From contig REEK01000119.1 of NCBI GenBank assembly GCA_007695115.1, forward strand, positions 1 to 62,290: a DNA stretch of 62,290 bases. The letters run 5' to 3'. Position numbers and translations under genes: made by a program. The DNA comes from Sphaerobacteraceae bacterium. Lineage in GTDB: Bacteria; Chloroflexota; Chloroflexia; Thermomicrobiales; Thermomicrobiaceae. Below, one piece after another: positions 1-62,290 of this stretch (within the stretch, counting starts at the first letter, position 1; every line of letters starts with the position of its first letter). The notes under the pieces were generated by a model. It had not been told where the DNA came from. It searched no databases and saw only the letters and a program-made list of their open reading frames with translations.

Positions 1-1
1 G

Positions 2-82
2 TGGGGATGGCCACTGTTAGTCCTGACGGTCTTCGGCATTCGATATCTTCGCCGCCATCGACAGCCAGTCGTCCCGGCTTGA
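2..82 (+). CDS. C-terminal fragment of a membrane protein (5' end outside window)
   Basis: Only the last 26 codons before a TGA at 80-82 are present. They encode a hydrophobic stretch (WGWPLLVLTVFGIRYL) followed by a basic tail (RRHRQPVVPA), the usual end of a last transmembrane helix with a positive cytoplasmic tail. A hairpin terminator follows 14 bases downstream, which supports a real gene end on this strand. The family cannot be named from so little. Confidence 0.5.
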   Translation, partial: WGWPLLVLTVFGIRYLRRHRQPVVPA

Positions 83-96
83 TGAGTGAGGAACGC

Positions 97-128
97 GGCC
101 CCTCCGCAAGAGATGTGGAGGGGCCTTT
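97..128 (+). terminator. Intrinsic terminator of the truncated first gene
   Basis: A 9-bp perfect stem (97-105 with 117-125, GGCCCCTCC/GGAGGGGCC) with an 11-base loop is followed by a short TTT run. It sits between the rightward truncated gene and the convergent M20 peptidase gene. Confidence 0.6.
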
Positions 129-134
129 CGCTTG

Positions 135-1352
135 CTATTCGTCGGTCAGCAGTGAGACAGCGGCGAGGGCATAGGCTTTGGTTGCATCGACAACCTCATC
201 GACGCCAACCCACTCGTCTGGCTGGTGGGCCAGTGCCGGGTCGCCCGGTCCGTAGACGATGGCCGGGTAGCCATTCGCAACGAAATGGCGACCGTCGGTG
301 CCCATACTGAAACCGGTCGGCTCGGCGTTGAAGCCGAGGAACTCGTTGGCTTCCAGCATCGCTTTTGGCAGTGGATCACCCGGCTCGCAGTGATGCGCCT
401 CGCGGCCACCCATCGGTCCGAGTTCGACTTCCACGCGCATGCCTTCGATTCCGGCGATCGCCCGAATGGCAACGTCTTCGATCTCTTTGCGCACTGCCTC
501 CGGCGTCTCGCCCGGGACAATGCGACGATCGACATAAATCGAACACTGGTCGGGAACAACGTTGGCTTTTACGCCGCCGCTGATCATCGAGACGGTCATC
601 GACGACGGTTTGAAGAGCGGGTGGGTTCGTTCGGCAAGAATCGGCTGTAGTTCATTCTGCAGCGCCACGATTACCTTGCCCATGCCGTCGATTGCGTTGA
701 CGCCTTCCCATGGAAGGGCCCCGTGTGCCGCACGTCCGTAAACCGTGACGTTGCAGCCGGCGCCACCCTTTTCACCCAGGCAGACCCGGTTGAGCGTTTG
801 TTCGCCAACGATCACGAAATCAGGCTGGACGTTCGGATCATTGGCACAGAGCTGAGCGCCGAGCACGCCACCGACCTCTTCATCGGCCACCTCGTTGACG
901 ATCAGTTTGCCTTTGATCGGCACACCGGAACGAGCCAGCGCGACGGCTGCCATGACCTGCGCGGTCACGCTGGCCTTGTCGTCGCCAGCGCCACGGCCAT
1001 AGACTCGTCCGTTTACCAGCTCTGCGCCGAATGGCGGGTGAGACCAGTTGCTTTCGTCACCTGTGGGAACGACGTCGATGTGTGCGTTGAACAGGAGCGT
1101 TGGCCCGTCGCCGTCTGATTTCGACGCCAGCAGATTCGGCTTCTCTTCTTCTTCGGTGATGTAGTCGATCGTGAAGCCTTCGGCTGCCAGCTTGTCAGCA
1201 CAGTACTTCATCCCGGCGCGAACGTCGCCGGGCGGGTTGACGCTGGGAATTCGCACCAGCCCTTGGAGGAACTCGGTTATTTCCTGCTCATCGACGTGTG
1301 CGAGGACCTTTTTGGCTGTCTCCTGATTGATCTCGCGGGTACCATCCCCCAC
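135..1352 (-). CDS. M20 family metallopeptidase (ArgE/DapE/CPG2 type)
   Basis: A 405-residue zinc-dependent amidohydrolase/peptidase of the ArgE/DapE/carboxypeptidase G2 superfamily, which removes N-acyl groups or C-terminal residues from small substrates. The metal and catalytic motifs are visible: AHIDVVP (His91, Asp93), GRGAGDDK (bridging Asp124) and DEEVGG (general-base and metal Glu158/159). A dimerisation insert follows. The start is a GTG preceded by AAGGAG with a 6-base gap. The gene stands alone: it converges on the truncated first gene and is divergent from the HAD gene. There is no signal peptide, so it should be cytoplasmic. The substrate cannot be told from sequence. It is one of three M20 proteins in this window, and they are not close copies of each other. 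Confidence 0.88.
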   Translation of the reverse strand: MGDGTREINQETAKKVLAHVDEQEITEFLQGLVRIPSVNPPGDVRAGMKYCADKLAAEGFTIDYITEEEEKPNLLASKSDGDGPTLLFNAHIDVVPTGDESNWSHPPFGAELVNGRVYGRGAGDDKASVTAQVMAAVALARSGVPIKGKLIVNEVADEEVGGVLGAQLCANDPNVQPDFVIVGEQTLNRVCLGEKGGAGCNVTVYGRAAHGALPWEGVNAIDGMGKVIVALQNELQPILAERTHPLFKPSSMTVSMISGGVKANVVPDQCSIYVDRRIVPGETPEAVRKEIEDVAIRAIAGIEGMRVEVELGPMGGREAHHCEPGDPLPKAMLEANEFLGFNAEPTGFSMGTDGRHFVANGYPAIVYGPGDPALAHQPDEWVGVDEVVDATKAYALAAVSLLTDE

Positions 1353-1403
1353 CGGTGACTCCTTCCACGCATGTTAAAATATCGTTCCGGTCGTGACGGG
1401 CGC

Positions 1404-1412
1404 AGTATAGCA
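1404..1412 (-). promoter_or_regulatory. Possible extended -10 promoter for the M20 gene
   Basis: Read leftward, TGC-TATACT gives a TGn extended -10 element about 50 bases upstream of the GTG start. No good -35 is visible. The same TGC-TATACT string occurs before the tRNA-Val gene. Confidence 0.4.
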
Positions 1413-1519
1413 TGAGTCATCCCGGTTTCTGACTGTGCTAACCTTCTCCGGGACAGTCCCCGGGAGTGCCGAATCTGTTCACGTGACGTCAATTTAATTG
1501 CAGGACACGGAGTAGCGCA

Positions 1520-2350
1520 GTGACCGCGACAACAGAAACCGAGCTCAACAATCTGCTCGAACGGGCAGAGTCGTACGTGATCGATATGGATGGGGTGATC
1601 TATCGTGGTGATCTCTGTCTGCCGTATGTTCCGGAGTTCCTGCAGGCACTTGAAGCGCGCGGTATTCCGTACCTGATGGCGACGAACAATTCGACGAAGT
1701 CGCCGCAGGAGTTTGCTGACAAGCTCCAGAAGATGGGGATCGACCTCGGCGCAGACCGGATTCTGACATCCAGTGTAGCCACCAGGGGCATGGTCGAAGA
1801 GCGTTACCCGAAGGGAACCGGCGTATGTGTCGTTGGGATGGCAGCGCTGCACGCGGCGATGTTTGACGATGGCTACTTCGTTCCGGCGGGCAAGGATGCC
1901 CAGGTTGTCGTCTCTGGCGGTCACTTCGGGCTAACCTACGATGACCTGCGCAAGGCCTGTCTGGCAATTCGTGCCGGAGCCGACTGGTTTGCCACGAATG
2001 GCGACACGACGTTCCCGACCGAAGAGGGCATTATCCCCGGTTCGGGTGCAATCATCGCCGCTTTGCACGCTGCGACAGACAAATCTCCAGTCGTGGTCGG
2101 CAAGCCATCTACCGGCATGATCGAAGAAGCGATGCAGAGTCTCGGGACGTCCGCTCCAACAACGATCATGCTCGGCGATCGACTGGACACCGATATCCTT
2201 GCCGGGGAGCGTGCCGGTTTGCCGACGATGCTGGTGATGACCGGCGTTACTGATCCCGCGGAGCTGGAGTCGTCGGACATCACCCCGGACGTGATCATCG
2301 ATGACCTGGCGCCACTGGTTGCCTTCTATACCGGGCAAGTTACCGGCTGA
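1520..2350 (+). CDS. HAD-superfamily phosphatase, NagD/4-nitrophenylphosphatase-like
   Basis: A 276-residue HAD hydrolase of subclass IIA (NagD, AraL, p-nitrophenylphosphatase group). Motif I is VIDMDGVIYRG (nucleophile Asp22, acid/base Asp24), motif II lies in MATNNSTKSP, and the C-terminal GDRLDTDILAGERAGL is motif III/IV, which holds Mg2+. The cap type fits dephosphorylation of small phosphorylated metabolites; the physiological substrate is unknown. The GTG start has CGGAG 7-8 bases upstream. Its TGA overlaps the ATG of the following methyltransferase (TGATG), so the two are probably translated together. The 5' intergenic region carries overlapping palindromes (1450-1500). Confidence 0.9.
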   Translation: MTATTETELNNLLERAESYVIDMDGVIYRGDLCLPYVPEFLQALEARGIPYLMATNNSTKSPQEFADKLQKMGIDLGADRILTSSVATRGMVEERYPKGTGVCVVGMAALHAAMFDDGYFVPAGKDAQVVVSGGHFGLTYDDLRKACLAIRAGADWFATNGDTTFPTEEGIIPGSGAIIAALHAATDKSPVVVGKPSTGMIEEAMQSLGTSAPTTIMLGDRLDTDILAGERAGLPTMLVMTGVTDPAELESSDITPDVIIDDLAPLVAFYTGQVTG

Positions 2351-3159
2351 TGCGGCAAGTTGGACGCTACGATATCGATGATCCGGGCAAGATCCAGGGG
2401 CGTGATGAGGTCAATCCATCAGACCGCAGCGTGGCAGCGATACGACTCAATCACTGTCTCGATGCTCTGAGCGATACCTCGGGCACCGTACTCATCCTGG
2501 GATGTGGCGCCGGTCGTTACGTTCGGGCGATGAAACGGGTACGGCCTGATCTCCGGGTGATTGGCTGTGATCTCAGCGTTTCTGCGCTTCATGAGGCCGT
2601 TGCTGCCGACCGGGATGGTGAATACATCGCCCTGGATGCCAGCGTTCTTCCATTTGCCGATGATTCGATTCAGGCGGTCGTGTTCTTCGACCTGATCGAG
2701 CATGTTCCCGCTTACGAAGAGATGTTGGCGGATATCGGCAGGGTGCTGGTCTACGACGGGGTGTTTCACTTCTACACACCGCTGGAAGATCAACCCCGCA
2801 GCATCTATCACCTGCTGAAGAACTCCAGTCGGCTTCCACTGAGAACCTGGAAACAGGACCATGTCGGGCATATCAACTTCTTCCGGGCACAGGATGTCTT
2901 TCGAGATATCTGGCACGCCGGATTCAGGGTCGAAGATGCCCGGTACGGGTTTCATCCGTTCGGGCAGGTTCATGATCTGGTGGACTACTGGCAGCGGGAA
3001 CGAGTTGGGGGAGCCTCCGGCGTACTACCGATCTCAGCGGTGAGGATGGTCGCGAGAGTGACGTTTCTGTTTACCTGGCGATTGTCGTACTTCGAAGATC
3101 GCCTCTACGAGGGGCCAACGCTAGCCTCCGGCCTTCACCTGACGGCGAGAATGCGGTAG
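2350..3159 (+). CDS. Class I SAM-dependent methyltransferase
   Basis: 269 residues with a Rossmann-type methyltransferase core: motif I is VLILGCGAGRYVRAMKR (about residues 46-63), an acidic residue ends strand beta-2 (VIGCDLS), and motif IV is AVVFFDLIEHVPAYEEML, of the UbiE/Methyltransf_11 style. The C-terminal part holds several aromatic and basic residues and may contact the acceptor. The acceptor (small molecule, lipid or sugar) cannot be inferred. The ATG overlaps the HAD stop by one base, so the two are co-translated. Confidence 0.85.
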   Translation: MRQVGRYDIDDPGKIQGRDEVNPSDRSVAAIRLNHCLDALSDTSGTVLILGCGAGRYVRAMKRVRPDLRVIGCDLSVSALHEAVAADRDGEYIALDASVLPFADDSIQAVVFFDLIEHVPAYEEMLADIGRVLVYDGVFHFYTPLEDQPRSIYHLLKNSSRLPLRTWKQDHVGHINFFRAQDVFRDIWHAGFRVEDARYGFHPFGQVHDLVDYWQRERVGGASGVLPISAVRMVARVTFLFTWRLSYFEDRLYEGPTLASGLHLTARMR

Positions 3160-3184
3160 CGATTCCGATCATTACATCTGATTT

Positions 3185-3204
3185 CAATCCCGGCGCCGGG
3201 ATTG
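3185..3204. other. 20-bp perfect palindrome upstream of the UbiB-type kinase gene
   Basis: CAATCCCGGCGCCGGGATTG reads the same on both strands with no spacer. It lies in the 97-base gap before the kinase gene, 53 bases ahead of its ATG. No T-run follows, so it is not a typical intrinsic terminator. It could be an operator for a dimeric regulator or a cruciform. Confidence 0.5.
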
Positions 3205-3256
3205 CGAGTGTCTCTGTCGGTACGATTGCATTGATCAGCGACTGACGAGGGATTGC

Positions 3257-4918
3257 ATGCTCTTCCCCAGGAGAACCAGACGGATCCGGCGCTATCGGGA
3301 AATTGCCCGTGTGCTGGCTGGTCATGGGATGGGGTTTCTGGTCGGCATCATTGGTCTGGAGCGGTTTGCTCCGTTCCGCCGGGGTATGACGGCCGGTGGA
3401 GGCTGGCCGTCCCAACCAGAGCGTCTCCGGCAAGCCCTCGAAGAGCTGGGACCGACCTTCGTCAAGCTGGGACAGATCCTTTCGACCCGCGCCGACCTGC
3501 TTCCTCCCGAGTTTCAGCACGAGTTGTCACTACTCCAGGATTCAGCGGCTCCAGTCCCATTTCCCCTGATCGATTCTGTGCTCGAAGAGCAGCTCGGGAT
3601 GCCGATCAACCAGGCGTTCGCTCAGTTCGATCATGAGCCGCTGGCAAGTGCATCGATTGGTCAGGCACACGCTGCCAAACTCCATGATGGCACCGATGTG
3701 GTGGTGAAGATTCTTCGGCCCGGGGTGCAGTCACAGATCGAAGAGGATCTGAACATCCTCTATAACCTTGCACAGACGGCGAGCCGACGCTGGGAAGTCG
3801 CCAATCACTATGATGTCGTCGGCCTGGTCCAGGAGTTCTCCGACACGCTCCGGGGCGAACTGGACTACCTGCGAGAGGCCCGGAATGCGGAGCGGTTCGC
3901 TGAGGGGTTTGCCGATGATCCCGTCGTCCGGGTCCCGGCGGTATTCCGGGAAACCACGACCGCGCAGATCATCACCCTCGAGCGGCTTCGGGGCACAAAG
4001 GTCAGTGATGACGAGGGACTGGAGACGAACCAGATCGACACCCCTGATCTGGCCGACCGCATCTTCCAGATGTACCTGAAGATGATCTTCTCTCATGGAT
4101 TCTTTCACGCTGACCCCCACGCCGGGAACTTTTTCATCGATACCCAGGGGCGAATCGGGCTGATCGATTTCGGGATGGTTGGCTATGTCGATCAGCGGAT
4201 GCAGGACGATCTCGTACGGCTTGTCCTCGCAATCGTGATGGAAGATGCTGACCGGATGGTCGATGTGATTCTCGATCTCGGAGTGGCCCGGAGCCGGGTT
4301 GATCGGGCAATTCTCCGACAGGATCTTCAGCGTCTGTTGAACAAGTACACGGATCGATCGCTCGGGGAGATCGCCCTGGGCACCGCGATCGAAGATGGAT
4401 TGATGATTATTCGTCGACATAATCTGCAGTTGCCGTCGAACATGGCGCTGCTTCTCAAGACGGGAGTCATGGCGGAAGGCCTGGCGGCCAGAGTCAGCCC
4501 GGATTTCGAGCCCATCAGTGCGCTGCGGCCATACACCGAGCAGATCCTGATGAATCAGCTTCACCCGCATGCGATGGCAAAGCGGGTGGGAACCGCCAGC
4601 TTCGAGGCGATCCATCTCGGCATGGAATTGCCTCACATGGTTCGACGGATTCTGAGCGCGGTCGACCGGGGGCAACTCGAAGTTGGGGTGCGGCCAGAGC
4701 GGTTCGAATCCCTGATGTTCCGTGCAGAGCGCATGGTCAACCGGGTGGTGCTCGGGATTCTGACTGCATCGTTCATCATCGGGCTGGCGATCCTGATGGC
4801 GGTATACAGCCCGCCACTCTGGGATCAGTGGGCCGGGGCATTCTTCGGGCTTGGGTTCATCATCGCCGGCGGCCTTGGTCTGTATCTGGCCTGGACGATT
4901 CTCCGCTCATCCCGCTAA
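3257..4918 (+). CDS. ABC1/UbiB (AarF) family atypical kinase, membrane-anchored
   Basis: A 553-residue protein of the UbiB/ADCK family of atypical protein-kinase-like ATPases. Members support isoprenoid-quinone synthesis or lipid homeostasis at the membrane. Visible motifs are the family-specific KxGQ helix (FVKLGQILSTRADLLP, about residue 70), the alanine-rich loop ASIGQAHAA, the ATP-lysine strand VVVKILRP, the catalytic HADPHAGN (about residue 284) and the metal-binding LIDFGMVG. Two hydrophobic helices near the C-terminus (about 495-550) anchor it. The ATG follows GAGGGA. Which quinone or lipid it serves cannot be said; no quinone-biosynthesis gene is nearby. Confidence 0.92.
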   Translation: MLFPRRTRRIRRYREIARVLAGHGMGFLVGIIGLERFAPFRRGMTAGGGWPSQPERLRQALEELGPTFVKLGQILSTRADLLPPEFQHELSLLQDSAAPVPFPLIDSVLEEQLGMPINQAFAQFDHEPLASASIGQAHAAKLHDGTDVVVKILRPGVQSQIEEDLNILYNLAQTASRRWEVANHYDVVGLVQEFSDTLRGELDYLREARNAERFAEGFADDPVVRVPAVFRETTTAQIITLERLRGTKVSDDEGLETNQIDTPDLADRIFQMYLKMIFSHGFFHADPHAGNFFIDTQGRIGLIDFGMVGYVDQRMQDDLVRLVLAIVMEDADRMVDVILDLGVARSRVDRAILRQDLQRLLNKYTDRSLGEIALGTAIEDGLMIIRRHNLQLPSNMALLLKTGVMAEGLAARVSPDFEPISALRPYTEQILMNQLHPHAMAKRVGTASFEAIHLGMELPHMVRRILSAVDRGQLEVGVRPERFESLMFRAERMVNRVVLGILTASFIIGLAILMAVYSPPLWDQWAGAFFGLGFIIAGGLGLYLAWTILRSSR

Positions 4919-4942
4919 CGGTACGTATCTGGGGGCCTGGAG

Positions 4943-5077
4943 CTAGTCACTGGGCTTGTCAGACTCGTCCTGAACCTCAACCGGCGCGATGCGGTCCCGC
5001 AGGAAGTAGTATCCCGCCACGAACACGATCAGCATCCCAGCGACACCAGCCAGCGTTCCAATCATTAGCACGTCCAT
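4943..5077 (-). CDS. Small single-pass membrane protein, 44 residues
   Basis: A short reading frame begins at an ATG preceded by GGGAG 8 bases upstream and ends in TAG. It starts MDVLMIGTLAGVAGMLIVFV, one hydrophobic helix of about 20 residues, then AGYYFLRDRIAP and an acidic hydrophilic tail (VEVQDESDKPSD). The residue pattern is that of a real small membrane protein rather than a chance frame. It lies between the convergent UbiB-type gene and, further right, the LppM-like lipoprotein gene on the same strand. It could be a read-through partner of that lipoprotein. No family is recognised. Confidence 0.6.
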   Translation of the reverse strand: MDVLMIGTLAGVAGMLIVFVAGYYFLRDRIAPVEVQDESDKPSD

Positions 5078-5212
5078 GCGTCAGCTCCCGTTCTGGGTTG
5101 ATCACAGCGTATTCGACCATGGTAGATCAAGCTACCCTGGTCCATTCTGCGTCCCCCGGGGAGGTCAGCGTTGTGAGTAAAGTCACACCTTGAACATATC
5201 GTTGCGGAATTG

Positions 5213-6100
5213 TTACGTCTTGCTCTGGTTTGACCTGGGTGGCTCAGACGACAGGTCTGGCGCCTTCTGCCCGCGCATCAGAACGAATCCACCAGTGATC
5301 AGCAGGGCAAGTGCCGCGAGGCCGAGAATGATCCCGACGATGACCCAGACCGACATTCCGGATCCTTCTTCGGATTCAGCGAAGAACGTTTCCGACCCCG
5401 AGAGGGGGATCTCGAACTGTACTCGCTCTGGCCCGGCAGATGATCCGTTATGCTCGGTAATCTCGCCGGGCATCGAGACGGTATAGGTCATATTCACGAA
5501 CTGCCCGAACATGTCGAGGCCAGGCTCGACATCGAAGTCGAATTGATCGCCAAATTCGTCGCTGAACTCATCTGCGAGTTCGTCTTCGACGTCAGGTCCC
5601 AGTTCATCCTCTGGATCACCGTTGAACAGCTCTTGCTGGTTCTCGAACAGGGCGTCGCCATCCGCGGTGAGCTCGAACCGGTAGGTGGTGGAACCGAGAG
5701 AGCTGGACTCGGTGAACGATCCCTGGAATCCGCCTTCGGGTGGACTGTCGCTTCCCGCAACGGCGAACAGCTCGCTGAGGACATCGCTAAGATCCGAATT
5801 GTCTTCGACGTCCGTCGAGAGGCGGACCCCGACTCGAGATGCGGTGTCGATCACCTCGACATCGAAACCGGCTTCCTCGCCCTGCCGCTCGGCTTCACTG
5901 AAATCAAGCGGGCCACCAATTTCGTCGGAAATCGCGGGATCATCGAGAAACGTGCGGTCGATTGTGGTCTCGATCGAGTGGCGGGCGCTGCCGTCTGCCT
6001 GGAAATCGCTCTCGACTTCGATCTGCATGCAGGCACCGAGAATCAGCGCGAAGGTCAGGGTGGCCAGTATGGCGATTATGGGACGACGGGGTGGGTTCAT
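5213..6100 (-). CDS. LppM-like lipoprotein with C-terminal transmembrane helix
   Basis: 295 residues. The N-terminus is a lipoprotein signal (MNPPRRPIIAILATLTFALI then LGAC; the lipidated Cys is about residue 24). The mature part begins MQIEVESDFQADGSARHSIE, a beta-rich pattern like LppM/DUF3153 domains of actinobacterial and chloroflexal lipoproteins. An acidic stretch (DELADEFSDEFGDQFDFD) follows, then a strong helix (VWVIVGIILGLAALALLITG, about 255-276) and a short basic tail. It is therefore probably held by both a lipid and a helix. The ATG follows GGAG with a 6-base gap. The function is unknown; the LppM link is from remembered patterns and is tentative. Confidence 0.7.
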   Translation of the reverse strand: MNPPRRPIIAILATLTFALILGACMQIEVESDFQADGSARHSIETTIDRTFLDDPAISDEIGGPLDFSEAERQGEEAGFDVEVIDTASRVGVRLSTDVEDNSDLSDVLSELFAVAGSDSPPEGGFQGSFTESSSLGSTTYRFELTADGDALFENQQELFNGDPEDELGPDVEDELADEFSDEFGDQFDFDVEPGLDMFGQFVNMTYTVSMPGEITEHNGSSAGPERVQFEIPLSGSETFFAESEEGSGMSVWVIVGIILGLAALALLITGGFVLMRGQKAPDLSSEPPRSNQSKT

Positions 6101-6271
6101 GTTGAGCTCCGGGATCCTTCTACCGAATCGCGGTTGTCGTGATAGGCTGTGGGCTATACCAACTGCGAGAACCGTAGCATGATCTGCGCAGATCGTCCCC
6201 GGTTGTCGGTACTGATTCTAGACCGGGGCGACATTGGCTTGCACCGCAGGATTGAACGAGAGGAAGTGAAC

Positions 6272-7243
6272 GTGAGCAGTGACGCTGGCATGTGGATGAT
6301 CGATGGACATAGCGACTGGCTGCTGGACATCGCCGATACGAAGCGAAGCTTCTTCGAGCGTTCGGACATCGGGCACGTTGATCTGCCCAGGCTGAAAGAG
6401 GGACAGATCTCGGCGATGATGTGCGCGGTGTTCATCCGCAACGATGATCTACCGCACCACGCATTGATTCAGACGCTCAGAATGGTCGATCGCCTGCGGA
6501 AGATTGTCGAGCAATCCGATGGCCAGGTGCGCCTGGTCGAGACAGTCGATGATATCGAGAAGTCTTATCAAGAGGGCTCGTTCGGCGCCGTTCTGCACTA
6601 TGAGGGAGCCGAGGCGATCGATCCGGAGTTCACAATTCTCCGCCTCTCCTATGCACTGGGATTGCGCTCGATTGGCCTCACCTGGAGCCGGTCAAACATC
6701 TTCTGCGAGGGCGTCGGTGAGCAGAACCGGGAGCGCGGCCTCACCTATCTGGGGAAGGAGCTGGTTCGTCGGTGCAACCAGATGGGGATTCTGGTGGACG
6801 TTTCCCATCTCAACGTCGCCGGATTCTGGGACGTGCTGGAAACGACCAAGGTGCCGATCGTTGCCAGCCACTCGAATGCCCGGGCGATCTGCAATCACGA
6901 ACGCAATCTCTACGATGATCAGATCCGTGCATTGGCCCGAAACGGCGGCCTTATGGGCATCAACTTCGCGCGACAGTTCCTTGTTGAAGGCGCGAAGGAG
7001 GCCAGCGACGTATCACTTGATCAAATGGTTGATCATGTTGATCATATCGTCAACCTGGTGGGCATCGATCACGTGGCGCTCGGCTCTGACTATGATGGCG
7101 CAGGAATGCCCGAAGCGCTCTACGACGCGTCCCAGACGCCTGTCTTGATTCAGGCACTGCGCGACCGGGGTTATGATGACGCGGCGATCCAGAAGTTCGG
7201 TCGCGATAACTGGCTGCGGGTGTTGAAGCAGGTGTGGAAGTAG
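6272..7243 (+). CDS. Membrane dipeptidase family protein (peptidase M19)
   Basis: A binuclear zinc dipeptidase of the renal dipeptidase family, about 323 residues, which cleaves dipeptides and in some members D-amino-acid dipeptides. All metal ligands are visible: IDGHSD (His, Asp), YEGAEAI (bridging Glu), LVDVSH and IVASHSN (two His) and LGSDYDGA (Asp). The GTG at 6272 is preferred because AGAGGA lies 8 bases upstream and the family normally begins shortly before the IDGH motif. An upstream in-frame GTG at 6149 would add 41 atypical residues, and ATG at 6290 is also possible. There is no signal peptide. It converges on thrS across hairpin repeats. Confidence 0.88.
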   Translation: MSSDAGMWMIDGHSDWLLDIADTKRSFFERSDIGHVDLPRLKEGQISAMMCAVFIRNDDLPHHALIQTLRMVDRLRKIVEQSDGQVRLVETVDDIEKSYQEGSFGAVLHYEGAEAIDPEFTILRLSYALGLRSIGLTWSRSNIFCEGVGEQNRERGLTYLGKELVRRCNQMGILVDVSHLNVAGFWDVLETTKVPIVASHSNARAICNHERNLYDDQIRALARNGGLMGINFARQFLVEGAKEASDVSLDQMVDHVDHIVNLVGIDHVALGSDYDGAGMPEALYDASQTPVLIQALRDRGYDDAAIQKFGRDNWLRVLKQVWK

Positions 7244-7295
7244 GAAGAGTAGGGGGCACGGCCCTCACACCAGGCCAACTGGCTTACCTATGTAG

Positions 7296-7317
7296 GGGTC
7301 GGCGCCCCTGCCGACCC
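7296..7317. repeat. REP-like hairpin (GGGTCGGC/GCCGACCC)
   Basis: An 8-bp perfect stem (7296-7303 with 7310-7317) lies within a GTAGGGGTCGGCGCCCCTGC context. Similar GTAGGGGC... palindromic units are scattered through many Chloroflexota and cyanobacterial genomes. It sits between two convergent genes and may double as a terminator. Confidence 0.5.
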
Positions 7318-7350
7318 GGGTTCGCAGGGTTGCCATTTTCGGTGGACAAT

Positions 7351-7391
7351 GGCCCTCACCCCCGGCCCCTCTCCCAATGCTGGGAGAGGGG
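7351..7391. repeat. REP-like element of the CCCTCACCCCCGGCCCCTCTCCC type
   Basis: An 11-bp perfect stem (7366-7376 CCCCTCTCCCA with 7381-7391) and a 4-base loop follow CCCTCACCCCCGG. This string is a widely recurring intergenic repeat in high-GC genomes. Here it lies between the convergent M19 dipeptidase and thrS genes, where it could terminate transcription from either side. Confidence 0.65.
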
Positions 7392-7417
7392 AGAACCGTT
7401 TGATTGTCGGTATGGGG

Positions 7418-9208
7418 TTATTCGCTCTCTGGCATGAGTTCCAGTGATTTGCTTTCGATGACGTTTCCGGCGTTGGCCAGGAAGTCATCGATCGGCATTG
7501 CACCGAGGTTCTCGTTGGACCGCAGGCGGACCGCCACGGCGTCGGCCTCGGCTTCTTTGTCGCCGACCACGAGCATATACGGAATCTGCTGCATCTGACC
7601 GCGACGGATCTTGGCCTGCATCCGGTCGCTGCCGTCGTCTACTTCCACGCGGAGTCCGGCTGATCGCAGTCGATCCGCCACATTATTGGCGTACTCGGCA
7701 TGACGATCGGCAATCGGCACGATCAACGCCTGGATCGGCGCCAGCCAGACCGGGAAGGCTCCGGCAAAGTGCTCGATCAATCCACCGACGAATCGCTCCA
7801 TCGAGCCGAGAACCGTGCGGTGAATCATCGCCACACGATGCCGGCCACCGTCTTCTCCGATGTAGTTGGCATCGAAGCGTTCCGGCAGGTTGAAGTCGAC
7901 CTGAATTGTCGGCCCTGTCCACTCCCGGCCGAGTGAGTCGAGGAACTTGATGTCAACCTTCGGACCATAGAAGGCGCCTTCGCCCTCTTCGACCGTGTAG
8001 GCCAGGTTCTTCGATTCGAGCGCGTCGGAGAGAGCCTTCGTAGCCGCGTCCCAGTTCTCGTCGGAACCGATTGACTTCTCGGGTTTCGTTGCCAGGAAGA
8101 TCTCGAACTCGTAGCCGAAGACTTCGGCGAAGTACATCGCCAGATCGAGAACTCCGGCGATCTCACCCTGCAGCTGATCCGGACGACAGAAGATGTGCGC
8201 ATCGTCCTGCGTGAAGCCGCGAACCCGGAGCATGCCGTGGAGCGTGCCGCTGCGTTCGTATCGGTACACCGTGCCGAGCTCGGCGTAACGGATCGGCAAG
8301 TCACGGTAAGAGCGGACGTCCGAGTTGAAGATCATCACGTGGCCCGGGCAGTTCATCGGTTTCAGATAGAACGGCGATCCCTCGATGTCCATCGGCGCGT
8401 ACATGTTCTCCGAGTATGTCTCGAGGTGACCGGACTTCTGATAGATCGCCTGGCTGGCGATGTGTGGCGTATAGACGATGTCGTAGCCACGCTTGAGATG
8501 TTCGTCTGTCTCGAAGCGCTCTACCAGGTGACGAACCATGGCACCTTTTGGATGCCAGAGAATCAATCCGGCGCCGATCTCCTCGCTCACCGAGAACAGA
8601 TCGAGCTCACGGCCGAGTTTGCGATGGTCCCGACGCTGCGCCTCTTCCAGCCGCTGTAGGAACTCTTCCAGTTCCTGCTCGGATGGCCACGACGTGCCGT
8701 AGATTCGCTGAAGCATTGGGCGTTTCTCGTCACCACGCCAGTACGCCCCGGCCACGCTGAGCAGTCGAACGTGCCCGATCCGTGACGTATCCTCGACGTG
8801 AGGGCCGCGACAGAGATCGACAAATGTGTCGTGCGTATACCGGGAAATGACCTCGTCATCGGGAAGATCATCAATCAATTCGAGCTTGTACGGCTCGTCC
8901 TTGAAGAACTCGGCGGCGTCTTCTCGTGAGATCTCATCGCGCTGAAACTGGTGCTTCTCCGCGGCGATCTCTTTCATCCGCTGTTCGATGCCGTCCAGAT
9001 CTTCTGGTGTCAGCGTGCGGGGGAGATCGAAATCGTAGTAGAAGCCCGTATCGATTGCCGGGCCGATTGCCAGCTTGGCATCCGGGAACTTCTCCAGAAC
9101 TGCCTGTGCCATCACGTGCGCCGCAGAGTGGCGCATCCTGGCGAGATCCATTTCCTTCTGATTCTTCGCTTCGACTTGAAGGTCCATCTCGTCGGCAACG
9201 TCTGCCAT
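7418..9208 (-). CDS. thrS: Threonyl-tRNA synthetase (no TGS domain)
   Basis: A 596-residue class II aminoacyl-tRNA synthetase that charges tRNA-Thr. The N-terminus goes straight into the editing domain: RHSAAHVMAQ gives the HxxxH pair (His27, His31), and the second editing site lies in VDLCRGPHVEDTS. The catalytic core has the zinc cysteine in MNCPGHVMIF (about residue 287), motif 2 around YRYERSGTLHGMLRVRGFTQ, and motif 3 near the C-terminal part. An anticodon-binding domain ends the protein. The usual 60-70-residue N-terminal TGS domain is missing; the distance to the T-box leader and the start codon shows this is the native start, not a frameshift. Expression is controlled by the T-box leader at 9349-9605. 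Confidence 0.95.
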   Translation of the reverse strand: MADVADEMDLQVEAKNQKEMDLARMRHSAAHVMAQAVLEKFPDAKLAIGPAIDTGFYYDFDLPRTLTPEDLDGIEQRMKEIAAEKHQFQRDEISREDAAEFFKDEPYKLELIDDLPDDEVISRYTHDTFVDLCRGPHVEDTSRIGHVRLLSVAGAYWRGDEKRPMLQRIYGTSWPSEQELEEFLQRLEEAQRRDHRKLGRELDLFSVSEEIGAGLILWHPKGAMVRHLVERFETDEHLKRGYDIVYTPHIASQAIYQKSGHLETYSENMYAPMDIEGSPFYLKPMNCPGHVMIFNSDVRSYRDLPIRYAELGTVYRYERSGTLHGMLRVRGFTQDDAHIFCRPDQLQGEIAGVLDLAMYFAEVFGYEFEIFLATKPEKSIGSDENWDAATKALSDALESKNLAYTVEEGEGAFYGPKVDIKFLDSLGREWTGPTIQVDFNLPERFDANYIGEDGGRHRVAMIHRTVLGSMERFVGGLIEHFAGAFPVWLAPIQALIVPIADRHAEYANNVADRLRSAGLRVEVDDGSDRMQAKIRRGQMQQIPYMLVVGDKEAEADAVAVRLRSNENLGAMPIDDFLANAGNVIESKSLELMPESE

Positions 9209-9348
9209 GGTGATTTCCTTTCGGATTGCGATCGGCTAAAGATGATTCACTTTGCAGTGATTCAGTTTCCGGTTGTCTGGCTGGTCCTGCAGCCGCACAT
9301 CGCGGCACCTCGATTCATTTGCTGCGTCACGATTGCTGGAGATGGCAA

Positions 9349-9605
9349 CAAAAAACCCGCCATCCCAAATGGGACGGCGGGGTGCGCTTGCATTCCCGAC
9401 GTGGTTCCACCCACGTTCCGGCACCGATAGACGTATCCGATGCCGCTCGTTGGCCCTGCTAACGGTGGGCTACCGGACAGGCTTGAGTCGATGACGTTCT
9501 GCCTGTCAGCTTGCGGGTGGTATTCACCGCGGTCAGGTCCGACCAGAGCTTTCAGCCGATGGCTCCGGATCTCTTTCGGCTTAGGCGGCTACTCGTCCCG
9601 CTCGG
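9349..9605 (-). promoter_or_regulatory. T-box riboswitch leader of thrS (tRNA-Thr sensing)
   Basis: On the minus strand the region ahead of thrS contains the T-box core GGGTGGAACCACG (9400-9412), which matches the consensus that pairs with the uncharged tRNA acceptor end. It is followed by an intrinsic terminator: CCCGCCGTCCC/GGGATGGCGGG (9356-9381) with six T residues. Upstream lie Stem-I-like elements: GAGTAG near 9590, AGAGATCCGG near 9570, and GGTGAATACCACC at 9516-9528. In the last, an ACC codon (9519-9521) followed by A fits a threonine specifier. Uncharged tRNA-Thr would favour the antiterminator and raise thrS expression. The exact 5' end and the Stem I fold are inferred by eye. Confidence 0.85.
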
Positions 9606-9654
9606 CGCTGATATCGATTTGCGTAATCTCGCGCTGAATTCGGCTCAGCGGACG

Positions 9655-9679
9655 AAAAATGCCGGCGCTGTGCCGGCAT
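9655..9679 (-). terminator. Intrinsic terminator after tRNA-Val
   Basis: Reading leftward, ATGCCGGC / GCCGGCAT (9672-9679 with 9659-9666) forms an 8-bp perfect stem with a 5-base loop. It is followed by TTTTT and begins two bases past the tRNA CCA end. It separates the tRNA from the thrS leader. Confidence 0.85.
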
Positions 9680-9680
9680 G

Positions 9681-9757
<77 letters not shown>

Positions 9758-9770
9758 GCTCGCAGGCACG

Positions 9771-9800
9771 AGTATAGCATAGGATTTCTCGGCCCGGCAA
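9771..9800 (-). promoter_or_regulatory. Promoter of tRNA-Val
   Basis: Read leftward: -35 TTGCCG (9795-9800), an 18-base spacer, then -10 TATACT (9771-9776) preceded by TGC, an extended -10. Transcription would begin about 7-9 bases before the tRNA 5' end at 9757. Confidence 0.75.
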
Positions 9801-9815
9801 TAGCCGCGTCGCTGG

Positions 9816-10214
9816 TTAGTGGCCGAGTACCTTCACCGATTCTTTCCTTGGATGCCACGACAGGCTAGGGCGCCCAAACTGATTCAGGAGTTTGCGCGCT
9901 TCAGCCGAGAGTGGCTTCAGGCCTTCGTTGCGGATTTTCCATCGACCGTTGACCTGCTCGACGACGAGTTTGCTGTCCGTCCTGACATCGATCGACGCAT
10001 TTTGCGGTGACACCCCGGCGTTGTTCAGCACCTGGAGCGCCTTCTTCAGGCCCTCGATCATGGTTCGATATTCAGCCTGGTTATTGGTGACGTTATTGCC
10101 GAAGTCGAGTTCTTCGAGCGGTGCGTGCGTGCCGTTGATGGTCAACCGGAAACTGCCGTATCCCGGTCCCGGGTTCCCCTTTGATCCGCCGTCGAAAATC
10201 AGTGCCAGGTCCAC
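9816..10214 (-). CDS. RNase HI family protein with altered C-terminus
   Basis: A short (132-residue) RNase H1-type nuclease, expected to cut RNA in RNA:DNA hybrids. Three acidic active-site residues are clear: Asp in IFDGGSKGNPGPG, Glu in NNQAEYRTMIEG and Asp in VRTDSKLVVEQ. The fourth, normally in a C-terminal N..AD.LA motif, is absent; the protein ends WHPRKESVKVLGH, so a histidine may take its place. The GTG at 10214 is chosen because GGAG lies 5 bases upstream and it leaves the usual short lead before DGGSKGNPG. A GTG at 10235 lacks such a site. The gene lies between tRNA-Val and the EF-G2-type gene, both on the same strand. Confidence 0.85.
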   Translation of the reverse strand: MDLALIFDGGSKGNPGPGYGSFRLTINGTHAPLEELDFGNNVTNNQAEYRTMIEGLKKALQVLNNAGVSPQNASIDVRTDSKLVVEQVNGRWKIRNEGLKPLSAEARKLLNQFGRPSLSWHPRKESVKVLGH

Positions 10215-10304
10215 AGGTGCTCCACTCGTGTTCACAGAAATGTCGATTCCGAAGCGTCAGCGAATCGACGACTGATGGTACTTCTCTCTGCGATACTGTG
10301 CCAG

Positions 10305-10339
10305 CCAGAAATAGCGGGCGACCCGGAGGGCCGCCCGCT
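10305..10339 (-). terminator. Intrinsic terminator of the EF-G2-type gene
   Basis: On the minus strand AGCGGGCGGCC/GGTCGCCCGCT (10329-10339 with 10313-10323; one G-U pair) forms an 11-bp stem with a 5-base loop, then ATTTCTGG. It lies 33 bases past the stop of the upstream translation-factor gene and ahead of the RNase HI gene. Confidence 0.65.
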
Positions 10340-10371
10340 GCAAGGCAAATGATTGACCCGGCTGGTTGACG

Positions 10372-12453
10372 CTAAACGTGGGCAGCCTCTCGTACTTTGG
10401 CCGCCTCGATCACCGAATCGGTCATATGCGGCGGAACCGCTGCATAGTGAGAGAACTCGACCGAGAAGTATCCGCGCCCCTGTGAAATCGAACGCAGATC
10501 CGACGAGTAGCGCTGGATCTCAGCGGCTGGGGCGAAGGCTTCGATAGTGGTGAAACCGCTCGAACGGGGATCCATTCCCTGAACCTGGCCCCGCTTGCCG
10601 TTGAGATCGCTCATCACATCACCCATGTACGCTTCGGGAACGGTGATTCGCATTTTCATCACGGGCTCCATCAGTGTCGGATTCGCCTCAGCGACACCTT
10701 TCCGGAATGCTTGCTGGGCTGCGATCTTGAACGCCATCTCTGACGAATCGACCGAGTGGTAAGAACCATCGGTCAGCGTCGCCTTGACGTTCATGACCGG
10801 GTAGCCGGCCAGAATGCCGGAATCGAGTGCTTCGCGAAGACCCTTCTCCACTGCGGGAATGAAGTTCTTGGGAACGGCCCCGCCGACGATCGTTTCTTCG
10901 AATACGAATTCGGCCTCGTCACACGGTTCGATGTCGAGGTAGACATGACCGTATTGCCCGTGACCACCCGTCTGCTTCTTGTGCTTGTACTCGACACCCT
11001 TGACTGGGGTGGTGACCGTCTCCCGATAGGGGATCTTCGGCAGATCGATATCGACGTTTACTCCGAATTTTCGCGCCATGCGCTGAAGCGCGATCTGCAC
11101 ATGCGATTCGCCAAGCCCGGCGACGATCGTTTCATGCGTATCCGGATCGCGCCAGACTCGCAGTGTCGGGTCTTCTTCGATCAGACGCTGAATCGAGGTG
11201 CCCATCTTGTCGAGATCGCCCTTGGTGTGCGGGAAGACTGCGGCATGGTGAGCCGGATCCGGGAAGTCGATTTCTTCCAGCGTGTACAGGTGGCGGGGAT
11301 CACACAGCGAGTGGCCGGTAACCGCGGAATCGAGTTTGGTGACCGCCCCGATATCGCCTGCGTTGATCTCGCCAACGGCTATCTGCTCTTTGCCACGCAT
11401 AACGTGGAGTTGACCGATTCGCTCATCCTCGTTGGCTTGCACGTTGTGCAGGTGACTATCGGATTTCACGACTCCGGAGAACACCCGGAAGTAGGATATC
11501 TTGCCGACAAACGGGTCAGCCACTGTCTTGAAGACCAGCGCGACTGTTGGATCGTTGGGATCGGGATCAACCGACATCATCTCCCCCTTGGCGTCCATTG
11601 CTTCCTCGGGACTTGGGGGAGGGAAACAACTGACGATGGCATCCAGAATCATTCGGGTGCCCCGACAGCTCGTTGCGGCGCCGGCCATGACCGGCACCAG
11701 CGTGCCGTTGCTGAAGGCATGGCGCATTGCCGCTCGCAGTTCGGCTGTGGTGATCTCTTCATCTTCGAGATAGCGGAGCGTTAGCTCTTCGTCGGCTTCA
11801 CAGATTCGCTCGACCAGCTCAGTTCGGTACTGCTCGACCTGGTCCCGCATCTCATCGGGGATTTCGATCTCGGGGTATTGACCGTTCTGGTCTTCCGGAA
11901 ATCCATACGCCTTGTTCTCGAGCAGGTCGATGATTCCGCGAAACTCCTTTTCGGCGCCGATCGGCACATAGATAGGCACGATCATGTCGCCGAACATCTC
12001 CTGCGCCTGTTGGAGGGAATTGTCGAAATTCGCGTTCTCGCGGTCCATCTTGTTGATCAGCATAGCTCGGGGACGCCGGTGTTTGGCGGCGAAACGCCAC
12101 GCCTGCTCGGTACCGACCTCAACGCCAGCTGAGGCGTCCATCAGGATAAGTGCGGCGTCGCATACCCGCATAGCGCTGAGCATCTCGCCAACGAAATCTG
12201 CGTAGCCGGGGGCGTCGATGAAATTGATCTTGTGGTCGTCCCATTCCACCGGAATGACGCTGGTACTGATAGACATGTTGCGCTTGATTTCGTCGGGGTC
12301 CCAGTCGGAGATCGTGTTGCCGTCATCCACCCGGCCGAGTCGATTGATTGCACCGGACGCGAAGAGGCCGGCTTCGGAGAGTGAGGTTTTGCCGGCACCA
12401 CCATGCGAAAAGAGGCCGACATTTCTGATGCGGTCCACCGTGTAGGTCTTCAC
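10372..12453 (-). CDS. Elongation factor G-like GTPase (EF-G2 type)
   Basis: A 693-residue translational GTPase with the full EF-G domain order: a G domain, then domains II to V ending in a typical GRGYFSVEFSHYAAVP segment. The G1 loop is SHGGAGKTSLSEAGLF instead of the DHGKTT form. G3 is DAPGYADF, with Tyr where ordinary EF-G has the catalytic His of DTPGHVDF. G4 is NKMDRE. These features mark the EF-G2/EF-G-like subfamily rather than the main translocase, so its role is uncertain (ribosome recycling or stress translation are possibilities). The GTG at 12453 follows GGAGGG with a 6-base gap; an upstream extension to 12561 lacks support. It is not next to rpsL/rpsG/tuf, as a main fusA would be. 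Confidence 0.9.
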   Translation of the reverse strand: MKTYTVDRIRNVGLFSHGGAGKTSLSEAGLFASGAINRLGRVDDGNTISDWDPDEIKRNMSISTSVIPVEWDDHKINFIDAPGYADFVGEMLSAMRVCDAALILMDASAGVEVGTEQAWRFAAKHRRPRAMLINKMDRENANFDNSLQQAQEMFGDMIVPIYVPIGAEKEFRGIIDLLENKAYGFPEDQNGQYPEIEIPDEMRDQVEQYRTELVERICEADEELTLRYLEDEEITTAELRAAMRHAFSNGTLVPVMAGAATSCRGTRMILDAIVSCFPPPSPEEAMDAKGEMMSVDPDPNDPTVALVFKTVADPFVGKISYFRVFSGVVKSDSHLHNVQANEDERIGQLHVMRGKEQIAVGEINAGDIGAVTKLDSAVTGHSLCDPRHLYTLEEIDFPDPAHHAAVFPHTKGDLDKMGTSIQRLIEEDPTLRVWRDPDTHETIVAGLGESHVQIALQRMARKFGVNVDIDLPKIPYRETVTTPVKGVEYKHKKQTGGHGQYGHVYLDIEPCDEAEFVFEETIVGGAVPKNFIPAVEKGLREALDSGILAGYPVMNVKATLTDGSYHSVDSSEMAFKIAAQQAFRKGVAEANPTLMEPVMKMRITVPEAYMGDVMSDLNGKRGQVQGMDPRSSGFTTIEAFAPAAEIQRYSSDLRSISQGRGYFSVEFSHYAAVPPHMTDSVIEAAKVREAAHV

Positions 12454-12606
12454 AGCTGCCCTCCAGCCTCGCCCCGGGCTTCTCGGGTAGGCCAGGAGAC
12501 CGGATAGAGTCCGGCAAATGGCGGGTACCAGAACCCGCGGGCGTTGATATGAACAGGTCACCGCCGGTGGCGGTGTGTCGCAGCGATCCAGTTAGTGTGT
12601 CTGGAA

Positions 12607-12634
12607 ATTATAACCCGTTAACAATTTCGCGCAA
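12607..12634 (-). promoter_or_regulatory. Promoter of the EF-G2-type gene
   Basis: Read leftward: -35-like TTGCGC (12629-12634), a 16-base spacer and a perfect -10 TATAAT (12607-12612). This gives a leader of about 150 bases before the GTG at 12453. The leader contains GC-rich inverted segments, but no known riboswitch was recognised. Confidence 0.55.
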
Positions 12635-12688
12635 TAGGGGATGGGCTCTGGCTACGGACGCATCCTGACAGGGGTTCCAGGTCACGTG

Positions 12689-13456
12689 TCAGCGACTATG
12701 GAGCTCGTGAATCAACCGGAGACCAATCAGCGTGAGGTCGGGTTCCCAGGCGACGATTCGGGGACAGTGTTGTTCGAAGAGTTTGCCCAGACCGCCGGTG
12801 GCGATGATGACCGGGTCACCGTCGAGTTCAGTCACGATCCGCTCCAGCATTCCGTTCACGAGCTCGACGTATCCGAGGATCGTACCGGATTGAACGGATT
12901 TCACCGTGTTGCTGCCGATCGCCTGAGCGGGAACCGCCAGCTCGATCGCGCTCAGCCGGGCCGCGCGGCCAGTCAAGGCATCAAGTGCCAGTTGAACACC
13001 TGGCGCGATCGCCCCGCCAATATAGTTTCCTTCGGCCGATACGACATCGAACGTGGTGGCAGTGCCAAAATCGACCACGATTGCCGGTGCGCGATAGAGG
13101 TGTTGAACGGCGAGAGAATTGACGATCCGGTCAGCACCGACCTCGAACGGATTGTCGGTGTGAACACCGATCCCGATGTCGAGTTTGCTGGAGATGATGA
13201 TTGGCTCGACCCCGATGCGCTCACGGACCAGCTCAACAAGCTTCGGAGTCAGCCGGGGAACCACGCTGGAAATGACGGCGCTAGTAACCTGGGTCAGATC
13301 GATGTTGTCGGCGCTACTTAGCGGTTGGAGAATGGCCCACCACTCGTCCTGCATGCGGTCTGCATCGGTGGCGAGGCGCCAGACGCAGTTCAGTTCGCTC
13401 CCGATGAAAACACCGGCCACGATATTTGAGTTTCCCGCATCGATTGTTAGAATCAC
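12689..13456 (-). CDS. coaX: Type III pantothenate kinase
   Basis: A 255-residue ASKHA-fold kinase catalysing the first step of coenzyme A synthesis (pantothenate to 4'-phosphopantothenate). Motifs are the phosphate-1 loop at the N-terminus (MILTIDAGNSNIVAGVF), the pantothenate/Mg site DFGTATTFD, the segment YIGGAIAPGVQLALDAL, and a C-terminal ATP site IIATGGLGKLFEQ. The GTG start has GGGAG with a 7-base gap. It is divergent from the S41 protease gene, and the 162-base gap between them carries a palindromic AGTATACT that could serve promoters on either strand. Type III enzymes typically use many phosphate donors poorly and escape CoA feedback. Confidence 0.93.
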   Translation of the reverse strand: MILTIDAGNSNIVAGVFIGSELNCVWRLATDADRMQDEWWAILQPLSSADNIDLTQVTSAVISSVVPRLTPKLVELVRERIGVEPIIISSKLDIGIGVHTDNPFEVGADRIVNSLAVQHLYRAPAIVVDFGTATTFDVVSAEGNYIGGAIAPGVQLALDALTGRAARLSAIELAVPAQAIGSNTVKSVQSGTILGYVELVNGMLERIVTELDGDPVIIATGGLGKLFEQHCPRIVAWEPDLTLIGLRLIHELHSR

Positions 13457-13618
13457 CCAACTTCTCCCGCCACTTCTCCCAGGTCCGAGGAGAACAAATG
13501 CGCTCCTCGCCGCAGTATACTAGGGAGTGTCGGAGCGGAATTTCAAACATCGTGAGATCTGTCTCTCGAATTCTCGACATCTTGCTACTCACACATTCAT
13601 CAACCGGGTGGAGGCTAC

Positions 13619-14884
13619 ATGAACGCAACAGGACTCGCCCTCCGCGTCGTCGGGATCTTTATCCTGGTGGCAGTGGTCGGGCTGGGGAGCTTCGGTGCCG
13701 GTGTCGCCCTCGAGCGCTACGTCGTCAGTCCGGCATCTGGTACCGACGCCACTGCCGAACGTACGATTAGTTCTCTGGAGAGCGATGCGTCTGACGCACC
13801 TGAAGTGACCTTCGAGATGCTGGACGAGGTCGTGGAATTACTCGAGAACGAGTATTACTACGGTGACCTCGATCAGCGTGAACTTGTCTACAACGCGCTC
13901 GAAGGTATGGTCAATGGTCTTGATGATCGGTATACGGTCTTCATGCGACCAACAGAAACCCGGATGAGTCGCCAGCGACTCTCAGGGGAGTATGAGGGCA
14001 TCGGTGTCTGGGTCGATCAACCGGATGGCCAGTTGACGATTATCAGCCCGATGCGTGAATCGCCCGCTGAGGACGCAGGCCTGCAGCCTGGTGACGTGAT
14101 TACCGAGGTTGACGGGGTATCGGTCGATGGAATGACGATGGAAGATGCCGTTGGTCGGGTACGCGGGCCGGAAGGTACCTCGGTCAATCTGACGATCGAA
14201 CGGGATGATGAAGATCCGTTCCAGGTGACCGTTGAACGTGCCCGCATCGAACTACCGGCCGTTATGTTCGAGATGGTTGACGATATCGCGCTTCTTACCG
14301 TGACCGTGTTCGGAGATAACACCGTTGACGAGCTCGATCAGGCGATCGAGGACGCTCAGGAAGCCGGTGCAGAAGGCATCGTGCTCGATCTCCGGAGCAA
14401 TGGCGGCGGATGGGTAACCTCAGCTCGAGAAATGATCGGACGATTCGTCGACGAGGATGCAGGTCCGGCACTGTTCGAGCAACGCGATGTGGACTCGGAT
14501 GATCCGACGTCTATCCCGATGATGCCGGGCGATGTGAGTGAGTTCGATCTGCCGATGGTGGTGCTCGTCAACGAGAGTACGGCAAGTTCGGCGGAGATCG
14601 TGTCCGGCGCTCTGCAGGATTACGAGCGAGCCACGATTATCGGTACGGTGACGGCTGGCAAGGGATCGATCCAGCGAATTCACACACTGGATGATGGATC
14701 CTCGGTCCAGGTGACGATTGCGGAATGGCTGACCCCGGATCAGAATGCCATTCAGGGCAATGGCATTACGCCGGATATCGAAGTCGAGCTGGAAGACCTC
14801 GAAGATCAGGACGACTTCGACGAGGACGTTCAGCTCGAGCGGGCGATCGAGTATCTGCTCAACGGAGAGCTCGACGACGAGTAA
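13619..14884 (+). CDS. S41 family C-terminal processing peptidase (CtpA-like)
   Basis: A 421-residue serine protease that degrades or trims envelope proteins from their C-terminus. An uncleaved N-terminal helix (ALRVVGIFILVAVVGLGSFG) anchors it. A PDZ domain (about 120-205; GIGVWVDQPDGQLTIISPM, PAEDAGLQPGDVITEVDG) recognises substrate tails. The S41 core carries the nucleophile Ser in NESTASSAEIVSGAL and the general-base Lys in TAGKGSIQ. The C-terminal end is acidic. The ATG follows GGAGG with a 4-base gap, and a strong terminator follows. It converges on queG. Confidence 0.92.
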   Translation: MNATGLALRVVGIFILVAVVGLGSFGAGVALERYVVSPASGTDATAERTISSLESDASDAPEVTFEMLDEVVELLENEYYYGDLDQRELVYNALEGMVNGLDDRYTVFMRPTETRMSRQRLSGEYEGIGVWVDQPDGQLTIISPMRESPAEDAGLQPGDVITEVDGVSVDGMTMEDAVGRVRGPEGTSVNLTIERDDEDPFQVTVERARIELPAVMFEMVDDIALLTVTVFGDNTVDELDQAIEDAQEAGAEGIVLDLRSNGGGWVTSAREMIGRFVDEDAGPALFEQRDVDSDDPTSIPMMPGDVSEFDLPMVVLVNESTASSAEIVSGALQDYERATIIGTVTAGKGSIQRIHTLDDGSSVQVTIAEWLTPDQNAIQGNGITPDIEVELEDLEDQDDFDEDVQLERAIEYLLNGELDDE

Positions 14885-14912
14885 TCAGGATTAGCAACTG
14901 AACGCATCAGAG

Positions 14913-14940
14913 AACGGGCGGTCGAAAGGCCGTCCGTTTT
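14913..14940 (+). terminator. Intrinsic terminator after the S41 protease gene
   Basis: AACGGGCGG (14913-14921) pairs with CCGTCCGTT (14930-14938; one G-U), with an 8-base loop and a TTTT tail. It lies 29 bases past the stop codon. Confidence 0.8.
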
Positions 14941-14945
14941 CGTGT

Positions 14946-16103
14946 TCAGTCTTCTGTTCGAAGTATGGTGTGGATCTCCTCGAGGACGACTGGGTTGCGC
15001 TCGTGGCGTTTCAGTTCGCGCAGCGCCGGTCTGACGCCGTCGAGGTCGATCTGCGCCATCGCCCACGCAGCGTGCTCCCGGGCGATCGGCAGATCGTGAG
15101 TTCTGGCCGTGTTTTCCAGAAGTTCGATATCGTCGCCGCACCCGATGTTCCCCAGAGCCACCAGTGCGTTGCGAACCATTCCGGACCACTTGGCACGCAT
15201 GACCGCTGTGCCACTGAATTCTTCGCGAAACTCGGCTTCGCTCATGGAGATCAGCCAGTGGAGAGGCGGGAACGCGTGATCAATCGATTTGGGAACGAAC
15301 GATGGCTCGTCAACGGGTTTTGCCGCGGCGGTATACGGGCAGATGTCCTGACACATGTCACACCCGAACACCCAGTCCAGCATTTTGTGTCGAAGCTCCC
15401 GGGGAATCGACTCCCGCGATTCGATCGTCTGGAACGAGATACACAACGGAGTATGGAGGGTGTAGTCGTCCACCAGCGCGCCCGTAGGGCAAATATCGAG
15501 GCAGCGTGTGCAGCGTCCGCATTTCGGGCGCATGGGTGGATCGTGCTGAATGTCGATATCGACGACAACCTCGCCCAGCATCAGCCATGATCCCCGGCGC
15601 GGGCTGATGATCATGGTGTTTTTGCCATACCATCCCAGCCCGGAGCGGGCAGCAATCGCCCGATCGACGACGCGGGCTGTGTCGACCAGGAGCCGGGCTT
15701 CGATCGACGCCCCGATTTCGGCCTCGAGCAACTGGTGGAAGTGCTTCATGCGTTGTTTCAGGGTCTTGTGGTAATCGCGGCCCCAGGCATAGCGAGAGAT
15801 CCGACCCCGGGGAACACCATCGTCTGGATGCTGAATGTCTGGCATCCAGTAGGGGATGCCGACGCTGATGATGCTGCGCGCGTGCTCATGAAGGTTTCGC
15901 GGATCAGCAGAGAAACGAGCCCGCTCCTCGGTGAACCAGTGGAAACCGTCGAGGTGGCCATGGCGAATCCGATCGACGAGCAGATCTTCCAATTCCGATC
16001 CGAACGAGCCAGCGGGACCGACCGCAGACAGGCTCAGACCGGCTTCAAGGGCGATTTCGCCAACGCGCTGGCGCTCAATCTGAACTCGCTGCACGGATCT
16101 CAT
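14946..16103 (-). CDS. queG: Epoxyqueuosine reductase
   Basis: A 385-residue cobalamin- and iron-sulfur-dependent enzyme that reduces epoxyqueuosine to queuosine at wobble position 34 of tRNAs with a GUN anticodon. Two [4Fe-4S] motifs are visible: CGRCTRCLDICPTGAL, and the split second set with CISFQTIE and CDMCQDICPYT. The N-terminal part with ISVGIPYW and RDYHKTLKQRMK is the DUF1730/cobalamin-binding region. The C-terminus carries HEAT-like repeats (ALVALGNIGCGDD, HAAWAMAQIDLDG). The start overlaps the end of the upstream kinase gene by 29 bases, so it closes the leftward operon. Other queuosine genes are not in the window. Confidence 0.93.
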   Translation of the reverse strand: MRSVQRVQIERQRVGEIALEAGLSLSAVGPAGSFGSELEDLLVDRIRHGHLDGFHWFTEERARFSADPRNLHEHARSIISVGIPYWMPDIQHPDDGVPRGRISRYAWGRDYHKTLKQRMKHFHQLLEAEIGASIEARLLVDTARVVDRAIAARSGLGWYGKNTMIISPRRGSWLMLGEVVVDIDIQHDPPMRPKCGRCTRCLDICPTGALVDDYTLHTPLCISFQTIESRESIPRELRHKMLDWVFGCDMCQDICPYTAAAKPVDEPSFVPKSIDHAFPPLHWLISMSEAEFREEFSGTAVMRAKWSGMVRNALVALGNIGCGDDIELLENTARTHDLPIAREHAAWAMAQIDLDGVRPALRELKRHERNPVVLEEIHTILRTED

Positions 16104-17061
16104 CGGATTCTCGAATCCTGGCGGTCTGCAAGAAGGCTTCGACGTCGGTCAGTGATGGCAGCGCTGCCCGGGCGCCATGTTGTCTGGTTGCGAGTGCGCC
16201 CATCGCATTGGCGAAACGTCCGACTTGCTCCAGATCGAACCGATTGAGGATTCCCCATGCCATACCGGCCGCGAAGGCGTCACCGGCTCCGGTGGGGTCA
16301 ACCACATCGACCTCGAATGCTGGGATGTCGATTGCTTCGTCTCTGGTGACCATGATGCATCCGTTGGCGCCATCGGTGAACGCGGCGAACCGCACCTGAG
16401 AGAGCACCATCTCCTGCTGGAATCGGGCGATCGCTCCCTGTATCGTTTCCTGTTCGGTGGCGTGCATCAACTCGCGAACATGCCCGGCGAGATAGTCATG
16501 GCGAAGCGCTAGTTCCAGCGCCTGAAATGGCTTCAGTTCAGCCAGGAACGTCATTGTCCCGAAGATTCGGGTTCGAGGCGACACGTGCATCGGAAGATCG
16601 AGCAGGAGCAGGTGCAGACGGGCGTCGTCGAGATCGACCAGTACCAGGTCTTTCGCGAAAAATGGCTCTACCGGAAGTTGATCACCGTGCTTCAATCGGG
16701 CGCCCTGCACCCAGAGAATCGTGCGATCACGGTTCTCCTGGTCGCCGGAGACAAGGATGACGCCCCGGTCGGTCGGTTCGCCGGTGCGTATCAGCACGTT
16801 CTCGATGTTGCAGCCTTCAGCGGCCAGTTCATCGATCAGGTGTCGACCAGTCGGATCATCGCCGACTCTCGCAGCCAGGCTCACTTCCACCCCGAGCCGA
16901 GCCAGCGCGGTAGACGTATTCCCGGTGGTGCCACCGGACTGCTCGGTGATCGACCGAACGATATGGTAGGTGCCTTCGATAGGATAAGCACCCGTGTCGA
17001 TCAACTGATCCCAGGTGAGCATTCCGAAAGCCCCGACCGTGAAGGGCACTTGCCGGCTCAT
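16075..17061 (-). CDS. PfkB-family carbohydrate/nucleoside kinase
   Basis: A 328-residue ribokinase-like kinase. The N-terminal substrate region has TTGNTSTALARLG and ARVGDDPTGRHLIDELAAEG. The C-terminal signature DPTGAGDAFAAGMAWG holds the anion hole and the catalytic Asp. The sugar or nucleoside substrate is not evident. The ATG at 17061 overlaps the TGA of the upstream cyclase gene (ATGA), which fixes the start; an in-frame ATG 66 bases upstream would give atypical N-terminal residues. It belongs to the leftward ispG-cyclase-kinase-queG order. Confidence 0.9.
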   Translation of the reverse strand: MSRQVPFTVGAFGMLTWDQLIDTGAYPIEGTYHIVRSITEQSGGTTGNTSTALARLGVEVSLAARVGDDPTGRHLIDELAAEGCNIENVLIRTGEPTDRGVILVSGDQENRDRTILWVQGARLKHGDQLPVEPFFAKDLVLVDLDDARLHLLLLDLPMHVSPRTRIFGTMTFLAELKPFQALELALRHDYLAGHVRELMHATEQETIQGAIARFQQEMVLSQVRFAAFTDGANGCIMVTRDEAIDIPAFEVDVVDPTGAGDAFAAGMAWGILNRFDLEQVGRFANAMGALATRQHGARAALPSLTDVEAFLQTARIRESDEIRAASSD

Positions 17062-17702
17062 GTCGCTGTTCCCAGAACTGCACGGCACGGTGAACCATCG
17101 TATCCGTCGATACGCAGTGGCAGGCAATAGAGTGTGTAGTGGCCTGGTTCAACGTTTCTGAGATCGACCGTCTCGAGAATGATCAATCCGGCACCGAGGA
17201 TGATTCGGTGTGTTTTTCCACCCGCTTTGAACGGCTCGACCGAGTGATAGTCGATCCCGACGAAGTCGAGCCCCCTGTTGACGATCCACTCTGCGCCATC
17301 CGGTGCGATCCCGATGTACGACTCCTGGAACTGGGTCGGCGAAGTTGTCCACAGATCCGAGTTCGTCGTTTTCAGAATGACACGGGTGCTGCCTTCCGGG
17401 ATGCCCGCGGCTTCGAGGTCGCTCGCTGAAATGTGGGTGGTGCAATGAGTGAGATCAGCGACATAACACGGGCCGATCAACCGATCCGGTGTCAGTGCCT
17501 CGAGTCGCTGTCCATCCTCGATGAAGTGCCACTCGGCGTCGACATGTGTCCCGGTGTGGGTACCGATACCGAGCCGGGTAATGTTCGCCCCGGCGCCATC
17601 AGCGATTCGGGATGCCGGTGGCATCGTAATCTGAGGATCGCTTGGCCATACGGGAAGGCTCTCGCTGAGCGATACGCTGATATCAAGGTACTTCTCTGCC
17701 AT
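17058..17702 (-). CDS. Cyclase family protein (kynurenine formamidase-like)
   Basis: A 214-residue member of the cyclase/arylformamidase family, metal-dependent hydrolases including KynB. The signature HTGTHVDAEWHF carries the metal-binding His/Asp/His set, and IDYHSVEP is a second conserved block. The usual family sequence has Pro after HxD (HxDxPxH); here it is Glu-Trp-His. The N-terminal DISVSLSESLPVWPSDP is typical of the family. The ATG at 17702 has AGGA 7 bases upstream (a TTG just before it is less likely). It overlaps the kinase gene by 4 bases, so the two products may act together, but no pathway is clear. Confidence 0.85.
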   Translation of the reverse strand: MAEKYLDISVSLSESLPVWPSDPQITMPPASRIADGAGANITRLGIGTHTGTHVDAEWHFIEDGQRLEALTPDRLIGPCYVADLTHCTTHISASDLEAAGIPEGSTRVILKTTNSDLWTTSPTQFQESYIGIAPDGAEWIVNRGLDFVGIDYHSVEPFKAGGKTHRIILGAGLIILETVDLRNVEPGHYTLYCLPLRIDGYDGSPCRAVLGTAT

Positions 17703-17721
17703 CAACTATTCCTGTTCACTG

Positions 17722-17757
17722 CACAAACAACGGCCCGATACCTATTGTACCGGGCCG
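17722..17757 (-). terminator. Intrinsic terminator after ispG
   Basis: On the minus strand CGGCCCGGTA/TATCGGGCCG (7 GC pairs from 17751-17757 with 17731-17737, plus inner pairs) is followed by TTGTTTGT. It partly separates rseP-ispG from the downstream cyclase-kinase-queG genes. Confidence 0.7.
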
Positions 17758-17799
17758 GAAAACACTCTCGGTTATCAGGCGATGCCTTGACGTCAGCCG

Positions 17800-18942
17800 C
17801 TAGACGTTGGCGGTGTCTTTCGGTTCACGCCATTCTGCGAACTGTTCGTCCTCTTCAAGAATGCTGGTGATCTCTTCCTTGAGCGCCGGCACGATCTCGT
17901 TCTCCATCACGCGGCGGAGGATCTTGCCCTTGCGGAAGATGATCCCCTTGCCGCGTCCGGCTGCAACGCCGACGTCCGAATCCTTGGCCTCGCCCGGTCC
18001 ATTGACGACGCAACCCATGACCGCCACCTTGATCGGTGCCTTGATGGTCTTGAGATACTCGTCGACTTCGTTTGCGAGGGAAAAGAGATCGACTTCCACC
18101 CGACCACAGGTCGGGCAGGCAACCATGGTTGCGCCGTGCTGTCGGAGTTCCAGGCTTTTGAGAATCTCGTAGCAGACGAAAACCTCTTCGACCGGGTCAG
18201 TCGTCAACGAAACGCGGATCGTGTCGCCGATTCCGGCCGCCAGCAGCGTGCCGAGTCCGACCGCTGATCGAACCGATCCTGCTTTCGGCGTTCCTGCTTC
18301 GGTGACGCCTAGGTGGAGCGGATAGTCGTTCAATTTCGCCATACGTGAGTACGCTTCGAGCATGATCGGAACCTCGAACGCCTTCAGCGAGATCTTGATG
18401 TCGCCGAAGTCGAGATCTTCCAGAATGCGCACGTGTCCAAGTGCGGTTCGCACCATGTGCTCAGCGACGAGTTCCACCTGAGACAGGTTGGACTCCGCCA
18501 TCTCGTCGACGAATTCACGGGACATTGGTGGCAAAGAGCCGAAGTTGGCACCGACACGAATCGGAATCTCGCGCTCCTTGGCTGCCATCACAACTTCCCG
18601 CACGTCTTCGTGCTTCCGGATGTTGCCCGGGTTGAGCCGAATCCCGTGGATTCCGGCCGCGATCGCTTTCAGCGCAAGTGTATGTTCGAAGTGAATATCC
18701 GCGATCAACGGAACCTGAGCATACGGCACGATATCCGGAAGGGCTGCCGCGGCAACCCGGTCGGGAACGGCCACGCGAACGATTTCGCATCCGGCATCGG
18801 CGAGTTCGGCGATCTGCTCAAGTGTCGCTTTCGGATCTCGAGTGTCAGACGTGGTCATGGACTGGACGCGAATCGGTGCGTTGCCGCCTATCTGGACGTC
18901 ACCAACATGAATCGCGCGGGTTTTCCTTCTCGAGGCCATCAT
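17800..18942 (-). CDS. ispG: 4-hydroxy-3-methylbut-2-en-1-yl diphosphate synthase
   Basis: A 380-residue [4Fe-4S] enzyme of the MEP pathway that converts MEcPP to HMBPP for isoprenoids. The TIM-barrel N-terminal half begins RAIHVGDVQIGGNAPIRVQS. The C-terminal cluster domain shows CPTCGRVEVDLF (two Cys), and GCVVNGPGEAKDSDVGVAAG gives the third Cys and the Glu ligand. ATG at 18942 (the first of two) is taken as the start, with AGGAGG 11 bases upstream; the spacing is long, so a nearby non-ATG start is possible. It follows rseP by 101 bases, a pairing common in bacteria, though dxr is absent here. Confidence 0.95.
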   Translation of the reverse strand: MMASRRKTRAIHVGDVQIGGNAPIRVQSMTTSDTRDPKATLEQIAELADAGCEIVRVAVPDRVAAAALPDIVPYAQVPLIADIHFEHTLALKAIAAGIHGIRLNPGNIRKHEDVREVVMAAKEREIPIRVGANFGSLPPMSREFVDEMAESNLSQVELVAEHMVRTALGHVRILEDLDFGDIKISLKAFEVPIMLEAYSRMAKLNDYPLHLGVTEAGTPKAGSVRSAVGLGTLLAAGIGDTIRVSLTTDPVEEVFVCYEILKSLELRQHGATMVACPTCGRVEVDLFSLANEVDEYLKTIKAPIKVAVMGCVVNGPGEAKDSDVGVAAGRGKGIIFRKGKILRRVMENEIVPALKEEITSILEEDEQFAEWREPKDTANV

Positions 18943-19043
18943 AATATGGAGATCCTCCTGATTCGTATTCGCCGCTCGTATTAGGGCGTTCGTTCTCATT
19001 CTATTCTATCTGAGCAGTATCTGCGTTCCCGCTCTAACAGATG

Positions 19044-20369
19044 TTAGGGCAAGATTGAGTCCCCGCTTATCAAACGTTCGATGTCGAGGAACATAATGAA
19101 GAACATCAGGCCGAGTAACAACACCAGGCCGATCAGGTGGACCATGCCTTCTCTTTCCGGCGAAACTGGCTTTCCGCGCAGAGTCTCGATCAGCACGAAC
19201 AACAATCGGCCGCCGTCGAGTGCCGGCAACGGCAACAGGTTGAGGATGCCGAGGTTGAGCGAAAGCAGAATCGTGAGATTGGCAAGAGCTATCCAGGCCG
19301 GTTCCGGACTCACTTCGAGTACCTCCGAGGCGAGTTGGCCCATCCCGATCGGACCGGCAATGCCGTCAAGCGGTGCCTCGCCGGTGATCAGCATCATGAT
19401 TCCTTCGTAGAAGGCGGTCAGGATGTTCCAGGTCTCGACGAATCCGCGCGGGATGATCTGCCAGATGGGAACCGAGTCTGCATCGATGTCCTGCTGGACC
19501 ATCATTCCGATTTCAGGTGGCGCGCCATCTTCTTCTTCATCCGCCTCAGGGACTGCCAGTGACGTCTCGACCGTCTCACCGGCCCGGTCCACCGTGAGCT
19601 CGAGTTCCTCTCCGGCGTACTCGTTGAGCATGATAGAGAAGATCGCAGCATCAGTGACGTCGCGTCCGGCAACCGTGAGGATGCGGTCTTCAGCTTGCAG
19701 ATCGGCTTCTGAGGCCGGGCTGTCGGGCTCTATATCGCCGACGTGCAGACTGGCTCTCGGTGAACCGGTAATCTGAATGCCGGTTCGGCCCTGTTCCGGT
19801 GGTGGGTCTTCGCGCGGTTCAACGGTGGTATCGATGTTTTCACCAGCCCGCAAAACGGTAACTGACATCTCGTCACCAGCGTGATCGTTAGTGGTTGTGA
19901 CCACATCTGCCATGTCATTGACATCTGAGCCACCGGCGGCCAGGAAGCGATCGCCAGGTTCCCAGCCGGCCGCCGCAGCCGGGGAGTCGGGCTCTACCTG
20001 CGCAACGTAGACATGGTTGACTGGCTCGCCGCGAACGCCGATAAGGACCATGACCAGAATGATCGCCAGCGCGAAGTTCATCATGGACCCGGCGCCATAG
20101 AAGAACGTGCGCTGGAGTTTGCCCTTGGCGTGCAGGCTGTCATGGTCAGCGGCCGAGCCATCCTCACCGTGCACCCGGACGAATCCGCCAAGCGGGATGG
20201 CGTTCATCGAATAGATGACGCCGCCGCGCTCACGCCCGAATACCCGTGGAGGCAGACCGAGGCCGAACTCTTTGACACGGATTCCGACCATACGTGCGCT
20301 GGCGAAGTGACCTATTTCATGGACGAGGATAAGAATTGCGAGGATCGGGATGATATACAGAGCGCTCAA
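19044..20369 (-). CDS. rseP: Site-2 intramembrane metalloprotease RseP
   Basis: A 441-residue membrane zinc protease that cleaves within transmembrane helices, typically of anti-sigma factors after a first cut. The first helix carries HEIGH (zinc ligands and catalytic Glu) in LILVHEIGHFASARM. Two PDZ-like domains follow (about 110-185 and 195-270). A C-terminal helix contains NLLPLPALDGGRL, with the third ligand Asp in LDGG. The start is TTG (no upstream alternative), with AGG just before it. A possible substrate in this window is the membrane anti-sigma factor at 26503-28293; that link is only inference. Confidence 0.93.
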   Translation of the reverse strand: MSALYIIPILAILILVHEIGHFASARMVGIRVKEFGLGLPPRVFGRERGGVIYSMNAIPLGGFVRVHGEDGSAADHDSLHAKGKLQRTFFYGAGSMMNFALAIILVMVLIGVRGEPVNHVYVAQVEPDSPAAAAGWEPGDRFLAAGGSDVNDMADVVTTTNDHAGDEMSVTVLRAGENIDTTVEPREDPPPEQGRTGIQITGSPRASLHVGDIEPDSPASEADLQAEDRILTVAGRDVTDAAIFSIMLNEYAGEELELTVDRAGETVETSLAVPEADEEEDGAPPEIGMMVQQDIDADSVPIWQIIPRGFVETWNILTAFYEGIMMLITGEAPLDGIAGPIGMGQLASEVLEVSPEPAWIALANLTILLSLNLGILNLLPLPALDGGRLLFVLIETLRGKPVSPEREGMVHLIGLVLLLGLMFFIMFLDIERLISGDSILP

Positions 20370-20586
20370 TGAACCTGCCTTCGGTCAGTGATGCAGTCAG
20401 GCGAGTAACTGGAGAACGCTGATGCGATCTGACGTGATACGCCATCGATAATCGTACCGGGGGCCAAAAACGGGCGTCAACTGAGATGTCGAAAGATCTG
20501 CCTGCCGTCATCTGGCCGAAACGTGCCGCGTTCCTGTCTGAGTGTACCCCGTAGGCTGAGGGACTCGCAGAGAGATGTGGAAAGCG

Positions 20587-20595
20587 TGTTAGAAT
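20587..20595 (+). promoter_or_regulatory. Extended -10 promoter for alanine dehydrogenase
   Basis: TG-T-TAGAAT (TG at 20587-20588, hexamer 20590-20595) lies about 75 bases before the ald start, in the 299-base divergent gap between rseP and ald. No convincing -35 is seen. Nothing else recognisable was found in that gap. Confidence 0.45.
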
Positions 20596-20668
20596 GTTGC
20601 GGCCGCGTACCGTGCGTTCGCGGTAAGTGATTGCCCGTAGGCTTCAAGCACATATTGGAGTAATGCGA

Positions 20669-21784
20669 ATGATTATCGGGGTTCCGAAGGAGATCAAGGA
20701 CAACGAGAACCGTGTGGCGGTTACACCGGGTGGTGTCCGCGAATACGTAGCGAATAACCACACGGTGCTGGTTGAACAATCTGCCGGGGCCGGAAGCGGG
20801 TTTACGGACGACGAGTACAGGGCCGCGGGCGCCGAACTCGTTGCTACGCACGAAGATGTGTTTGCGCGCTCCGAGATGATCGTGAAGGTCAAGGAGCCGA
20901 TTGCACCGGAATACCCACTGCTCCGAGAGGGACAGATCCTCTACACCTATTTGCACCTGGCAGCCGAAGAAGAGCTGACGAAGGTGCTTACGAGCCAGAA
21001 GGTAAATTCACTGGCGTATGAAACGGTACAGCTGCCGGATCGAAGCCTCCCATTGCTGGCGCCCATGAGCGAAGTTGCCGGGCGCATGGCAACTCAGGTC
21101 GGTGCACAGTACCTGACACGAACCCACGGCGGCCGAGGCTTGCTGCTGGGTGGTGTCCCTGGCGTTGCTCCGGCGAAGGTAGCAATCGTCGGTGGCGGTA
21201 TCGTGGGAACCAACAGTGCACAGATGGCACTGGGCCTGGGCGCCGAAGTTACCATTCTGGATATCAGCATGGATCGACTGCGCTACCTGGATCTCGTCCT
21301 GCATGGTCGAGTCCGGACGATGGCCTCGAACAAGGGCAATCTCGAAGACGTGATTGCCGAATCAGACCTGGTTATTGGCGCGGTTCTGATTCCAGGCGCT
21401 AAAGCGCCTAAACTTGTCTCGCGGGACATGGTCGCAAGCATGAATGACGGTGCAGTACTGGTTGACGTTGCTATCGACCAGGGCGGATGCATCGAAACCA
21501 TCAAGCCGACCACGCACAGCGCCCCAACCTATATCGAGCATGGCGTGGTTCACTATGGAGTGACCAACATGCCGGGCGCGGTGCCGCGAACCAGTACCAT
21601 TGCGTTGAGCAATGTCACCTTGCCATTTGGCCTGAAACTGGCGAAACTCGGTTTCGAAAACGCAGTCAAGAGCGACCAGTCACTGGCACTCGGCGTCAAC
21701 ACCTATGATGGACACGTCACCTATGAGTCAGTGGCAACCGCGTTCGGCATGGAGTTCACTCCACTGAACACGGTTATTGCCTGA
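20669..21784 (+). CDS. ald: Alanine dehydrogenase
   Basis: A 371-residue NAD-dependent oxidoreductase that interconverts L-alanine and pyruvate plus ammonia. The N-terminus [20 protein letters not shown] is the family signature, and [26 protein letters not shown] is the second. The NAD-binding glycine motif is [22 protein letters not shown], with the acidic residue at the end of beta-2 (ILDIS). Catalytic Lys and His lie in VKEP and TYLHLA. The ATG at 20669 has GGAG 8 bases upstream; extending to 20627 is less likely. It is followed by a Xer recombinase gene after about 110 bases. Confidence 0.95.
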
Positions 21785-21896
21785 GGGGCCGGATTCGACC
21801 GGCACTGAACGATTTCCCGGTTATACACACCAACGGGGCAGAGAACCGGGACCGCATCGCAGAGAGAAAGCGTTGCGAAGAATGCAGGGGGAACAA

Positions 21897-22850
21897 ATGG
21901 AGCAGCAGGTTGCCCGATTTCTGGAGCAGCTTGAGACTGAACGTGGGTTCTCGAACAACACCATCTCGGCCTATCGGAATGACCTCCGACAGTTTCTGAG
22001 TTTCATGGAGAGTGGTCGAGTAATCCAGTCCTGGCAGGAGCTTGGTGAGGGTCAGCTGACCAGCTATGTGCTGCATTTGCGTGAGCGCGAGTACGCACGG
22101 TCGACGATCGCACGCAAAGTCGCGGCGGTAAAATCGTTCTGCCACTTCCTCGTTCGAGAGGGCGTACTGCGAGCGGATCCCAGCGACAACCTGGCGTCGC
22201 CGAGGGTCGACAAGTTCGCCCCGAAGGCAATCAGCGAGGAATCTGTCCGCCTCCTTCTGGCCAAGCCGGAAGAGTTGGGAACCCCCGAGGCGATGCGAGA
22301 CAAGGCAATGCTGGAGACTCTGTACGCGACCGGTATGCGGGTGAGCGAGCTCACCGCGCTGGATGTTGCCGATTTTGATCTCGCTCAAAGCGAGATCATC
22401 TGCGGTAAGCGTCCGGATCGTGAACGGCGCATTCCGGTTTGTGATACAGCAGTCCATGCGTTGACGAAGTACCTCACCGAGGGACGACCGCATCTTCGCG
22501 GAGCGGCGAACGTGTCGGCGCTGTTCCTCAATCACCGTGGAAACCGGCTGACCCGGCAGGGGTTCTGGCTGATTCTGAAGGCCTACGCTGATGCATGCGG
22601 TATCGCCGATATCACTCCGCACACGATTCGCCACTCGTTTGCGGTGCATAAACTGGCAAATGGCTCCGAGATCCGGGACATCCAGCAGATCATGGGGCAT
22701 ATGAGCCTGTCGACGACTCAGGTGTACCAGCAGGTTATCGGCAAAGATGGCCGTGACCCCAGTATCGCCAACCACGATGGACTCGACAAAGACGGCGTGC
22801 TGGTCGAGGAACTCGAGCGTGTCAGGGAGCGCCCGAGTACAACCGACTAG
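21897..22850 (+). CDS. Tyrosine recombinase XerC/XerD-like
   Basis: A 317-residue integrase-family recombinase. The N-terminal SAM-like DNA-binding domain begins QQVARFLEQLETERGFSNNT. The catalytic set is Arg in ATGMRVSELTALD (about 145), Lys in the beta-hairpin (GKRPDRERRIPV), HxxR in TPHTIRHSFAVHKL, His in IMGHMS and the nucleophile Tyr in TTQVYQQV (about 275). The length and lack of accessory domains fit the chromosome-dimer-resolution XerC/D group rather than a phage integrase. No phage or integron genes and no recognisable dif site are nearby. The ATG follows AGGGGGA with a 4-base gap. Confidence 0.9.
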   Translation: MEQQVARFLEQLETERGFSNNTISAYRNDLRQFLSFMESGRVIQSWQELGEGQLTSYVLHLREREYARSTIARKVAAVKSFCHFLVREGVLRADPSDNLASPRVDKFAPKAISEESVRLLLAKPEELGTPEAMRDKAMLETLYATGMRVSELTALDVADFDLAQSEIICGKRPDRERRIPVCDTAVHALTKYLTEGRPHLRGAANVSALFLNHRGNRLTRQGFWLILKAYADACGIADITPHTIRHSFAVHKLANGSEIRDIQQIMGHMSLSTTQVYQQVIGKDGRDPSIANHDGLDKDGVLVEELERVRERPSTTD

Positions 22851-22870
22851 CATCACGTATGATTAGTGGA

Positions 22871-22910
22871 GAACCCCTCGTCATTTCACGATGAGGGGTT
22901 CCTTGTTGCT
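22871..22910 (+). terminator. Intrinsic terminator after the Xer gene
   Basis: GAACCCCTCGTC (22871-22882) pairs with GATGAGGGGTTC (22890-22901; one G-U), with a 7-base loop and a CTTGTTGCTT tail. Confidence 0.75.
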
Positions 22911-22948
22911 TGAGTTCGCCCTGATGTGGTGCCAGAGAGGATTTCAGA

Positions 22949-24352
22949 ATGGCTGACGATCAGCAATCATCGGTAAGCATGGACACCATCGTTGCGCTCG
23001 CCAAGCGTCGTGGTTTCGTCTACCCCGGAAGTGACATCTACGGAGGTCTGGCGAACACCTGGGAGTTCGGCCCGCTCGGGGTCGAGATCAAGCGCAATAT
23101 CAAGAGCGCATGGTGGCAGTATTTTGTTCAACGGCGAGCCGATATCGTTGGCCTCGATGGCGGAATCCTGCTTCATCCAAAAGTGTGGGAAGCATCCGGA
23201 CACATCTCGGAATTCTTCGACCCGCTGATCGATTGCCGGAATTGCCGGGCTCGATATCGTGCCGATACGCTGGTGGAAGACAAACTCGGCCAGCCGGCAG
23301 AGGGTATGTCCACTGAAGAGCTGACGCGGATTCTTCACGGGGCCGATATGGCCTGCCCTGCCTGCGGTCAGAAGTCGTGGACTGATGTTCGCCAGTTCAA
23401 TTTGATGTTTCAGACCCACCTCGGGCCCGTCGAGGAATCAGGCACCAAGGTTTTCTTGCGGCCGGAAACGGCGCAGAACATCTTCGTCAACTACAAGAAC
23501 GTCACCCAGACGACCCGTGTCAAGGTTCCGTTCGGAATCGCTCAGATCGGAAAGGCGTTTCGAAACGAGATCACTCCTGGCAACTTCATTTTCCGGGTGC
23601 TGGAGCTCGAGCAGATGGAGATCGAATACTTCATCAAGGAAGAAGACTGGGAAGAGTCGTTCAACCACTGGCGGGACCAGATGGCCGAGTTCTACCGCTG
23701 GATTGGCCTGCAGGAGGAACGAGTCCGGGTGCGTGAGCACGAGCAGGATGAACTCTCCCACTATTCCAGGCGCACGGTCGATTACGAGTACAAGTTCCCG
23801 TTTGGCTGGAAAGAGTTGAGTGGGCTGGCGTATCGGACCGACTTCGATCTCCGGAAGCACCAGGAACATAGTGGGGTCGATATGACCTACTACGATCAGC
23901 CGAACGAAGAACGCTTCCTGCCGCACGTCATCGAGCCAACGATGGGTGTCGAGCGACTGCTGCTGACACTGATCCTGGACGCCTACAACGAGGAAAGCGT
24001 CACCGACGTCAATGGCAAGGAATACCAGCGGACCGTTCTGAAGCTGCACCCGCGGATCGCCCCGTACAAAGCGGCGGTCTTGCCGTTGTCCAAGAAACCG
24101 GAGCTATCCGGGAAGGCGATGGAGATCGTTCGGGATCTGCGTGATCACATCTCGGTGGAATACGACGAGACGCAGAGCATCGGCCGTCGCTATCGTCGCC
24201 AGGACGAGATCGGCACGCCATACTGCGTCACCGTAGATTTCGAAACACTGGATGATGAGGCGGTGACGGTGCGTGATCGCGACTCGATGGCGCAGGAGCG
24301 GATCTCGCTGTCAGAGCTGAAATCCTACCTGCTCGAGCGACTGAATCAGTAG
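22949..24352 (+). CDS. glyS: Glycyl-tRNA synthetase (dimeric type)
   Basis: A 467-residue class II synthetase of the alpha2 (eukaryote/archaea-like) type; the alpha2beta2 bacterial form is not used here. The start shows [15 protein letters not shown] and [18 protein letters not shown]. Motif 2 includes [21 protein letters not shown], and motif 3 is [14 protein letters not shown]. The anticodon domain ends the protein. [12 protein letters not shown]...CPACGQ set of four cysteines (about 93-135) suggests a zinc-bound insertion. The ATG is preceded by GAGG. It converges on parB across a hairpin. Confidence 0.95.
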
Positions 24353-24360
24353 TTCGACTG

Positions 24361-24391
24361 CCGGTCGATCCGGAGTTACTGGATCGGCCGG
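24361..24391. terminator. Hairpin between convergent glyS and parB
   Basis: CCGGTCGATCC (24361-24371) pairs with GGATCGGCCGG (24381-24391; one G-U), with a 9-base loop. There is no T-run, so it may slow polymerase or protect the 3' end rather than act as a classical terminator. Confidence 0.5.
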
Positions 24392-24409
24392 TACGTATCT
24401 CAACACTGA

Positions 24410-25288
24410 CTAGAAGTCATCCTCGTCAAGCAGTCGCTCGGAGAGCGTGTTGAGCTCCTCATCCGAGTAGTAGTGAATGACGAGCCGTCCGCCCTTCCGC
24501 CCTCGCTTCAACTCCACACGGGTTCCCAGTGATCGCTGCAGCCGGCGCTCGAAATCCTGAACATTCGGATCTTTCGGAAGCTCAGCGCTGGACCGTACGG
24601 TGGAGTCTGTTCTGCCCTCGTTCCACTCCCGCACCATTCGCTCTGTCTGGCGCACCGTGAGCTGGCGATTGAGGACGAGTTCGAGCCCGGCAATCTGATC
24701 GACTGAACTGGGCAGTCCGAGTAGAGCGCGCGCGTGGCCCTCGGTAATCGTTCCTGCCATCAGCGCCTGCTGAACCTCTTCTGGGCATTGGAGAATCCGC
24801 AGCGCGTTGGTGATGGTGCTGCGGTTCTTGCCGACACGATCCGCCAGATCGCCATGTTTCAACCCAAAGTCTTCGATGAGTTGTCGATAGGCGGCGGCTT
24901 CCTCCAGAACGTTGAGGTCGGCCCGCTGGATGTTTTCGATCAGTGCGATCTCCAGCATCGCCCGGGGGCTGGATTCGCGGATAATCGCCGGAATCACCGA
25001 CAGACCCGCTTGCCGGGCGGCTCTCCAGCGTCGCTCCCCAGCGATCAGCTGATAGGGCGTTGTTCCATCACTCTCGGTGACGATTACCGGCTGAATTACG
25101 CCGTGCTCTCTGATCGATTGCGAGAGCGCCTCGAGCTCCTCGGGATCCATCTCGGCCCGGGGCTGGACGGGGTTCGGCTCGATCCAGTCGAGATCGAGTT
25201 CGGCAACTCGACCAGGATCAGCTGAATCAGATCTGGATTCAATCAATGCGTCGAGACCACGTCCGAGTCCGCGCTTCTTCTGAGCCAC
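24410..25288 (-). CDS. parB: ParB/Spo0J chromosome-partitioning protein
   Basis: A 292-residue DNA-binding CTPase-type partition protein. The N-terminus KKRGLGRGLDALI is the ParA-contact motif. The box-II-like core has GERRWRAARQAGL (CTP/arginine-rich patch). The helix-turn-helix is KHGDLADRVGKNRSTITNALRIL. A C-terminal dimerisation domain ends it. The GTG at 25288 is favoured because the family begins at the RGLGRGL segment; GTG at 25297 is the alternative. parA/soj is not adjacent, which is unusual for a chromosomal parB, and no good parS site was found nearby. Confidence 0.92.
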   Translation of the reverse strand: MAQKKRGLGRGLDALIESRSDSADPGRVAELDLDWIEPNPVQPRAEMDPEELEALSQSIREHGVIQPVIVTESDGTTPYQLIAGERRWRAARQAGLSVIPAIIRESSPRAMLEIALIENIQRADLNVLEEAAAYRQLIEDFGLKHGDLADRVGKNRSTITNALRILQCPEEVQQALMAGTITEGHARALLGLPSSVDQIAGLELVLNRQLTVRQTERMVREWNEGRTDSTVRSSAELPKDPNVQDFERRLQRSLGTRVELKRGRKGGRLVIHYYSDEELNTLSERLLDEDDF

Positions 25289-25424
25289 CGGCGACACCCT
25301 GTTCTTTGAACGAGCGAACGTACTGTCCAGAGTGTAGCACGGAGCACGATGCCCCTCGGTATACTTGTAGTAAGCGACAGGCGTTCTGTCGCTTTCGTAT
25401 TTTCCAAGAAGGGACACCGTCGGT

Positions 25425-26402
25425 TTGGAGATTCTCGCCATAGTCATTCCGGGTATCATCCTGGCGCTCCTCCTCTCAACCTGGGCGCACTTTGCGGACG
25501 ATCGCCGCTCGCTTGCGATTTCTATCTACGTCATCTTCGGTCTTGGCGCTCTGGGACTGATCGGACTTGGTGGACTGATCGCCTTGCTGGCTGACCAGCT
25601 GAACGCCCAACTTGAGGAAGATGTATTCGGTGTTCGTTCCGGGCTCTTCATGGTCGCTGCGGGTCTGGCGGTTGGACTGGCGCTGATCCCCCAATTCAGG
25701 CAGTTGCTCGCTCGCGTAACGCCGATCAAACCGACCTCGATGCCAGACATGGTTGGGCTCGTGTTTATTCTGGTCATCCCTGTGGTGATGATCTTCACGA
25801 TCGATGCAACGTTCAGTGACGCCAACGGCGAAACCGAATTCGGCACGGTTGATAACTTCGCTCTGGTCGCTCAGACAGTGCTGCTGGTGGCTATTGCCTT
25901 CTTCGCGGTCGGAGGGGCGATCAATCGAGATTTCAGCAGCGTGCGCGACCGACTCGGGCTGCACATGCCGACGATGCGGCAAGTGGTGATTTCCGTTGCG
26001 CTCGTGGTCCCGTTGCTGATCATCTCCGCGATCGGCGCAGTGCTCACAGATCTGTTTCAGCCGGGATTCACTGACGAGATCGACGATATCGTCGGAGAGG
26101 TCACCGCCGACCTGATCAATGTGCAAGGTGCAATTCTGATCGGTCTATCCGCCGGGATCGGTGAAGAGGTCCTCTTCCGTGGGGCCATGCAGCCGACGTT
26201 CGGTATTGTGATCACGTCGCTCGTGTTCATGCTGATTCACGTTCAGTATGGCTTCAGCTTCATTCTGCTGTCGCTGTTCGCAACCTCGGTGGTTTTCGGA
26301 ATTCAGCGAATCAAGATGAACACCACCTGCTGCATCATCACTCATGCAACATACAATTTCGTGGTCGTGATGTTATCGGTGGTTGCGGCGACTCAAGTCT
26401 GA
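25425..26402 (+). CDS. CPBP family intramembrane metalloprotease
   Basis: A 325-residue multi-pass membrane protein (about eight helices) with the three CPBP/Abi motifs: GIGEEVLFRGAMQ (the EExxxR motif, about residue 247), MLIHVQYG (FxxxH-like) and a late His in ITHATYNF. The family includes type II CAAX proteases, bacteriocin self-immunity proteins and scaffold-like members. The start is TTG at 25425, with AAGGGA about 10 bases upstream. It is divergent from parB and has no partner gene to indicate its substrate. Confidence 0.87.
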   Translation: MEILAIVIPGIILALLLSTWAHFADDRRSLAISIYVIFGLGALGLIGLGGLIALLADQLNAQLEEDVFGVRSGLFMVAAGLAVGLALIPQFRQLLARVTPIKPTSMPDMVGLVFILVIPVVMIFTIDATFSDANGETEFGTVDNFALVAQTVLLVAIAFFAVGGAINRDFSSVRDRLGLHMPTMRQVVISVALVVPLLIISAIGAVLTDLFQPGFTDEIDDIVGEVTADLINVQGAILIGLSAGIGEEVLFRGAMQPTFGIVITSLVFMLIHVQYGFSFILLSLFATSVVFGIQRIKMNTTCCIITHATYNFVVVMLSVVAATQV

Positions 26403-26430
26403 GGCTGCGCCAGATCGCGAACGCTGAGAC

Positions 26431-26459
26431 AGAAAACGGGTGCCATATTGGCGCCCGTT
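26431..26459. terminator. Bidirectional terminator between CPBP and anti-sigma genes
   Basis: AACGGGTGCC (26435-26444) pairs with GGCGCCCGTT (26450-26459; one G-U), with a 5-base loop. The leftward side ends in TTTTCTGT, which is the stronger tail and serves the anti-sigma gene. Confidence 0.75.
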
Positions 26460-26502
26460 CGTGTTATGGATCTACGTTGAGTAGGGGGCGGTTCTGGACT
26501 GC

Positions 26503-28293
26503 CTATAACTCATCGTCGCTGGATTCGGGGTCACCCGAAGCTTCTGGTTCTGCTTCGGCGTCGGGAGAATCGGCCTCTGGTACCGCGGTCGGCTCCGCTT
26601 GGTGGTCCGCATCGGTGCTTAAATCATCGGCATCGCCGGGTCGTTCAGATTCCTTATCAGGGTCTTCTCCCTGATACCCGCCATTCGAGTTGGACCGAAC
26701 CGGGAAAACATCCCAGGTCGAGTCGCTGTAGATGACGTAGACGTTTCCACGACTGAACAACATGATTCCACTGTCGAACTGCTGGATCGCTGCGTCGACA
26801 TTTTCAGTCGGGGCCGATGAAACGGAGTAGCCGATCTGCTGCTGCAGGTTGCTATCCTCGCTCCAGACCTTCCCGAAGGCTCCGCCCGGTTGATAGATCC
26901 CGTCGCCCTTCTCGGTGACTGGGAAGTTGTGCTGGTCCGCGTCGAACGAATTGCTGAGGATGTCGACTCGACCACCATTGACGAACACGAAAATCGAGTT
27001 CCGGTTCTGGTGATACTGTCGGAACATGAATCCTCGCTGGAACTCCTGCTCGGAGGCGAGGAAGGCAAACGAATCCTGCATCGGCGTCCCCAGTGCACGC
27101 TCGACCGATGCGTTCGACCAGTAGACCTCACCAAACGGCCCCCGGACTCCAGGTGGTTCCGGTGGCTGCGTTGGCGCTGGCGTCGATGTCGGCTCCGGTG
27201 TCGGGTCGGGCCGAGGCGTAGCGGTTGGATCCGGAACCGGGGTAGCCGTTGCACGCGGCTGCGTCGGTTCAGGTTCAGGCTCCGCGGTTGGCTCAACCGG
27301 GACCGCTGTTGGCTCTGAATCGCCAGCGTTATCTTGCGCCTCGCCGGAGGACCGTGCAGAGGACTGTGACGGATCCTGCGTCGGTTTTTCCTCAGGTTGC
27401 GCGTCGTCCGATGCCTCGTCCGATGCCTCGTCCGCCTCTCCGGCTTCATCAGATTCCGATTGGCTGGAGGATCGTTCCTCAGTGTTAGTGTTCAGGTCTT
27501 CGTCGTCATCGTCACCCTGGGCAAAGGACCATCCGGAAAAGTCATCGTTGATGCGGTCATCTGGCTCGTTGGCGGATTCCTCGCCTGGAGTTGGCGTTGA
27601 TATCGCAACGTCGGGCGGGCCGGTTCGGAACCTGAGCATCCAGAAGTCGCCGATCGGATTGCCGTGTCGATCACGAGCGTGTTCGAGGACAGTGATGCGG
27701 TAGTCGGTTTCAGGAAGGAGGAGAACGCTGTGGTCATCGGATCGCCCGATGATGAGGGTGTTGCCAGACCAGCTGGTCGGCAATCGGTCCTGCTCTGAGC
27801 TCGGCCAGATCATCAGATTGTCTTCTACCGAGTCGCGATCCATCTGCTTGGAGAACTCAATCTCGATTGGCCGACTGATCGGCCAGTCCTGGGTCGATTC
27901 CTGTGCGGGTTGGGAATTGGCGATCACCGGGATCGAGCGCTGGTCGATTCCATAGGCGAGAAACAGCACCGCAACGAGGAGTCCAACGACTGATGCAGCC
28001 ATTGTCGACATTCCCCAGCGAATACCGGTCCGGCTGGCAAGTTGCAGGATGTAGGGAGGGGGTGGTTTCTCGACGGTTTCCTGGCGAATGAACTTCGCGA
28101 GATGTGGCGGCGGTGCTGGACGTGAAAGCTCTCGGATGCCGCTGCGGAGCCTGGTGTAATCCTGATTGATCTTTTGACATTCCGGACAGACAGCGAGGTG
28201 CGCTGAAAGCTGAACGAATTCTTGTTCGTCCAGGTCTCCATCAAGGGCAGCCGAAATCAACGGCTTGATGGCATCGCACTCTCTGCGGTTCAT
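26503..28293 (-). CDS. Membrane anti-sigma factor with large extracellular region
   Basis: 596 residues. The N-terminal anti-sigma zinc domain has His32-x3-Cys36-x2-Cys39 (HLAVCPEC). One transmembrane helix (about 93-115) follows, then an Ig-like domain of the SbsA/Big_5 kind (about 130-232; RPIEIEFSKQMDRDS, TDYRITVLEHARDRHGNPIG). Next is a long Asp/Glu/Ser then Pro/Thr low-complexity linker (about 235-385), and a C-terminal module (GPFGEVYWSNASVERALGTP, FQRGFMFRQYHQNRNSIFVF, NVYVIYSDSTWDVF). That module resembles domains common on Chloroflexota exoproteins. An acidic tail ends it. Its ATG overlaps the sigma-factor TGA (ATGA). It should hold the sigma factor at the membrane until an outside signal, or proteolysis, frees it. 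Confidence 0.85.
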   Translation of the reverse strand: MNRRECDAIKPLISAALDGDLDEQEFVQLSAHLAVCPECQKINQDYTRLRSGIRELSRPAPPPHLAKFIRQETVEKPPPPYILQLASRTGIRWGMSTMAASVVGLLVAVLFLAYGIDQRSIPVIANSQPAQESTQDWPISRPIEIEFSKQMDRDSVEDNLMIWPSSEQDRLPTSWSGNTLIIGRSDDHSVLLLPETDYRITVLEHARDRHGNPIGDFWMLRFRTGPPDVAISTPTPGEESANEPDDRINDDFSGWSFAQGDDDDEDLNTNTEERSSSQSESDEAGEADEASDEASDDAQPEEKPTQDPSQSSARSSGEAQDNAGDSEPTAVPVEPTAEPEPEPTQPRATATPVPDPTATPRPDPTPEPTSTPAPTQPPEPPGVRGPFGEVYWSNASVERALGTPMQDSFAFLASEQEFQRGFMFRQYHQNRNSIFVFVNGGRVDILSNSFDADQHNFPVTEKGDGIYQPGGAFGKVWSEDSNLQQQIGYSVSSAPTENVDAAIQQFDSGIMLFSRGNVYVIYSDSTWDVFPVRSNSNGGYQGEDPDKESERPGDADDLSTDADHQAEPTAVPEADSPDAEAEPEASGDPESSDDEL

Positions 28294-28877
28294 GTAGCTG
28301 ATTGATCCTCCACCGCAAGGTAGATGCGGCGAAACTCTTCTCGTCCCCGGAAAAGCACTGATTTGACTGCGGAACGAGAGAGACCCATAATCTGCCCGAT
28401 TTCTTCACAGGACATGCCTTCATACTCGCGGAGGATCAGGGCCATACGGTTGCGCGGGCTCATCTGGCTGATTACCTGCTGGACGGTCATTTGCGTCTCA
28501 CTCCGGAGCGCATTGCTCTCGGGTTCGTCCAGTGGTCTTCCATGCAGCAAATGCTCGTGCTTGTGGGATTCCCACGGCAACCAGCGTATTCGCTGCCGGC
28601 GACGCAATACATCCAGACAGGCATTCGAAGCAATGCGATGCAGCCAGGCTGAGATGTTCAGGTCATCGTTGGTCTGTGACAATGCTTTGTAGGCGCGAAT
28701 GAAACAATCTTGTGTCAGATCGTTCGCGTCTTCTGCATTGCCCATCATGCGATAGATGAAGCCATAGATCTGGCGCTCATACAGTTGAAAGATTGCCTCG
28801 AACGCTGCCTGATCGCCAGCCTTGGCTCGAGCTATCCATACTGATTCATCGACCGCAGCAACCGCGTAACTGTCCAT
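28290..28877 (-). CDS. ECF-type RNA polymerase sigma factor
   Basis: A 195-residue group 4 sigma factor. Region 2 includes FEAIFQLYERQIYGFIYRMM and NDLTQDCFIRAYKALSQ (-10 recognition). Region 4 is REYEGMSCEEIGQIMGLSRS followed by AVKSVLFRGREEFR (-35 recognition helix-turn-helix). The ATG at 28877 has GGAGG 7 bases upstream; an in-frame start at 28937 has none. It is co-translated with its cognate anti-sigma gene by a 4-base overlap. ECF sigma factors often drive their own operon, but no matching bipartite promoter could be assigned by eye. Confidence 0.93.
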   Translation of the reverse strand: MDSYAVAAVDESVWIARAKAGDQAAFEAIFQLYERQIYGFIYRMMGNAEDANDLTQDCFIRAYKALSQTNDDLNISAWLHRIASNACLDVLRRRQRIRWLPWESHKHEHLLHGRPLDEPESNALRSETQMTVQQVISQMSPRNRMALILREYEGMSCEEIGQIMGLSRSAVKSVLFRGREEFRRIYLAVEDQSAT

Positions 28878-29112
28878 GCAAGGACCTCCGCACAAGTAGA
28901 ACGATTGCACGCGTTCCCGGTTGCAAGGGATCACCACTGGCGTGAACTGATCCCGGGGATCACGCTCTTCTTAACGGAATGTTTGACATCATTACAAGCA
29001 CAGCGGGGGTAAAAGGCGGTCGCGACTCTATGCGACGCTTGTACGAATCTGAGACGAATCTCGCGCTTTCCCGTCTTGACGGGCAGCACGCTCCCTCCCC
29101 CGGTTGGCTCAG

Positions 29113-29121
29113 TGCTACAAT
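29113..29121 (+). promoter_or_regulatory. Extended -10 promoter before the methionine/folate fusion gene
   Basis: TG-C-TACAAT (hexamer 29116-29121) lies about 62 bases before the start at 29184. The 306-base gap 28878-29183 between the divergent sigma gene and this gene otherwise shows GC-rich sequence with no recognisable gene, repeat or riboswitch. A SAM or cobalamin riboswitch was looked for and not seen. Confidence 0.4.
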
Positions 29122-29183
29122 TCTGACAGATCCCACCGTCCGTGAAAAGGGGTCGTACGTACGAATTTGAGGGAATCCACCTG

Positions 29184-31079
29184 ATGGCCCACCCATTTGT
29201 GACGCGTTTGTCACAAGGAGTAATGCTTTGTGACGGTGCAATGGGCACTGCGATCCATGATCGCGGCGTTCCGTTCGATGTCTGCTTCGACGAACTCAAC
29301 CTTACCCAGCCCCAGATGATCGTGGAAATTCACCGCGAGTACATTGCCGCGGGCGCCGAGATCATCGAGACCAATACCTTCGGCGGAAATCGCTTTCGCC
29401 TGAGTGAACATAATCTTACTGACCGGGTTCGCGAAATCAATCTGCGAGGGGCAAAACTGGCCCGCGAAGCGCGTGAAGTCTCCGGGCAGCCAGTTTTCGT
29501 GGCTGGCTCGATTGGCCCAACTGGTCGAACGGTGGAACCGATTGGAACGGCACGCCAGGGCCCGGTTCGCGATGCGTTTCGCGAACAGGTCGAGGCGCTC
29601 CTCGAAGGGGGCGTCGACCTGCTGATGATCGAGACGATCTCCAGCCTGGATGAAATGCGTCTGGCGGTCGAGGCGGCCCGTGCTGGTTCCGATCTACCGA
29701 TCGTCGCGCAGATGACTTTTGCCGATGACGGCCGGACGATAGGCGGCAATACCGTTGCTGATGTCGTTGAGATGCTCTCCAGCTTCAATGTCGATGTTAT
29801 CGGCGTGAACTGTAGTGTCGGGCCGCGGCACACAGTTGACGTGCTGAAAGAGTTGACCGTGGTCGGGGGGCCGGAGATTCATTACTCCGGGCAGCCGAAC
29901 GCTGGTTTTCCGGCACAGGTTGGTGATCGGGTCATGTATCCGTCATCGGCCGAATACTTTGCTGGATACGCCAGGGAGGCAGTCGGGCTTGGACTTTCGA
30001 TTGTCGGCGGATGTTGTGGCACAACACCACAGCATATCCGTGCAATGCGGACGGCAATCGATCAGGTCGAGCAGGAAGACGCATCGCAGTCATCGACGCC
30101 GGCGATCACCGTCCGGGACAGTTCAAGAGCCGCGGCAGTCTACGCCTATGAGGGGCCGACATTGCTGGCGCAGAAGCTCGGCAAAGAGTTCGTGATCAGC
30201 GTGGAAGTCGATCCTCCCAAAGGCCTGAACCCGACAAAGACGCTCGCTGGGGCACGTTTGCTCAAGGATGCCGGAGTCGAGTTCATCAACGTTGCCGATA
30301 GCCCGATGGCCCGGGTAAGGATGAGCGCCCTGACGCTCTGCTACCTGATTCAGCATGAGGTGGGTGTGGAAACGATTCTTCACTTCACTACCCGGGATCG
30401 CAACCTGATGGGCCTGCAGTCTGACCTGATCGGCGCTCACGCAGTCGGAGTGCGAAACATCATTGCGTTGACTGGCGATCCGCCAAGCCTCGGTGACTAT
30501 CCGGATGCCACTCCGGTCTACGATGTCGACTCGGTTGGTCTGGTGCGCGTGATCAAGAAGTTCAACGCCGGGACGGATTCGGCGGGGAGTTCGATTGGCC
30601 AGGAGGCGAGTTTCACTGTGGCGGTTGCCGCTGATCCAACTCGCCCGGATCTCGAAGAAGAGGCCGATCGGCTCAGTCGGAAGATCGGCAACGGCGGTGA
30701 TCTGGTGATGACTCAGCCGGTGTTCGATTTCCAGACCTGGATCGATTTTCTTCAGATCTACGAGCGGAAGTATGGGCCGATCCCTGTGCCGGTGCTGCTG
30801 GGCGTGTTGCCACTGCAAAGTACTCGACATGCCGAGTTCCTGCACAACGAAGTGCCAGGTATCCGGCTGACGGATACCGCGCGAGAACGTATGCGGCTGG
30901 CTGGAAACAAGGGCCGTGTCGAAGGGGTAAAGCTCGCTCAGGAGTTAATCCTGCAGGCCCGGGAGTCCGTACACGGAATCTACATCATGCCGTCCTTCGG
31001 CCGATACGAGGTAGCAGCCGAGACGGCATCGATCATCACTGATCGACAGTTGGCGTCGTCGTTGTCGAATAACTCGTAA
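29184..31079 (+). CDS. Bifunctional homocysteine S-methyltransferase / methylenetetrahydrofolate reductase
   Basis: A 631-residue fusion. Residues about 1-300 are a Zn-dependent homocysteine S-methyltransferase barrel: MLCDGAMGTAIHDRG, ETNTFGGNRFRL, the first zinc Cys in GVNCSVGP and the paired Cys in GGCCGTTPQHIRAM. Residues about 330-631 are a flavin MTHFR: FVISVEVDPPKGLNP, TLHF-like ILHFTTRDRN, ALTGDPPSLGDYPD, MTQPVFDF. The enzyme would make 5-methyl-THF and use it, or another methyl donor, to make methionine. It lacks cobalamin-binding and activation domains, so it is not a full MetH. The ATG at 29184 is chosen over an in-frame start at 29142; GAGGGA lies about 10 bases upstream. Confidence 0.93.
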   Translation: MAHPFVTRLSQGVMLCDGAMGTAIHDRGVPFDVCFDELNLTQPQMIVEIHREYIAAGAEIIETNTFGGNRFRLSEHNLTDRVREINLRGAKLAREAREVSGQPVFVAGSIGPTGRTVEPIGTARQGPVRDAFREQVEALLEGGVDLLMIETISSLDEMRLAVEAARAGSDLPIVAQMTFADDGRTIGGNTVADVVEMLSSFNVDVIGVNCSVGPRHTVDVLKELTVVGGPEIHYSGQPNAGFPAQVGDRVMYPSSAEYFAGYAREAVGLGLSIVGGCCGTTPQHIRAMRTAIDQVEQEDASQSSTPAITVRDSSRAAAVYAYEGPTLLAQKLGKEFVISVEVDPPKGLNPTKTLAGARLLKDAGVEFINVADSPMARVRMSALTLCYLIQHEVGVETILHFTTRDRNLMGLQSDLIGAHAVGVRNIIALTGDPPSLGDYPDATPVYDVDSVGLVRVIKKFNAGTDSAGSSIGQEASFTVAVAADPTRPDLEEEADRLSRKIGNGGDLVMTQPVFDFQTWIDFLQIYERKYGPIPVPVLLGVLPLQSTRHAEFLHNEVPGIRLTDTARERMRLAGNKGRVEGVKLAQELILQARESVHGIYIMPSFGRYEVAAETASIITDRQLASSLSNNS

Positions 31080-31090
31080 CGTGCTAGAAT
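31062..31090 (+). promoter_or_regulatory. Promoter of rplS
   Basis: -35 TTGTCG (31062-31067), a 17-base spacer, then -10 TAGAAT (31085-31090) with extended TG at 31082-31083. The -35 lies inside the end of the preceding gene. The leader to the rplS ATG is about 70 bases. Confidence 0.75.
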
Positions 31091-31169
31091 CCACAGGTCG
31101 CGCTCATGCGCGGCTTCTTGCTGTTTGACGACTTTGATGACCGAAACGTCGGGGAGATAGAGGCAGGCG

Positions 31170-31541
31170 ATGGTAGACACAATCCGGGAAATCGAACAGG
31201 AATTCTTGAAGGAAGATATCCCGAATTTTGGCCCCGGCGATAACGTTCGCGTTCATTATCGTGTCGTTGAGGGTACTCGGGAGCGTATTCAGCCGTATGA
31301 AGGTGTTGTGATCAGGCGTCGCGGTGGCGGCATCAACGAGAACTTCACCGTTCGCCGTATTGCCTCCCATGGCATCGGTGTTGAGCGTACCTTCCCGATC
31401 CACAGCCCGCGCATCGATCGCATCGAAGTACTGCGACATGGCCGTGTTCGACGTGCCAGACTGTACTACCTTCGTGGCCGCACCGGTCGCGCAGCTCGAA
31501 TTGTCGAGCGGCGTCGAAGCGGTAGCAGCGTGATGCGCTAG
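31170..31541 (+). CDS. rplS: Large ribosomal subunit protein bL19
   Basis: 123 residues, close to the family's usual 115-120. The conserved blocks are [60 protein letters not shown], and [20 protein letters not shown]. It binds near the 30S interface of the 50S subunit. It has its own promoter and terminator rather than lying in an rpsP-rimM-trmD-rplS operon; rnhB follows on the same strand, another common neighbour of rplS. Confidence 0.97.
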
Positions 31542-31564
31542 CGCATTCCAGATTCGAAATTCCG

Positions 31565-31598
31565 ACGGGCGGTGCTCAGGCACCGTCCGTTTCTGTTT
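31565..31598 (+). terminator. Intrinsic terminator after rplS
   Basis: ACGGGCGGTGC (31565-31575) pairs with GCACCGTCCGT (31580-31590; one G-U), with a 4-base loop and a TTCTGTTT tail. Confidence 0.85.
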
Positions 31599-31648
31599 AA
31601 TCTCTCTGTATCTGTACCTTCTGTCGGGATGCTGGTATCGTGTCGGCT

Positions 31649-32302
31649 ATGAGCAGCGCTGGACTACCGTTCGATCGAGAACAGCGACTCTGGGCACAGG
31701 GTTTCAGCCGGGTTGCCGGCGTGGACGAGGCCGGGCGTGGGTGCCTTGCTGGCCCAGTCGTTGCCGCGGCGTGCATTTTGCCCGCCGGATGCGATCCGCT
31801 CGAAGGCGTGCGCGATTCCAAACTGACGAAACGCTCGGAACGGTCCGCGCTTGCCCAGATGATCCGCGAACGGGCGCTCTCGGTGGGCATTGCCGCCGCT
31901 TCGAGGCGTGAGGTCGATCGACTCAACATTCGCGTCGCCTCGGTTCTGGCGATGCGCAGAGCCCTCACTCGAGCAGGAATCTGGAACTACGCCCTCATCG
32001 ATGGCCCGTTACCCCCTGAGTTCGCCCACGACCCGGCTGAAGGCATCATCGACGGTGACGCGCTCTGTGTCTCGATCGCCTGCGCTTCGATCCTCGCCAA
32101 GACACTTCGGGATGATCTGATGGCAAAACTGGCACTGCGACACCCTCAGTATGGGTGGGAGCGCAACGCGGGATACGGCACCGCTGCCCATCGAGAAGCA
32201 TTGCTGGAGCACGGCCCGACCCGGCATCATCGTCAGAGCTTCCGACCGGTTTCGCAGCTATCGCTGCCTCTGCCACCATCCGGGAACGGCGGTCGTTCAT
32301 GA
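31649..32302 (+). CDS. rnhB: Ribonuclease HII
   Basis: A 217-residue RNase H2 that cuts at single ribonucleotides in DNA and at RNA:DNA junctions. Active-site residues are in [14 protein letters not shown] (Asp-Glu), the Asp of [19 protein letters not shown], and [12 protein letters not shown]. The ATG at 31649 or an in-frame GTG at 31640 could be the start; neither has a strong ribosome site. Its TGA overlaps the ATG of yraN (ATGA). With the RNase HI variant at 9816, the genome has two RNase H types in this window. Confidence 0.95.
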
Positions 32303-32673
32303 CCACTCCACGGCAGCGCCTCGGTGATAGCGGTGAACGACTTGCCGAACGTCACCTCGAGTCACTGGGCTGGCGCATACTTGCCCGGAAGTGGCGCGGA
32401 TCGTCCGGAGAAGTCGATCTGATTGCCGATGCCGGAGACCTGATCGTTTTCGTAGAGGTGAAAACGCGACGAGGAGAGTCTCACGGTCGGGCGGAAGAAG
32501 CGGTATCGCCCGCAAAATGTGGAAGACTGATACTGCTCGGTCAGCAATTTCTGTCGCTTGACGACGCATTGGCTGATCGGCTCTGGCGTGTCGACCTGAT
32601 TGCGATCACGCTGGGACGTGACGGGACTGTGATTCGCGTGAACCACATAGAGGATGTCTGTCGAGACGAGTAA
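32299..32673 (+). CDS. YraN family (UPF0102) endonuclease-fold protein
   Basis: 124 residues with the YraN pattern: GERLAERHLESLGWRILARK, SGEVDLIADAGDLIVFVEVK and TRRGESHGRAEEAVSP. This is a restriction-endonuclease-like fold with Asp and ExK (GEVDLI...EVKTR). The biological role is poorly known. It commonly follows rnhB, as here, with a 4-base ATGA overlap. Confidence 0.92.
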   Translation: MTTPRQRLGDSGERLAERHLESLGWRILARKWRGSSGEVDLIADAGDLIVFVEVKTRRGESHGRAEEAVSPAKCGRLILLGQQFLSLDDALADRLWRVDLIAITLGRDGTVIRVNHIEDVCRDE

Positions 32674-32728
32674 CCCGGGTCCACATCTCGACTTCCGGGG
32701 ATACTCGAGCGGGAAGGAACCTGTGAAC

Positions 32729-33937
32729 ATGAGCGTAACCAGCGACCAGGTAGCGGCGATTCGATCAGCCGCAGAGAAATACTACGAGCCGATGATCAAG
32801 TTTGCCCAGGAATCGGTTCGGACCAAGAGCCTCTCCGGTCAGGAGCAGGACATGGCGAAGCTGCTCAAGGATGAACTGGAGAAGCTCGGCTATGACGAGG
32901 TCTGGATCGACGACGTTGGAAACACGATCGGCAAGTGGACTGGAAGTGGCTCGGGAAAGAGCGTCCAGTTCAACAGCCACATCGACCATGTTCATGAAGG
33001 CGATCCCGGGCTCTGGTCCCGGCCACCGTATGATGCTGTGATCGAAGATGACGTGCTGTATGGTCGCGCTGCGAGCGACGTCAAGGGTGGTCTGGCTCCG
33101 CAGGTGTACTTGCTGCCTGTTCTGAAAGAGGCCGGACTGGCACCGGTTGGCGATGTCTACATCACCGGTGTGGTGCTGGAAGAAGTTGGCGGATTCGGCG
33201 CTTATCACCTCTGCAAGACCATGCCGACCGATCTGGCAGTTCTCAGTGAGGCGTCAAATAACGAAATCCGACGCGGACACCGGGGCCGCAACGGTGTTCA
33301 GGTGACCTTCACCGGCCTGTCGGTTCACGCCAGTGCCCCGTCCCGGGGACACAATCCTCACTACGCACTGGCCCGTTTCCTTCAGAAGGTCGAGACGCTG
33401 GAGATGAAGCCGCACAGCACGTTCGGCGGCTCCACCGTTGCCCCGACGCTGATCAGCACCGATCAGACCAGCGGCAACGTAACTCCAGGTGCTCTGACTG
33501 TGCTGCTGGACTGGCGCTCGATCCCTGGTGAGTCGCACGACGAAGTAAAAGAGGTGGTCTACGAGATCGCCAAGGCGTCCGAGATCGAGGGTGTAACCGC
33601 AACGGTCGACGTGATCATGCGCCCGGTGTCGACCTACACCGGGATCGCCGCCGAGATGCCACCAACGCGCGGCTACGAAGTGGATGCCGATTCTCCAATC
33701 GTCTCCGCGGCAGTGGAATCGCTCGGAACCGCGTTCGAGAAGGAGATCCCGACCGGAGTCTGGCAGTTCGCCACCGACGGTGGCCATCTGAACCATTTCG
33801 GGATTCCGACAATCGGCTATTCCCCCTGCGAAGAGCACTTCGCCCATACGATTCACGATCAGGTGAGCCTGGCGAAGATGCGTGATTCGCTTATCGGACA
33901 TTCGGTGCTGGCCCTCGGCCTGACGGCGATCAAGTAG
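32729..33937 (+). CDS. M20 family peptidase (YgeY/HyuC-like)
   Basis: A 402-residue zinc hydrolase. The motifs are FNSHIDHVHEGDPGLW (His, Asp), YGRAASDVKGGLA (bridging Asp), VLEEVGGFGAYH (Glu pair), and later HRGRNGVQ and TDGGHLNHFGIPTIGY. The overall pattern fits the group that includes YgeY and N-carbamoyl/hydantoin-related enzymes; the substrate is not known. The ATG at 32729 has AAGGA about 10 bases upstream; GTG at 32723 is an alternative. It follows yraN closely on the same strand and precedes moaB. Confidence 0.88.
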   Translation: MSVTSDQVAAIRSAAEKYYEPMIKFAQESVRTKSLSGQEQDMAKLLKDELEKLGYDEVWIDDVGNTIGKWTGSGSGKSVQFNSHIDHVHEGDPGLWSRPPYDAVIEDDVLYGRAASDVKGGLAPQVYLLPVLKEAGLAPVGDVYITGVVLEEVGGFGAYHLCKTMPTDLAVLSEASNNEIRRGHRGRNGVQVTFTGLSVHASAPSRGHNPHYALARFLQKVETLEMKPHSTFGGSTVAPTLISTDQTSGNVTPGALTVLLDWRSIPGESHDEVKEVVYEIAKASEIEGVTATVDVIMRPVSTYTGIAAEMPPTRGYEVDADSPIVSAAVESLGTAFEKEIPTGVWQFATDGGHLNHFGIPTIGYSPCEEHFAHTIHDQVSLAKMRDSLIGHSVLALGLTAIK

Positions 33938-33976
33938 CCCGGTTGCATCCGGACACGTTGAGAGAGAAAAGAGAGT

Positions 33977-34486
33977 ATGAGCGCTTCCACACAGGAGCAT
34001 CGCGAGCAGGCACCGGAGAGCATCAACTGCGCCGTGGTGACCGTCAGCGATACACGAACGGAAGAGACCGACAAGAGCGGCAAGATCATCAAGGACGTGC
34101 TGGCACAGGCAGGTCATCAGATTATCGACTACCGGATCATTCCGGATGAACCGGACCAGATCGGGCCGTTGCTGGATGAGCTGGCTTCCCGGTCCGACTC
34201 AGATGCAATCATCTTCAACGGCGGAACGGGGATCGCTCCCCGGGATACCACGTTCGATGTGATCGACCGAATGCTGGAGAAGAAGCTGGACGGGTTCGGT
34301 GAGCTGTTTCGGTGGCTGAGCTGGTACGAGATCGGCCCAGCGGCAATGCTTTCCCGAGCCACTGCCGGTACTTACAAGAACACGCTGGTGTTTCTGACGC
34401 CGGGTTCCAGCAATGCCGTCAATCTGGCCATGGAGAAACTCATCGGGCCAGAAGTGGCCCATATGGTCTTCGAGGTTCGAAAGTAG
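33977..34486 (+). CDS. moaB: MoaB/Mog family molybdopterin protein
   Basis: 169 residues of the MoaB/MogA fold, which adenylates molybdopterin. The segments are NCAVVTVSDTRTEETDKSGK, IIFNGGTGIAPRDTTFDVI (the GGTG and PRD signature), RWLSWYEIGPAAMLSRATAG, and LTPGSSNAVNLAMEKLIGPE. The ATG follows AGAGAG. It acts downstream of MoaA, whose gene lies about 4.5 kb to the right in the same direction. Confidence 0.92.
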   Translation: MSASTQEHREQAPESINCAVVTVSDTRTEETDKSGKIIKDVLAQAGHQIIDYRIIPDEPDQIGPLLDELASRSDSDAIIFNGGTGIAPRDTTFDVIDRMLEKKLDGFGELFRWLSWYEIGPAAMLSRATAGTYKNTLVFLTPGSSNAVNLAMEKLIGPEVAHMVFEVRK

Positions 34487-34519
34487 GCCTGTCTACCAGC
34501 AACGAGCAGTTCGAGATCA

Positions 34520-34558
34520 GCCGCCGGTGTAGTCTGGTAACATCGGCGGCGTTGTATT
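34520..34558 (+). terminator. Hairpin terminator after moaB
   Basis: GCCGCCGGTG (34520-34529) pairs with CATCGGCGGC (34541-34550; one G-U), with an 11-base loop, followed by GTTGTATT. It lies just before hisS, so hisS may also be tuned by read-through. Confidence 0.5.
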
Positions 34559-34587
34559 GAGTGATCGACGATGAGAGGTACCAAGCC

Positions 34588-35919
34588 ATGGCACGTGCTC
34601 CCCAGGTCCTGAAGGGTATGCGGGATTTTCTCCCCGAACAGATGCTCCTGCGCCAGCATGTGCTCAGCACGTTCCGCGGAGTGTTCGAGCGGTATGGGTT
34701 CGAGCCGATCGAGACCCCGGTTATCGAGTATCTGGAAACCCTGACCGGAAAGTACGGCGAGGACGAGAAACTGATCTACTCGTTCCAGGATCGTGGTGAG
34801 CGGAATGTTGGACTCCGCTACGATCTGACCGTCCCGCTGGCACGATTCGTGGCCAATCATCGCAATGACCTCACTTTCCCATTCAAGCGCTATCACATCG
34901 CTCCGGTATTCCGGGCCGATCGCCCGCAGCGGGGTCGTTATCGGGAGTTCTGGCAATGCGATGCGGACATTGTCGGTACGAAATCGATGATGGCCGACGC
35001 AGAGGTGGTCAGCGTCTGGATTGACGCGCTGTCAGCCATCAACATGCCCGGCTTTGTGGTGCACATCAACCATCGAAAATTGCTGATGAGCCTGGCCGAG
35101 GTCGCCGGTGTGCCGGACGATCAGACGCCGACGATCCACCGGGCGATCGATAAACTCGCCAAGATCGGTGAAGACGGCGTTCTGAAGGAGATGCAGTCGA
35201 ACGGCATCCCGGAAGATGCAGCCCGTCGGGTCCTCGATCTGGTGAGCATAACCGGTGAACCTGGCGAGGTCTTCGATGAGCTGGCCCGACGCCTGGCTGG
35301 TAACTCGATGGCCGAAGAGGGGATCTCGGAGATGCGATCGCTCTTCGATTTCCTGGATAAGATGGGTGCTGATTCGTCGCACTACACGCTGGATCTGACG
35401 CTGGCTCGGGGCCTCGATTACTACACCGGTCCGGTGTTCGAGGCGATGTCCGTTGATGCGAACATCGGCTCACTGGGTGGGGCTGGCCGCTACGACGGAC
35501 TGGTTGGCATGTTCTCCGGAGAAGATCTGCCGGCTACTGGCTGCTCGCTCGGCCTGGAGCGGATCTTCGATGTTATTCAGGAGAAGAACCTGGTTGCCGC
35601 CCCATCGACGGTCAGCAAAGTGCTGGTGACGGTGTTCAACGGGGACACCATCGGCGAATCGCTGGCACTGGTCGGCGAACTTCGTCGCGCCGGCGTCGAA
35701 TCCGATATCTACTCGGGCGAAAAATTCGACCTCCGTCGCCAGCTTCAGTACGCCAATCGAAAGGGTATCCCACGCACGCTGATTCTCGGACCGGACGAGA
35801 TTCAGACCGGACAGGTGATCGTTCGGGAAATGTCGACCGGTGACCAGCAGTCAGTCGATCGAGCCAATGTGGCCGAGGCGATTCACTCGGCGCTGAGAGC
35901 AGACCGGGCTGCAGACTGA
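34588..35919 (+). CDS. hisS: Histidyl-tRNA synthetase
   Basis: A 443-residue class II synthetase. The start PQVLKGMRDFLPEQMLLRQ is typical. Motif 2 is FKRYHIAPVFRADRPQRGRY followed by REFWQCDADIVG. The histidine signature is ARGLDYYTGPVFE. Motif 3 contains CSLGLERIF, and the C-terminal anticodon domain ends the protein. The ATG at 34588 has GAGAGG 9 bases upstream; an in-frame GTG at 34561 is less likely. Its stop overlaps the ATG of the next gene by one base (TGATG). Confidence 0.96.
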   Translation: MARAPQVLKGMRDFLPEQMLLRQHVLSTFRGVFERYGFEPIETPVIEYLETLTGKYGEDEKLIYSFQDRGERNVGLRYDLTVPLARFVANHRNDLTFPFKRYHIAPVFRADRPQRGRYREFWQCDADIVGTKSMMADAEVVSVWIDALSAINMPGFVVHINHRKLLMSLAEVAGVPDDQTPTIHRAIDKLAKIGEDGVLKEMQSNGIPEDAARRVLDLVSITGEPGEVFDELARRLAGNSMAEEGISEMRSLFDFLDKMGADSSHYTLDLTLARGLDYYTGPVFEAMSVDANIGSLGGAGRYDGLVGMFSGEDLPATGCSLGLERIFDVIQEKNLVAAPSTVSKVLVTVFNGDTIGESLALVGELRRAGVESDIYSGEKFDLRRQLQYANRKGIPRTLILGPDEIQTGQVIVREMSTGDQQSVDRANVAEAIHSALRADRAAD

Positions 35920-36785
35920 TGCTCGGCAACAGCGGCGCTCCCAGGTGGTACGACTGCGACCTCGGGCGGTTCCGGGACTATCTCGAACTGCTCGATGAAG
36001 TCGGAGCCAGCGGGGCCGAGATCGTGTTGCATGATGGGGATGCCGACGAGTTCACCTCGCGTGTTCACGTACTGCGTCAGGACTGGACCCGGGTTATCAG
36101 GGGGTACCGGGATCGTGGCCTTACGCTGAGTGTTCACGGACCTCTGACGCCGGAGTTCTCTCCGACTGCGTGGCGAGATCAACCTCGCGAGACAATGCGC
36201 CGGTACGATCCCGTGCTCCGACAGGTGGCCGAGCTGGCCGACGATCAGAGCGGGGCGACGCTCGTGTTGCATGCCGTAACTGATACCGAATCGACCCTCG
36301 AGGAGAACGAGCTGTCCACCGCCAGATTCCTGGAGGCGATCGGTGATGAGGCTCGACGACACTCACCGGACGTGAAACTGGCGATCGAATTGCGCGCCTT
36401 TCGTCACGAGCGACCAACAGCCGCCGCAACCACACGTGAGTCGATCATGCGGGTGGTTCAGCGGGTCGATTCCGGACTGGTGGGTATTTGCTGGGATATT
36501 GCCCACGATCTCGAAAGCCATATCGCGCTGGGTCAGGAGTGGTCAGAACCGACCGATGCGTTCATGTCGCGGATCATCCACCTGCACGTCCACGATCTTG
36601 GGCCAGACGATGAGCCGCACTATCCCCCGCTGGTCGGTCGGGTGCCGCTTGCTCGTTCGATGGCTGAGCTGGAAGATATTCCGCGAATCATGGAAGTACG
36701 CTGGCGAATGGCGGCGCGGATCGGCGATCCGTGGGACGTCTTGCGCCGGAGTTATGGCGTGGTCTCAAGCATGAGTCGATCGTAG
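35919..36785 (+). CDS. Xylose-isomerase-like TIM-barrel protein
   Basis: 288 residues with the AP-endonuclease-2/sugar-phosphate-isomerase pattern: LTLSVHGPLTPEFSP (His), TLVLHAVTD (His), KLAIELRAFRHER (Glu), GICWDIAHD (Asp, His) and IIHLHVHDLG (His). These are spaced as metal ligands along a TIM barrel. Whether it isomerises sugars, cleaves DNA or does something else cannot be told. It starts within the hisS stop codon, and its 3' end overlaps the convergent glycosyltransferase gene by 34 bases. Confidence 0.82.
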   Translation: MLGNSGAPRWYDCDLGRFRDYLELLDEVGASGAEIVLHDGDADEFTSRVHVLRQDWTRVIRGYRDRGLTLSVHGPLTPEFSPTAWRDQPRETMRRYDPVLRQVAELADDQSGATLVLHAVTDTESTLEENELSTARFLEAIGDEARRHSPDVKLAIELRAFRHERPTAAATTRESIMRVVQRVDSGLVGICWDIAHDLESHIALGQEWSEPTDAFMSRIIHLHVHDLGPDDEPHYPPLVGRVPLARSMAELEDIPRIMEVRWRMAARIGDPWDVLRRSYGVVSSMSRS

Positions 36786-37963
36786 ACGTCGAGTAGCTCT
36801 TCGATCCGGGCGTCCCAGGAGAGATGATCGACCGCGCGCCGCCTCAGTTGGCAGCCAACCTCGCGAGCTGATTCCGGGTTTTTCAGGCACCACAGGAGAT
36901 GCTGCGTCAGCTGATCGACGTTGCCGTGTTCGGCGTAGATCCCCTCATCTCCGAGTATTTCCCGGTTGGCCGGTGCATCGAAGGCGACGACGGGGAGCCC
37001 CATCGACATGTAGTTGTAGAGTTTGCCGTTCCCCTCGGTCAGGGACATCTTCGGAGCAACCGCAACATCGGCCAGCGCCAGGTAGCGATGCGCTTCCCTG
37101 TAGGAGATTCGCCCCGGGAAGCTGGTGCTGCGGTCGATACCCATCCGGACAGCTTCGGCGTGGTAGTCCTCATTGCCGGGGAATCCCATGATGAGAAAGA
37201 ACGTCTCGGGACGCTGCTCGATGATCCGGCGGGCAGCTTCCATCAGCAGATCTGATCCCTGGTAGGGTGCAAGCAGCCCCAGATAGCCAACGACCTGCTG
37301 ATCCGGGCGAATTCCCAGTTCTTCACGCAGTGAGGCGCGTTCTTCAGGGGACATCACGGTCGGTGAGAAGCGGTTGGTATCGACAGCGTCGAACACCGTC
37401 ATGATCTTCTCATCCGGATATCCAGATGAGGCCAGTCTGCACCGGGCGTTGTCCGAACTGGTGATCACCAGATGGGGAAACCATTCGATCGTACGTTCGA
37501 GCCGTCGCATGGCCCACTCACGCTTACCGTCATGACGCATGAAGCCGTGATCGAGCATTTCCTCGGTGAGGCTGCCCTGATAGTCGAAGACCACCGGTCT
37601 GCGGGTCAGGAGACCGGCCATGCCCCCGATCAGGGCCCCTTCATGCAGATGAGCGTGAATGAGATCAGGCTTGAATCGTCGGATCGCGCGGAGGACTTCG
37701 AAGCTCAGCATCGCGTCGAGGTACAGCTTGTGCTTTGAAGAACCAACGACGACACGCTTGCGCCACGGGATGTCGATCGTCCGGTGCGTCGGAATACCTT
37801 CGACGTCGTTACCGTTGTGGTAGGTGCAAATAAGAACCTCGTGACCACGAGACTGTAGCGCGCGCGTCTCTTCGAGAATGCGAACGTGGCACCCGTAGTC
37901 GGCGAAGAACGACGTCGGGGCGACCATCAGGATTCTCAGTTTTCGGTCACGGGCCGGTGTCAA
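36752..37963 (-). CDS. GT4-family glycosyltransferase
   Basis: A 403-residue retaining glycosyltransferase with the GT-B fold. The N-terminal half begins RILMVAPTSFFADYGCHVRI, and the GT4 donor-site region has VVGYLGLLAPYQGSDLLMEA and ALADVAVAPKMSLTEGNGKL with the E-x7-E-like motif. The start is the TTG at 37963: GGAGG lies 6 bases upstream and a good promoter ends about 20 bases ahead (37984-38013). Reading the frame further upstream would include that promoter. The product could glycosylate lipids or surface polysaccharide. It is divergent from the PIG-L deacetylase gene. Confidence 0.88.
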   Translation of the reverse strand: MTPARDRKLRILMVAPTSFFADYGCHVRILEETRALQSRGHEVLICTYHNGNDVEGIPTHRTIDIPWRKRVVVGSSKHKLYLDAMLSFEVLRAIRRFKPDLIHAHLHEGALIGGMAGLLTRRPVVFDYQGSLTEEMLDHGFMRHDGKREWAMRRLERTIEWFPHLVITSSDNARCRLASSGYPDEKIMTVFDAVDTNRFSPTVMSPEERASLREELGIRPDQQVVGYLGLLAPYQGSDLLMEAARRIIEQRPETFFLIMGFPGNEDYHAEAVRMGIDRSTSFPGRISYREAHRYLALADVAVAPKMSLTEGNGKLYNYMSMGLPVVAFDAPANREILGDEGIYAEHGNVDQLTQHLLWCLKNPESAREVGCQLRRRAVDHLSWDARIEELLDVYDRLMLETTP

Positions 37964-37983
37964 CAGATTCCTCCGAACGGGAT

Positions 37984-38013
37984 ATTGTACGCTGATATCA
38001 GGGGGTTCTCCAA
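37984..38013 (-). promoter_or_regulatory. Promoter of the glycosyltransferase gene
   Basis: Read leftward: -35 TTGGAG (38008-38013), an 18-base spacer and -10 TACAAT (37984-37989). Its position just before the GGAGG-TTG start indicates a very short leader and excludes longer N-terminal extensions. Confidence 0.7.
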
Positions 38014-38111
38014 CATGCCGGGATTTCCGCCGCATATTTGACGGAGATCGTTCATTGGGGGATAGTCAGCGATGATGCTGACTGCTAGAGAAAACATGTG
38101 AGGCAAGGGGA

Positions 38112-38825
38112 ATGAGTCAGGAAGTCGAACACAGCGAGTCATTCGAACGATACATGGTGGTGGTTGCTCATCCGGACGACATGGAGTTTTCCGCTGGCGG
38201 CACCGTTGCCAAGATGGCTGCCGAGGGCAAGCACGTCACGCTGGTGCAGGTGACTTCGGGTAATAAGGGAACCGATCGACGCGACATAACGTCAGATGAG
38301 CTTGCCGCAATGCGGGAGGCGGAACTGACGGAGTCGTGCAATCGTCTCGGCGTTGCCCATATCGAGTTCTTCCGGATCGGCGATGGCGAGGTCATGCCTG
38401 ATCTGGTGCTGAAGGAGCGCATCGTTCGCCAATTGAGGATCCACCGTCCAGACGTAGTGATTACCCACGATCCGTTTCGCCCGTACTCGCTTCATTCCGA
38501 CCATCGCGGAGTGGGTCAGTCGACCGTAGATGCGGTCTATCCGACAGCCCGCGATCCCCTGCATTATCACCATCATCTGACCGAAGAGGGCCTGGAGCCG
38601 CACAAGACGGCGGAGCTCTGGCTGTCCAACCCCGAGGCCCCTGATCTCTATATCGATACTACTGATTACGTGGATACCAAGATCCACGCGCTGAAGGCTC
38701 ACAAGAGCCAGGTGGGAGATGGTGAACACCTGGAAGAGCGTATGAAGCAGCGAGCTGAAGAGATCGGTGCGGCGGCCGGAATGAAATATGCCGAGGCATT
38801 CAAGGTAATCAAGATGCGGCGCTAA
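38112..38825 (+). CDS. PIG-L family deacetylase
   Basis: 237 residues with the LmbE/PIG-L zinc deacetylase signature VVVAHPDDMEFSAGGTVAKM (His, Asp-Asp) and the late HSDHRGVG segment (His). The family removes acetyl groups from N-acetylglucosamine-type substrates in lipid anchors, mycothiol/bacillithiol or secondary metabolites. The ATG follows GAGG/AAGGGG. It is divergent from a GT4 glycosyltransferase; GT4 plus PIG-L is the enzyme pair used to make GlcN-linked thiols and lipids, but the two here are not in one operon, so that reading is speculative. Confidence 0.9.
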   Translation: MSQEVEHSESFERYMVVVAHPDDMEFSAGGTVAKMAAEGKHVTLVQVTSGNKGTDRRDITSDELAAMREAELTESCNRLGVAHIEFFRIGDGEVMPDLVLKERIVRQLRIHRPDVVITHDPFRPYSLHSDHRGVGQSTVDAVYPTARDPLHYHHHLTEEGLEPHKTAELWLSNPEAPDLYIDTTDYVDTKIHALKAHKSQVGDGEHLEERMKQRAEEIGAAAGMKYAEAFKVIKMRR

Positions 38826-38867
38826 CGTCTCACAATCCGATGGCCGGTGTGTTAATTAACCAAACAG

Positions 38868-38896
38868 TTGATAATGTCCGACCGGTCTAGTATCGT
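38868..38896 (+). promoter_or_regulatory. Possible promoter of moaA, next to a GTTAATTAAC palindrome
   Basis: -35 TTGATA (38868-38873), a 17-base spacer and -10 TATCGT (38891-38896). A 10-bp perfect palindrome GTTAATTAAC (38851-38860) sits just upstream and could bind a regulator. The 162-base gap shows no molybdenum-cofactor riboswitch by eye. Confidence 0.4.
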
Positions 38897-38987
38897 AGCA
38901 TTCAGGAACAATGAATTCAGCTACCTTATCAGCGGCAATTTGTGGTTCCGGGACGCCCGGCACCGCGAGTCGCAGAAGGGTCAACCA

Positions 38988-40040
38988 TTGGTCGCTCAAC
39001 CGATAGTCGTACCGACGTTTCAGGATGGACGAGCAGTTCCGAGGGCAGGTGAACGACTGACGCGTGACGCGTATGGCCGCCCGATGACGTATCTGCGCAT
39101 TTCGCTTACAGATCGCTGCAACCTTCGCTGCGTGTACTGCATGCCGGCGATGGGTGCGAAGTTCGCTCCGAAAGAAGAACTCCTCTCCGATGAGGAGATC
39201 ATGGCCGTGGTCAAGGCTGCTGAGAAGATCGGATTCAACAAGATCCGGTTGACCGGCGGCGAACCGACGATTCGTCCGCATGTCGTTGATCTAGTGCGGG
39301 AGATCGCCTCTCTGCCGGGTATTGACGACATTACGATGACTACCAACGGCCTGCTGTTGAAGCGACTGGCTCAGCCGCTGAAAGATGCCGGCCTGACCCG
39401 GGTTAACGTGAGCATCGACACGCTCGATGCTGCGAAATTCACCCAGATCACCCGTGGTGGCAAGATCCAGAAGGTCTGGGAAGGCATCGAAGCCGCCGCC
39501 GAAGCTGGCTTGTCACCGATCAAGCTCAACGCTGTTGTGGTGCGTGGTCAGAACGATCTCGAAGTCGGCGATCTGGCCGGACTTTCGATGGACAATCCGT
39601 GGCAGATGCGCTTCATCGAGGTCATGCCGCTGGATGGTGTCGACGATGTTCATGATGACGGACTGGTAACCACCGCCGAGACGATCGATCTGATCGAAGA
39701 TCAGTTCGACGCCAAGTTGGAGCCGCTGGAAGCACCGGCGGGCGATCCAGCCCGTATCTATCGTCTCCCGGGTGCCCAGGGGACTGTCGGCTTCATCAGT
39801 CCGGTCAGTGAGCCCTTCTGCGCCTTCTGCAACCGGATTCGGCTGACATCGGACGGCAAGCTGCGGCTCTGTCTGCTGCGGAATGACGAGGTCGACGTCC
39901 GCGACATCCTGCGGGGTGGCGGCAACGAAGATGATCTCATCGAGCAGATCCGCTATGGCGTATGGCGGAAGCCATGGGGCCATGGCCTTCTCGAAGGTGA
40001 CCGCAACATGGGCCGCGGTATGAGCCAGATCGGCGGTTAG
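38988..40040 (+). CDS. moaA: GTP 3',8-cyclase MoaA
   Basis: A radical-SAM enzyme that starts molybdenum-cofactor synthesis by converting GTP to the cyclic precursor. The N-terminal cluster motif is TDRCNLRCVYCMP (CxxxCxxC). The C-terminal cluster cysteines are in CAFCNRIRLTSDGKLRLCL. The protein ends in GG, the catalytic tail that inserts into the active site. The TTG at 38988 (AGAAGGG 7 bases upstream) is preferred, giving 350 residues. Earlier in-frame starts (TTG 38868, ATG 38874) lie on or inside a possible promoter and would add residues of unusual composition. It converges on the DinB-like gene. Confidence 0.93.
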   Translation: MVAQPIVVPTFQDGRAVPRAGERLTRDAYGRPMTYLRISLTDRCNLRCVYCMPAMGAKFAPKEELLSDEEIMAVVKAAEKIGFNKIRLTGGEPTIRPHVVDLVREIASLPGIDDITMTTNGLLLKRLAQPLKDAGLTRVNVSIDTLDAAKFTQITRGGKIQKVWEGIEAAAEAGLSPIKLNAVVVRGQNDLEVGDLAGLSMDNPWQMRFIEVMPLDGVDDVHDDGLVTTAETIDLIEDQFDAKLEPLEAPAGDPARIYRLPGAQGTVGFISPVSEPFCAFCNRIRLTSDGKLRLCLLRNDEVDVRDILRGGGNEDDLIEQIRYGVWRKPWGHGLLEGDRNMGRGMSQIGG

Positions 40041-40057
40041 CCGACTGGATGAGTGCA

Positions 40058-40099
40058 GAGAATGAACTCGGGAGGGCATCTCGCCCTCCCGCGATTCTC
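40058..40099. terminator. Bidirectional terminator between moaA and the DinB-like gene
   Basis: CGGGAGGGC (40069-40077) pairs with GCCCTCCCG (40083-40091), and an outer GAGAAT (40058-40063) pairs with ATTCTC (40094-40099). The palindrome is long, with no clear T-run, and ends at the stop codon of the leftward gene. Confidence 0.65.
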
Positions 40100-40584
40100 T
40101 ATTCGTCAGGGTCGATACCCAGCGCCTCTTCGACCTCGCTGGCGTGCTGGATCGAGTGCATTCCGCCGCTGCCCAGCAGTACGTTCCCAAGATTCGTTTC
40201 CCGGTTTGGCAGGATCACGGGAAAACTCAACTGATCGTCTCGAAGCTTCCGTGCGCGCTCGATCAAGTGATCGTGCACCTGCTGGAACTCCTCCAACAGT
40301 TCTTCTCGGGTGCGCCCCGCGCGTTCTTCGACCAGTTTCTGGTTCCAGTCGTCAATCGAGAACCCGCCCGGCGGCGTACCGTTTCCGTCCACCGCGATCG
40401 ATACCAGCATGTCGTAGGTCGGTTGCCGGTTTGCCAGATGCGCGAGAATCTGCCGTGCGTTCCAGCCGTCCGAACCTTCATGAATCTTCGACTGGAGCTG
40501 ATCCTCTGACAGCTTCGAGAACGTTGCTGTTACCCGGTTTCTGCCCGCCTGAATCGCATCGATGATCTCAGCGCGTGTTGCCAC
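40099..40584 (-). CDS. DinB superfamily protein
   Basis: A 161-residue four-helix-bundle protein of the DinB/YfiT kind. Metal-ligand histidines are visible in ARQILAHLANR and MHSIQHASEVEEAL. Many members are thiol-dependent metalloenzymes (mycothiol or bacillithiol transferases, maleylpyruvate isomerase), while others are uncharacterised. The start is GTG at 40584, with GGAAGG 4 bases before. It is followed on the left by a convergent moaA, and the serpin gene lies upstream on the same strand. A 7-bp inverted repeat TGTCCGT/ACGGACA (40600-40629) lies between it and that gene. Confidence 0.82.
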   Translation of the reverse strand: MATRAEIIDAIQAGRNRVTATFSKLSEDQLQSKIHEGSDGWNARQILAHLANRQPTYDMLVSIAVDGNGTPPGGFSIDDWNQKLVEERAGRTREELLEEFQQVHDHLIERARKLRDDQLSFPVILPNRETNLGNVLLGSGGMHSIQHASEVEEALGIDPDE

Positions 40585-40653
40585 GATTCCTTCCTTTCAT
40601 GTCCGTGCAGATGGTACGTCATACGGACACTTCCATGCCGTTTCAGGTGAGAT

Positions 40654-41985
40654 CTACTCGGACGGATCGGTCACCTGTCCCAGAAACAGAATTGTGTCAG
40701 TCTCCGTGTCGCTGATCACGGTCACGAATGAGCGGTCAAGGCTAAAGGACGGTGGCTCTGATACCGGCATGTCGCCGGCGGTCACCGCAGCGGCCTCGGT
40801 TCCTTCCTCGTCAACTCGCAGGTAGGTCTTCTGGATCACGTCTCCCATCCAGGTTGCGTCCTGCGACATGCGAGTGAAGTCGGCACTCTCATCGAATGCG
40901 ACGCCCATCCCGAGTTCACTTAACAGCTCGGGGAGTTGTTGTCCGGTATCGTATTCTAGTTCGAACGTCGGAATCGATACCTCAACCGGGCGTTCCTGAA
41001 GATTCTGGGCGGCTTCCTGCCAGTCATCCCGCTCGAGCGACTGGCTGAACCCGGCGATGTCCCCGGCGCTGCCGGGAAGGATGAAATCCATCGCGAATCG
41101 TTCCGATTCGCCATATGGCAATCTCAGCATCGTGAAGTCGTCATGATCAGCAAAGCTGAAGTTTGCGAAGTCTTTCATCTTCGGGACAGTGACAGACTCC
41201 CCATCCTCCCGGTGGAAGGCTCCGTCTACAGTGTCATCCGGATCGAAGGGGTCGGTCCAGTTGCCGAGGAAGTACGTGGCGTTGGCGACGACCATCAGCG
41301 TCATTGGGTTGGGGAGCTCCAGATCGTCAGCAACTCCATCGATGCGTTCCTGCGTCTGCTCGGAAACCCACCGGTCGATTTCATCTGCCGTCTCCTGAGA
41401 TCCAAGGTCCCGGGTTTCGATCGCTGCGCGGAAGCGCTCGACCATCGCGTCACGATACTCGTTCTCGAACTGCATCTGTTCATTCGCCCAGAGCGCGTTG
41501 GCGATCGAGAGCTCGACGTCGGGATCGGCATCGATCATGTGGGCCGCGAGTGCCTGAAACGACGCTATCAGGTGGTCATCGTAGGGATCCTCGAGGTGGA
41601 GAACATCAGCGATTGCCTCGCGGGTTTCGCCATCCGCGCCTTCGAGAAACATCATCAGGAACATCGCGGCGCTGAATGGACTGGAAATGACGTTCCCGGA
41701 GGGTTCGTTCGCGACGAGGCCGTGGAAGAAGTCGATGCCGAAGTCTGACACGGAATTTGCCGCGACGCCGGGATCAACATCTTCCCCGGGAGCCTGTATT
41801 TCCGTGCCATCCTGATCGTCGACTCGTGGTTCCTGAGCGTCATCTTCCGGAGCTGGGGTGGAGTCGTCAGTCTGTTCGGTGCCAGCATCGTCGGGTCCGT
41901 CGTCCCTGGCCTGATCATCATGCTCCGACTGCAGGCATCCGGCCAGGAGAAGCAACCCGGCAGCGAGTATTAGCGCTTTCCTCAT
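40654..41985 (-). CDS. Lipoprotein serpin (copy 1)
   Basis: A 443-residue serine-protease inhibitor with a lipoprotein signal (MRKALILAAGLLLLAGC), then an Asp/Glu/Pro-rich spacer (about 20-70) and a full serpin domain (NVISSPFSAAMFLMMFLEGA, NALWANEQMQFENEY, ANATYFLGNWTDPFD, VSIPTFELEYDTGQQ, LDRSFVTVISDT). The reactive-loop hinge is EEGTEAAAVT, followed by AGDMPVSEPPSF. By alignment to the S-x-PP of alpha-1-antitrypsin, the scissile bond would be near Val-Ser. The intact Ala-rich hinge predicts a true inhibitor. The ATG at 41985 follows GAGGG. It lies 30 bases after copy 2 on the same strand. Confidence 0.93.
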   Translation of the reverse strand: MRKALILAAGLLLLAGCLQSEHDDQARDDGPDDAGTEQTDDSTPAPEDDAQEPRVDDQDGTEIQAPGEDVDPGVAANSVSDFGIDFFHGLVANEPSGNVISSPFSAAMFLMMFLEGADGETREAIADVLHLEDPYDDHLIASFQALAAHMIDADPDVELSIANALWANEQMQFENEYRDAMVERFRAAIETRDLGSQETADEIDRWVSEQTQERIDGVADDLELPNPMTLMVVANATYFLGNWTDPFDPDDTVDGAFHREDGESVTVPKMKDFANFSFADHDDFTMLRLPYGESERFAMDFILPGSAGDIAGFSQSLERDDWQEAAQNLQERPVEVSIPTFELEYDTGQQLPELLSELGMGVAFDESADFTRMSQDATWMGDVIQKTYLRVDEEGTEAAAVTAGDMPVSEPPSFSLDRSFVTVISDTETDTILFLGQVTDPSE

Positions 41986-42015
41986 GGTTTCCCTCGATTC
42001 AGATGCACGCGGCAA

Positions 42016-43380
42016 CTACTCGGACGGATCGGTTACCTGACCCAGAAACAGCACCGTGCCGGATTCGGTGTCAGTGATCATGATCATGAATGGCCGATCG
42101 GCGCGGAACTGTGGCGGGGCCGATTCAACCATCGCGCCACCGGTGACTGCGGCTGCCTCGGTGCCTTCCTCGTCGACACGAATGTAGGTCTTCTGCACCA
42201 CGGTGCTGAGGAACGGCGCCAATTCCGAAATCGGGGTGAAGTCGGCTTCGCCGGTGTAGGCGATACCCATGCCCAGATCCTCGAGTACTTCGTTGAGGGC
42301 TCCCCCGGTGTCGTACTCCAGCTCGAACGACGGCATCGCCACGTTGACGCGGTCTTCGTTCAGATCCGCCTCAGCCTGCTGCCACTCCTCCAGATCGAAC
42401 CCCTCACGGAGCTGATGAATGTCGCTCTCCTCATCAGGCAGAATGACGTCCATTGCGAAACGTTCGTCATCTCCATACGGCAGTCTGACCATCTGATAGC
42501 CATCCATCTGGGCGTGCAGGTGAGTGTCGTCCTTCGTCATCATCGAAACGGTCACCTCATCACCTGACACGGTGGTGAAGATAGCTTCCTCGTCGGTCAT
42601 ATCCGGATCGAACGGTTCGGTCCAGTCAGCCAGGAAGTAGACGGCGTTGAGCAGGATCAGCACCATGTTGGGATCCGGTACCCCGAGTGCTTCGGCCATC
42701 TCCTCGATGCGATCGTTGGTGTTGTCGGCCACCCACTCATCGATCTGGTCGACCGCATCTTCGCTACCGAGGTCGATCTCTTCAACCAAGGCGCCCAGGT
42801 AGTCCTCCATCTCCGAGAGATATTCCGGCTCGAGAGGCGTGCCCTGATTGGCCCATAGCGAGTTAGCGATCGCCAGTTCGACATCTTCATCTGCTTCAGT
42901 CAATTCAGTGATCAGCGCCTGATGCTGTCTCAGAATCTCCGGATCGTCAGGATCTTCAATGTGGAGCACCTCACCGATCGCGTCGCGGGTGTCTCCGTCG
43001 GCGCCAGCCAGGAGCATCGTCAACAAGATGGCAGCACTGTACGGGCTGGTGATGACGTTCTCGTCCGGATCAGCATCTGCGAGGCCGGTGAACATGTCGA
43101 AGCCGAACATCGAAGTCGAACTCACTGCCTGACTGTAGTCGACATCTTCGACCGGCTCCGGCTGATCGTCCGTTGCATCGTCATCTGTCGCCTCATCGTC
43201 TGGGGCTGGTGTCGGATCAACGGCCGGCTCATCATCATCAGCCGCAGCGTCGTAATCGACCTGTTCCTGATCGTCGGTTGCTGGTTCTGCGGTTGGCTGG
43301 GCGTCGTCGGCCTCGCGATCGACACATCCAGCGACTGCGAGCATGATCGCCAGCGTCAGCAGCATGAGAACACGTTTCAT
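42016..43380 (-). CDS. Lipoprotein serpin (copy 2)
   Basis: A 454-residue paralogue of the downstream serpin, with its own lipoprotein signal (MKRVLMLLTLAIMLAVAGC) and an acidic/Pro spacer, then the serpin fold (NVITSPYSAAILLTMLLAGA, NSLWANQGTPLEPEY, LNAVYFLADWTEPFD, VAMPSFELEYDTGGA). The hinge is EEGTEAAAVT, but the bait is GGAMVESAPPQF, with Glu-Ser at the position where copy 1 has Val-Ser, so it should trap different proteases. The ATG at 43380 follows GGAG. It is the first gene of the pair and is divergent from the M24 peptidase gene. Confidence 0.93.
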   Translation of the reverse strand: MKRVLMLLTLAIMLAVAGCVDREADDAQPTAEPATDDQEQVDYDAAADDDEPAVDPTPAPDDEATDDDATDDQPEPVEDVDYSQAVSSTSMFGFDMFTGLADADPDENVITSPYSAAILLTMLLAGADGDTRDAIGEVLHIEDPDDPEILRQHQALITELTEADEDVELAIANSLWANQGTPLEPEYLSEMEDYLGALVEEIDLGSEDAVDQIDEWVADNTNDRIEEMAEALGVPDPNMVLILLNAVYFLADWTEPFDPDMTDEEAIFTTVSGDEVTVSMMTKDDTHLHAQMDGYQMVRLPYGDDERFAMDVILPDEESDIHQLREGFDLEEWQQAEADLNEDRVNVAMPSFELEYDTGGALNEVLEDLGMGIAYTGEADFTPISELAPFLSTVVQKTYIRVDEEGTEAAAVTGGAMVESAPPQFRADRPFMIMITDTESGTVLFLGQVTDPSE

Positions 43381-43434
43381 TTGACTCCTCGATTCCTTCC
43401 GATAGGTCGCGTCGGTCCTGTACACTCGACGACA

Positions 43435-43448
43435 TTCATATCCATGAA
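43435..43448. promoter_or_regulatory. Inverted repeat in the serpin/peptidase divergent promoter region
   Basis: TTCAT-ATCC-ATGAA sits near the middle of the 118-base gap between the divergent serpin and M24 genes. It could be an operator shared by both directions. No strong -35/-10 pair was found in the gap. Confidence 0.35.
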
Positions 43449-43498
43449 GTTCCCGCACTGTATCAGCCGATCAGTCAACAGACATGAGGAGACATACC

Positions 43499-44692
43499 GT
43501 GACAGAGAATTCGATCGTCAATCAGAAGCTGAAGCAGGCCTCGGAGATCCTCGATGAAGTTGGCATCGATCTCTGGTTGATCGTGGCTCGTGAAAGCGAC
43601 ACGCTGGGCGACCCAAGCATGCCGCTGGTGGTCGGAACCAGTGTGACCTGGGAGTCGGCATTTCTGATCTCGCGAGATGGGGATCACAAAGCGATCGTGG
43701 GCACTGGCGATGTCGATAACGTGCTGCAAACCGGCGCCTGGACCGATGTCGAGGGCTATGTCGAGAGTCTGGGCCCGGCTTTACAGGCGGCGATCGAGCA
43801 GCGAAAGCCGCGCAGTATCGGACTGAGCTATTCCACCGACAACTCGATGGCTGACGGTTTGACCTATGGCATGTATCTCGAATTGGAACGGTTTCTGGGC
43901 AAGACTCCGTATTGGGATTGCGTGACTTCTGCCGAGCCAGTGGCGTCCCGGCTCCGGGCGCGGAAGTCAGCCGAGGAGATCCAGCGGATTCGCGAAGCGA
44001 TTGCCACCACCGAGACGATATGGGCGGAGACCGCCGAGTGGCTGCGACCGGGTCTCTCCGAGCAGCAGATCTCGGACTTCATGCACAGCCGACTCGACCA
44101 CTATTCAGTGGATTCATCGTGGGACTGGAAATACTGCCCGACGGTGATGGCAGGACCGAACTCGCCCGAGGGACATGTCGGGCCGTCTGACATCGTCACC
44201 GAGGCGGGTCATCTGCTGGCGATCGACTTCGGGGTGAAACAGAATGAATACACCTCAGACATGCAGCGGACGTTCTATTTTCTTCAGGATGGAGAGACCG
44301 AGGCGCCGGCCGAGCTCGTCGAAGCGTTCGGTGTGGTCGATGCCGCGATCCAGGCCGGTGCAAACGCGCTCAAACCAGGAGTGACTGGCTGGGAAGTCGA
44401 TCTGGCCGCGCGACAGGTTCTCGAGGAATATGGTGCTGCCGAGTGGAAGTTCGCCTTCGGGCATCAGATGGGACGAGCCTGCCATGATGGTGGAACTGTC
44501 CTTGGGCCGCGCTGGGATCGCTACGGGCAACGTCCATATGATCTGATCGAGGAATCGCAGATCTATACGCTTGAGATCGGGTTCCCGGTGGCTGGTCGGG
44601 GACGGGTCCAACTCGAGGAGGATGTAGTGGTCACTGCCAACGGTTGCGAGTTTCTTTCTGATCCGCAGCGGTCGTTGATACTCATCGGGTAG
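43499..44692 (+). CDS. M24 family metallopeptidase (Xaa-Pro peptidase-like)
   Basis: A 397-residue pita-bread-fold enzyme. The N-terminal creatinase-like domain (about 1-160) is followed by the catalytic domain with metal ligands in LLAIDFGVKQNEYTSDMQRT (two Asp), GHQMGRACHDGG (His), YTLEIGFPV (Glu) and LEEDVVVTANG (Glu). It may cleave Xaa-Pro peptides or act on a related substrate. The GTG at 43499 has AGGAG 7 bases upstream; the ATG at 43484 lacks a ribosome site. It leads a rightward run of peptidase and hydrolase genes. Confidence 0.88.
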   Translation: MTENSIVNQKLKQASEILDEVGIDLWLIVARESDTLGDPSMPLVVGTSVTWESAFLISRDGDHKAIVGTGDVDNVLQTGAWTDVEGYVESLGPALQAAIEQRKPRSIGLSYSTDNSMADGLTYGMYLELERFLGKTPYWDCVTSAEPVASRLRARKSAEEIQRIREAIATTETIWAETAEWLRPGLSEQQISDFMHSRLDHYSVDSSWDWKYCPTVMAGPNSPEGHVGPSDIVTEAGHLLAIDFGVKQNEYTSDMQRTFYFLQDGETEAPAELVEAFGVVDAAIQAGANALKPGVTGWEVDLAARQVLEEYGAAEWKFAFGHQMGRACHDGGTVLGPRWDRYGQRPYDLIEESQIYTLEIGFPVAGRGRVQLEEDVVVTANGCEFLSDPQRSLILIG

Positions 44693-44734
44693 GATATCTT
44701 CGAAGTAGAGAAGCGTAATCCGGGAGGAGTCAGG

Positions 44735-45895
44735 GTGACGGACATCAAGGACATTCAGCAGCGAGCAGCCGGTTACTACGATGCGTACCTGGCCGATCTG
44801 GAGCGGATCGTCAATATCGACAGCGGGACGTTCGATCGCGACGGCGTCAACGAGGCAGGACAGTTTCTGCAGGACATCCTGACTGATCTCGGCTTCGAGA
44901 TCACCCTGCATCCCAATACAGAACTGGGCGATAATTTCGTTGCCACGCTCAAGGGCAATGGCACCCGCAAGCTGATGTTGCTCGGTCATTTCGATACCGT
45001 CTACCCGGCAGGAACGACCACCGAGCGCCCGTTCACGATTCGCGATGGCAAGGCATATGGACCGGCCTCGATGGACATGAAGGGTGGGATGGTCCTGGCC
45101 TGCTATGCCCTGAAGATCCTGCGAGATCTCGGCTTCGAGGATTTCGCCGAGATTACCTTTGTCGCAAACGCAGACGAGGAGATCGGATCGCCATCGTCTC
45201 GCAAATTGATCGAATCCGAGGCGTCCCGGATGGATGCCGTGTTCGTCTTCGAGCCGGGACGTGCCGCAGGTGGGGTGCTGGCAACCCGTAAGGGTGTCGG
45301 TATGTTCGAGTTGGCCGTCCACGGTGTAGCGGCTCACGCAGGCGCATCCCCGCAGGATGGCCGGAGCGCAAACCTGGAGATGGCCCACAAGATTATCAAG
45401 CTGCACGACCTGAATGACTTCGAGATCGGGACAACTGTCTCCGCCAACCAGATGCACGGTGGAGAGCGCCGGAATGTCATCGCGGACTATGCGCACTGCG
45501 GGGTCGATGTCCGCGTGGTCACCGGTGATGAAGGTGATCGAGTTACCCAGGCGATCAATGAGATCGCCGAGGGACAGGTAGTCCCTGATACCCGGACCGT
45601 ACTGACCGGCGGGATCAACCGTCCGCCGATGGAGAAGGTCCCCGGAACCGAGGCGCTGCTGGGACTCTCGAAAACAATCGTGGATGGTCTCGGGCGGGAG
45701 TATGTCGAACTGAATAGCGGCGGAGGGAGCGACGGTAACTTCACCGCAGCTGTTGGAACGCCGACGCTCGACGGCCTGGGGCCGGAAGGCCAGAACGCGC
45801 ACAACGCCGAGACCGAATATGTGGTGCTCGATTCGATCACTGATCGGATTGCGCTCACGACAGCACTGTTGATCGATTGCCCCGCCAAGCCGTAG
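44735..45895 (+). CDS. M20 family peptidase (carboxypeptidase G2-like)
   Basis: A 386-residue zinc hydrolase. The motifs are LLGHFDTVYPAGTTTERPF (His, Asp), YGPASMDMKGGMVLA (bridging Asp), NADEEIGS (Glu pair), EPGRAAGG, a dimerisation domain with GVAAHAGASPQDG, and a C-terminal His in AHNAETEYV. The HFDTVYP form is typical of glutamate carboxypeptidase/CPG2-like members. The GTG start has GGAGGAG upstream. It lies 42 bases after the M24 gene. Confidence 0.9.
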   Translation: MTDIKDIQQRAAGYYDAYLADLERIVNIDSGTFDRDGVNEAGQFLQDILTDLGFEITLHPNTELGDNFVATLKGNGTRKLMLLGHFDTVYPAGTTTERPFTIRDGKAYGPASMDMKGGMVLACYALKILRDLGFEDFAEITFVANADEEIGSPSSRKLIESEASRMDAVFVFEPGRAAGGVLATRKGVGMFELAVHGVAAHAGASPQDGRSANLEMAHKIIKLHDLNDFEIGTTVSANQMHGGERRNVIADYAHCGVDVRVVTGDEGDRVTQAINEIAEGQVVPDTRTVLTGGINRPPMEKVPGTEALLGLSKTIVDGLGREYVELNSGGGSDGNFTAAVGTPTLDGLGPEGQNAHNAETEYVVLDSITDRIALTTALLIDCPAKP

Positions 45896-45913
45896 TCTAC
45901 GTCTGGAGAACCC

Positions 45914-46750
45914 GTGGCACAGCAGCCTGATTTCGACTGGTTCGAGGTGCGATCATTCGCACATGACATCTATGGGATCGGCGAACCCGGTCACTTCGAG
46001 GACGTGAAATCGTTCCTTGTGGTCGGTGATGAACTCGCCATGCTAGTTGATACCGGTATGGGGATCGCCGACATCCGTGCGGTGGCGGAGAGCCTTACCG
46101 ACCGACCGATTCTGGTGGTCAATTCGCACGGTCATCTCGATCACATCGGCGACAACTGGCGCTTCGATCGAATCTGGGCTCATCCTCTCGAAGTCGAGGC
46201 GATAAGCACCGGAGTGGGCAACGAACGAATGCGGCGGTTTCTGACCAGCGAAGCGTTCAATCGGACGCCGCCGGCTAATCTCGACCCAGAGTCGTTTCAT
46301 ATTCCAGGCACCACGGTCGAGCAAACCATCGACCAGGGTGACGAAGTTGATCTCGGTGGCCGGCGATTCCGCGTCATTCATACCCCGGGGCATACATCCG
46401 GGGGCATCAGTCTGTTCGAATCGGAGACGGGAATCCTCATCGCAGGTGATGCCATCTACGAGGGCCCGCTCTTCGCCCATCATCCGGGCGGAAGTGTCTC
46501 GGACTATCAACTGGCGCTGCAGCGACTTGCGGCGCTGGTACCTGATCTGAGTGTGGTCTACCCGTCTCACAATCGATACCCACTTGAACCTGCGTTCATC
46601 CTGGCGGTGCAGGAAGCGCTGGAACGCATCGTGGCGGGGATGTCGCCCGATGAATCCGAGAACGGCCTGCATCGGTTCAACTTCGATCGCTTTTCATTCA
46701 CTGTCCGATCGACCTGGCGCAGCGAAGAGGAACGGAGCGAAACATCGTGA
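45914..46750 (+). CDS. Metallo-beta-lactamase-fold hydrolase (copy 1)
   Basis: 278 residues with the MBL metal motif NSHGHLDHIG (HxHxDH), a later His in FRVIHTPGHTSGGISL, Asp in LIAGDAIYEG and His in VYPSHNRYP. The GTG start has GGAG 5 bases upstream. The end overlaps copy 2 by four bases (GTGA). The pair shares a layout and about half of its residues by eye, so it came from a local duplication. The substrate is unknown; the context suggests amides, esters or peptide-derived compounds. Confidence 0.88.
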   Translation: MAQQPDFDWFEVRSFAHDIYGIGEPGHFEDVKSFLVVGDELAMLVDTGMGIADIRAVAESLTDRPILVVNSHGHLDHIGDNWRFDRIWAHPLEVEAISTGVGNERMRRFLTSEAFNRTPPANLDPESFHIPGTTVEQTIDQGDEVDLGGRRFRVIHTPGHTSGGISLFESETGILIAGDAIYEGPLFAHHPGGSVSDYQLALQRLAALVPDLSVVYPSHNRYPLEPAFILAVQEALERIVAGMSPDESENGLHRFNFDRFSFTVRSTWRSEEERSETS

Positions 46751-47571
46751 GCGGTTCACCCAACGTCTCGTGGTACGACGTCACCCACTACAGTGATGAT
46801 GTCGTTGCGATCGCCGAACCCGGACACATTGAAGATGTGAAAGCTTATCTGGTACTCGGTTCCGATCGCTCAGTGCTGATTGATAGCTGTGTCGGATTCG
46901 AGGACATCAGGGCAGTTGTGGAAAGCCATACAACCGGCCCGGTTACCCTGGTGAATACCCACGGGCACCTCGATCACATCGGGAACAACTGGCGCTTCGA
47001 GGAACGCCTGGTACACGAGGCTGATGCAGACCGCGTTCGTGCCGGACTGACCAATGCGCAGCTGGGGCGGTTTCTGAAACCGGAAGCGTTCTCCCGTGAG
47101 CCTCCGCCTGGTTTCGACCCGGAGACGCATCACACGCCCGGTACTGAACCGACCGGATTCGTCAACGACGGCGACGTGATCGATCTCGGTAACCGGCAGT
47201 TGCGGGTCATGTATACACCGGGACATACACCTGGGTGCATCAGCCTTGTCGACGATGCCAATGGCCTGCTATTTCCGGGCGATATGGTCCATACCGGTGC
47301 GATGTTTGCGCATTACGAGGGTGGCTCAGCGCACGAGTACCGGGATTCAGTGAAGCGACTGGCCGAGCTAGTGCCAGCCCTTACCTCGGTCTATCCCGGA
47401 CACAGCCACTACCCGATCTCGCCCGGGGTGGTGAGTGATGTCGACATTGCGTTCGACGAGATCTGGGCTGGACGAGAGCCGGACGTTCGTGAAAACGGCG
47501 TGCTGAAGTTCCAGTTCGATCCGTTCACGCTGACGTTGCGCGAGTCGTGGCGCGACGAGATCCCCGGTTAG
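46747..47571 (+). CDS. Metallo-beta-lactamase-fold hydrolase (copy 2)
   Basis: 274 residues, tandem paralogue of copy 1. The motifs are NTHGHLDHIGNNWRFEE, LRVMYTPGHTPGCISL, LLFPGDMVHTG and VYPGHSHYP. It keeps the full dinuclear metal set. The GTG start is embedded in the copy 1 stop (GTGA). Both copies share the opening pattern WYDV/WFEV, then GEPGH/AEPGHIEDVK, that faces the active site. Confidence 0.88.
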   Translation: MSGSPNVSWYDVTHYSDDVVAIAEPGHIEDVKAYLVLGSDRSVLIDSCVGFEDIRAVVESHTTGPVTLVNTHGHLDHIGNNWRFEERLVHEADADRVRAGLTNAQLGRFLKPEAFSREPPPGFDPETHHTPGTEPTGFVNDGDVIDLGNRQLRVMYTPGHTPGCISLVDDANGLLFPGDMVHTGAMFAHYEGGSAHEYRDSVKRLAELVPALTSVYPGHSHYPISPGVVSDVDIAFDEIWAGREPDVRENGVLKFQFDPFTLTLRESWRDEIPG

Positions 47572-47582
47572 CAGGAGCATCA

Positions 47583-49064
47583 GTGGTCGCTGGCCAGCCT
47601 CCCAAGCATGATCGTGGCGCGTTTCTGCCTGCCTGGCCGGTCAGTGGGCATACCGGGGCACCATGGCGGGCCGTGGTCGCTGGCGCGGCTGCTCTGGCTG
47701 TCGCCGGAGCGATTGGACTGGCATGGGTCGCCACTGACTACGGGCTGATTGTCGGATTCGGGATACTGGCAGCGCTGGTGGCAGTAGTCGCCGCGATCAG
47801 CGATGTGCGGGCGGGCCTCTGGGTGGCGATAGCCATCATCACGATCCTGCCGTTTGCGGTCATTCCGGTGCGGGTTGGCGTCACACTCACTGCGCTGGAA
47901 GCACTCTCGCTCCTCGTGCTAGCCGTCTGGGCCGCCAGAGTGTTGCTCTACCGGGATCATCTCCTGCCGTCGTCTCTCCCTGCTGCGCTGATCACGCTGC
48001 TGCTCACCGTTACGCTCTTCGCGTTTCTGCTGGGCGTTGGGCGCGGCTATACCACGCAGACGTATCATGATTACGCCAAGTTCCTGATGGCGATCGGCCT
48101 GGTGTTCGTTGTCTGGACCTCGATACGCACGCTGAGCGATCATCGGCGCCTGCTGAACGTCGTGCTGCTGGGCGGCTCGATCTCGGCAGCGATCGGATTG
48201 ATCTTTCAGGCGCTAGGCCCCGGGTTCGCCGAGCGGATGCTGGCGCAACTGATTCCGCTGGGATACCCGGATGTGCGGATCGTCCGGTTCATCGAAGACG
48301 ATCCAGGGCGGGCGATGCGACTGGTCAGCACCTCAGTCGATCCGAACTCAGCCGGCGGCATGCTGGCGATCGTGTTCGTGATCGGGGCCGCGCAGCTCAT
48401 CTCTCGACAACCACTGATCGCGCGCTGGCTCTGTCTGGTGGCGGTCCCACTTACCGGACTGGCGCTGCTGCTGACATACTCCCGGGGTGCCTGGCTGGGA
48501 GCCGCCGCTGGCCTGGCGATCGTGGCGCTTCTGCGTTATCGCTGGCTTATTCCAGTGGGAGCAGTCGGGCTCGCCGGACTCGTGGTGCTGGGGATCGGGG
48601 CGGCGTTTATCGAGCGTCTCTGGCTCGGGTTCACGCTGCAGGATCCAGCGACCGTGCTGCGTCTCAGCGAGTATCGCAACGCGCTGGCGATCATCCAGGA
48701 GTATCCATTCTTCGGAGTGGGTTTCGGCGATGCGCCGAGTATCGAGCTTCAGGCCGGCGTCTCCAGTATCTACCTGACGATCGGTCAGCAGACCGGATTT
48801 CTGGGATTGATCGCCTTCGCGCTCGCAGTTGGCGCGATTGGAGTTGCCGGATTTGCCTGGTGGCGCCATCGTCGAAATTCTGTCGCTGGAGACCTGATGC
48901 TGACGTTGCTTGCGGTGCTGGTCACTATTCTCACAATTGGCGTGTTCGACCATTATTTTTTCAATATTCAGTTTCCGCACATGGCGGCCCTGTTATGGAT
49001 CATGGCAGGGTTGATCGTTGCGCTGTCCCGGCCCGTCTATGAACCGGAGCCAGATGTTCAGTAG
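47583..49064 (+). CDS. O-antigen ligase/polymerase-like membrane protein
   Basis: 493 residues with about 12 hydrophobic helices and the Wzy_C (PF04932-like) signature around LLLTYSRGAWLGAAAGLAIV and a large loop before GLGF-like FGVGFGDAPSIELQ. Such proteins join or polymerise polysaccharide on lipid carriers at the outer face of the membrane. The GTG at 47583 has AGGAG 5 bases upstream, just after the stop of MBL copy 2; a start at 47547 would overlap that gene. No other O-antigen genes are near; the glycosyltransferase at 36752 is the closest. Confidence 0.85.
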   Translation: MVAGQPPKHDRGAFLPAWPVSGHTGAPWRAVVAGAAALAVAGAIGLAWVATDYGLIVGFGILAALVAVVAAISDVRAGLWVAIAIITILPFAVIPVRVGVTLTALEALSLLVLAVWAARVLLYRDHLLPSSLPAALITLLLTVTLFAFLLGVGRGYTTQTYHDYAKFLMAIGLVFVVWTSIRTLSDHRRLLNVVLLGGSISAAIGLIFQALGPGFAERMLAQLIPLGYPDVRIVRFIEDDPGRAMRLVSTSVDPNSAGGMLAIVFVIGAAQLISRQPLIARWLCLVAVPLTGLALLLTYSRGAWLGAAAGLAIVALLRYRWLIPVGAVGLAGLVVLGIGAAFIERLWLGFTLQDPATVLRLSEYRNALAIIQEYPFFGVGFGDAPSIELQAGVSSIYLTIGQQTGFLGLIAFALAVGAIGVAGFAWWRHRRNSVAGDLMLTLLAVLVTILTIGVFDHYFFNIQFPHMAALLWIMAGLIVALSRPVYEPEPDVQ

Positions 49065-49125
49065 TTGTTTCCGCGTGCCGGTACGGACAGTCTTACTCGG
49101 AAACCACGAGGAAAGTGATTAATCG

Positions 49126-49467
49126 ATGTTTCGAGTCATTGCCCATGTCGGGAGTGCCGTCCTGACAATTCTGATCATTCATCAGATTCTTCCGGACGAG
49201 GTGTACTATCAGGACAACGAGACACTGCTGATCTTTGCCGTCATTCTCGGGTTGCTCAACGCGTTCGTTCTTCCCATTGTTCGGACTATCGCAATACCGC
49301 TCACCTGCCTGACACTTGGGTTGTTCGCCCTTGTCATCACGGCGGCCGCGTTCTACCTGTCGAGCCTGGTGCTCGATGGAGTAGAAATTACCTACCTTGG
49401 GGCAGCGATCGCAGCGATCATCTTCGGGATCCTCAACGGTGTGCTCGACACGGTCATGCGGCGTTAG
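49126..49467 (+). CDS. Small membrane protein, phage-holin family 4 type
   Basis: A 113-residue protein with about four hydrophobic helices: VLTILIIHQILPDE, LLIFAVILGLLNAFVLPIVR, IPLTCLTLGLFALVITAAAF and LGAAIAAIIFGILNGVLD. It fits the PF04020-type holin-like family, which is widespread on bacterial chromosomes without phage. The role is unknown. It precedes the phosphodiesterase gene by 9 bases on the same strand. Confidence 0.75.
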   Translation: MFRVIAHVGSAVLTILIIHQILPDEVYYQDNETLLIFAVILGLLNAFVLPIVRTIAIPLTCLTLGLFALVITAAAFYLSSLVLDGVEITYLGAAIAAIIFGILNGVLDTVMRR

Positions 49468-49476
49468 GCAGAGATC

Positions 49477-50010
49477 ATGGCGATGAGAATCGAGCAACGG
49501 TCGATCGACCTCCCGTGCCGGATCCTGGTTACCGGAGATACGCACCTCACCGGAGGCCGAACCGAACTTCCGGATGCGCTGGTCTCTGCCGCGGCGCGAT
49601 CTGACCTGACGATCCACACGGGGGACCTCTGCACCGTTGCAGCTCACGACCTCTTCGAAGCTCATGGCCCTATTCTGGCGGTTCGTGGGAACAACGAAGA
49701 GTTGAAGCTTGATGAACGGCTTCCTGATGCGATTGAACTGCGATTCGGCGACCGGCGCGGCATCATCACGCATGGCCATCTCGAAGCTGGTTCATCGGCC
49801 AGCAATTCGGTTCGGCGCGCCTATGCGGCCAGATTCGATATGGTGATCTATGGACACAGTCACATGCCTGAATGGGAGGAGGTCGATGGTACGTGGTTTC
49901 TCAACCCCGGTTCTCCGACTCAGCGACGCCGGGCGCCGAGCAGGTCGTTCGCTGAGCTGACGATCGATTCGTCCGGGGCTGTCGAGGTGATATGGTCATT
50001 GCTTGACTGA
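49477..50010 (+). CDS. YfcE-type metallophosphoesterase
   Basis: A 177-residue calcineurin-like phosphodiesterase. All five metal blocks are visible: VTGDTHLTG, TIHTGDLCT, VRGNNEEL, ITHGHLE and IYGHSHMPEW. Single-domain members hydrolyse phosphodiesters such as cyclic nucleotides or have unknown substrates. It closely follows the holin-like gene. Confidence 0.9.
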   Translation: MAMRIEQRSIDLPCRILVTGDTHLTGGRTELPDALVSAAARSDLTIHTGDLCTVAAHDLFEAHGPILAVRGNNEELKLDERLPDAIELRFGDRRGIITHGHLEAGSSASNSVRRAYAARFDMVIYGHSHMPEWEEVDGTWFLNPGSPTQRRRAPSRSFAELTIDSSGAVEVIWSLLD

Positions 50011-50064
50011 TTTGTCGGCGATGAGAACGATTTTTCAGGAATGTTTTTTCGGGAGATTTCTACA

Positions 50065-51153
50065 ATGAATGAGCAAAACCTCAGAATCCCGGGGCCGACA
50101 CCGGTTCCACCAGAAGTCGTGAAAGCTATGCAGCGTCCGATGTATTCTCACCGGAGCGAAGCGTTCCGGACGCTGCATCGGGATCTGAACAGCAAGCTCC
50201 AGACGATCCTGCGGACCAGCCAGGATGTCTACGTTATGCCGGGCAGCGGTTCGATTGGCTGGGAAGCGGCCATTGTCAACACACTGTCTCCCGGTGATTC
50301 CGTGCTCGCCGTCGTGACGGGCGACTTCGGTGTGCGATTTGCCAATGTGGCGGAACGATTCGGTCTGGAAGTCAGCCGCCTCGAGATCGAGCCCGGGCAG
50401 GCTGCCACGGCGGATCAGGTTCGCTCGGTGCTCGAGACTAACCCGGCTTTCAAGGCGGTCCTCTTCACGCACAACGAGACATCGACGGGAATCACCAATC
50501 CACTGGAAGAAGTCGGGCCCGTGGTCCGCGATCATGGAGCACTTTTGCTGGTCGATGCGGTGAGTTCCGCAGGTGCGATTCCCATCGAGACCGATGCCTG
50601 GGGGGCCGATGTCCTGCTGACCGGTTCCCAGAAAGGCTGGATGTGTCCGCCAGGTCTGGCGATCGTGGTGGCAGGCGAACGAGCTCTCGCTGCCGGAGAG
50701 CAGGCGACATTTCCCCGTGCGTTTCTCGATTTCGCCGACTGGCACAAGAGCGCCAGCAATGGAGACACGCCGTCTACGGCTCCGCTATCCCTTTATTCCG
50801 GGCTGAACGCCGCGTGCGATCTGATCCTCGAAGAAGGCTTGCAGGCGCGTGGTTACCGGCACGATGAAGCGGCTGAACGAACCCGGACCGCCTTCGAACA
50901 GGCTGGTCTGGAACTGTTTGCGGACCCGGCGTATGCCTCCAGCACGCTGACGTCAATCAGGATGCCAGGCGGCCAGGGAGCAAAAGATCTGGTGAAGAGC
51001 GTCCGTGAGCGGTATCATATTGAGGTGGCCGCTGGGCAAGCGGATCTGAGTGACAAGATTATCCGTGTAGGACACATGGGATGGTTTGAACAAGAGGATA
51101 TTGCCCGGGCGGTCGACGCTGTCGTAGCCTGTGCGACAGTTTTGGCGGAGTAA
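50065..51153 (+). CDS. Class V aminotransferase (serine/alanine-glyoxylate type)
   Basis: 362 residues, PLP-dependent. The sequence starts NLRIPGPTPVPPEVVKAM, has MPGSGSIGWEAAIVN, the cofactor-ring Asp in LLLVDAVSSAGAIP, and the Schiff-base Lys in TGSQKGWMCPPGLAIV. It fits serine-glyoxylate or alanine-glyoxylate aminotransferases, also acting as (S)-ureidoglycine or phosphoserine enzymes in some lineages. serA is not adjacent. The ATG at 50065 has GGGAG 9 bases upstream; the in-frame ATG at 50041 lacks such spacing. Confidence 0.88.
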   Translation: MNEQNLRIPGPTPVPPEVVKAMQRPMYSHRSEAFRTLHRDLNSKLQTILRTSQDVYVMPGSGSIGWEAAIVNTLSPGDSVLAVVTGDFGVRFANVAERFGLEVSRLEIEPGQAATADQVRSVLETNPAFKAVLFTHNETSTGITNPLEEVGPVVRDHGALLLVDAVSSAGAIPIETDAWGADVLLTGSQKGWMCPPGLAIVVAGERALAAGEQATFPRAFLDFADWHKSASNGDTPSTAPLSLYSGLNAACDLILEEGLQARGYRHDEAAERTRTAFEQAGLELFADPAYASSTLTSIRMPGGQGAKDLVKSVRERYHIEVAAGQADLSDKIIRVGHMGWFEQEDIARAVDAVVACATVLAE

Positions 51154-51172
51154 TCGCAGGGTCTGTGGTGCC

Positions 51173-51202
51173 TTGCGCCCCCATTGGGGGCCGTACTATA
51201 AT
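51173..51202 (+). promoter_or_regulatory. Promoter of rpsA
   Basis: -35 TTGCGC (51173-51178), an 18-base spacer and a perfect -10 TATAAT (51197-51202). The leader to the start at 51295 is about 85 bases. The spacer holds a CCCCCATTGGGGG hairpin. Confidence 0.78.
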
Positions 51203-51294
51203 AGTGGAGAACGAATAGTCTCAGGCCGTTCCCTCAGCCGTGCCGTTCGGCGTTTGCCGTCTGGCATAGCATGTTTACGACGCAAGGATGGTGT

Positions 51295-52899
51295 ATGTCT
51301 GGAATCGAAGAACACGTGAGCGACAATGCGGTATCGCCGGAAGACGGCGCCTCGCTCATGGAGCAGTTCCTCAACGACCCCGCTCATGATTACAAAACTC
51401 TGACCTATGGCCAGGTCATGGAGGGCGAAGTCATGTATGCAGACCGGGATGAAATCCTGGTCGACATCGGATCGAAGTCTGAAGGGATCATCCCGAGCCG
51501 GGAGTTCTCTACACTCACCGATGATGAGAAGGCCGCTATCTCGGTCGGTGACACCATTCTCGTGTTTGTCGTGCAGGCTGAGAATCAGGAGGGCCAGGCG
51601 GTTCTCTCGATCGACCGCGCTCGCCAGGAGAAGAGCTGGCGACTGCTGCAGGAGCAGCATGAGGCCGCGGATACGATCATGGCTGAAGTCACCAACTACA
51701 ACAAGGGTGGCTTGCTGGTGAACCTCGACGGTGTCCGTGGATTCGTCCCGGCGTCGCAGGTTACCGAAATCCGTGGCGGTGATGATGGAACCAAGCAGGC
51801 GGACATGGCTCGCCTGATCGGTACCAGCCTCCCGCTGAAGATCATTGAAATTAACCGACACCGAAACCGCCTCATTCTTTCAGAGCGACAGGCGGTTCAG
51901 GAGAAGCGCGATTCGATGAAGGAACGCCTCATCGAAGAGCTCACCGAGGGCGAAACGCGGTCTGGTCGCGTGACCAGCATCTGCGACTTCGGTGCATTCG
52001 TCGACGTTGGTGGAGCCGATGGACTGGTTCACCTTTCCGAGCTGTCATGGAGCCGGGTCAAGCACCCGAGTGAAGTGCTCTCGGTCAACGAAGAAGTCGA
52101 TGTCTACGTTCTCGGCATCAACGCTGACGAAAAGAAGATCGCGCTCAGTATCAAGCGAACACAGCCGGAACCGTGGAGCCAGGTTGCCAACAAGTACGAG
52201 GTTGGCCAGCTGGTCAGGAGCACGGTCACTCAGCTCGCAAACTTCGGCGCGTTTGCACGCATCGAAGACGGTATCGAAGGTCTGATTCACGTTTCGGAAC
52301 TTTCCGAGCAGCGAATCGGCCACCCGCGGCAGGTTGTCGCTGAGGGCCAGGACCTGATTCTCCGGATTATCCGGATCGATCCGCAGCGGCGTCGCATGGG
52401 GCTCAGTCTTCGCCGCGCACTCGAAGCGACGGACGAGGAAGTAACGACCGTACTCGGCGAGGACGCTGTGGAGCTCAAGCATCAGCTCCTGGCAATCGAG
52501 ATCGAGCCGGACGAATCAGAGGAAGCTCCGGCATCCGATGATGCTGGTGAACCAGCCGCCGAGGCAGCAACAGAGACCGCTGGCGAAGCTGACGATGCTG
52601 GCGAACCGGCCGCCGAAACAGCAACCGAGACCGCAGCCGAGTCAGATGATGCTGGTGAGCCAGCCGCAGAAGCAGAAGCAGCCGACGAGGTTGCCGCTGA
52701 GGCAGAGGCCGAACCAGTGGACGATGAACCAGCTGCCGATGCAACACCATCGGAGACCGAAGCCGAGGCAGAAGCTCCGGCCGAACCCGCAGCAGAAGAG
52801 GCGGGCGAAGCTGAGGCTGAAGCCGAGACTGAGGCTCCAGAATCCGAGTCTGCTGATGATGAGCAGACCGATGATGGCACGGAGCGAGCGAATAACTAG
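51295..52899 (+). CDS. rpsA: Ribosomal protein S1 (bS1) with acidic repeat tail
   Basis: 534 residues with four S1 (OB-fold) RNA-binding domains: about 36-98 (VMEGEVMYADRDEILVDIGS), 122-188 (NYNKGGLLVNLDGVRGFVP), 219-288 (ICDFGAFVDVGGADGLVHLS) and 302-372 (QLANFGAFARIEDGIEGLIH). Four domains are fewer than the six of Escherichia coli and match Actinobacteria/Chloroflexota forms. From about residue 402 a 130-residue Ala/Glu/Asp tail follows, built from repeats (52537-52698). The ATG at 51295 has AAGGA 6-7 bases upstream. It helps the 30S subunit bind mRNA. Confidence 0.93.
   Translation: MSGIEEHVSDNAVSPEDGASLMEQFLNDPAHDYKTLTYGQVMEGEVMYADRDEILVDIGSKSEGIIPSREFSTLTDDEKAAISVGDTILVFVVQAENQEGQAVLSIDRARQEKSWRLLQEQHEAADTIMAEVTNYNKGGLLVNLDGVRGFVPASQVTEIRGGDDGTKQADMARLIGTSLPLKIIEINRHRNRLILSERQAVQEKRDSMKERLIEELTEGETRSGRVTSICDFGAFVDVGGADGLVHLSELSWSRVKHPSEVLSVNEEVDVYVLGINADEKKIALSIKRTQPEPWSQVANKYEVGQLVRSTVTQLANFGAFARIEDGIEGLIHVSELSEQRIGHPRQVVAEGQDLILRIIRIDPQRRRMGLSLRRALEATDEEVTTVLGEDAVELKHQLLAIEIEPDESEEAPASDDAGEPAAEAATETAGEADDAGEPAAETATETAAESDDAGEPAAEAEAADEVAAEAEAEPVDDEPAADATPSETEAEAEAPAEPAAEEAGEAEAEAETEAPESESADDEQTDDGTERANN
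52537..52698 (+). repeat. Three 54-bp tandem repeats in the rpsA tail
   Basis: Units begin at 52537, 52591 and 52645. Each encodes DDAGEPAAE followed by ATETAGEA-like residues; the third diverges after about 11 codons. The DNA copies differ mainly at third codon positions, so the repeat is older than a recent slip. Confidence 0.8.
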
Positions 52900-53098
52900 T
52901 TGCTCGACCTGCCAGTCCCCCGCACATCAAGAATATAGCCGTGATATACGTTAAGTAGGCGTGTGTTGCGGTCGGCGCGGCCCCCCTCCGGTACTTTGAC
53001 CACGTGGGGGCTCGCTGTTTCTCAGCAATGCGAACGCGGCAGGCATGGCCCCCGATTTGCATTAGGTAAATCATAATCGGAGGTCAGAGGAGATAACT

Positions 53099-55567
53099 AT
53101 GGCAGACAAATTCGAAAAATTTACAGAACGCGCCCGCAAAGTTCTGACGCTGGCTCAGGAAGAAGCTCATCGTTTCAATCACAATTACATCGGCACCGAG
53201 CACCTGCTTCTAGGTCTCGTGCGCGAAGGTGATGGTGTCGCTGCACGCGTGCTGGCGAACATGGGCGTTCAGCTGCCGAAAGTGCGCAGTGCTGTTGAGT
53301 TCATCATCGGGCGTGGCGATTCGATGATCGTTGGCGAGATCGGGTTGACCCCGCGCGCCAAGAAGGTCATCGAGCTAGCCGTCGATGAAGCTCGCCGATT
53401 GAACCATCACTACATTGGAACCGAGCATCTTCTTCTCGGGCTGGTCCGTGAGGGCGAAGGAATCGCCGCGGGCGTGCTCGAGAGCCTGGGTGTGAGCCTC
53501 GAGAAGGTTCGCCAGCAGGTGATGCAGGTTGTCAGTCAGAGCAGCGGCTATCAGCAGAAGGGTCAGCAGACCAAGACTCCATACATGGATGCGCTTGGCT
53601 TTGACCTGACCGAGGCAGCGACTCAGAATCAGCTGGATCCAGTTATTGGACGCGCCAACGAGATCGAGCGCGTAATGCAGATCCTGTCTCGACGAACCAA
53701 GAACAACCCTGCGCTGATCGGTGAACCGGGTGTCGGCAAGACGGCGATCGTCGAGGGCCTTGCCCAGCGAATCATCGCCGGTGACGTCCCGGAGCCGTTG
53801 CAGAACAAGCGAGTGATTGCGCTCGATATCGGCGCTCTGGTGGCCGGTACGAAGTACCGTGGCGAGTTCGAGGAGCGATTGAAGAAGATCGTTGCCGAGG
53901 TCAAAGAGACCGGTAGCATCCTCTTCATCGATGAGCTTCATACACTCGTTGGCGCTGGTGCCGCCGAAGGCGCAGTTGATGCCGCCAACATTCTCAAACC
54001 CGCTCTCTCGCGAGGAGAGCTCCAGACCATTGGCGCAACCACGCTCGATGAGTACCGAAAGTACATCGAACGCGATGCCGCGCTGGAGCGTCGTTTCCAG
54101 CCGGTGCAGGTCGAGGAGCCGTCGGTCGAGGAGACTGTCCTCATTCTCGAGGGTCTCCGCGAGCGATATGAAGAACATCACAAGCTGAAGATCAGTGATG
54201 AATCGCTGTCTTCAGCGGCAGCTCTGGCTTCACGATATGTGACCGATCGATTCTTGCCGGACAAGGCGATCGACCTGATCGACGAAGCCTCGTCCCGGGT
54301 GCGAATGTACCGGTCGTCATCGCCACCGAGCCTCAAAGAAGCGATGAAGGGGCTCGAATCCCTGCAGCGCGAACTCGACTCGGCCGTTTCGGGCCAGGAG
54401 TTCGAACTGGCTGCCGATCTGCGAGATCGTGAGCGACAGTTGCAGCGCCGGATCGCCGATCTGGAGGCGAACTGGAAAGAAGAGCAGGGAAGCGATACGC
54501 CTGAAGTCAACGAAGAAGATATTGCTCAGGTCGTCTCGATGTGGACCGGTATTCCGCTGATGCGGCTCGCTACCGAGGAATCGGAGCGACTGCTTCAGAT
54601 GGAAGAAGCGCTGCACGAGCGAATCATCGGGCAGGACGAAGCGATCACCACGATGTCCAAGGCTGTGCGCCGTGCACGCGCCGGACTCAAGGACCCGATG
54701 CGCCCCATCGGGAGCTTCATCTTCCTTGGACCCACCGGTGTGGGTAAGACGTTGCTCGCCCGCGCACTGGCTGAGTTCATGTTCGGTAGTGAAGATGCGC
54801 TGATCAAGATCGACATGAGTGAGTTCATGGAGCGCCATGCGGTGGCTCGACTGGTCGGTGCGCCGCCAGGATATGTTGGCTATGAAGAAGGTGGCCAGCT
54901 GACTGAGGCCGTCCGACGGAAGAGCTACTCGGTGATCCTTCTGGACGAGATCGAAAAGGCCCATCCCGAGGCGTTCAACATGCTGCTCCAGATTCTGGAA
55001 GACGGCAGCTTGAGCGATGCCAAGGGTCGCCGGGTCGACTTCCGCAACACGATCATGATCATGACCTCCAACGTCGGAGCTGAGATGATCCAGAAAGAGG
55101 GCGGTCTCGGGTTCGCGATCTCTGAGAATGAAGATCAGAAGATCCAGATGGAATACGAGAACATGAAGGAGAAGGTCCTGGCGCAGCTCAAGACCACCTT
55201 CCGACCGGAGTTCCTGAACCGGATCGACGGCGTGATCGTCTTCCACCCGCTGACGACGGTCGAGATTCGCGAGATCGTCGAACTGGAGCTCAAGCGAGTT
55301 CGCACACAGCTTCAGGAGAAAGAAGTCGAGCTGGTTATTACGACCGAAGCTCTCGACTTCCTGGGACGCCGCGGTTACGACCGCCAGTATGGTGCCCGCC
55401 CGCTTCGCCGGCTGATCCAGAATCTGATCGAGGATCCGCTGGCCGAAGGACTGCTCGAGAACAAGTACAAGGCCGGAGACAAGATCACGATTGATGTTGA
55501 GGATGATCTGCTGAAACTGGATAAGAGCCAGTCCGACGCAGACAAACTCCAGCCCGTCTCCTCCTGA
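53099..55567 (+). CDS. clpC: ATP-dependent Clp protease ATP-binding subunit ClpC
   Basis: An 822-residue Hsp100 unfoldase that feeds ClpP and also disaggregates proteins. The N domain is a double Clp_N repeat ([20 protein letters not shown] and [20 protein letters not shown]). AAA1 has [15 protein letters not shown] and [18 protein letters not shown] motif follows (about 421-457; [20 protein letters not shown]), typical of ClpC over ClpA/ClpB. AAA2 has [20 protein letters not shown] and [12 protein letters not shown]. The ATG has AGGAG 7 bases upstream. The usual ctsR-mcsA-mcsB partners are missing here. The 199-base gap before it shows no CIRCE or CtsR-like repeat. Confidence 0.96.
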
Positions 55568-55596
55568 TCTCGGAGAGTCCTCACCGTTCGAGCTTT

Positions 55597-55634
55597 CACA
55601 GCCGCTGGCTTTCCGGCCAGCGGCTGTTGTGTTT
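55597..55634 (+). terminator. Intrinsic terminator after clpC
   Basis: ACAGCCGCTGGC (55597-55608) pairs perfectly with GCCAGCGGCTGT (55615-55626), with a 6-base loop and a T-rich TGTGTTTG tail. Confidence 0.88.
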
Positions 55635-55675
55635 GAATGGCGACGTGCAACCAGCGAAGCGAAAGAGTCCGCACA

Positions 55676-57076
55676 ATGGCGAAGACACGCACGAAATACG
55701 TCTGTCAGCAATGTGCCCACGAGAGTCCGGGGTACTACGGGCGATGCCCGAACTGCGGCTCCTGGGGAACGATGGTAGAGACCGTCGAAGCCTCGCGGCC
55801 GACCGCCGCGGCCGGTTCACGTTCCGCTCCCACGCGAGCGGAGAGCCCATCCAGCGTCACCAGACTATCGGACATATCGAGCGACGGTGAACAGCGAATC
55901 CCGGTGGCAATCGATGAGTTCTCTCGGGTGCTGGGTGGCGGCATGGTGCCCGGATCACTGGTGCTGGTAGGTGGTGATCCCGGTATCGGGAAGTCAACGT
56001 TGTTGCTCCAGGTCTCCACGCTGCACAGCAGTCTGCAGGGACGGGTTCTCTACGTTTCTGCCGAAGAATCACCGCAGCAGATCAAACTCCGGGCTGAGCG
56101 CCTGCGCGTGATTCCCGATGACCTCCTGGTGCTGGGCGAGACGGATATGGGACAGATTCTGGCTCACATCGATACCGTTCAACCGTCGATGGTGGTCATC
56201 GATTCCATTCAGACGGTGTTCGTCCCAGAATTGCAGTCAGCTGCCGGGAGTGTCGGACAGGTTCGGGAGTGCACGTCGCGGCTAATGCAGTTCGCCAAGC
56301 GATCCGGCATACCGGTGATGATCGTTGGTCACGTGACCAAAGAAGGCACGATTGCCGGGCCACGAGTTCTGGAACACATGGTCGATGCCGTGCTGTATCT
56401 CGAAGGGGATCGCTATCACCAGTATCGAGTATTGCGGGCTGTGAAAAATCGCTTCGGCTCGACCGATGAGGTTGGCGTGTTCGAGATGACCGATGGCGGG
56501 ATGCAGGAGGTCTCCAATCCGTCGCAGGCCTTCCTGCAGGAGCGCTCCGGGAATGCATCTGGCTCAGCTGTCGCGGTGCCGCTGGAGGGCAGTCGCCCGA
56601 TCCTGATTGAGGTTCAGGCGCTGACCACAGCGACGTCGTTCGGCAACCCTCGACGAACCGCGACCGGTTTCGATCTGAACCGCCTACAGATGTTGATCGC
56701 AGTGCTTCAGCAGCGTGTTGGCTATTCGCTGGGAACCCACGATGTGTTTATCAACGTCGTCGGTGGATTGCGCGTTGGCGAACCGGCTGTCGATCTCGGC
56801 GTGATCGCCGCGGTTGGCTCCAGCCACGCTGGGAAGCCTGTCGACCGGCACACGGTTTTCATCGGAGAGGTGGGCCTCTCGGGCGAGCTTCGCAGCGTCA
56901 GCCAACTGGACAGGCGTCTGAATGAGGCACAGAAGCTCGGCTTCAAACGGGCGATCATCCCGTCGACCGCCTATCGGGGACCGACCGACCGCCTCTCGGG
57001 CATCGAGGTTGTGCGGGTATCGACGGCCCGCGAGGCGATCGAGGCTGGATTCACGCCGAGCGGACGTTCAGTCTGA
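55676..57076 (+). CDS. radA: DNA repair protein RadA
   Basis: A 466-residue branch-migration ATPase of recombinational repair. The N-terminal zinc finger is YVCQQCAHESPGYYGRCPNC. The RecA-like core has Walker A in GGDPGIGKSTLLLQ (about residue 100) and Walker B near MVVIDSIQTV. The RadA-specific KNRFG lies in AVKNRFGSTDEVGVFEM (about 256). The C-terminal Lon-like domain has GGLRVGEPAVDLGVIAAVGS and IGEVGLSGELRSVSQ. The ATG at 55676 begins just before the zinc finger. Its last 9 bases overlap the convergent murG gene. Confidence 0.96.
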   Translation: MAKTRTKYVCQQCAHESPGYYGRCPNCGSWGTMVETVEASRPTAAAGSRSAPTRAESPSSVTRLSDISSDGEQRIPVAIDEFSRVLGGGMVPGSLVLVGGDPGIGKSTLLLQVSTLHSSLQGRVLYVSAEESPQQIKLRAERLRVIPDDLLVLGETDMGQILAHIDTVQPSMVVIDSIQTVFVPELQSAAGSVGQVRECTSRLMQFAKRSGIPVMIVGHVTKEGTIAGPRVLEHMVDAVLYLEGDRYHQYRVLRAVKNRFGSTDEVGVFEMTDGGMQEVSNPSQAFLQERSGNASGSAVAVPLEGSRPILIEVQALTTATSFGNPRRTATGFDLNRLQMLIAVLQQRVGYSLGTHDVFINVVGGLRVGEPAVDLGVIAAVGSSHAGKPVDRHTVFIGEVGLSGELRSVSQLDRRLNEAQKLGFKRAIIPSTAYRGPTDRLSGIEVVRVSTAREAIEAGFTPSGRSV

Positions 57077-58210
57077 TCGCTTCACGCTGGCGAGTTGCAA
57101 TATCTCATCTGCCAGTCGCTCTGCGGCATCGGGCATCGCGACCGATCGTGCCGCGTCAGACATCTTTGCCCGACGCTCCGGGTCGCTGAGGAGTTCCCTG
57201 AGCTGGTTGACCAGTCGCTCCGGCGAGAGTTCCACCTGTGGAATCAGGATCGATGCGTCGACATCGGCCAGAACGCGAGCGTTCCTGGTCTGTTCATCGC
57301 TAGATGTTCCCGGTAGCGGTACCAGGATCGATGGCTTCCCGAGAAGCGCCAGTTCGGCGACCGTTCCGCCACCGCTTCGACCTATCACCAGATCAGCGCA
57401 GGCATAGATATCCGCCAGTTCTTCGCCGATTCGCTCCCGGACTACGTACCGGGATTGCATGTCTGCAGGAAGCGACTTGCGGGCCTCTAGCAGCCGGGGG
57501 TAGTCGCCGTTCGCCGCGGCTGGTCCGCATTGATGGATCACCTGTGCGTGCTGGACCAGATCCGGTATAGCCTTCTGGATAGTCTGGTTGACCGCCTGGG
57601 CTCCCAGTGATCCACCGGTGACGTAGACGACTGGAAGATCTCTGGTGAACCCGAGCAGTGTCAGGCCACGATCGGAATCTCCATTTTTCAGGCCACCCCT
57701 CACAGGATTTCCGGTAATGATGATGCGTTCTCCGGCGCTGGAGAGGAGTTCACGTGTCTGTGTATATGCCAGGGCGATTCTGTCCGCCAGGCGTGCGTTG
57801 ATCTTGTTGGCCAGCCCGATGGTCGCGGTCTGCTCATGGGTAATGCTGGGGATTCCGGCCATCCAGGCAGCGACGACGGTCGGCACGCTGACGAATCCGC
57901 CGGTACTGAACACGACATCTGGCTGCAGCGAGCGCAGGAGCAGTCGCGCCCTCAGAATCCCGAACGGTATGCGAACTGCATCCAGCAGTGTATGGATCGA
58001 GAAATAGCGTCGGAGTTTGCCGGTTGGTATCGCATGAAACAGGATCTGCTGCTCGCTTGCTGTCAACTTTTCGATACCTCCGGACGATCCGATCCAGGTG
58101 AGTTCGACATCTGCACGCTGTCTTAGCACGCTGGAGACTGCAATGGCGGGCTGAACGTGCCCCCCGGTTCCACCACCGGCTATGACGATCCTCGTCGGTC
58201 TATCGGTCAC
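57068..58210 (-). CDS. murG: MurG-type UDP-N-acetylglucosamine transferase
   Basis: A 380-residue GT28 glycosyltransferase expected to add GlcNAc to lipid I, giving lipid II for peptidoglycan. Signatures are IAGGGTGGHVQPAIAV (first glycine-rich loop), GGFVSVPTVVAAWMAGIPSI with HEQ, VTGGSLGAQAVNQTI (second glycine-rich loop) and GRSGGGTVAELALLGKPSIL then GTSSDEQTRNA (donor site). The GTG start follows AGGAGG. It sits alone, away from any mur/fts cluster, and converges on radA; it could be the only MurG or an extra copy. Confidence 0.92.
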   Translation of the reverse strand: MTDRPTRIVIAGGGTGGHVQPAIAVSSVLRQRADVELTWIGSSGGIEKLTASEQQILFHAIPTGKLRRYFSIHTLLDAVRIPFGILRARLLLRSLQPDVVFSTGGFVSVPTVVAAWMAGIPSITHEQTATIGLANKINARLADRIALAYTQTRELLSSAGERIIITGNPVRGGLKNGDSDRGLTLLGFTRDLPVVYVTGGSLGAQAVNQTIQKAIPDLVQHAQVIHQCGPAAANGDYPRLLEARKSLPADMQSRYVVRERIGEELADIYACADLVIGRSGGGTVAELALLGKPSILVPLPGTSSDEQTRNARVLADVDASILIPQVELSPERLVNQLRELLSDPERRAKMSDAARSVAMPDAAERLADEILQLASVKRSD

Positions 58211-58288
58211 ATTACCTCCTGAACGCTCAATCAGTGGTGATTCTATGGGGTGGCGCTCCGGGCGACAACCAGCGGCGCCAGTATTGCG

Positions 58289-58297
58289 TGCTAGAAT
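58289..58297 (+). promoter_or_regulatory. Extended -10 promoter of the DksA/TraR-type gene
   Basis: TG-C-TAGAAT (TG at 58289-58290, hexamer 58292-58297) lies about 73 bases before the gene start. It is the same 9-mer as the rplS promoter -10. The -35 is weak. Confidence 0.5.
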
Positions 58298-58369
58298 TGC
58301 GCGTGTTCATCACACGCCGCGTGGTTACAGACAATCACGCGTCGATCTGAAGAATGTAAAGGCCAACTC

Positions 58370-58756
58370 ATGACTACACGTGAAAAAGAGCTCAAAGCAA
58401 TCGAACAGCAACTCAAGAGTGATCTTGCCGATGCTGAGAAGGAAATCGAGCAACTCGATGATCAGGTTCGCGATTTTGGCGAAACCTCTGAACTTGCCGA
58501 GGGTGCTGACAACCACCCGGGAGATGACTCGGACAGGCTGACCGAGCAGCAGCGACTGTTGACGATTCGCGGTCAGCTGGCCGCGCGCAAGGCAGACATT
58601 GAACATGCGATCGAGAAGGCCGCGTCAGGCGAATTCGGCGTCTGCGAACGTTGCGGAAATCAGATTCCATCCGGACGACTTGAAGCGCTCCCGTTTGCCC
58701 GCTACTGCGTTGATTGCCAGGAGATCCTCGATCGAGATGGCGTGGAGATGGTGTGA
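58370..58756 (+). CDS. DksA/TraR C4-type zinc-finger protein
   Basis: A 128-residue protein. The N-terminal coiled-coil (about 1-90; KELKAIEQQLKSDLADAEKE and TEQQRLLTIRGQLAARKADI) carries an acidic Asp-rich turn, followed by the zinc finger CERCGNQIPSGRLEALPFAR then YCVDC. Such proteins enter the RNA polymerase secondary channel (DksA, TraR) or act as general regulators (YocK/YteA type). The coiled-coil tip lacks a clear DxxDxA motif, so a DksA-like role with ppGpp is uncertain. Its stop overlaps the start of lspA (GTGA). Confidence 0.88.
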   Translation: MTTREKELKAIEQQLKSDLADAEKEIEQLDDQVRDFGETSELAEGADNHPGDDSDRLTEQQRLLTIRGQLAARKADIEHAIEKAASGEFGVCERCGNQIPSGRLEALPFARYCVDCQEILDRDGVEMV

Positions 58757-59340
58757 GCCGAGTCCTGACCAAGCCGTCGGTGGCGATTCTTTTCCTTGTA
58801 ACGACGGTCATCGTGATCGCGGATCAGATTACCAAAGTTATTGCGATCGACCGAATAGGACCTGACGAAGGACGACCCGTTGTCACCGTCATTCCGGGAA
58901 TTCTCGACTTTCGCTATGTCGAAAACACCGGCGCCGCCTTCGGCATTTTTCAGGACAACACGACTATTCTGATTTTCGTTTCTATCGGCGTGGTGGCGAT
59001 TCTCGCCGCGGTGTTCTGGAAACTCATCCTGTATAGCCGATTGCTGGCGTTCGCCTTCGGACTCCAGTTCGGCGGTGCGATCGGCAATCTCATCGACCGG
59101 ATCCGGCTCGGATACGTAGTGGACTTCGTTGATGGACCACTGCTTCCGGTCTGGAACATCGCGGATGCCGGTATAACCGTAGGTGTGACGATTCTGGCAC
59201 TGGTGTTGTTGTTCATCCCGGATTGGTCAGATCCCGACGGAACGAAACGCAAGGAGCAGGCTGGCGATCACGCCGAGTCTGCCGATGAATCTGAATCAAC
59301 CGGAGCGCAGGTGCACGGCACCCAGGAGAACAGACCATGA
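58753..59340 (+). CDS. lspA: Lipoprotein signal peptidase (signal peptidase II)
   Basis: A 195-residue aspartic membrane protease that removes the signal from prolipoproteins after lipidation. Four helices are visible. Conserved blocks are IADQITKVIA, RYVENTGAAFGIF, GGAIGNLIDRIRLGYVVDFV (Asp) and WNIADAGITVG (second catalytic Asp). A hydrophilic tail of about 35 residues rich in Asp, Glu and Ser follows the last helix and is unusual. The GTG start overlaps the preceding stop, with GGAG 5 bases upstream. It would process the LppM-like lipoprotein and both serpins of this window. Confidence 0.95.
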   Translation: MSRVLTKPSVAILFLVTTVIVIADQITKVIAIDRIGPDEGRPVVTVIPGILDFRYVENTGAAFGIFQDNTTILIFVSIGVVAILAAVFWKLILYSRLLAFAFGLQFGGAIGNLIDRIRLGYVVDFVDGPLLPVWNIADAGITVGVTILALVLLFIPDWSDPDGTKRKEQAGDHAESADESESTGAQVHGTQENRP

Positions 59341-60266
59341 CTCATGGAACCCGAGACGCCGTCCGCATTGTGCTGGACGTGCTCGAATCGGAAGATAGCG
59401 ATCGACTGGACCGGGTCGTTGCCGGCAGGGTTCACGACATTAGCCGGTCATACGCGCAGCAGTTGATGAAGTCTGGCGACGTACTGGTCAATGGAGATAC
59501 GGTGAAGCCGGCGCATCGGGTTCGTCCGGGCGACAAGGTGGAGATCCATCTCCCACCGGTGGCGGAACCTGAAGACCTGCCTCCGGACTATCTGCCGATT
59601 CCAATCATCTACGAAGATGATGATCTCATGGTGTTCGACAAGCCACCGGGGATCGTAACTCATCCCGCTCCAGGTCACGAGCGTGGCACGCTCGTCAACG
59701 CCCTGCGGGCGATCCGGCCGGACCTGCGATTCAACAACGAACGCCTGGGTGTTGTGCATCGACTGGACAAAGACACCTCTGGACTGATCGTGGTGGCCAA
59801 GCACGAAGAATCCCGATTGTGGCTGCTGCATCAATGGCAGGAGCGTCAGGTCGTCAAGCGGTACATCGCGCTGGTGCAGGACCCGATCGAGGAGAACAGG
59901 GGAACGATCGATGCGCCAATCAGCCGTGATCCGAATAATCGGAAGCGCATGGCTGTGGTTCGGGAGGGTCGACCGGCCATCAGCCACTTCGATGTGATCC
60001 AGCGGTTTGCCGATTCAACGCTGGTAAACATCCATATCGAGACCGGCCGAACGCACCAGATTCGGGTGCATATGGCGTTTATCGGCCATCCAGTTGTGGG
60101 CGATTCCACTTACGGTCGGAAACGATTCAGTGTCGAGGTACCCCGGCAGTTCCTGCATGCTGCATATCTGAAATTCGAGTTGCCGGGCAATCGTGGCCCG
60201 CTGGAGCTCGAGACCCCGATTCCCAACGACCTGCAGACGGTGCTGGACGCGTTGCAAGCTGTGTAG
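59337..60266 (+). CDS. rluD: RluD-type 23S rRNA pseudouridine synthase
   Basis: 309 residues. An N-terminal S4 RNA-binding domain (RLDRVVAGRVHDISRSYAQQ through VRPGDKVEIHLPP) is followed by the catalytic RluA-family core with the Asp nucleophile in HRLDKDTSGLIVVAK (about residue 143). Later blocks are GRTHQIRVHMAFIGHPVVGD and FLHAAYLKF. It overlaps lspA by four bases (ATGA), the common lspA-rluD order. It would modify uridines of helix 69 of 23S rRNA; substrate by family only. Confidence 0.93.
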   Translation: MTHGTRDAVRIVLDVLESEDSDRLDRVVAGRVHDISRSYAQQLMKSGDVLVNGDTVKPAHRVRPGDKVEIHLPPVAEPEDLPPDYLPIPIIYEDDDLMVFDKPPGIVTHPAPGHERGTLVNALRAIRPDLRFNNERLGVVHRLDKDTSGLIVVAKHEESRLWLLHQWQERQVVKRYIALVQDPIEENRGTIDAPISRDPNNRKRMAVVREGRPAISHFDVIQRFADSTLVNIHIETGRTHQIRVHMAFIGHPVVGDSTYGRKRFSVEVPRQFLHAAYLKFELPGNRGPLELETPIPNDLQTVLDALQAV

Positions 60267-60281
60267 ATCCCGGGAGGCACT

Positions 60282-61610
60282 ATGGAGAACTCGCGAGGTC
60301 AACAGCATGTCCAGCAGATCCTGCAATCTGTCGTGCGTCAGCTCGATCCCAGAAAGCAAGTGTCTGACGCGCTCGAACTCGACGGCGAGGACCGGTTGCG
60401 CGTCAGCGGTGTTTCATCAACGGTTCCCTGCATTGGCAAGCTGATCGTCGTTGCAGTGGGGAAGGCGTCCATCCCGATGGCTGCCGGAGCCCTCGATGCC
60501 CTCGGGGATCGAGTTTCTGAATCATTGGCGATCACGAAATCAGGCATTGAATCCCCGTTTCAGCCCCCTGAATCATTGACCGTGATGGAAGCTGATCACC
60601 CGGTGCCTGAGCAATCGAGCCTCGCCGCCGGAGCGGCAGTCCGGGAACTGGTTGACGGTCTGGGTGCGGATGACGTGGTTCTGATGCTCATCTCGGGCGG
60701 CGGATCTGCCCTGCTCGAAGATCTGGTGGATGGAGTGTCGCTGGACGATCTCCAGCAGGCCACCGATCACATGCTACGAGCGGGAGCCACGATCAATGAG
60801 CTCAATGCGGTTCGGCGACGAATCAGCCGACTGAAGGGTGGCAGGCTTGCCCGGTTAGCTGCCCCGGCGACCGTGGTAAATCTGATCGTCTCGGATGTGC
60901 TGAATAGCCCGCTTCAGGATATCGCCAGTGGCCCGACGGTCGAGCCCCCCGAGGTGGACGAAACGTTCGCGGCCGTTATGCGACGTCCGGAGCTGGTCAA
61001 TGATCTCCCGGAGTCGATCCGGGCCGTTCTCGACGCCCAATCCGCCGAACGTGAGCCGTGGACCGACAATGTCGCCGGAACAGTGATTCTCTCTGACGCG
61101 GAGACGGCTGCCCGAGCAGCGATCGATACGGCGGTCGGACTTGGCTATCACATTCAAACCGTGGGATATGACTTTCAGGGTGAAGCGCGCGAGTTCGGCC
61201 GAATGATTGGCACGATGTCGCGACACGCAACGCGCCATCGCAAGGCGTTCGATCTTCCGATTGCGCTAATCGGTGCTGGTGAGATGACAGTCACCGTTCG
61301 CGGGAATGGCGTCGGCGGGCGGAATACCGAGATGTCGCTGGCTGCGGCCCGTGAAATCGCCGGAATCGACAACGTCACGATCTGCAGCTTTGCAACCGAT
61401 GGTGATGACGGTTTGAGCCAGTGTGCTGGGGGTGTCGTCGATGGTGGAACGCTGGACCGATTGCACGAGGCTGGAATAGATCTCGAAGCAACGCTGGCGA
61501 ATAGCGATAGCGCCACGGCATTGCGCTCGGTGGCTGCTACGATCGATTTCGGGCCGACCGGCACGAATGTCAACGATATCTACCTGGCCCTGATCCAGGC
61601 GCCATCCTGA
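60282..61610 (+). CDS. Glycerate 2-kinase (DUF4147/MOFRL family)
   Basis: A 442-residue kinase that phosphorylates D-glycerate at C2 in the serine-cycle, photorespiration-like or sugar-acid routes. N-terminal DUF4147 domain: LIVVAVGKASIPMAAGALDA, MEADHPVPEQSS, LMLISGGGSALLEDL, and INELNAVRRRISRLKGGRLA. The C-terminal MOFRL domain carries ALIGAGEMTVTVRGNGVGGR and SFATDGDDG. The ATG follows GGGAGG with a 5-base gap. It is 15 bases after rluD and could be co-transcribed. The class V aminotransferase at 50065 may supply related intermediates; that link is inference. Confidence 0.92.
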   Translation: MENSRGQQHVQQILQSVVRQLDPRKQVSDALELDGEDRLRVSGVSSTVPCIGKLIVVAVGKASIPMAAGALDALGDRVSESLAITKSGIESPFQPPESLTVMEADHPVPEQSSLAAGAAVRELVDGLGADDVVLMLISGGGSALLEDLVDGVSLDDLQQATDHMLRAGATINELNAVRRRISRLKGGRLARLAAPATVVNLIVSDVLNSPLQDIASGPTVEPPEVDETFAAVMRRPELVNDLPESIRAVLDAQSAEREPWTDNVAGTVILSDAETAARAAIDTAVGLGYHIQTVGYDFQGEAREFGRMIGTMSRHATRHRKAFDLPIALIGAGEMTVTVRGNGVGGRNTEMSLAAAREIAGIDNVTICSFATDGDDGLSQCAGGVVDGGTLDRLHEAGIDLEATLANSDSATALRSVAATIDFGPTGTNVNDIYLALIQAPS

Positions 61611-61629
61611 CATCGCCGCGGAGTCGCTT

Positions 61630-62290
61630 CTATTCGAAAATCCGGGTCGTATCGACCGGCGGTGGTGGTATCCATCCCCGCTGCTGGAGTGATTCTCTGC
61701 CGAGTAGCCCGAGCGAGACCTGGTTAGTCGGAGATTCCGGGTTGAACTCGAATCGTGCGCGTTCGAAGTACTGGACCACCCTGCCGCTCTCGATAAATTC
61801 ATCGGTAATCGGGAACCCGAACAGCTCGAGACCGCCATTATTCTCCCAGAACTCCTTGAACCCGTAGCTAACCGCGTGACCCGTTTCCGGGAAGTAGATC
61901 TGCTCCTCGCTGCTCTCGAATGGCTCGATTGGATCGGTCTCGGATTCCGGCCTGAGTTCATGACCGAGGAGCGCCAACCTCATGCGTTGATCTTCCGCTG
62001 CGTCCGGGTGATATTCCAGCTTGACCCGCTCGAAATACTGAACGGTGATTTCCTCGCCGCTGTCAGGATCAGTCTCGATAAACTGGTCGCTCAGCGGGTA
62101 GCCCAGAACCTGCGGCCCACCGTTGGCCTGCCAGTACGATTTGAACTCCCCTGAAACGAAGTGCTGCGTCTCTGGAATGTAAAGACGATCTGGCGAAGGA
62201 ACGGCCGGTGGATCATGTGGGTCGGTTGGCAGGCGTTCTTCGATCTGAAGTGCCTGAACTCGCTGATCGAGCGGGTCGTTGCCGCTGATC
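61630..62290 (-). CDS. Surface protein with tandem QYFER repeats (5' end outside window)
   Basis: An open frame of 220 codons runs to the right edge without a start. Two repeats of about 70 residues are visible: one with FKSYWQANGGPQVLGYPLSD and VQYFERVKLEYHPD, and one with FKEFWENNGGLELFGFPITD and VVQYFERARFEFNPE. Each is preceded by an IPETQHFVS/FPETGHAVS lead-in and a LGLLG-type end. This repeat pattern is characteristic of Chloroflexota extracellular proteins. The C-terminus is a short Pro-rich stretch. The domain at the N-terminus is outside the window. Confidence 0.8.
   Translation of the reverse strand, partial: ISGNDPLDQRVQALQIEERLPTDPHDPPAVPSPDRLYIPETQHFVSGEFKSYWQANGGPQVLGYPLSDQFIETDPDSGEEITVQYFERVKLEYHPDAAEDQRMRLALLGHELRPESETDPIEPFESSEEQIYFPETGHAVSYGFKEFWENNGGLELFGFPITDEFIESGRVVQYFERARFEFNPESPTNQVSLGLLGRESLQQRGWIPPPPVDTTRIFE

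Follow-up and report, generated by a model that had tools for sequence, protein, structure and literature searches.

The hinge ExGTEAAAA marks competent inhibitors among serpins, and export signals are carried by most prokaryotic members of the family (PMC8233489). Miropin of Tannerella forsythia (PDB 5ncs) is reported as a pathogen's serpin that acts on proteases of the host (PMC8233489), and chloropin is described as carrying a signal for secretion, with Arg-Ser at P1-P1' (PMC10090351). Conserpin (PDB 5cdx) is a synthetic consensus serpin. To our knowledge, little has been established about what bacterial serpins do in organisms that live free of a host. The window analysed here, a stretch of 62,290 nucleotides from a Sphaerobacteraceae bacterium of the phylum Chloroflexota, contains two adjacent serpin genes, S1 and S2. 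Judged from their sequences, they add two members to the family of inhibitory bacterial serpins, duplicated and diverged in their loops; the family itself is ordinary and common in the phylum. Like miropin, S1 and S2 are bacterial serpins with an inhibitory hinge, and at 28-31% identity miropin is among their best sequence and fold matches. However, miropin has another loop and is a pathogen's serpin, whereas S1 and S2 are two very acidic paralogues in a free-living haloalkaliphile. With chloropin and with the serpins of other Chloroflexota, many of which have a lipobox, they share the predicted character of exported inhibitory bacterial serpins, but their identity to the Chloroflexota serpins outside the genus is 30-36%, their loop is shorter by 2-7 residues, in most cases by 4, and their likely P1 is Glu/Asp or Val. 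Conserpin is the best PDB sequence match (E 1e-52) and has a loop of equal length; it differs in being a designed protein and in carrying its Arg-Ser one position later in the loop.

The assembly of the window's genome (G000) has 3.68 Mb and is 98.5% complete, and the genus is represented by G000, G002, G003, G004 and G005. The first-pass annotation had described two tandem serpins at 40654-43380, separated by a divergent gap of 118 bases from a rightward M24-M20-MBL-MBL hydrolase run with duplicated MBL genes. This layout is borne out (table 1). Both serpins match the PF00079 profile at full length, from position 2/3 to 370 of 370, with S2 30 bp downstream of S1; the hydrolases are supported by Pfam matches, and MBL1 and MBL2 are 46% identical across 271 aa. 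The length of the gap is correct when M24 is taken to start at GTG 43499: AGGAG stands 7 nt before this codon, which lines up with the ATG in the sister species G005. The M24 metal ligands D, D, H, E and E are present, the motifs being read by eye in the translation. The M20 protein, whose nearest solved relative is carboxypeptidase G2, has catalytic (PF01546, 99 bits) and dimerisation (PF07687) domains, both above cut-off, and reaches 346 bits against the glutamate carboxypeptidase subfamily (NCBIfam PRK06133), just below the cut-off of 349. The extent first given to the locus leaves out the DinB gene, which by synteny directly follows the serpins in 5/5 genus members, and, necessarily, an operon that is present in relatives only.

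Table 1. Features of the serpin locus in window coordinates; a slash marks the likely scissile bond.
Feature	Position	Strand	Evidence or remark
DinB-superfamily protein	40099..40584	-	Pfam DinB_2 55 bits
Serpin S2, lipoprotein	40654..41985	-	Pfam Serpin (PF00079) 311 bits, cut-off 27; ATG 41985
S2 likely scissile bond Val408-Ser409	40759..40764	-	loop MPV/SEPP
S2 hinge EEGTEAAAV	40783..40809	-	sequence
Serpin S1, lipoprotein	42016..43380	-	Pfam Serpin (PF00079) 323 bits, cut-off 27; ATG 43380
S1 likely scissile bond Glu419-Ser420	42121..42126	-	loop MVE/SAPP
S1 hinge EEGTEAAAV, start of reactive loop	42145..42171	-	invariant in genus members with that part
Divergent gap, 118 bp	43381..43498	.	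between S1 start and M24 start
M24 metallopeptidase, Xaa-Pro dipeptidase/aminopeptidase P-like	43499..44692	+	Pfam 129 bits; best PDB 2zsg, 5cdl
M20 metallopeptidase, carboxypeptidase G2-like (glutamate carboxypeptidase subfamily)	44735..45895	+	PDB 1cg2, E 4e-56
MBL-fold hydrolase 1	45914..46750	+	Pfam Lactamase_B 94 bits
MBL-fold hydrolase 2, tandem paralogue	46747..47571	+	Pfam Lactamase_B 73 bits

S1 and S2 are 49% identical across 427 aa. The N-terminus of S1 consists of a signal peptide ending in AVAGC and an acidic disordered linker of ~60 aa, with the serpin domain starting at about residue 83, and that of S2 of the lipobox LLAGC followed by an acidic linker. In both, the lipobox Cys was recognised by inspection after a hydrophobic stretch, in agreement with their earlier description as lipoproteins; the combination of lipobox and acidic linker occurs across the genus and likewise in many Chloroflexota serpins. 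S1 has 113 Asp+Glu against 15 Lys+Arg, an acidity that would fit exposure to brine. Its predicted structure is a serpin fold, with antithrombin, conserpin and miropin as the best matches in the PDB (E 2e-32). The linker has pLDDT values below 50, as do most of the loop residues 413-424, which is expected for an exposed loop. The hinges (P17-P9), previously noted as intact, are indeed so in both proteins and fit the consensus except at P9, which is Val here and Ala in the consensus. Hinge and predicted fold, together with the purifying selection described below, favour the proposal that the serpins are inhibitory, and the prediction of S1 and S2 as inhibitory, surface-anchored serpins is well supported by sequence and structural model.

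The loops had been read as diverged at the cleavage site, with Glu-Ser in S1 and Val-Ser in S2. The divergence is evident across the genus, where S1-type loops are MVES-APP, MLES-MPP and MVDS-LPP, and S2-type loops are MPVS-EPP. Ser is invariant, whereas the residue preceding it is Val in S2 and acidic in S1 (Glu or Asp in 4/4 S1-type loops: VE-S, LE-S, VD-S), and three species have the same S2 loop up to and including the scissile bond (EEGTEAAAVTAGDMPVSEPP). At the matching place, many Chloroflexota serpins have T-S-[A/M]-P, the usual loop in the phylum, and matching x-S-[A/M/L]-P to this motif puts the Ser of S1 and S2 at P1'. Counted from the hinge, there are 16 residues to Glu or Val, or 17 to Ser. 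Because the loop is overall one residue shorter than that of antitrypsin, a strict 17-residue count places P1 on Ser and the P1 assignment is uncertain; inhibitory serpins with 16-residue spacing exist, namely C1 inhibitor and alpha2-antiplasmin. Given the invariant Ser, the acidic residue or Val before it and the match to the Chloroflexota motif, Glu-Ser and Val-Ser are likely, and are the best-supported cleavage sites, with alternatives possible.

Within the family, serpins are found in 5/5 genomes of the window's genus and in 0/16 genomes of five other genera. They are sporadic in the order (10/61) and common in the phylum (91/400), where lipobox-like signals are frequent among them, so that lipoprotein serpins as such are ordinary here. 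A contig scan with S1 recovered a single relative, L010 of G004. One serpin was seen in G003, and the loci of G002 and G005 are split over contigs; the N-terminal fragment of G005 enters the analysis through tblastn only. A tree of the serpin genes supports the S2 clade (99/93) but groups G003 with S1 only weakly (80/36), and the duplication can be dated no more closely than to some time before G000/G004 and G002/G005 separated. A recent horizontal gain of the serpins was considered from composition, but GC (~0.59) and GC3 (~0.70) match the neighbours and nothing stands out.

The neighbourhood was compared with that in relatives. The order MoaA-M24-M20-Wzy ligase is kept in five serpin-free genomes (G006, G008, G009, G011 and G012; 53-80% identity), and in G020 M24 stands alone between MoaA and Wzy; the M24-M20 pair is thus old and does not depend on serpins. 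In the genus, the MBL genes lie between M20 and Wzy, and none was seen at this place (45914-47571 in the window) in genera g3, g4 and g6. In G001, which belongs to genus g2 and has no serpins, one MBL adjoins Wzy (L097 3-731). In G002, G003 and G005, the operon DAO-SBP_bac_5-OppB-OppC separates M24 from the serpin. It points away from M24, in the direction of the serpin and DinB, and its DAO gene encodes an FAD oxidase of the DAO family. M24 through the operon to the serpin is on one contig in G002 (L100; operon 846-5875); in G003 the locus is divided between a contig with M24-DAO and a second one with OppC-serpin-DinB-MoaA, and the G005 locus extends over three contigs, with operon parts at L105 4651-6344 and L107 481-4149. 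The operon is without ATPase genes. Since orthologues of its SBP lie elsewhere in other genera (54-57% identity), the operon probably moved to this locus in the genus ancestor.

DAO, SBP_bac_5, OppB and OppC are absent from the locus in G000 and G004, and no orthologue of the SBP or DAO gene was found elsewhere in G000 (best match 36% for SBP and 36% for DAO). The M24+M20 tree is (G003,((G000,G004),(G002,G005))), with full support for G000+G004, and parsimony favours a single loss of the operon on the G000/G004 branch. Insertion in G002, G003 and G005 was examined in place of loss and set aside, as with G003 basal repeated gain is less simple. Between G000 and G004, that is after the operon loss, dN/dS is 0.10 for S1 and 0.22 for S2; the Wzy pair, being out of frame, is excluded from this comparison. 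Because purifying selection persists after the loss, the value of the serpins to the cell is independent of the transporter.

We consider it probable that S1 and S2 are suicide-inhibitor lipoprotein serpins, duplicated and specialised at P1, that protect surface proteins at a locus shaped by transporter loss. Both would be secreted and tethered by the flexible acidic linker to the outward side of the membrane in a haloalkaliphilic Thermomicrobiaceae-type bacterium, whose source habitat we infer to be soda-lake sediment. A foreign serine (or cysteine) protease would cut the exposed loop, after which the hinge would enter sheet A and the protease would be caught as a covalent complex. The pair arose by tandem duplication, probably earlier than the genus radiation, and would have specialised toward an acidic P1 (Glu/Asp) in S1 and an aliphatic P1 (Val) in S2. 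Protection from outside proteases is the most likely role, and the proteins protected in a protease-rich sediment may notably be the many solute-binding proteins. The position of the serpins next to peptidases would reflect an ancestral attachment to the end of a peptide-type ABC operon set beside the older M24-M20 locus; in the G000/G004 lineage the transporter was, by parsimony, deleted and the serpins retained.

Alternatively, the serpins, M24, M20 and the MBL pair could form a functional module, co-regulated from one divergent promoter region, in which the surface is shielded while peptides are taken up and cut. The genes are adjacent, the gap is compact, and the neighbourhood is common to 5/5 genus members, three of which have the peptide-type ABC operon between serpin and M24. 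However, the head-to-head adjacency exists only in G000 and G004, and since it is a product of the operon loss, the 118-bp gap is a secondary junction rather than a promoter unit under conservation; where one genome has two gene sets in tight divergent order, their junction can stem from a deletion. The MBL genes have a separate origin, with at least one copy present also in the serpin-free g2. At 25 other Chloroflexota serpin loci, SBP5, OppB, OppC, M24 and MBL do not recur, and the neighbourhoods gave one M20-like match (L171, at the window edge) and one DAO-like match (L128), both at 25% identity. The promoter scan, which covered the sigma-70 type only, and the terminator scan gave nothing above chance. 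We therefore regard this organisation as unlikely. The divergent region that the first-pass annotation describes as shared by serpins and hydrolases is the outcome of a gene loss in one lineage: since the rest of the family has the hydrolases but no serpins, and the operon loss is lineage-specific, one region serving one programme is unsupported as an ancestral design. The co-occurrence in relatives that it had proposed to look for is found within one genus (5/5 with serpins, the junction lying on a single contig in only some of them) and not in the rest of the family.

A serpin stands at the end of a peptide-type ABC operon in the gene order of the genus, which makes a link between the serpins and peptide uptake suggestive within one genus, though unproven. 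The serpins might first have been the last genes of this uptake operon, shielding its binding protein with paired acidic and aliphatic loops, and have been retained after the transporter was lost, but we consider this origin improbable. If true, a protease inhibitor would have been an integral part of a locus for nutrient uptake and would have outlasted the transporter. Among open-licence papers, none was found that links a serpin to a peptide-transporter operon. G000 has 53 SBP_bac_5 matches, so a single one near a serpin is unsurprising by itself. The earlier idea of a surface shield beside peptide uptake thus gains some support from the lost operon and is still conjecture. SBP_bac_5 matches number 37-56 per genome across the genus against 17-30 in g2, g3, g4 and g6, which suggests an enlarged set of solute-uptake systems in the window's genus.

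The targets of S1 and S2 might also be the cell's own exported proteases, of HtrA/Trypsin_2-like or subtilase type, the serpins then serving the housekeeping of extracytoplasmic proteolysis. Such roles have been hypothesised for hub-like prokaryotic serpins (PMC8233489), and G000 has five Trypsin_2 (HtrA-type) matches and one subtilase (S8) match. However, counts of HtrA-like proteases and subtilases are no higher in the window's genus than in the serpin-free genera, which carry at least as many; thus no co-gain of the serpins with own proteases is seen and no genus-specific self target is evident, and control of own proteases seems quite unlikely. That S1 and S2 are non-inhibitory, with the fold alone kept for binding or another role, would accord with their strong acidity, their long branch from the other Chloroflexota serpins and their short loop, but is highly improbable in view of the invariant hinge, the loops conserved between species and the purifying selection.

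The genus is a small natural experiment, in which paired serpins were gained at a peptidase locus, at first behind a peptide-type transporter operon, and remained under selection once that operon had gone. The two well-defined loops, of predicted acidic and aliphatic specificity, are available for testing. In G002, two serpin fragments (L100 6012-6827 and L101 3-887) overlap with 94% identity across 133 aa; they could stem from a further duplication of very recent date or else from variation between strains within the MAG.
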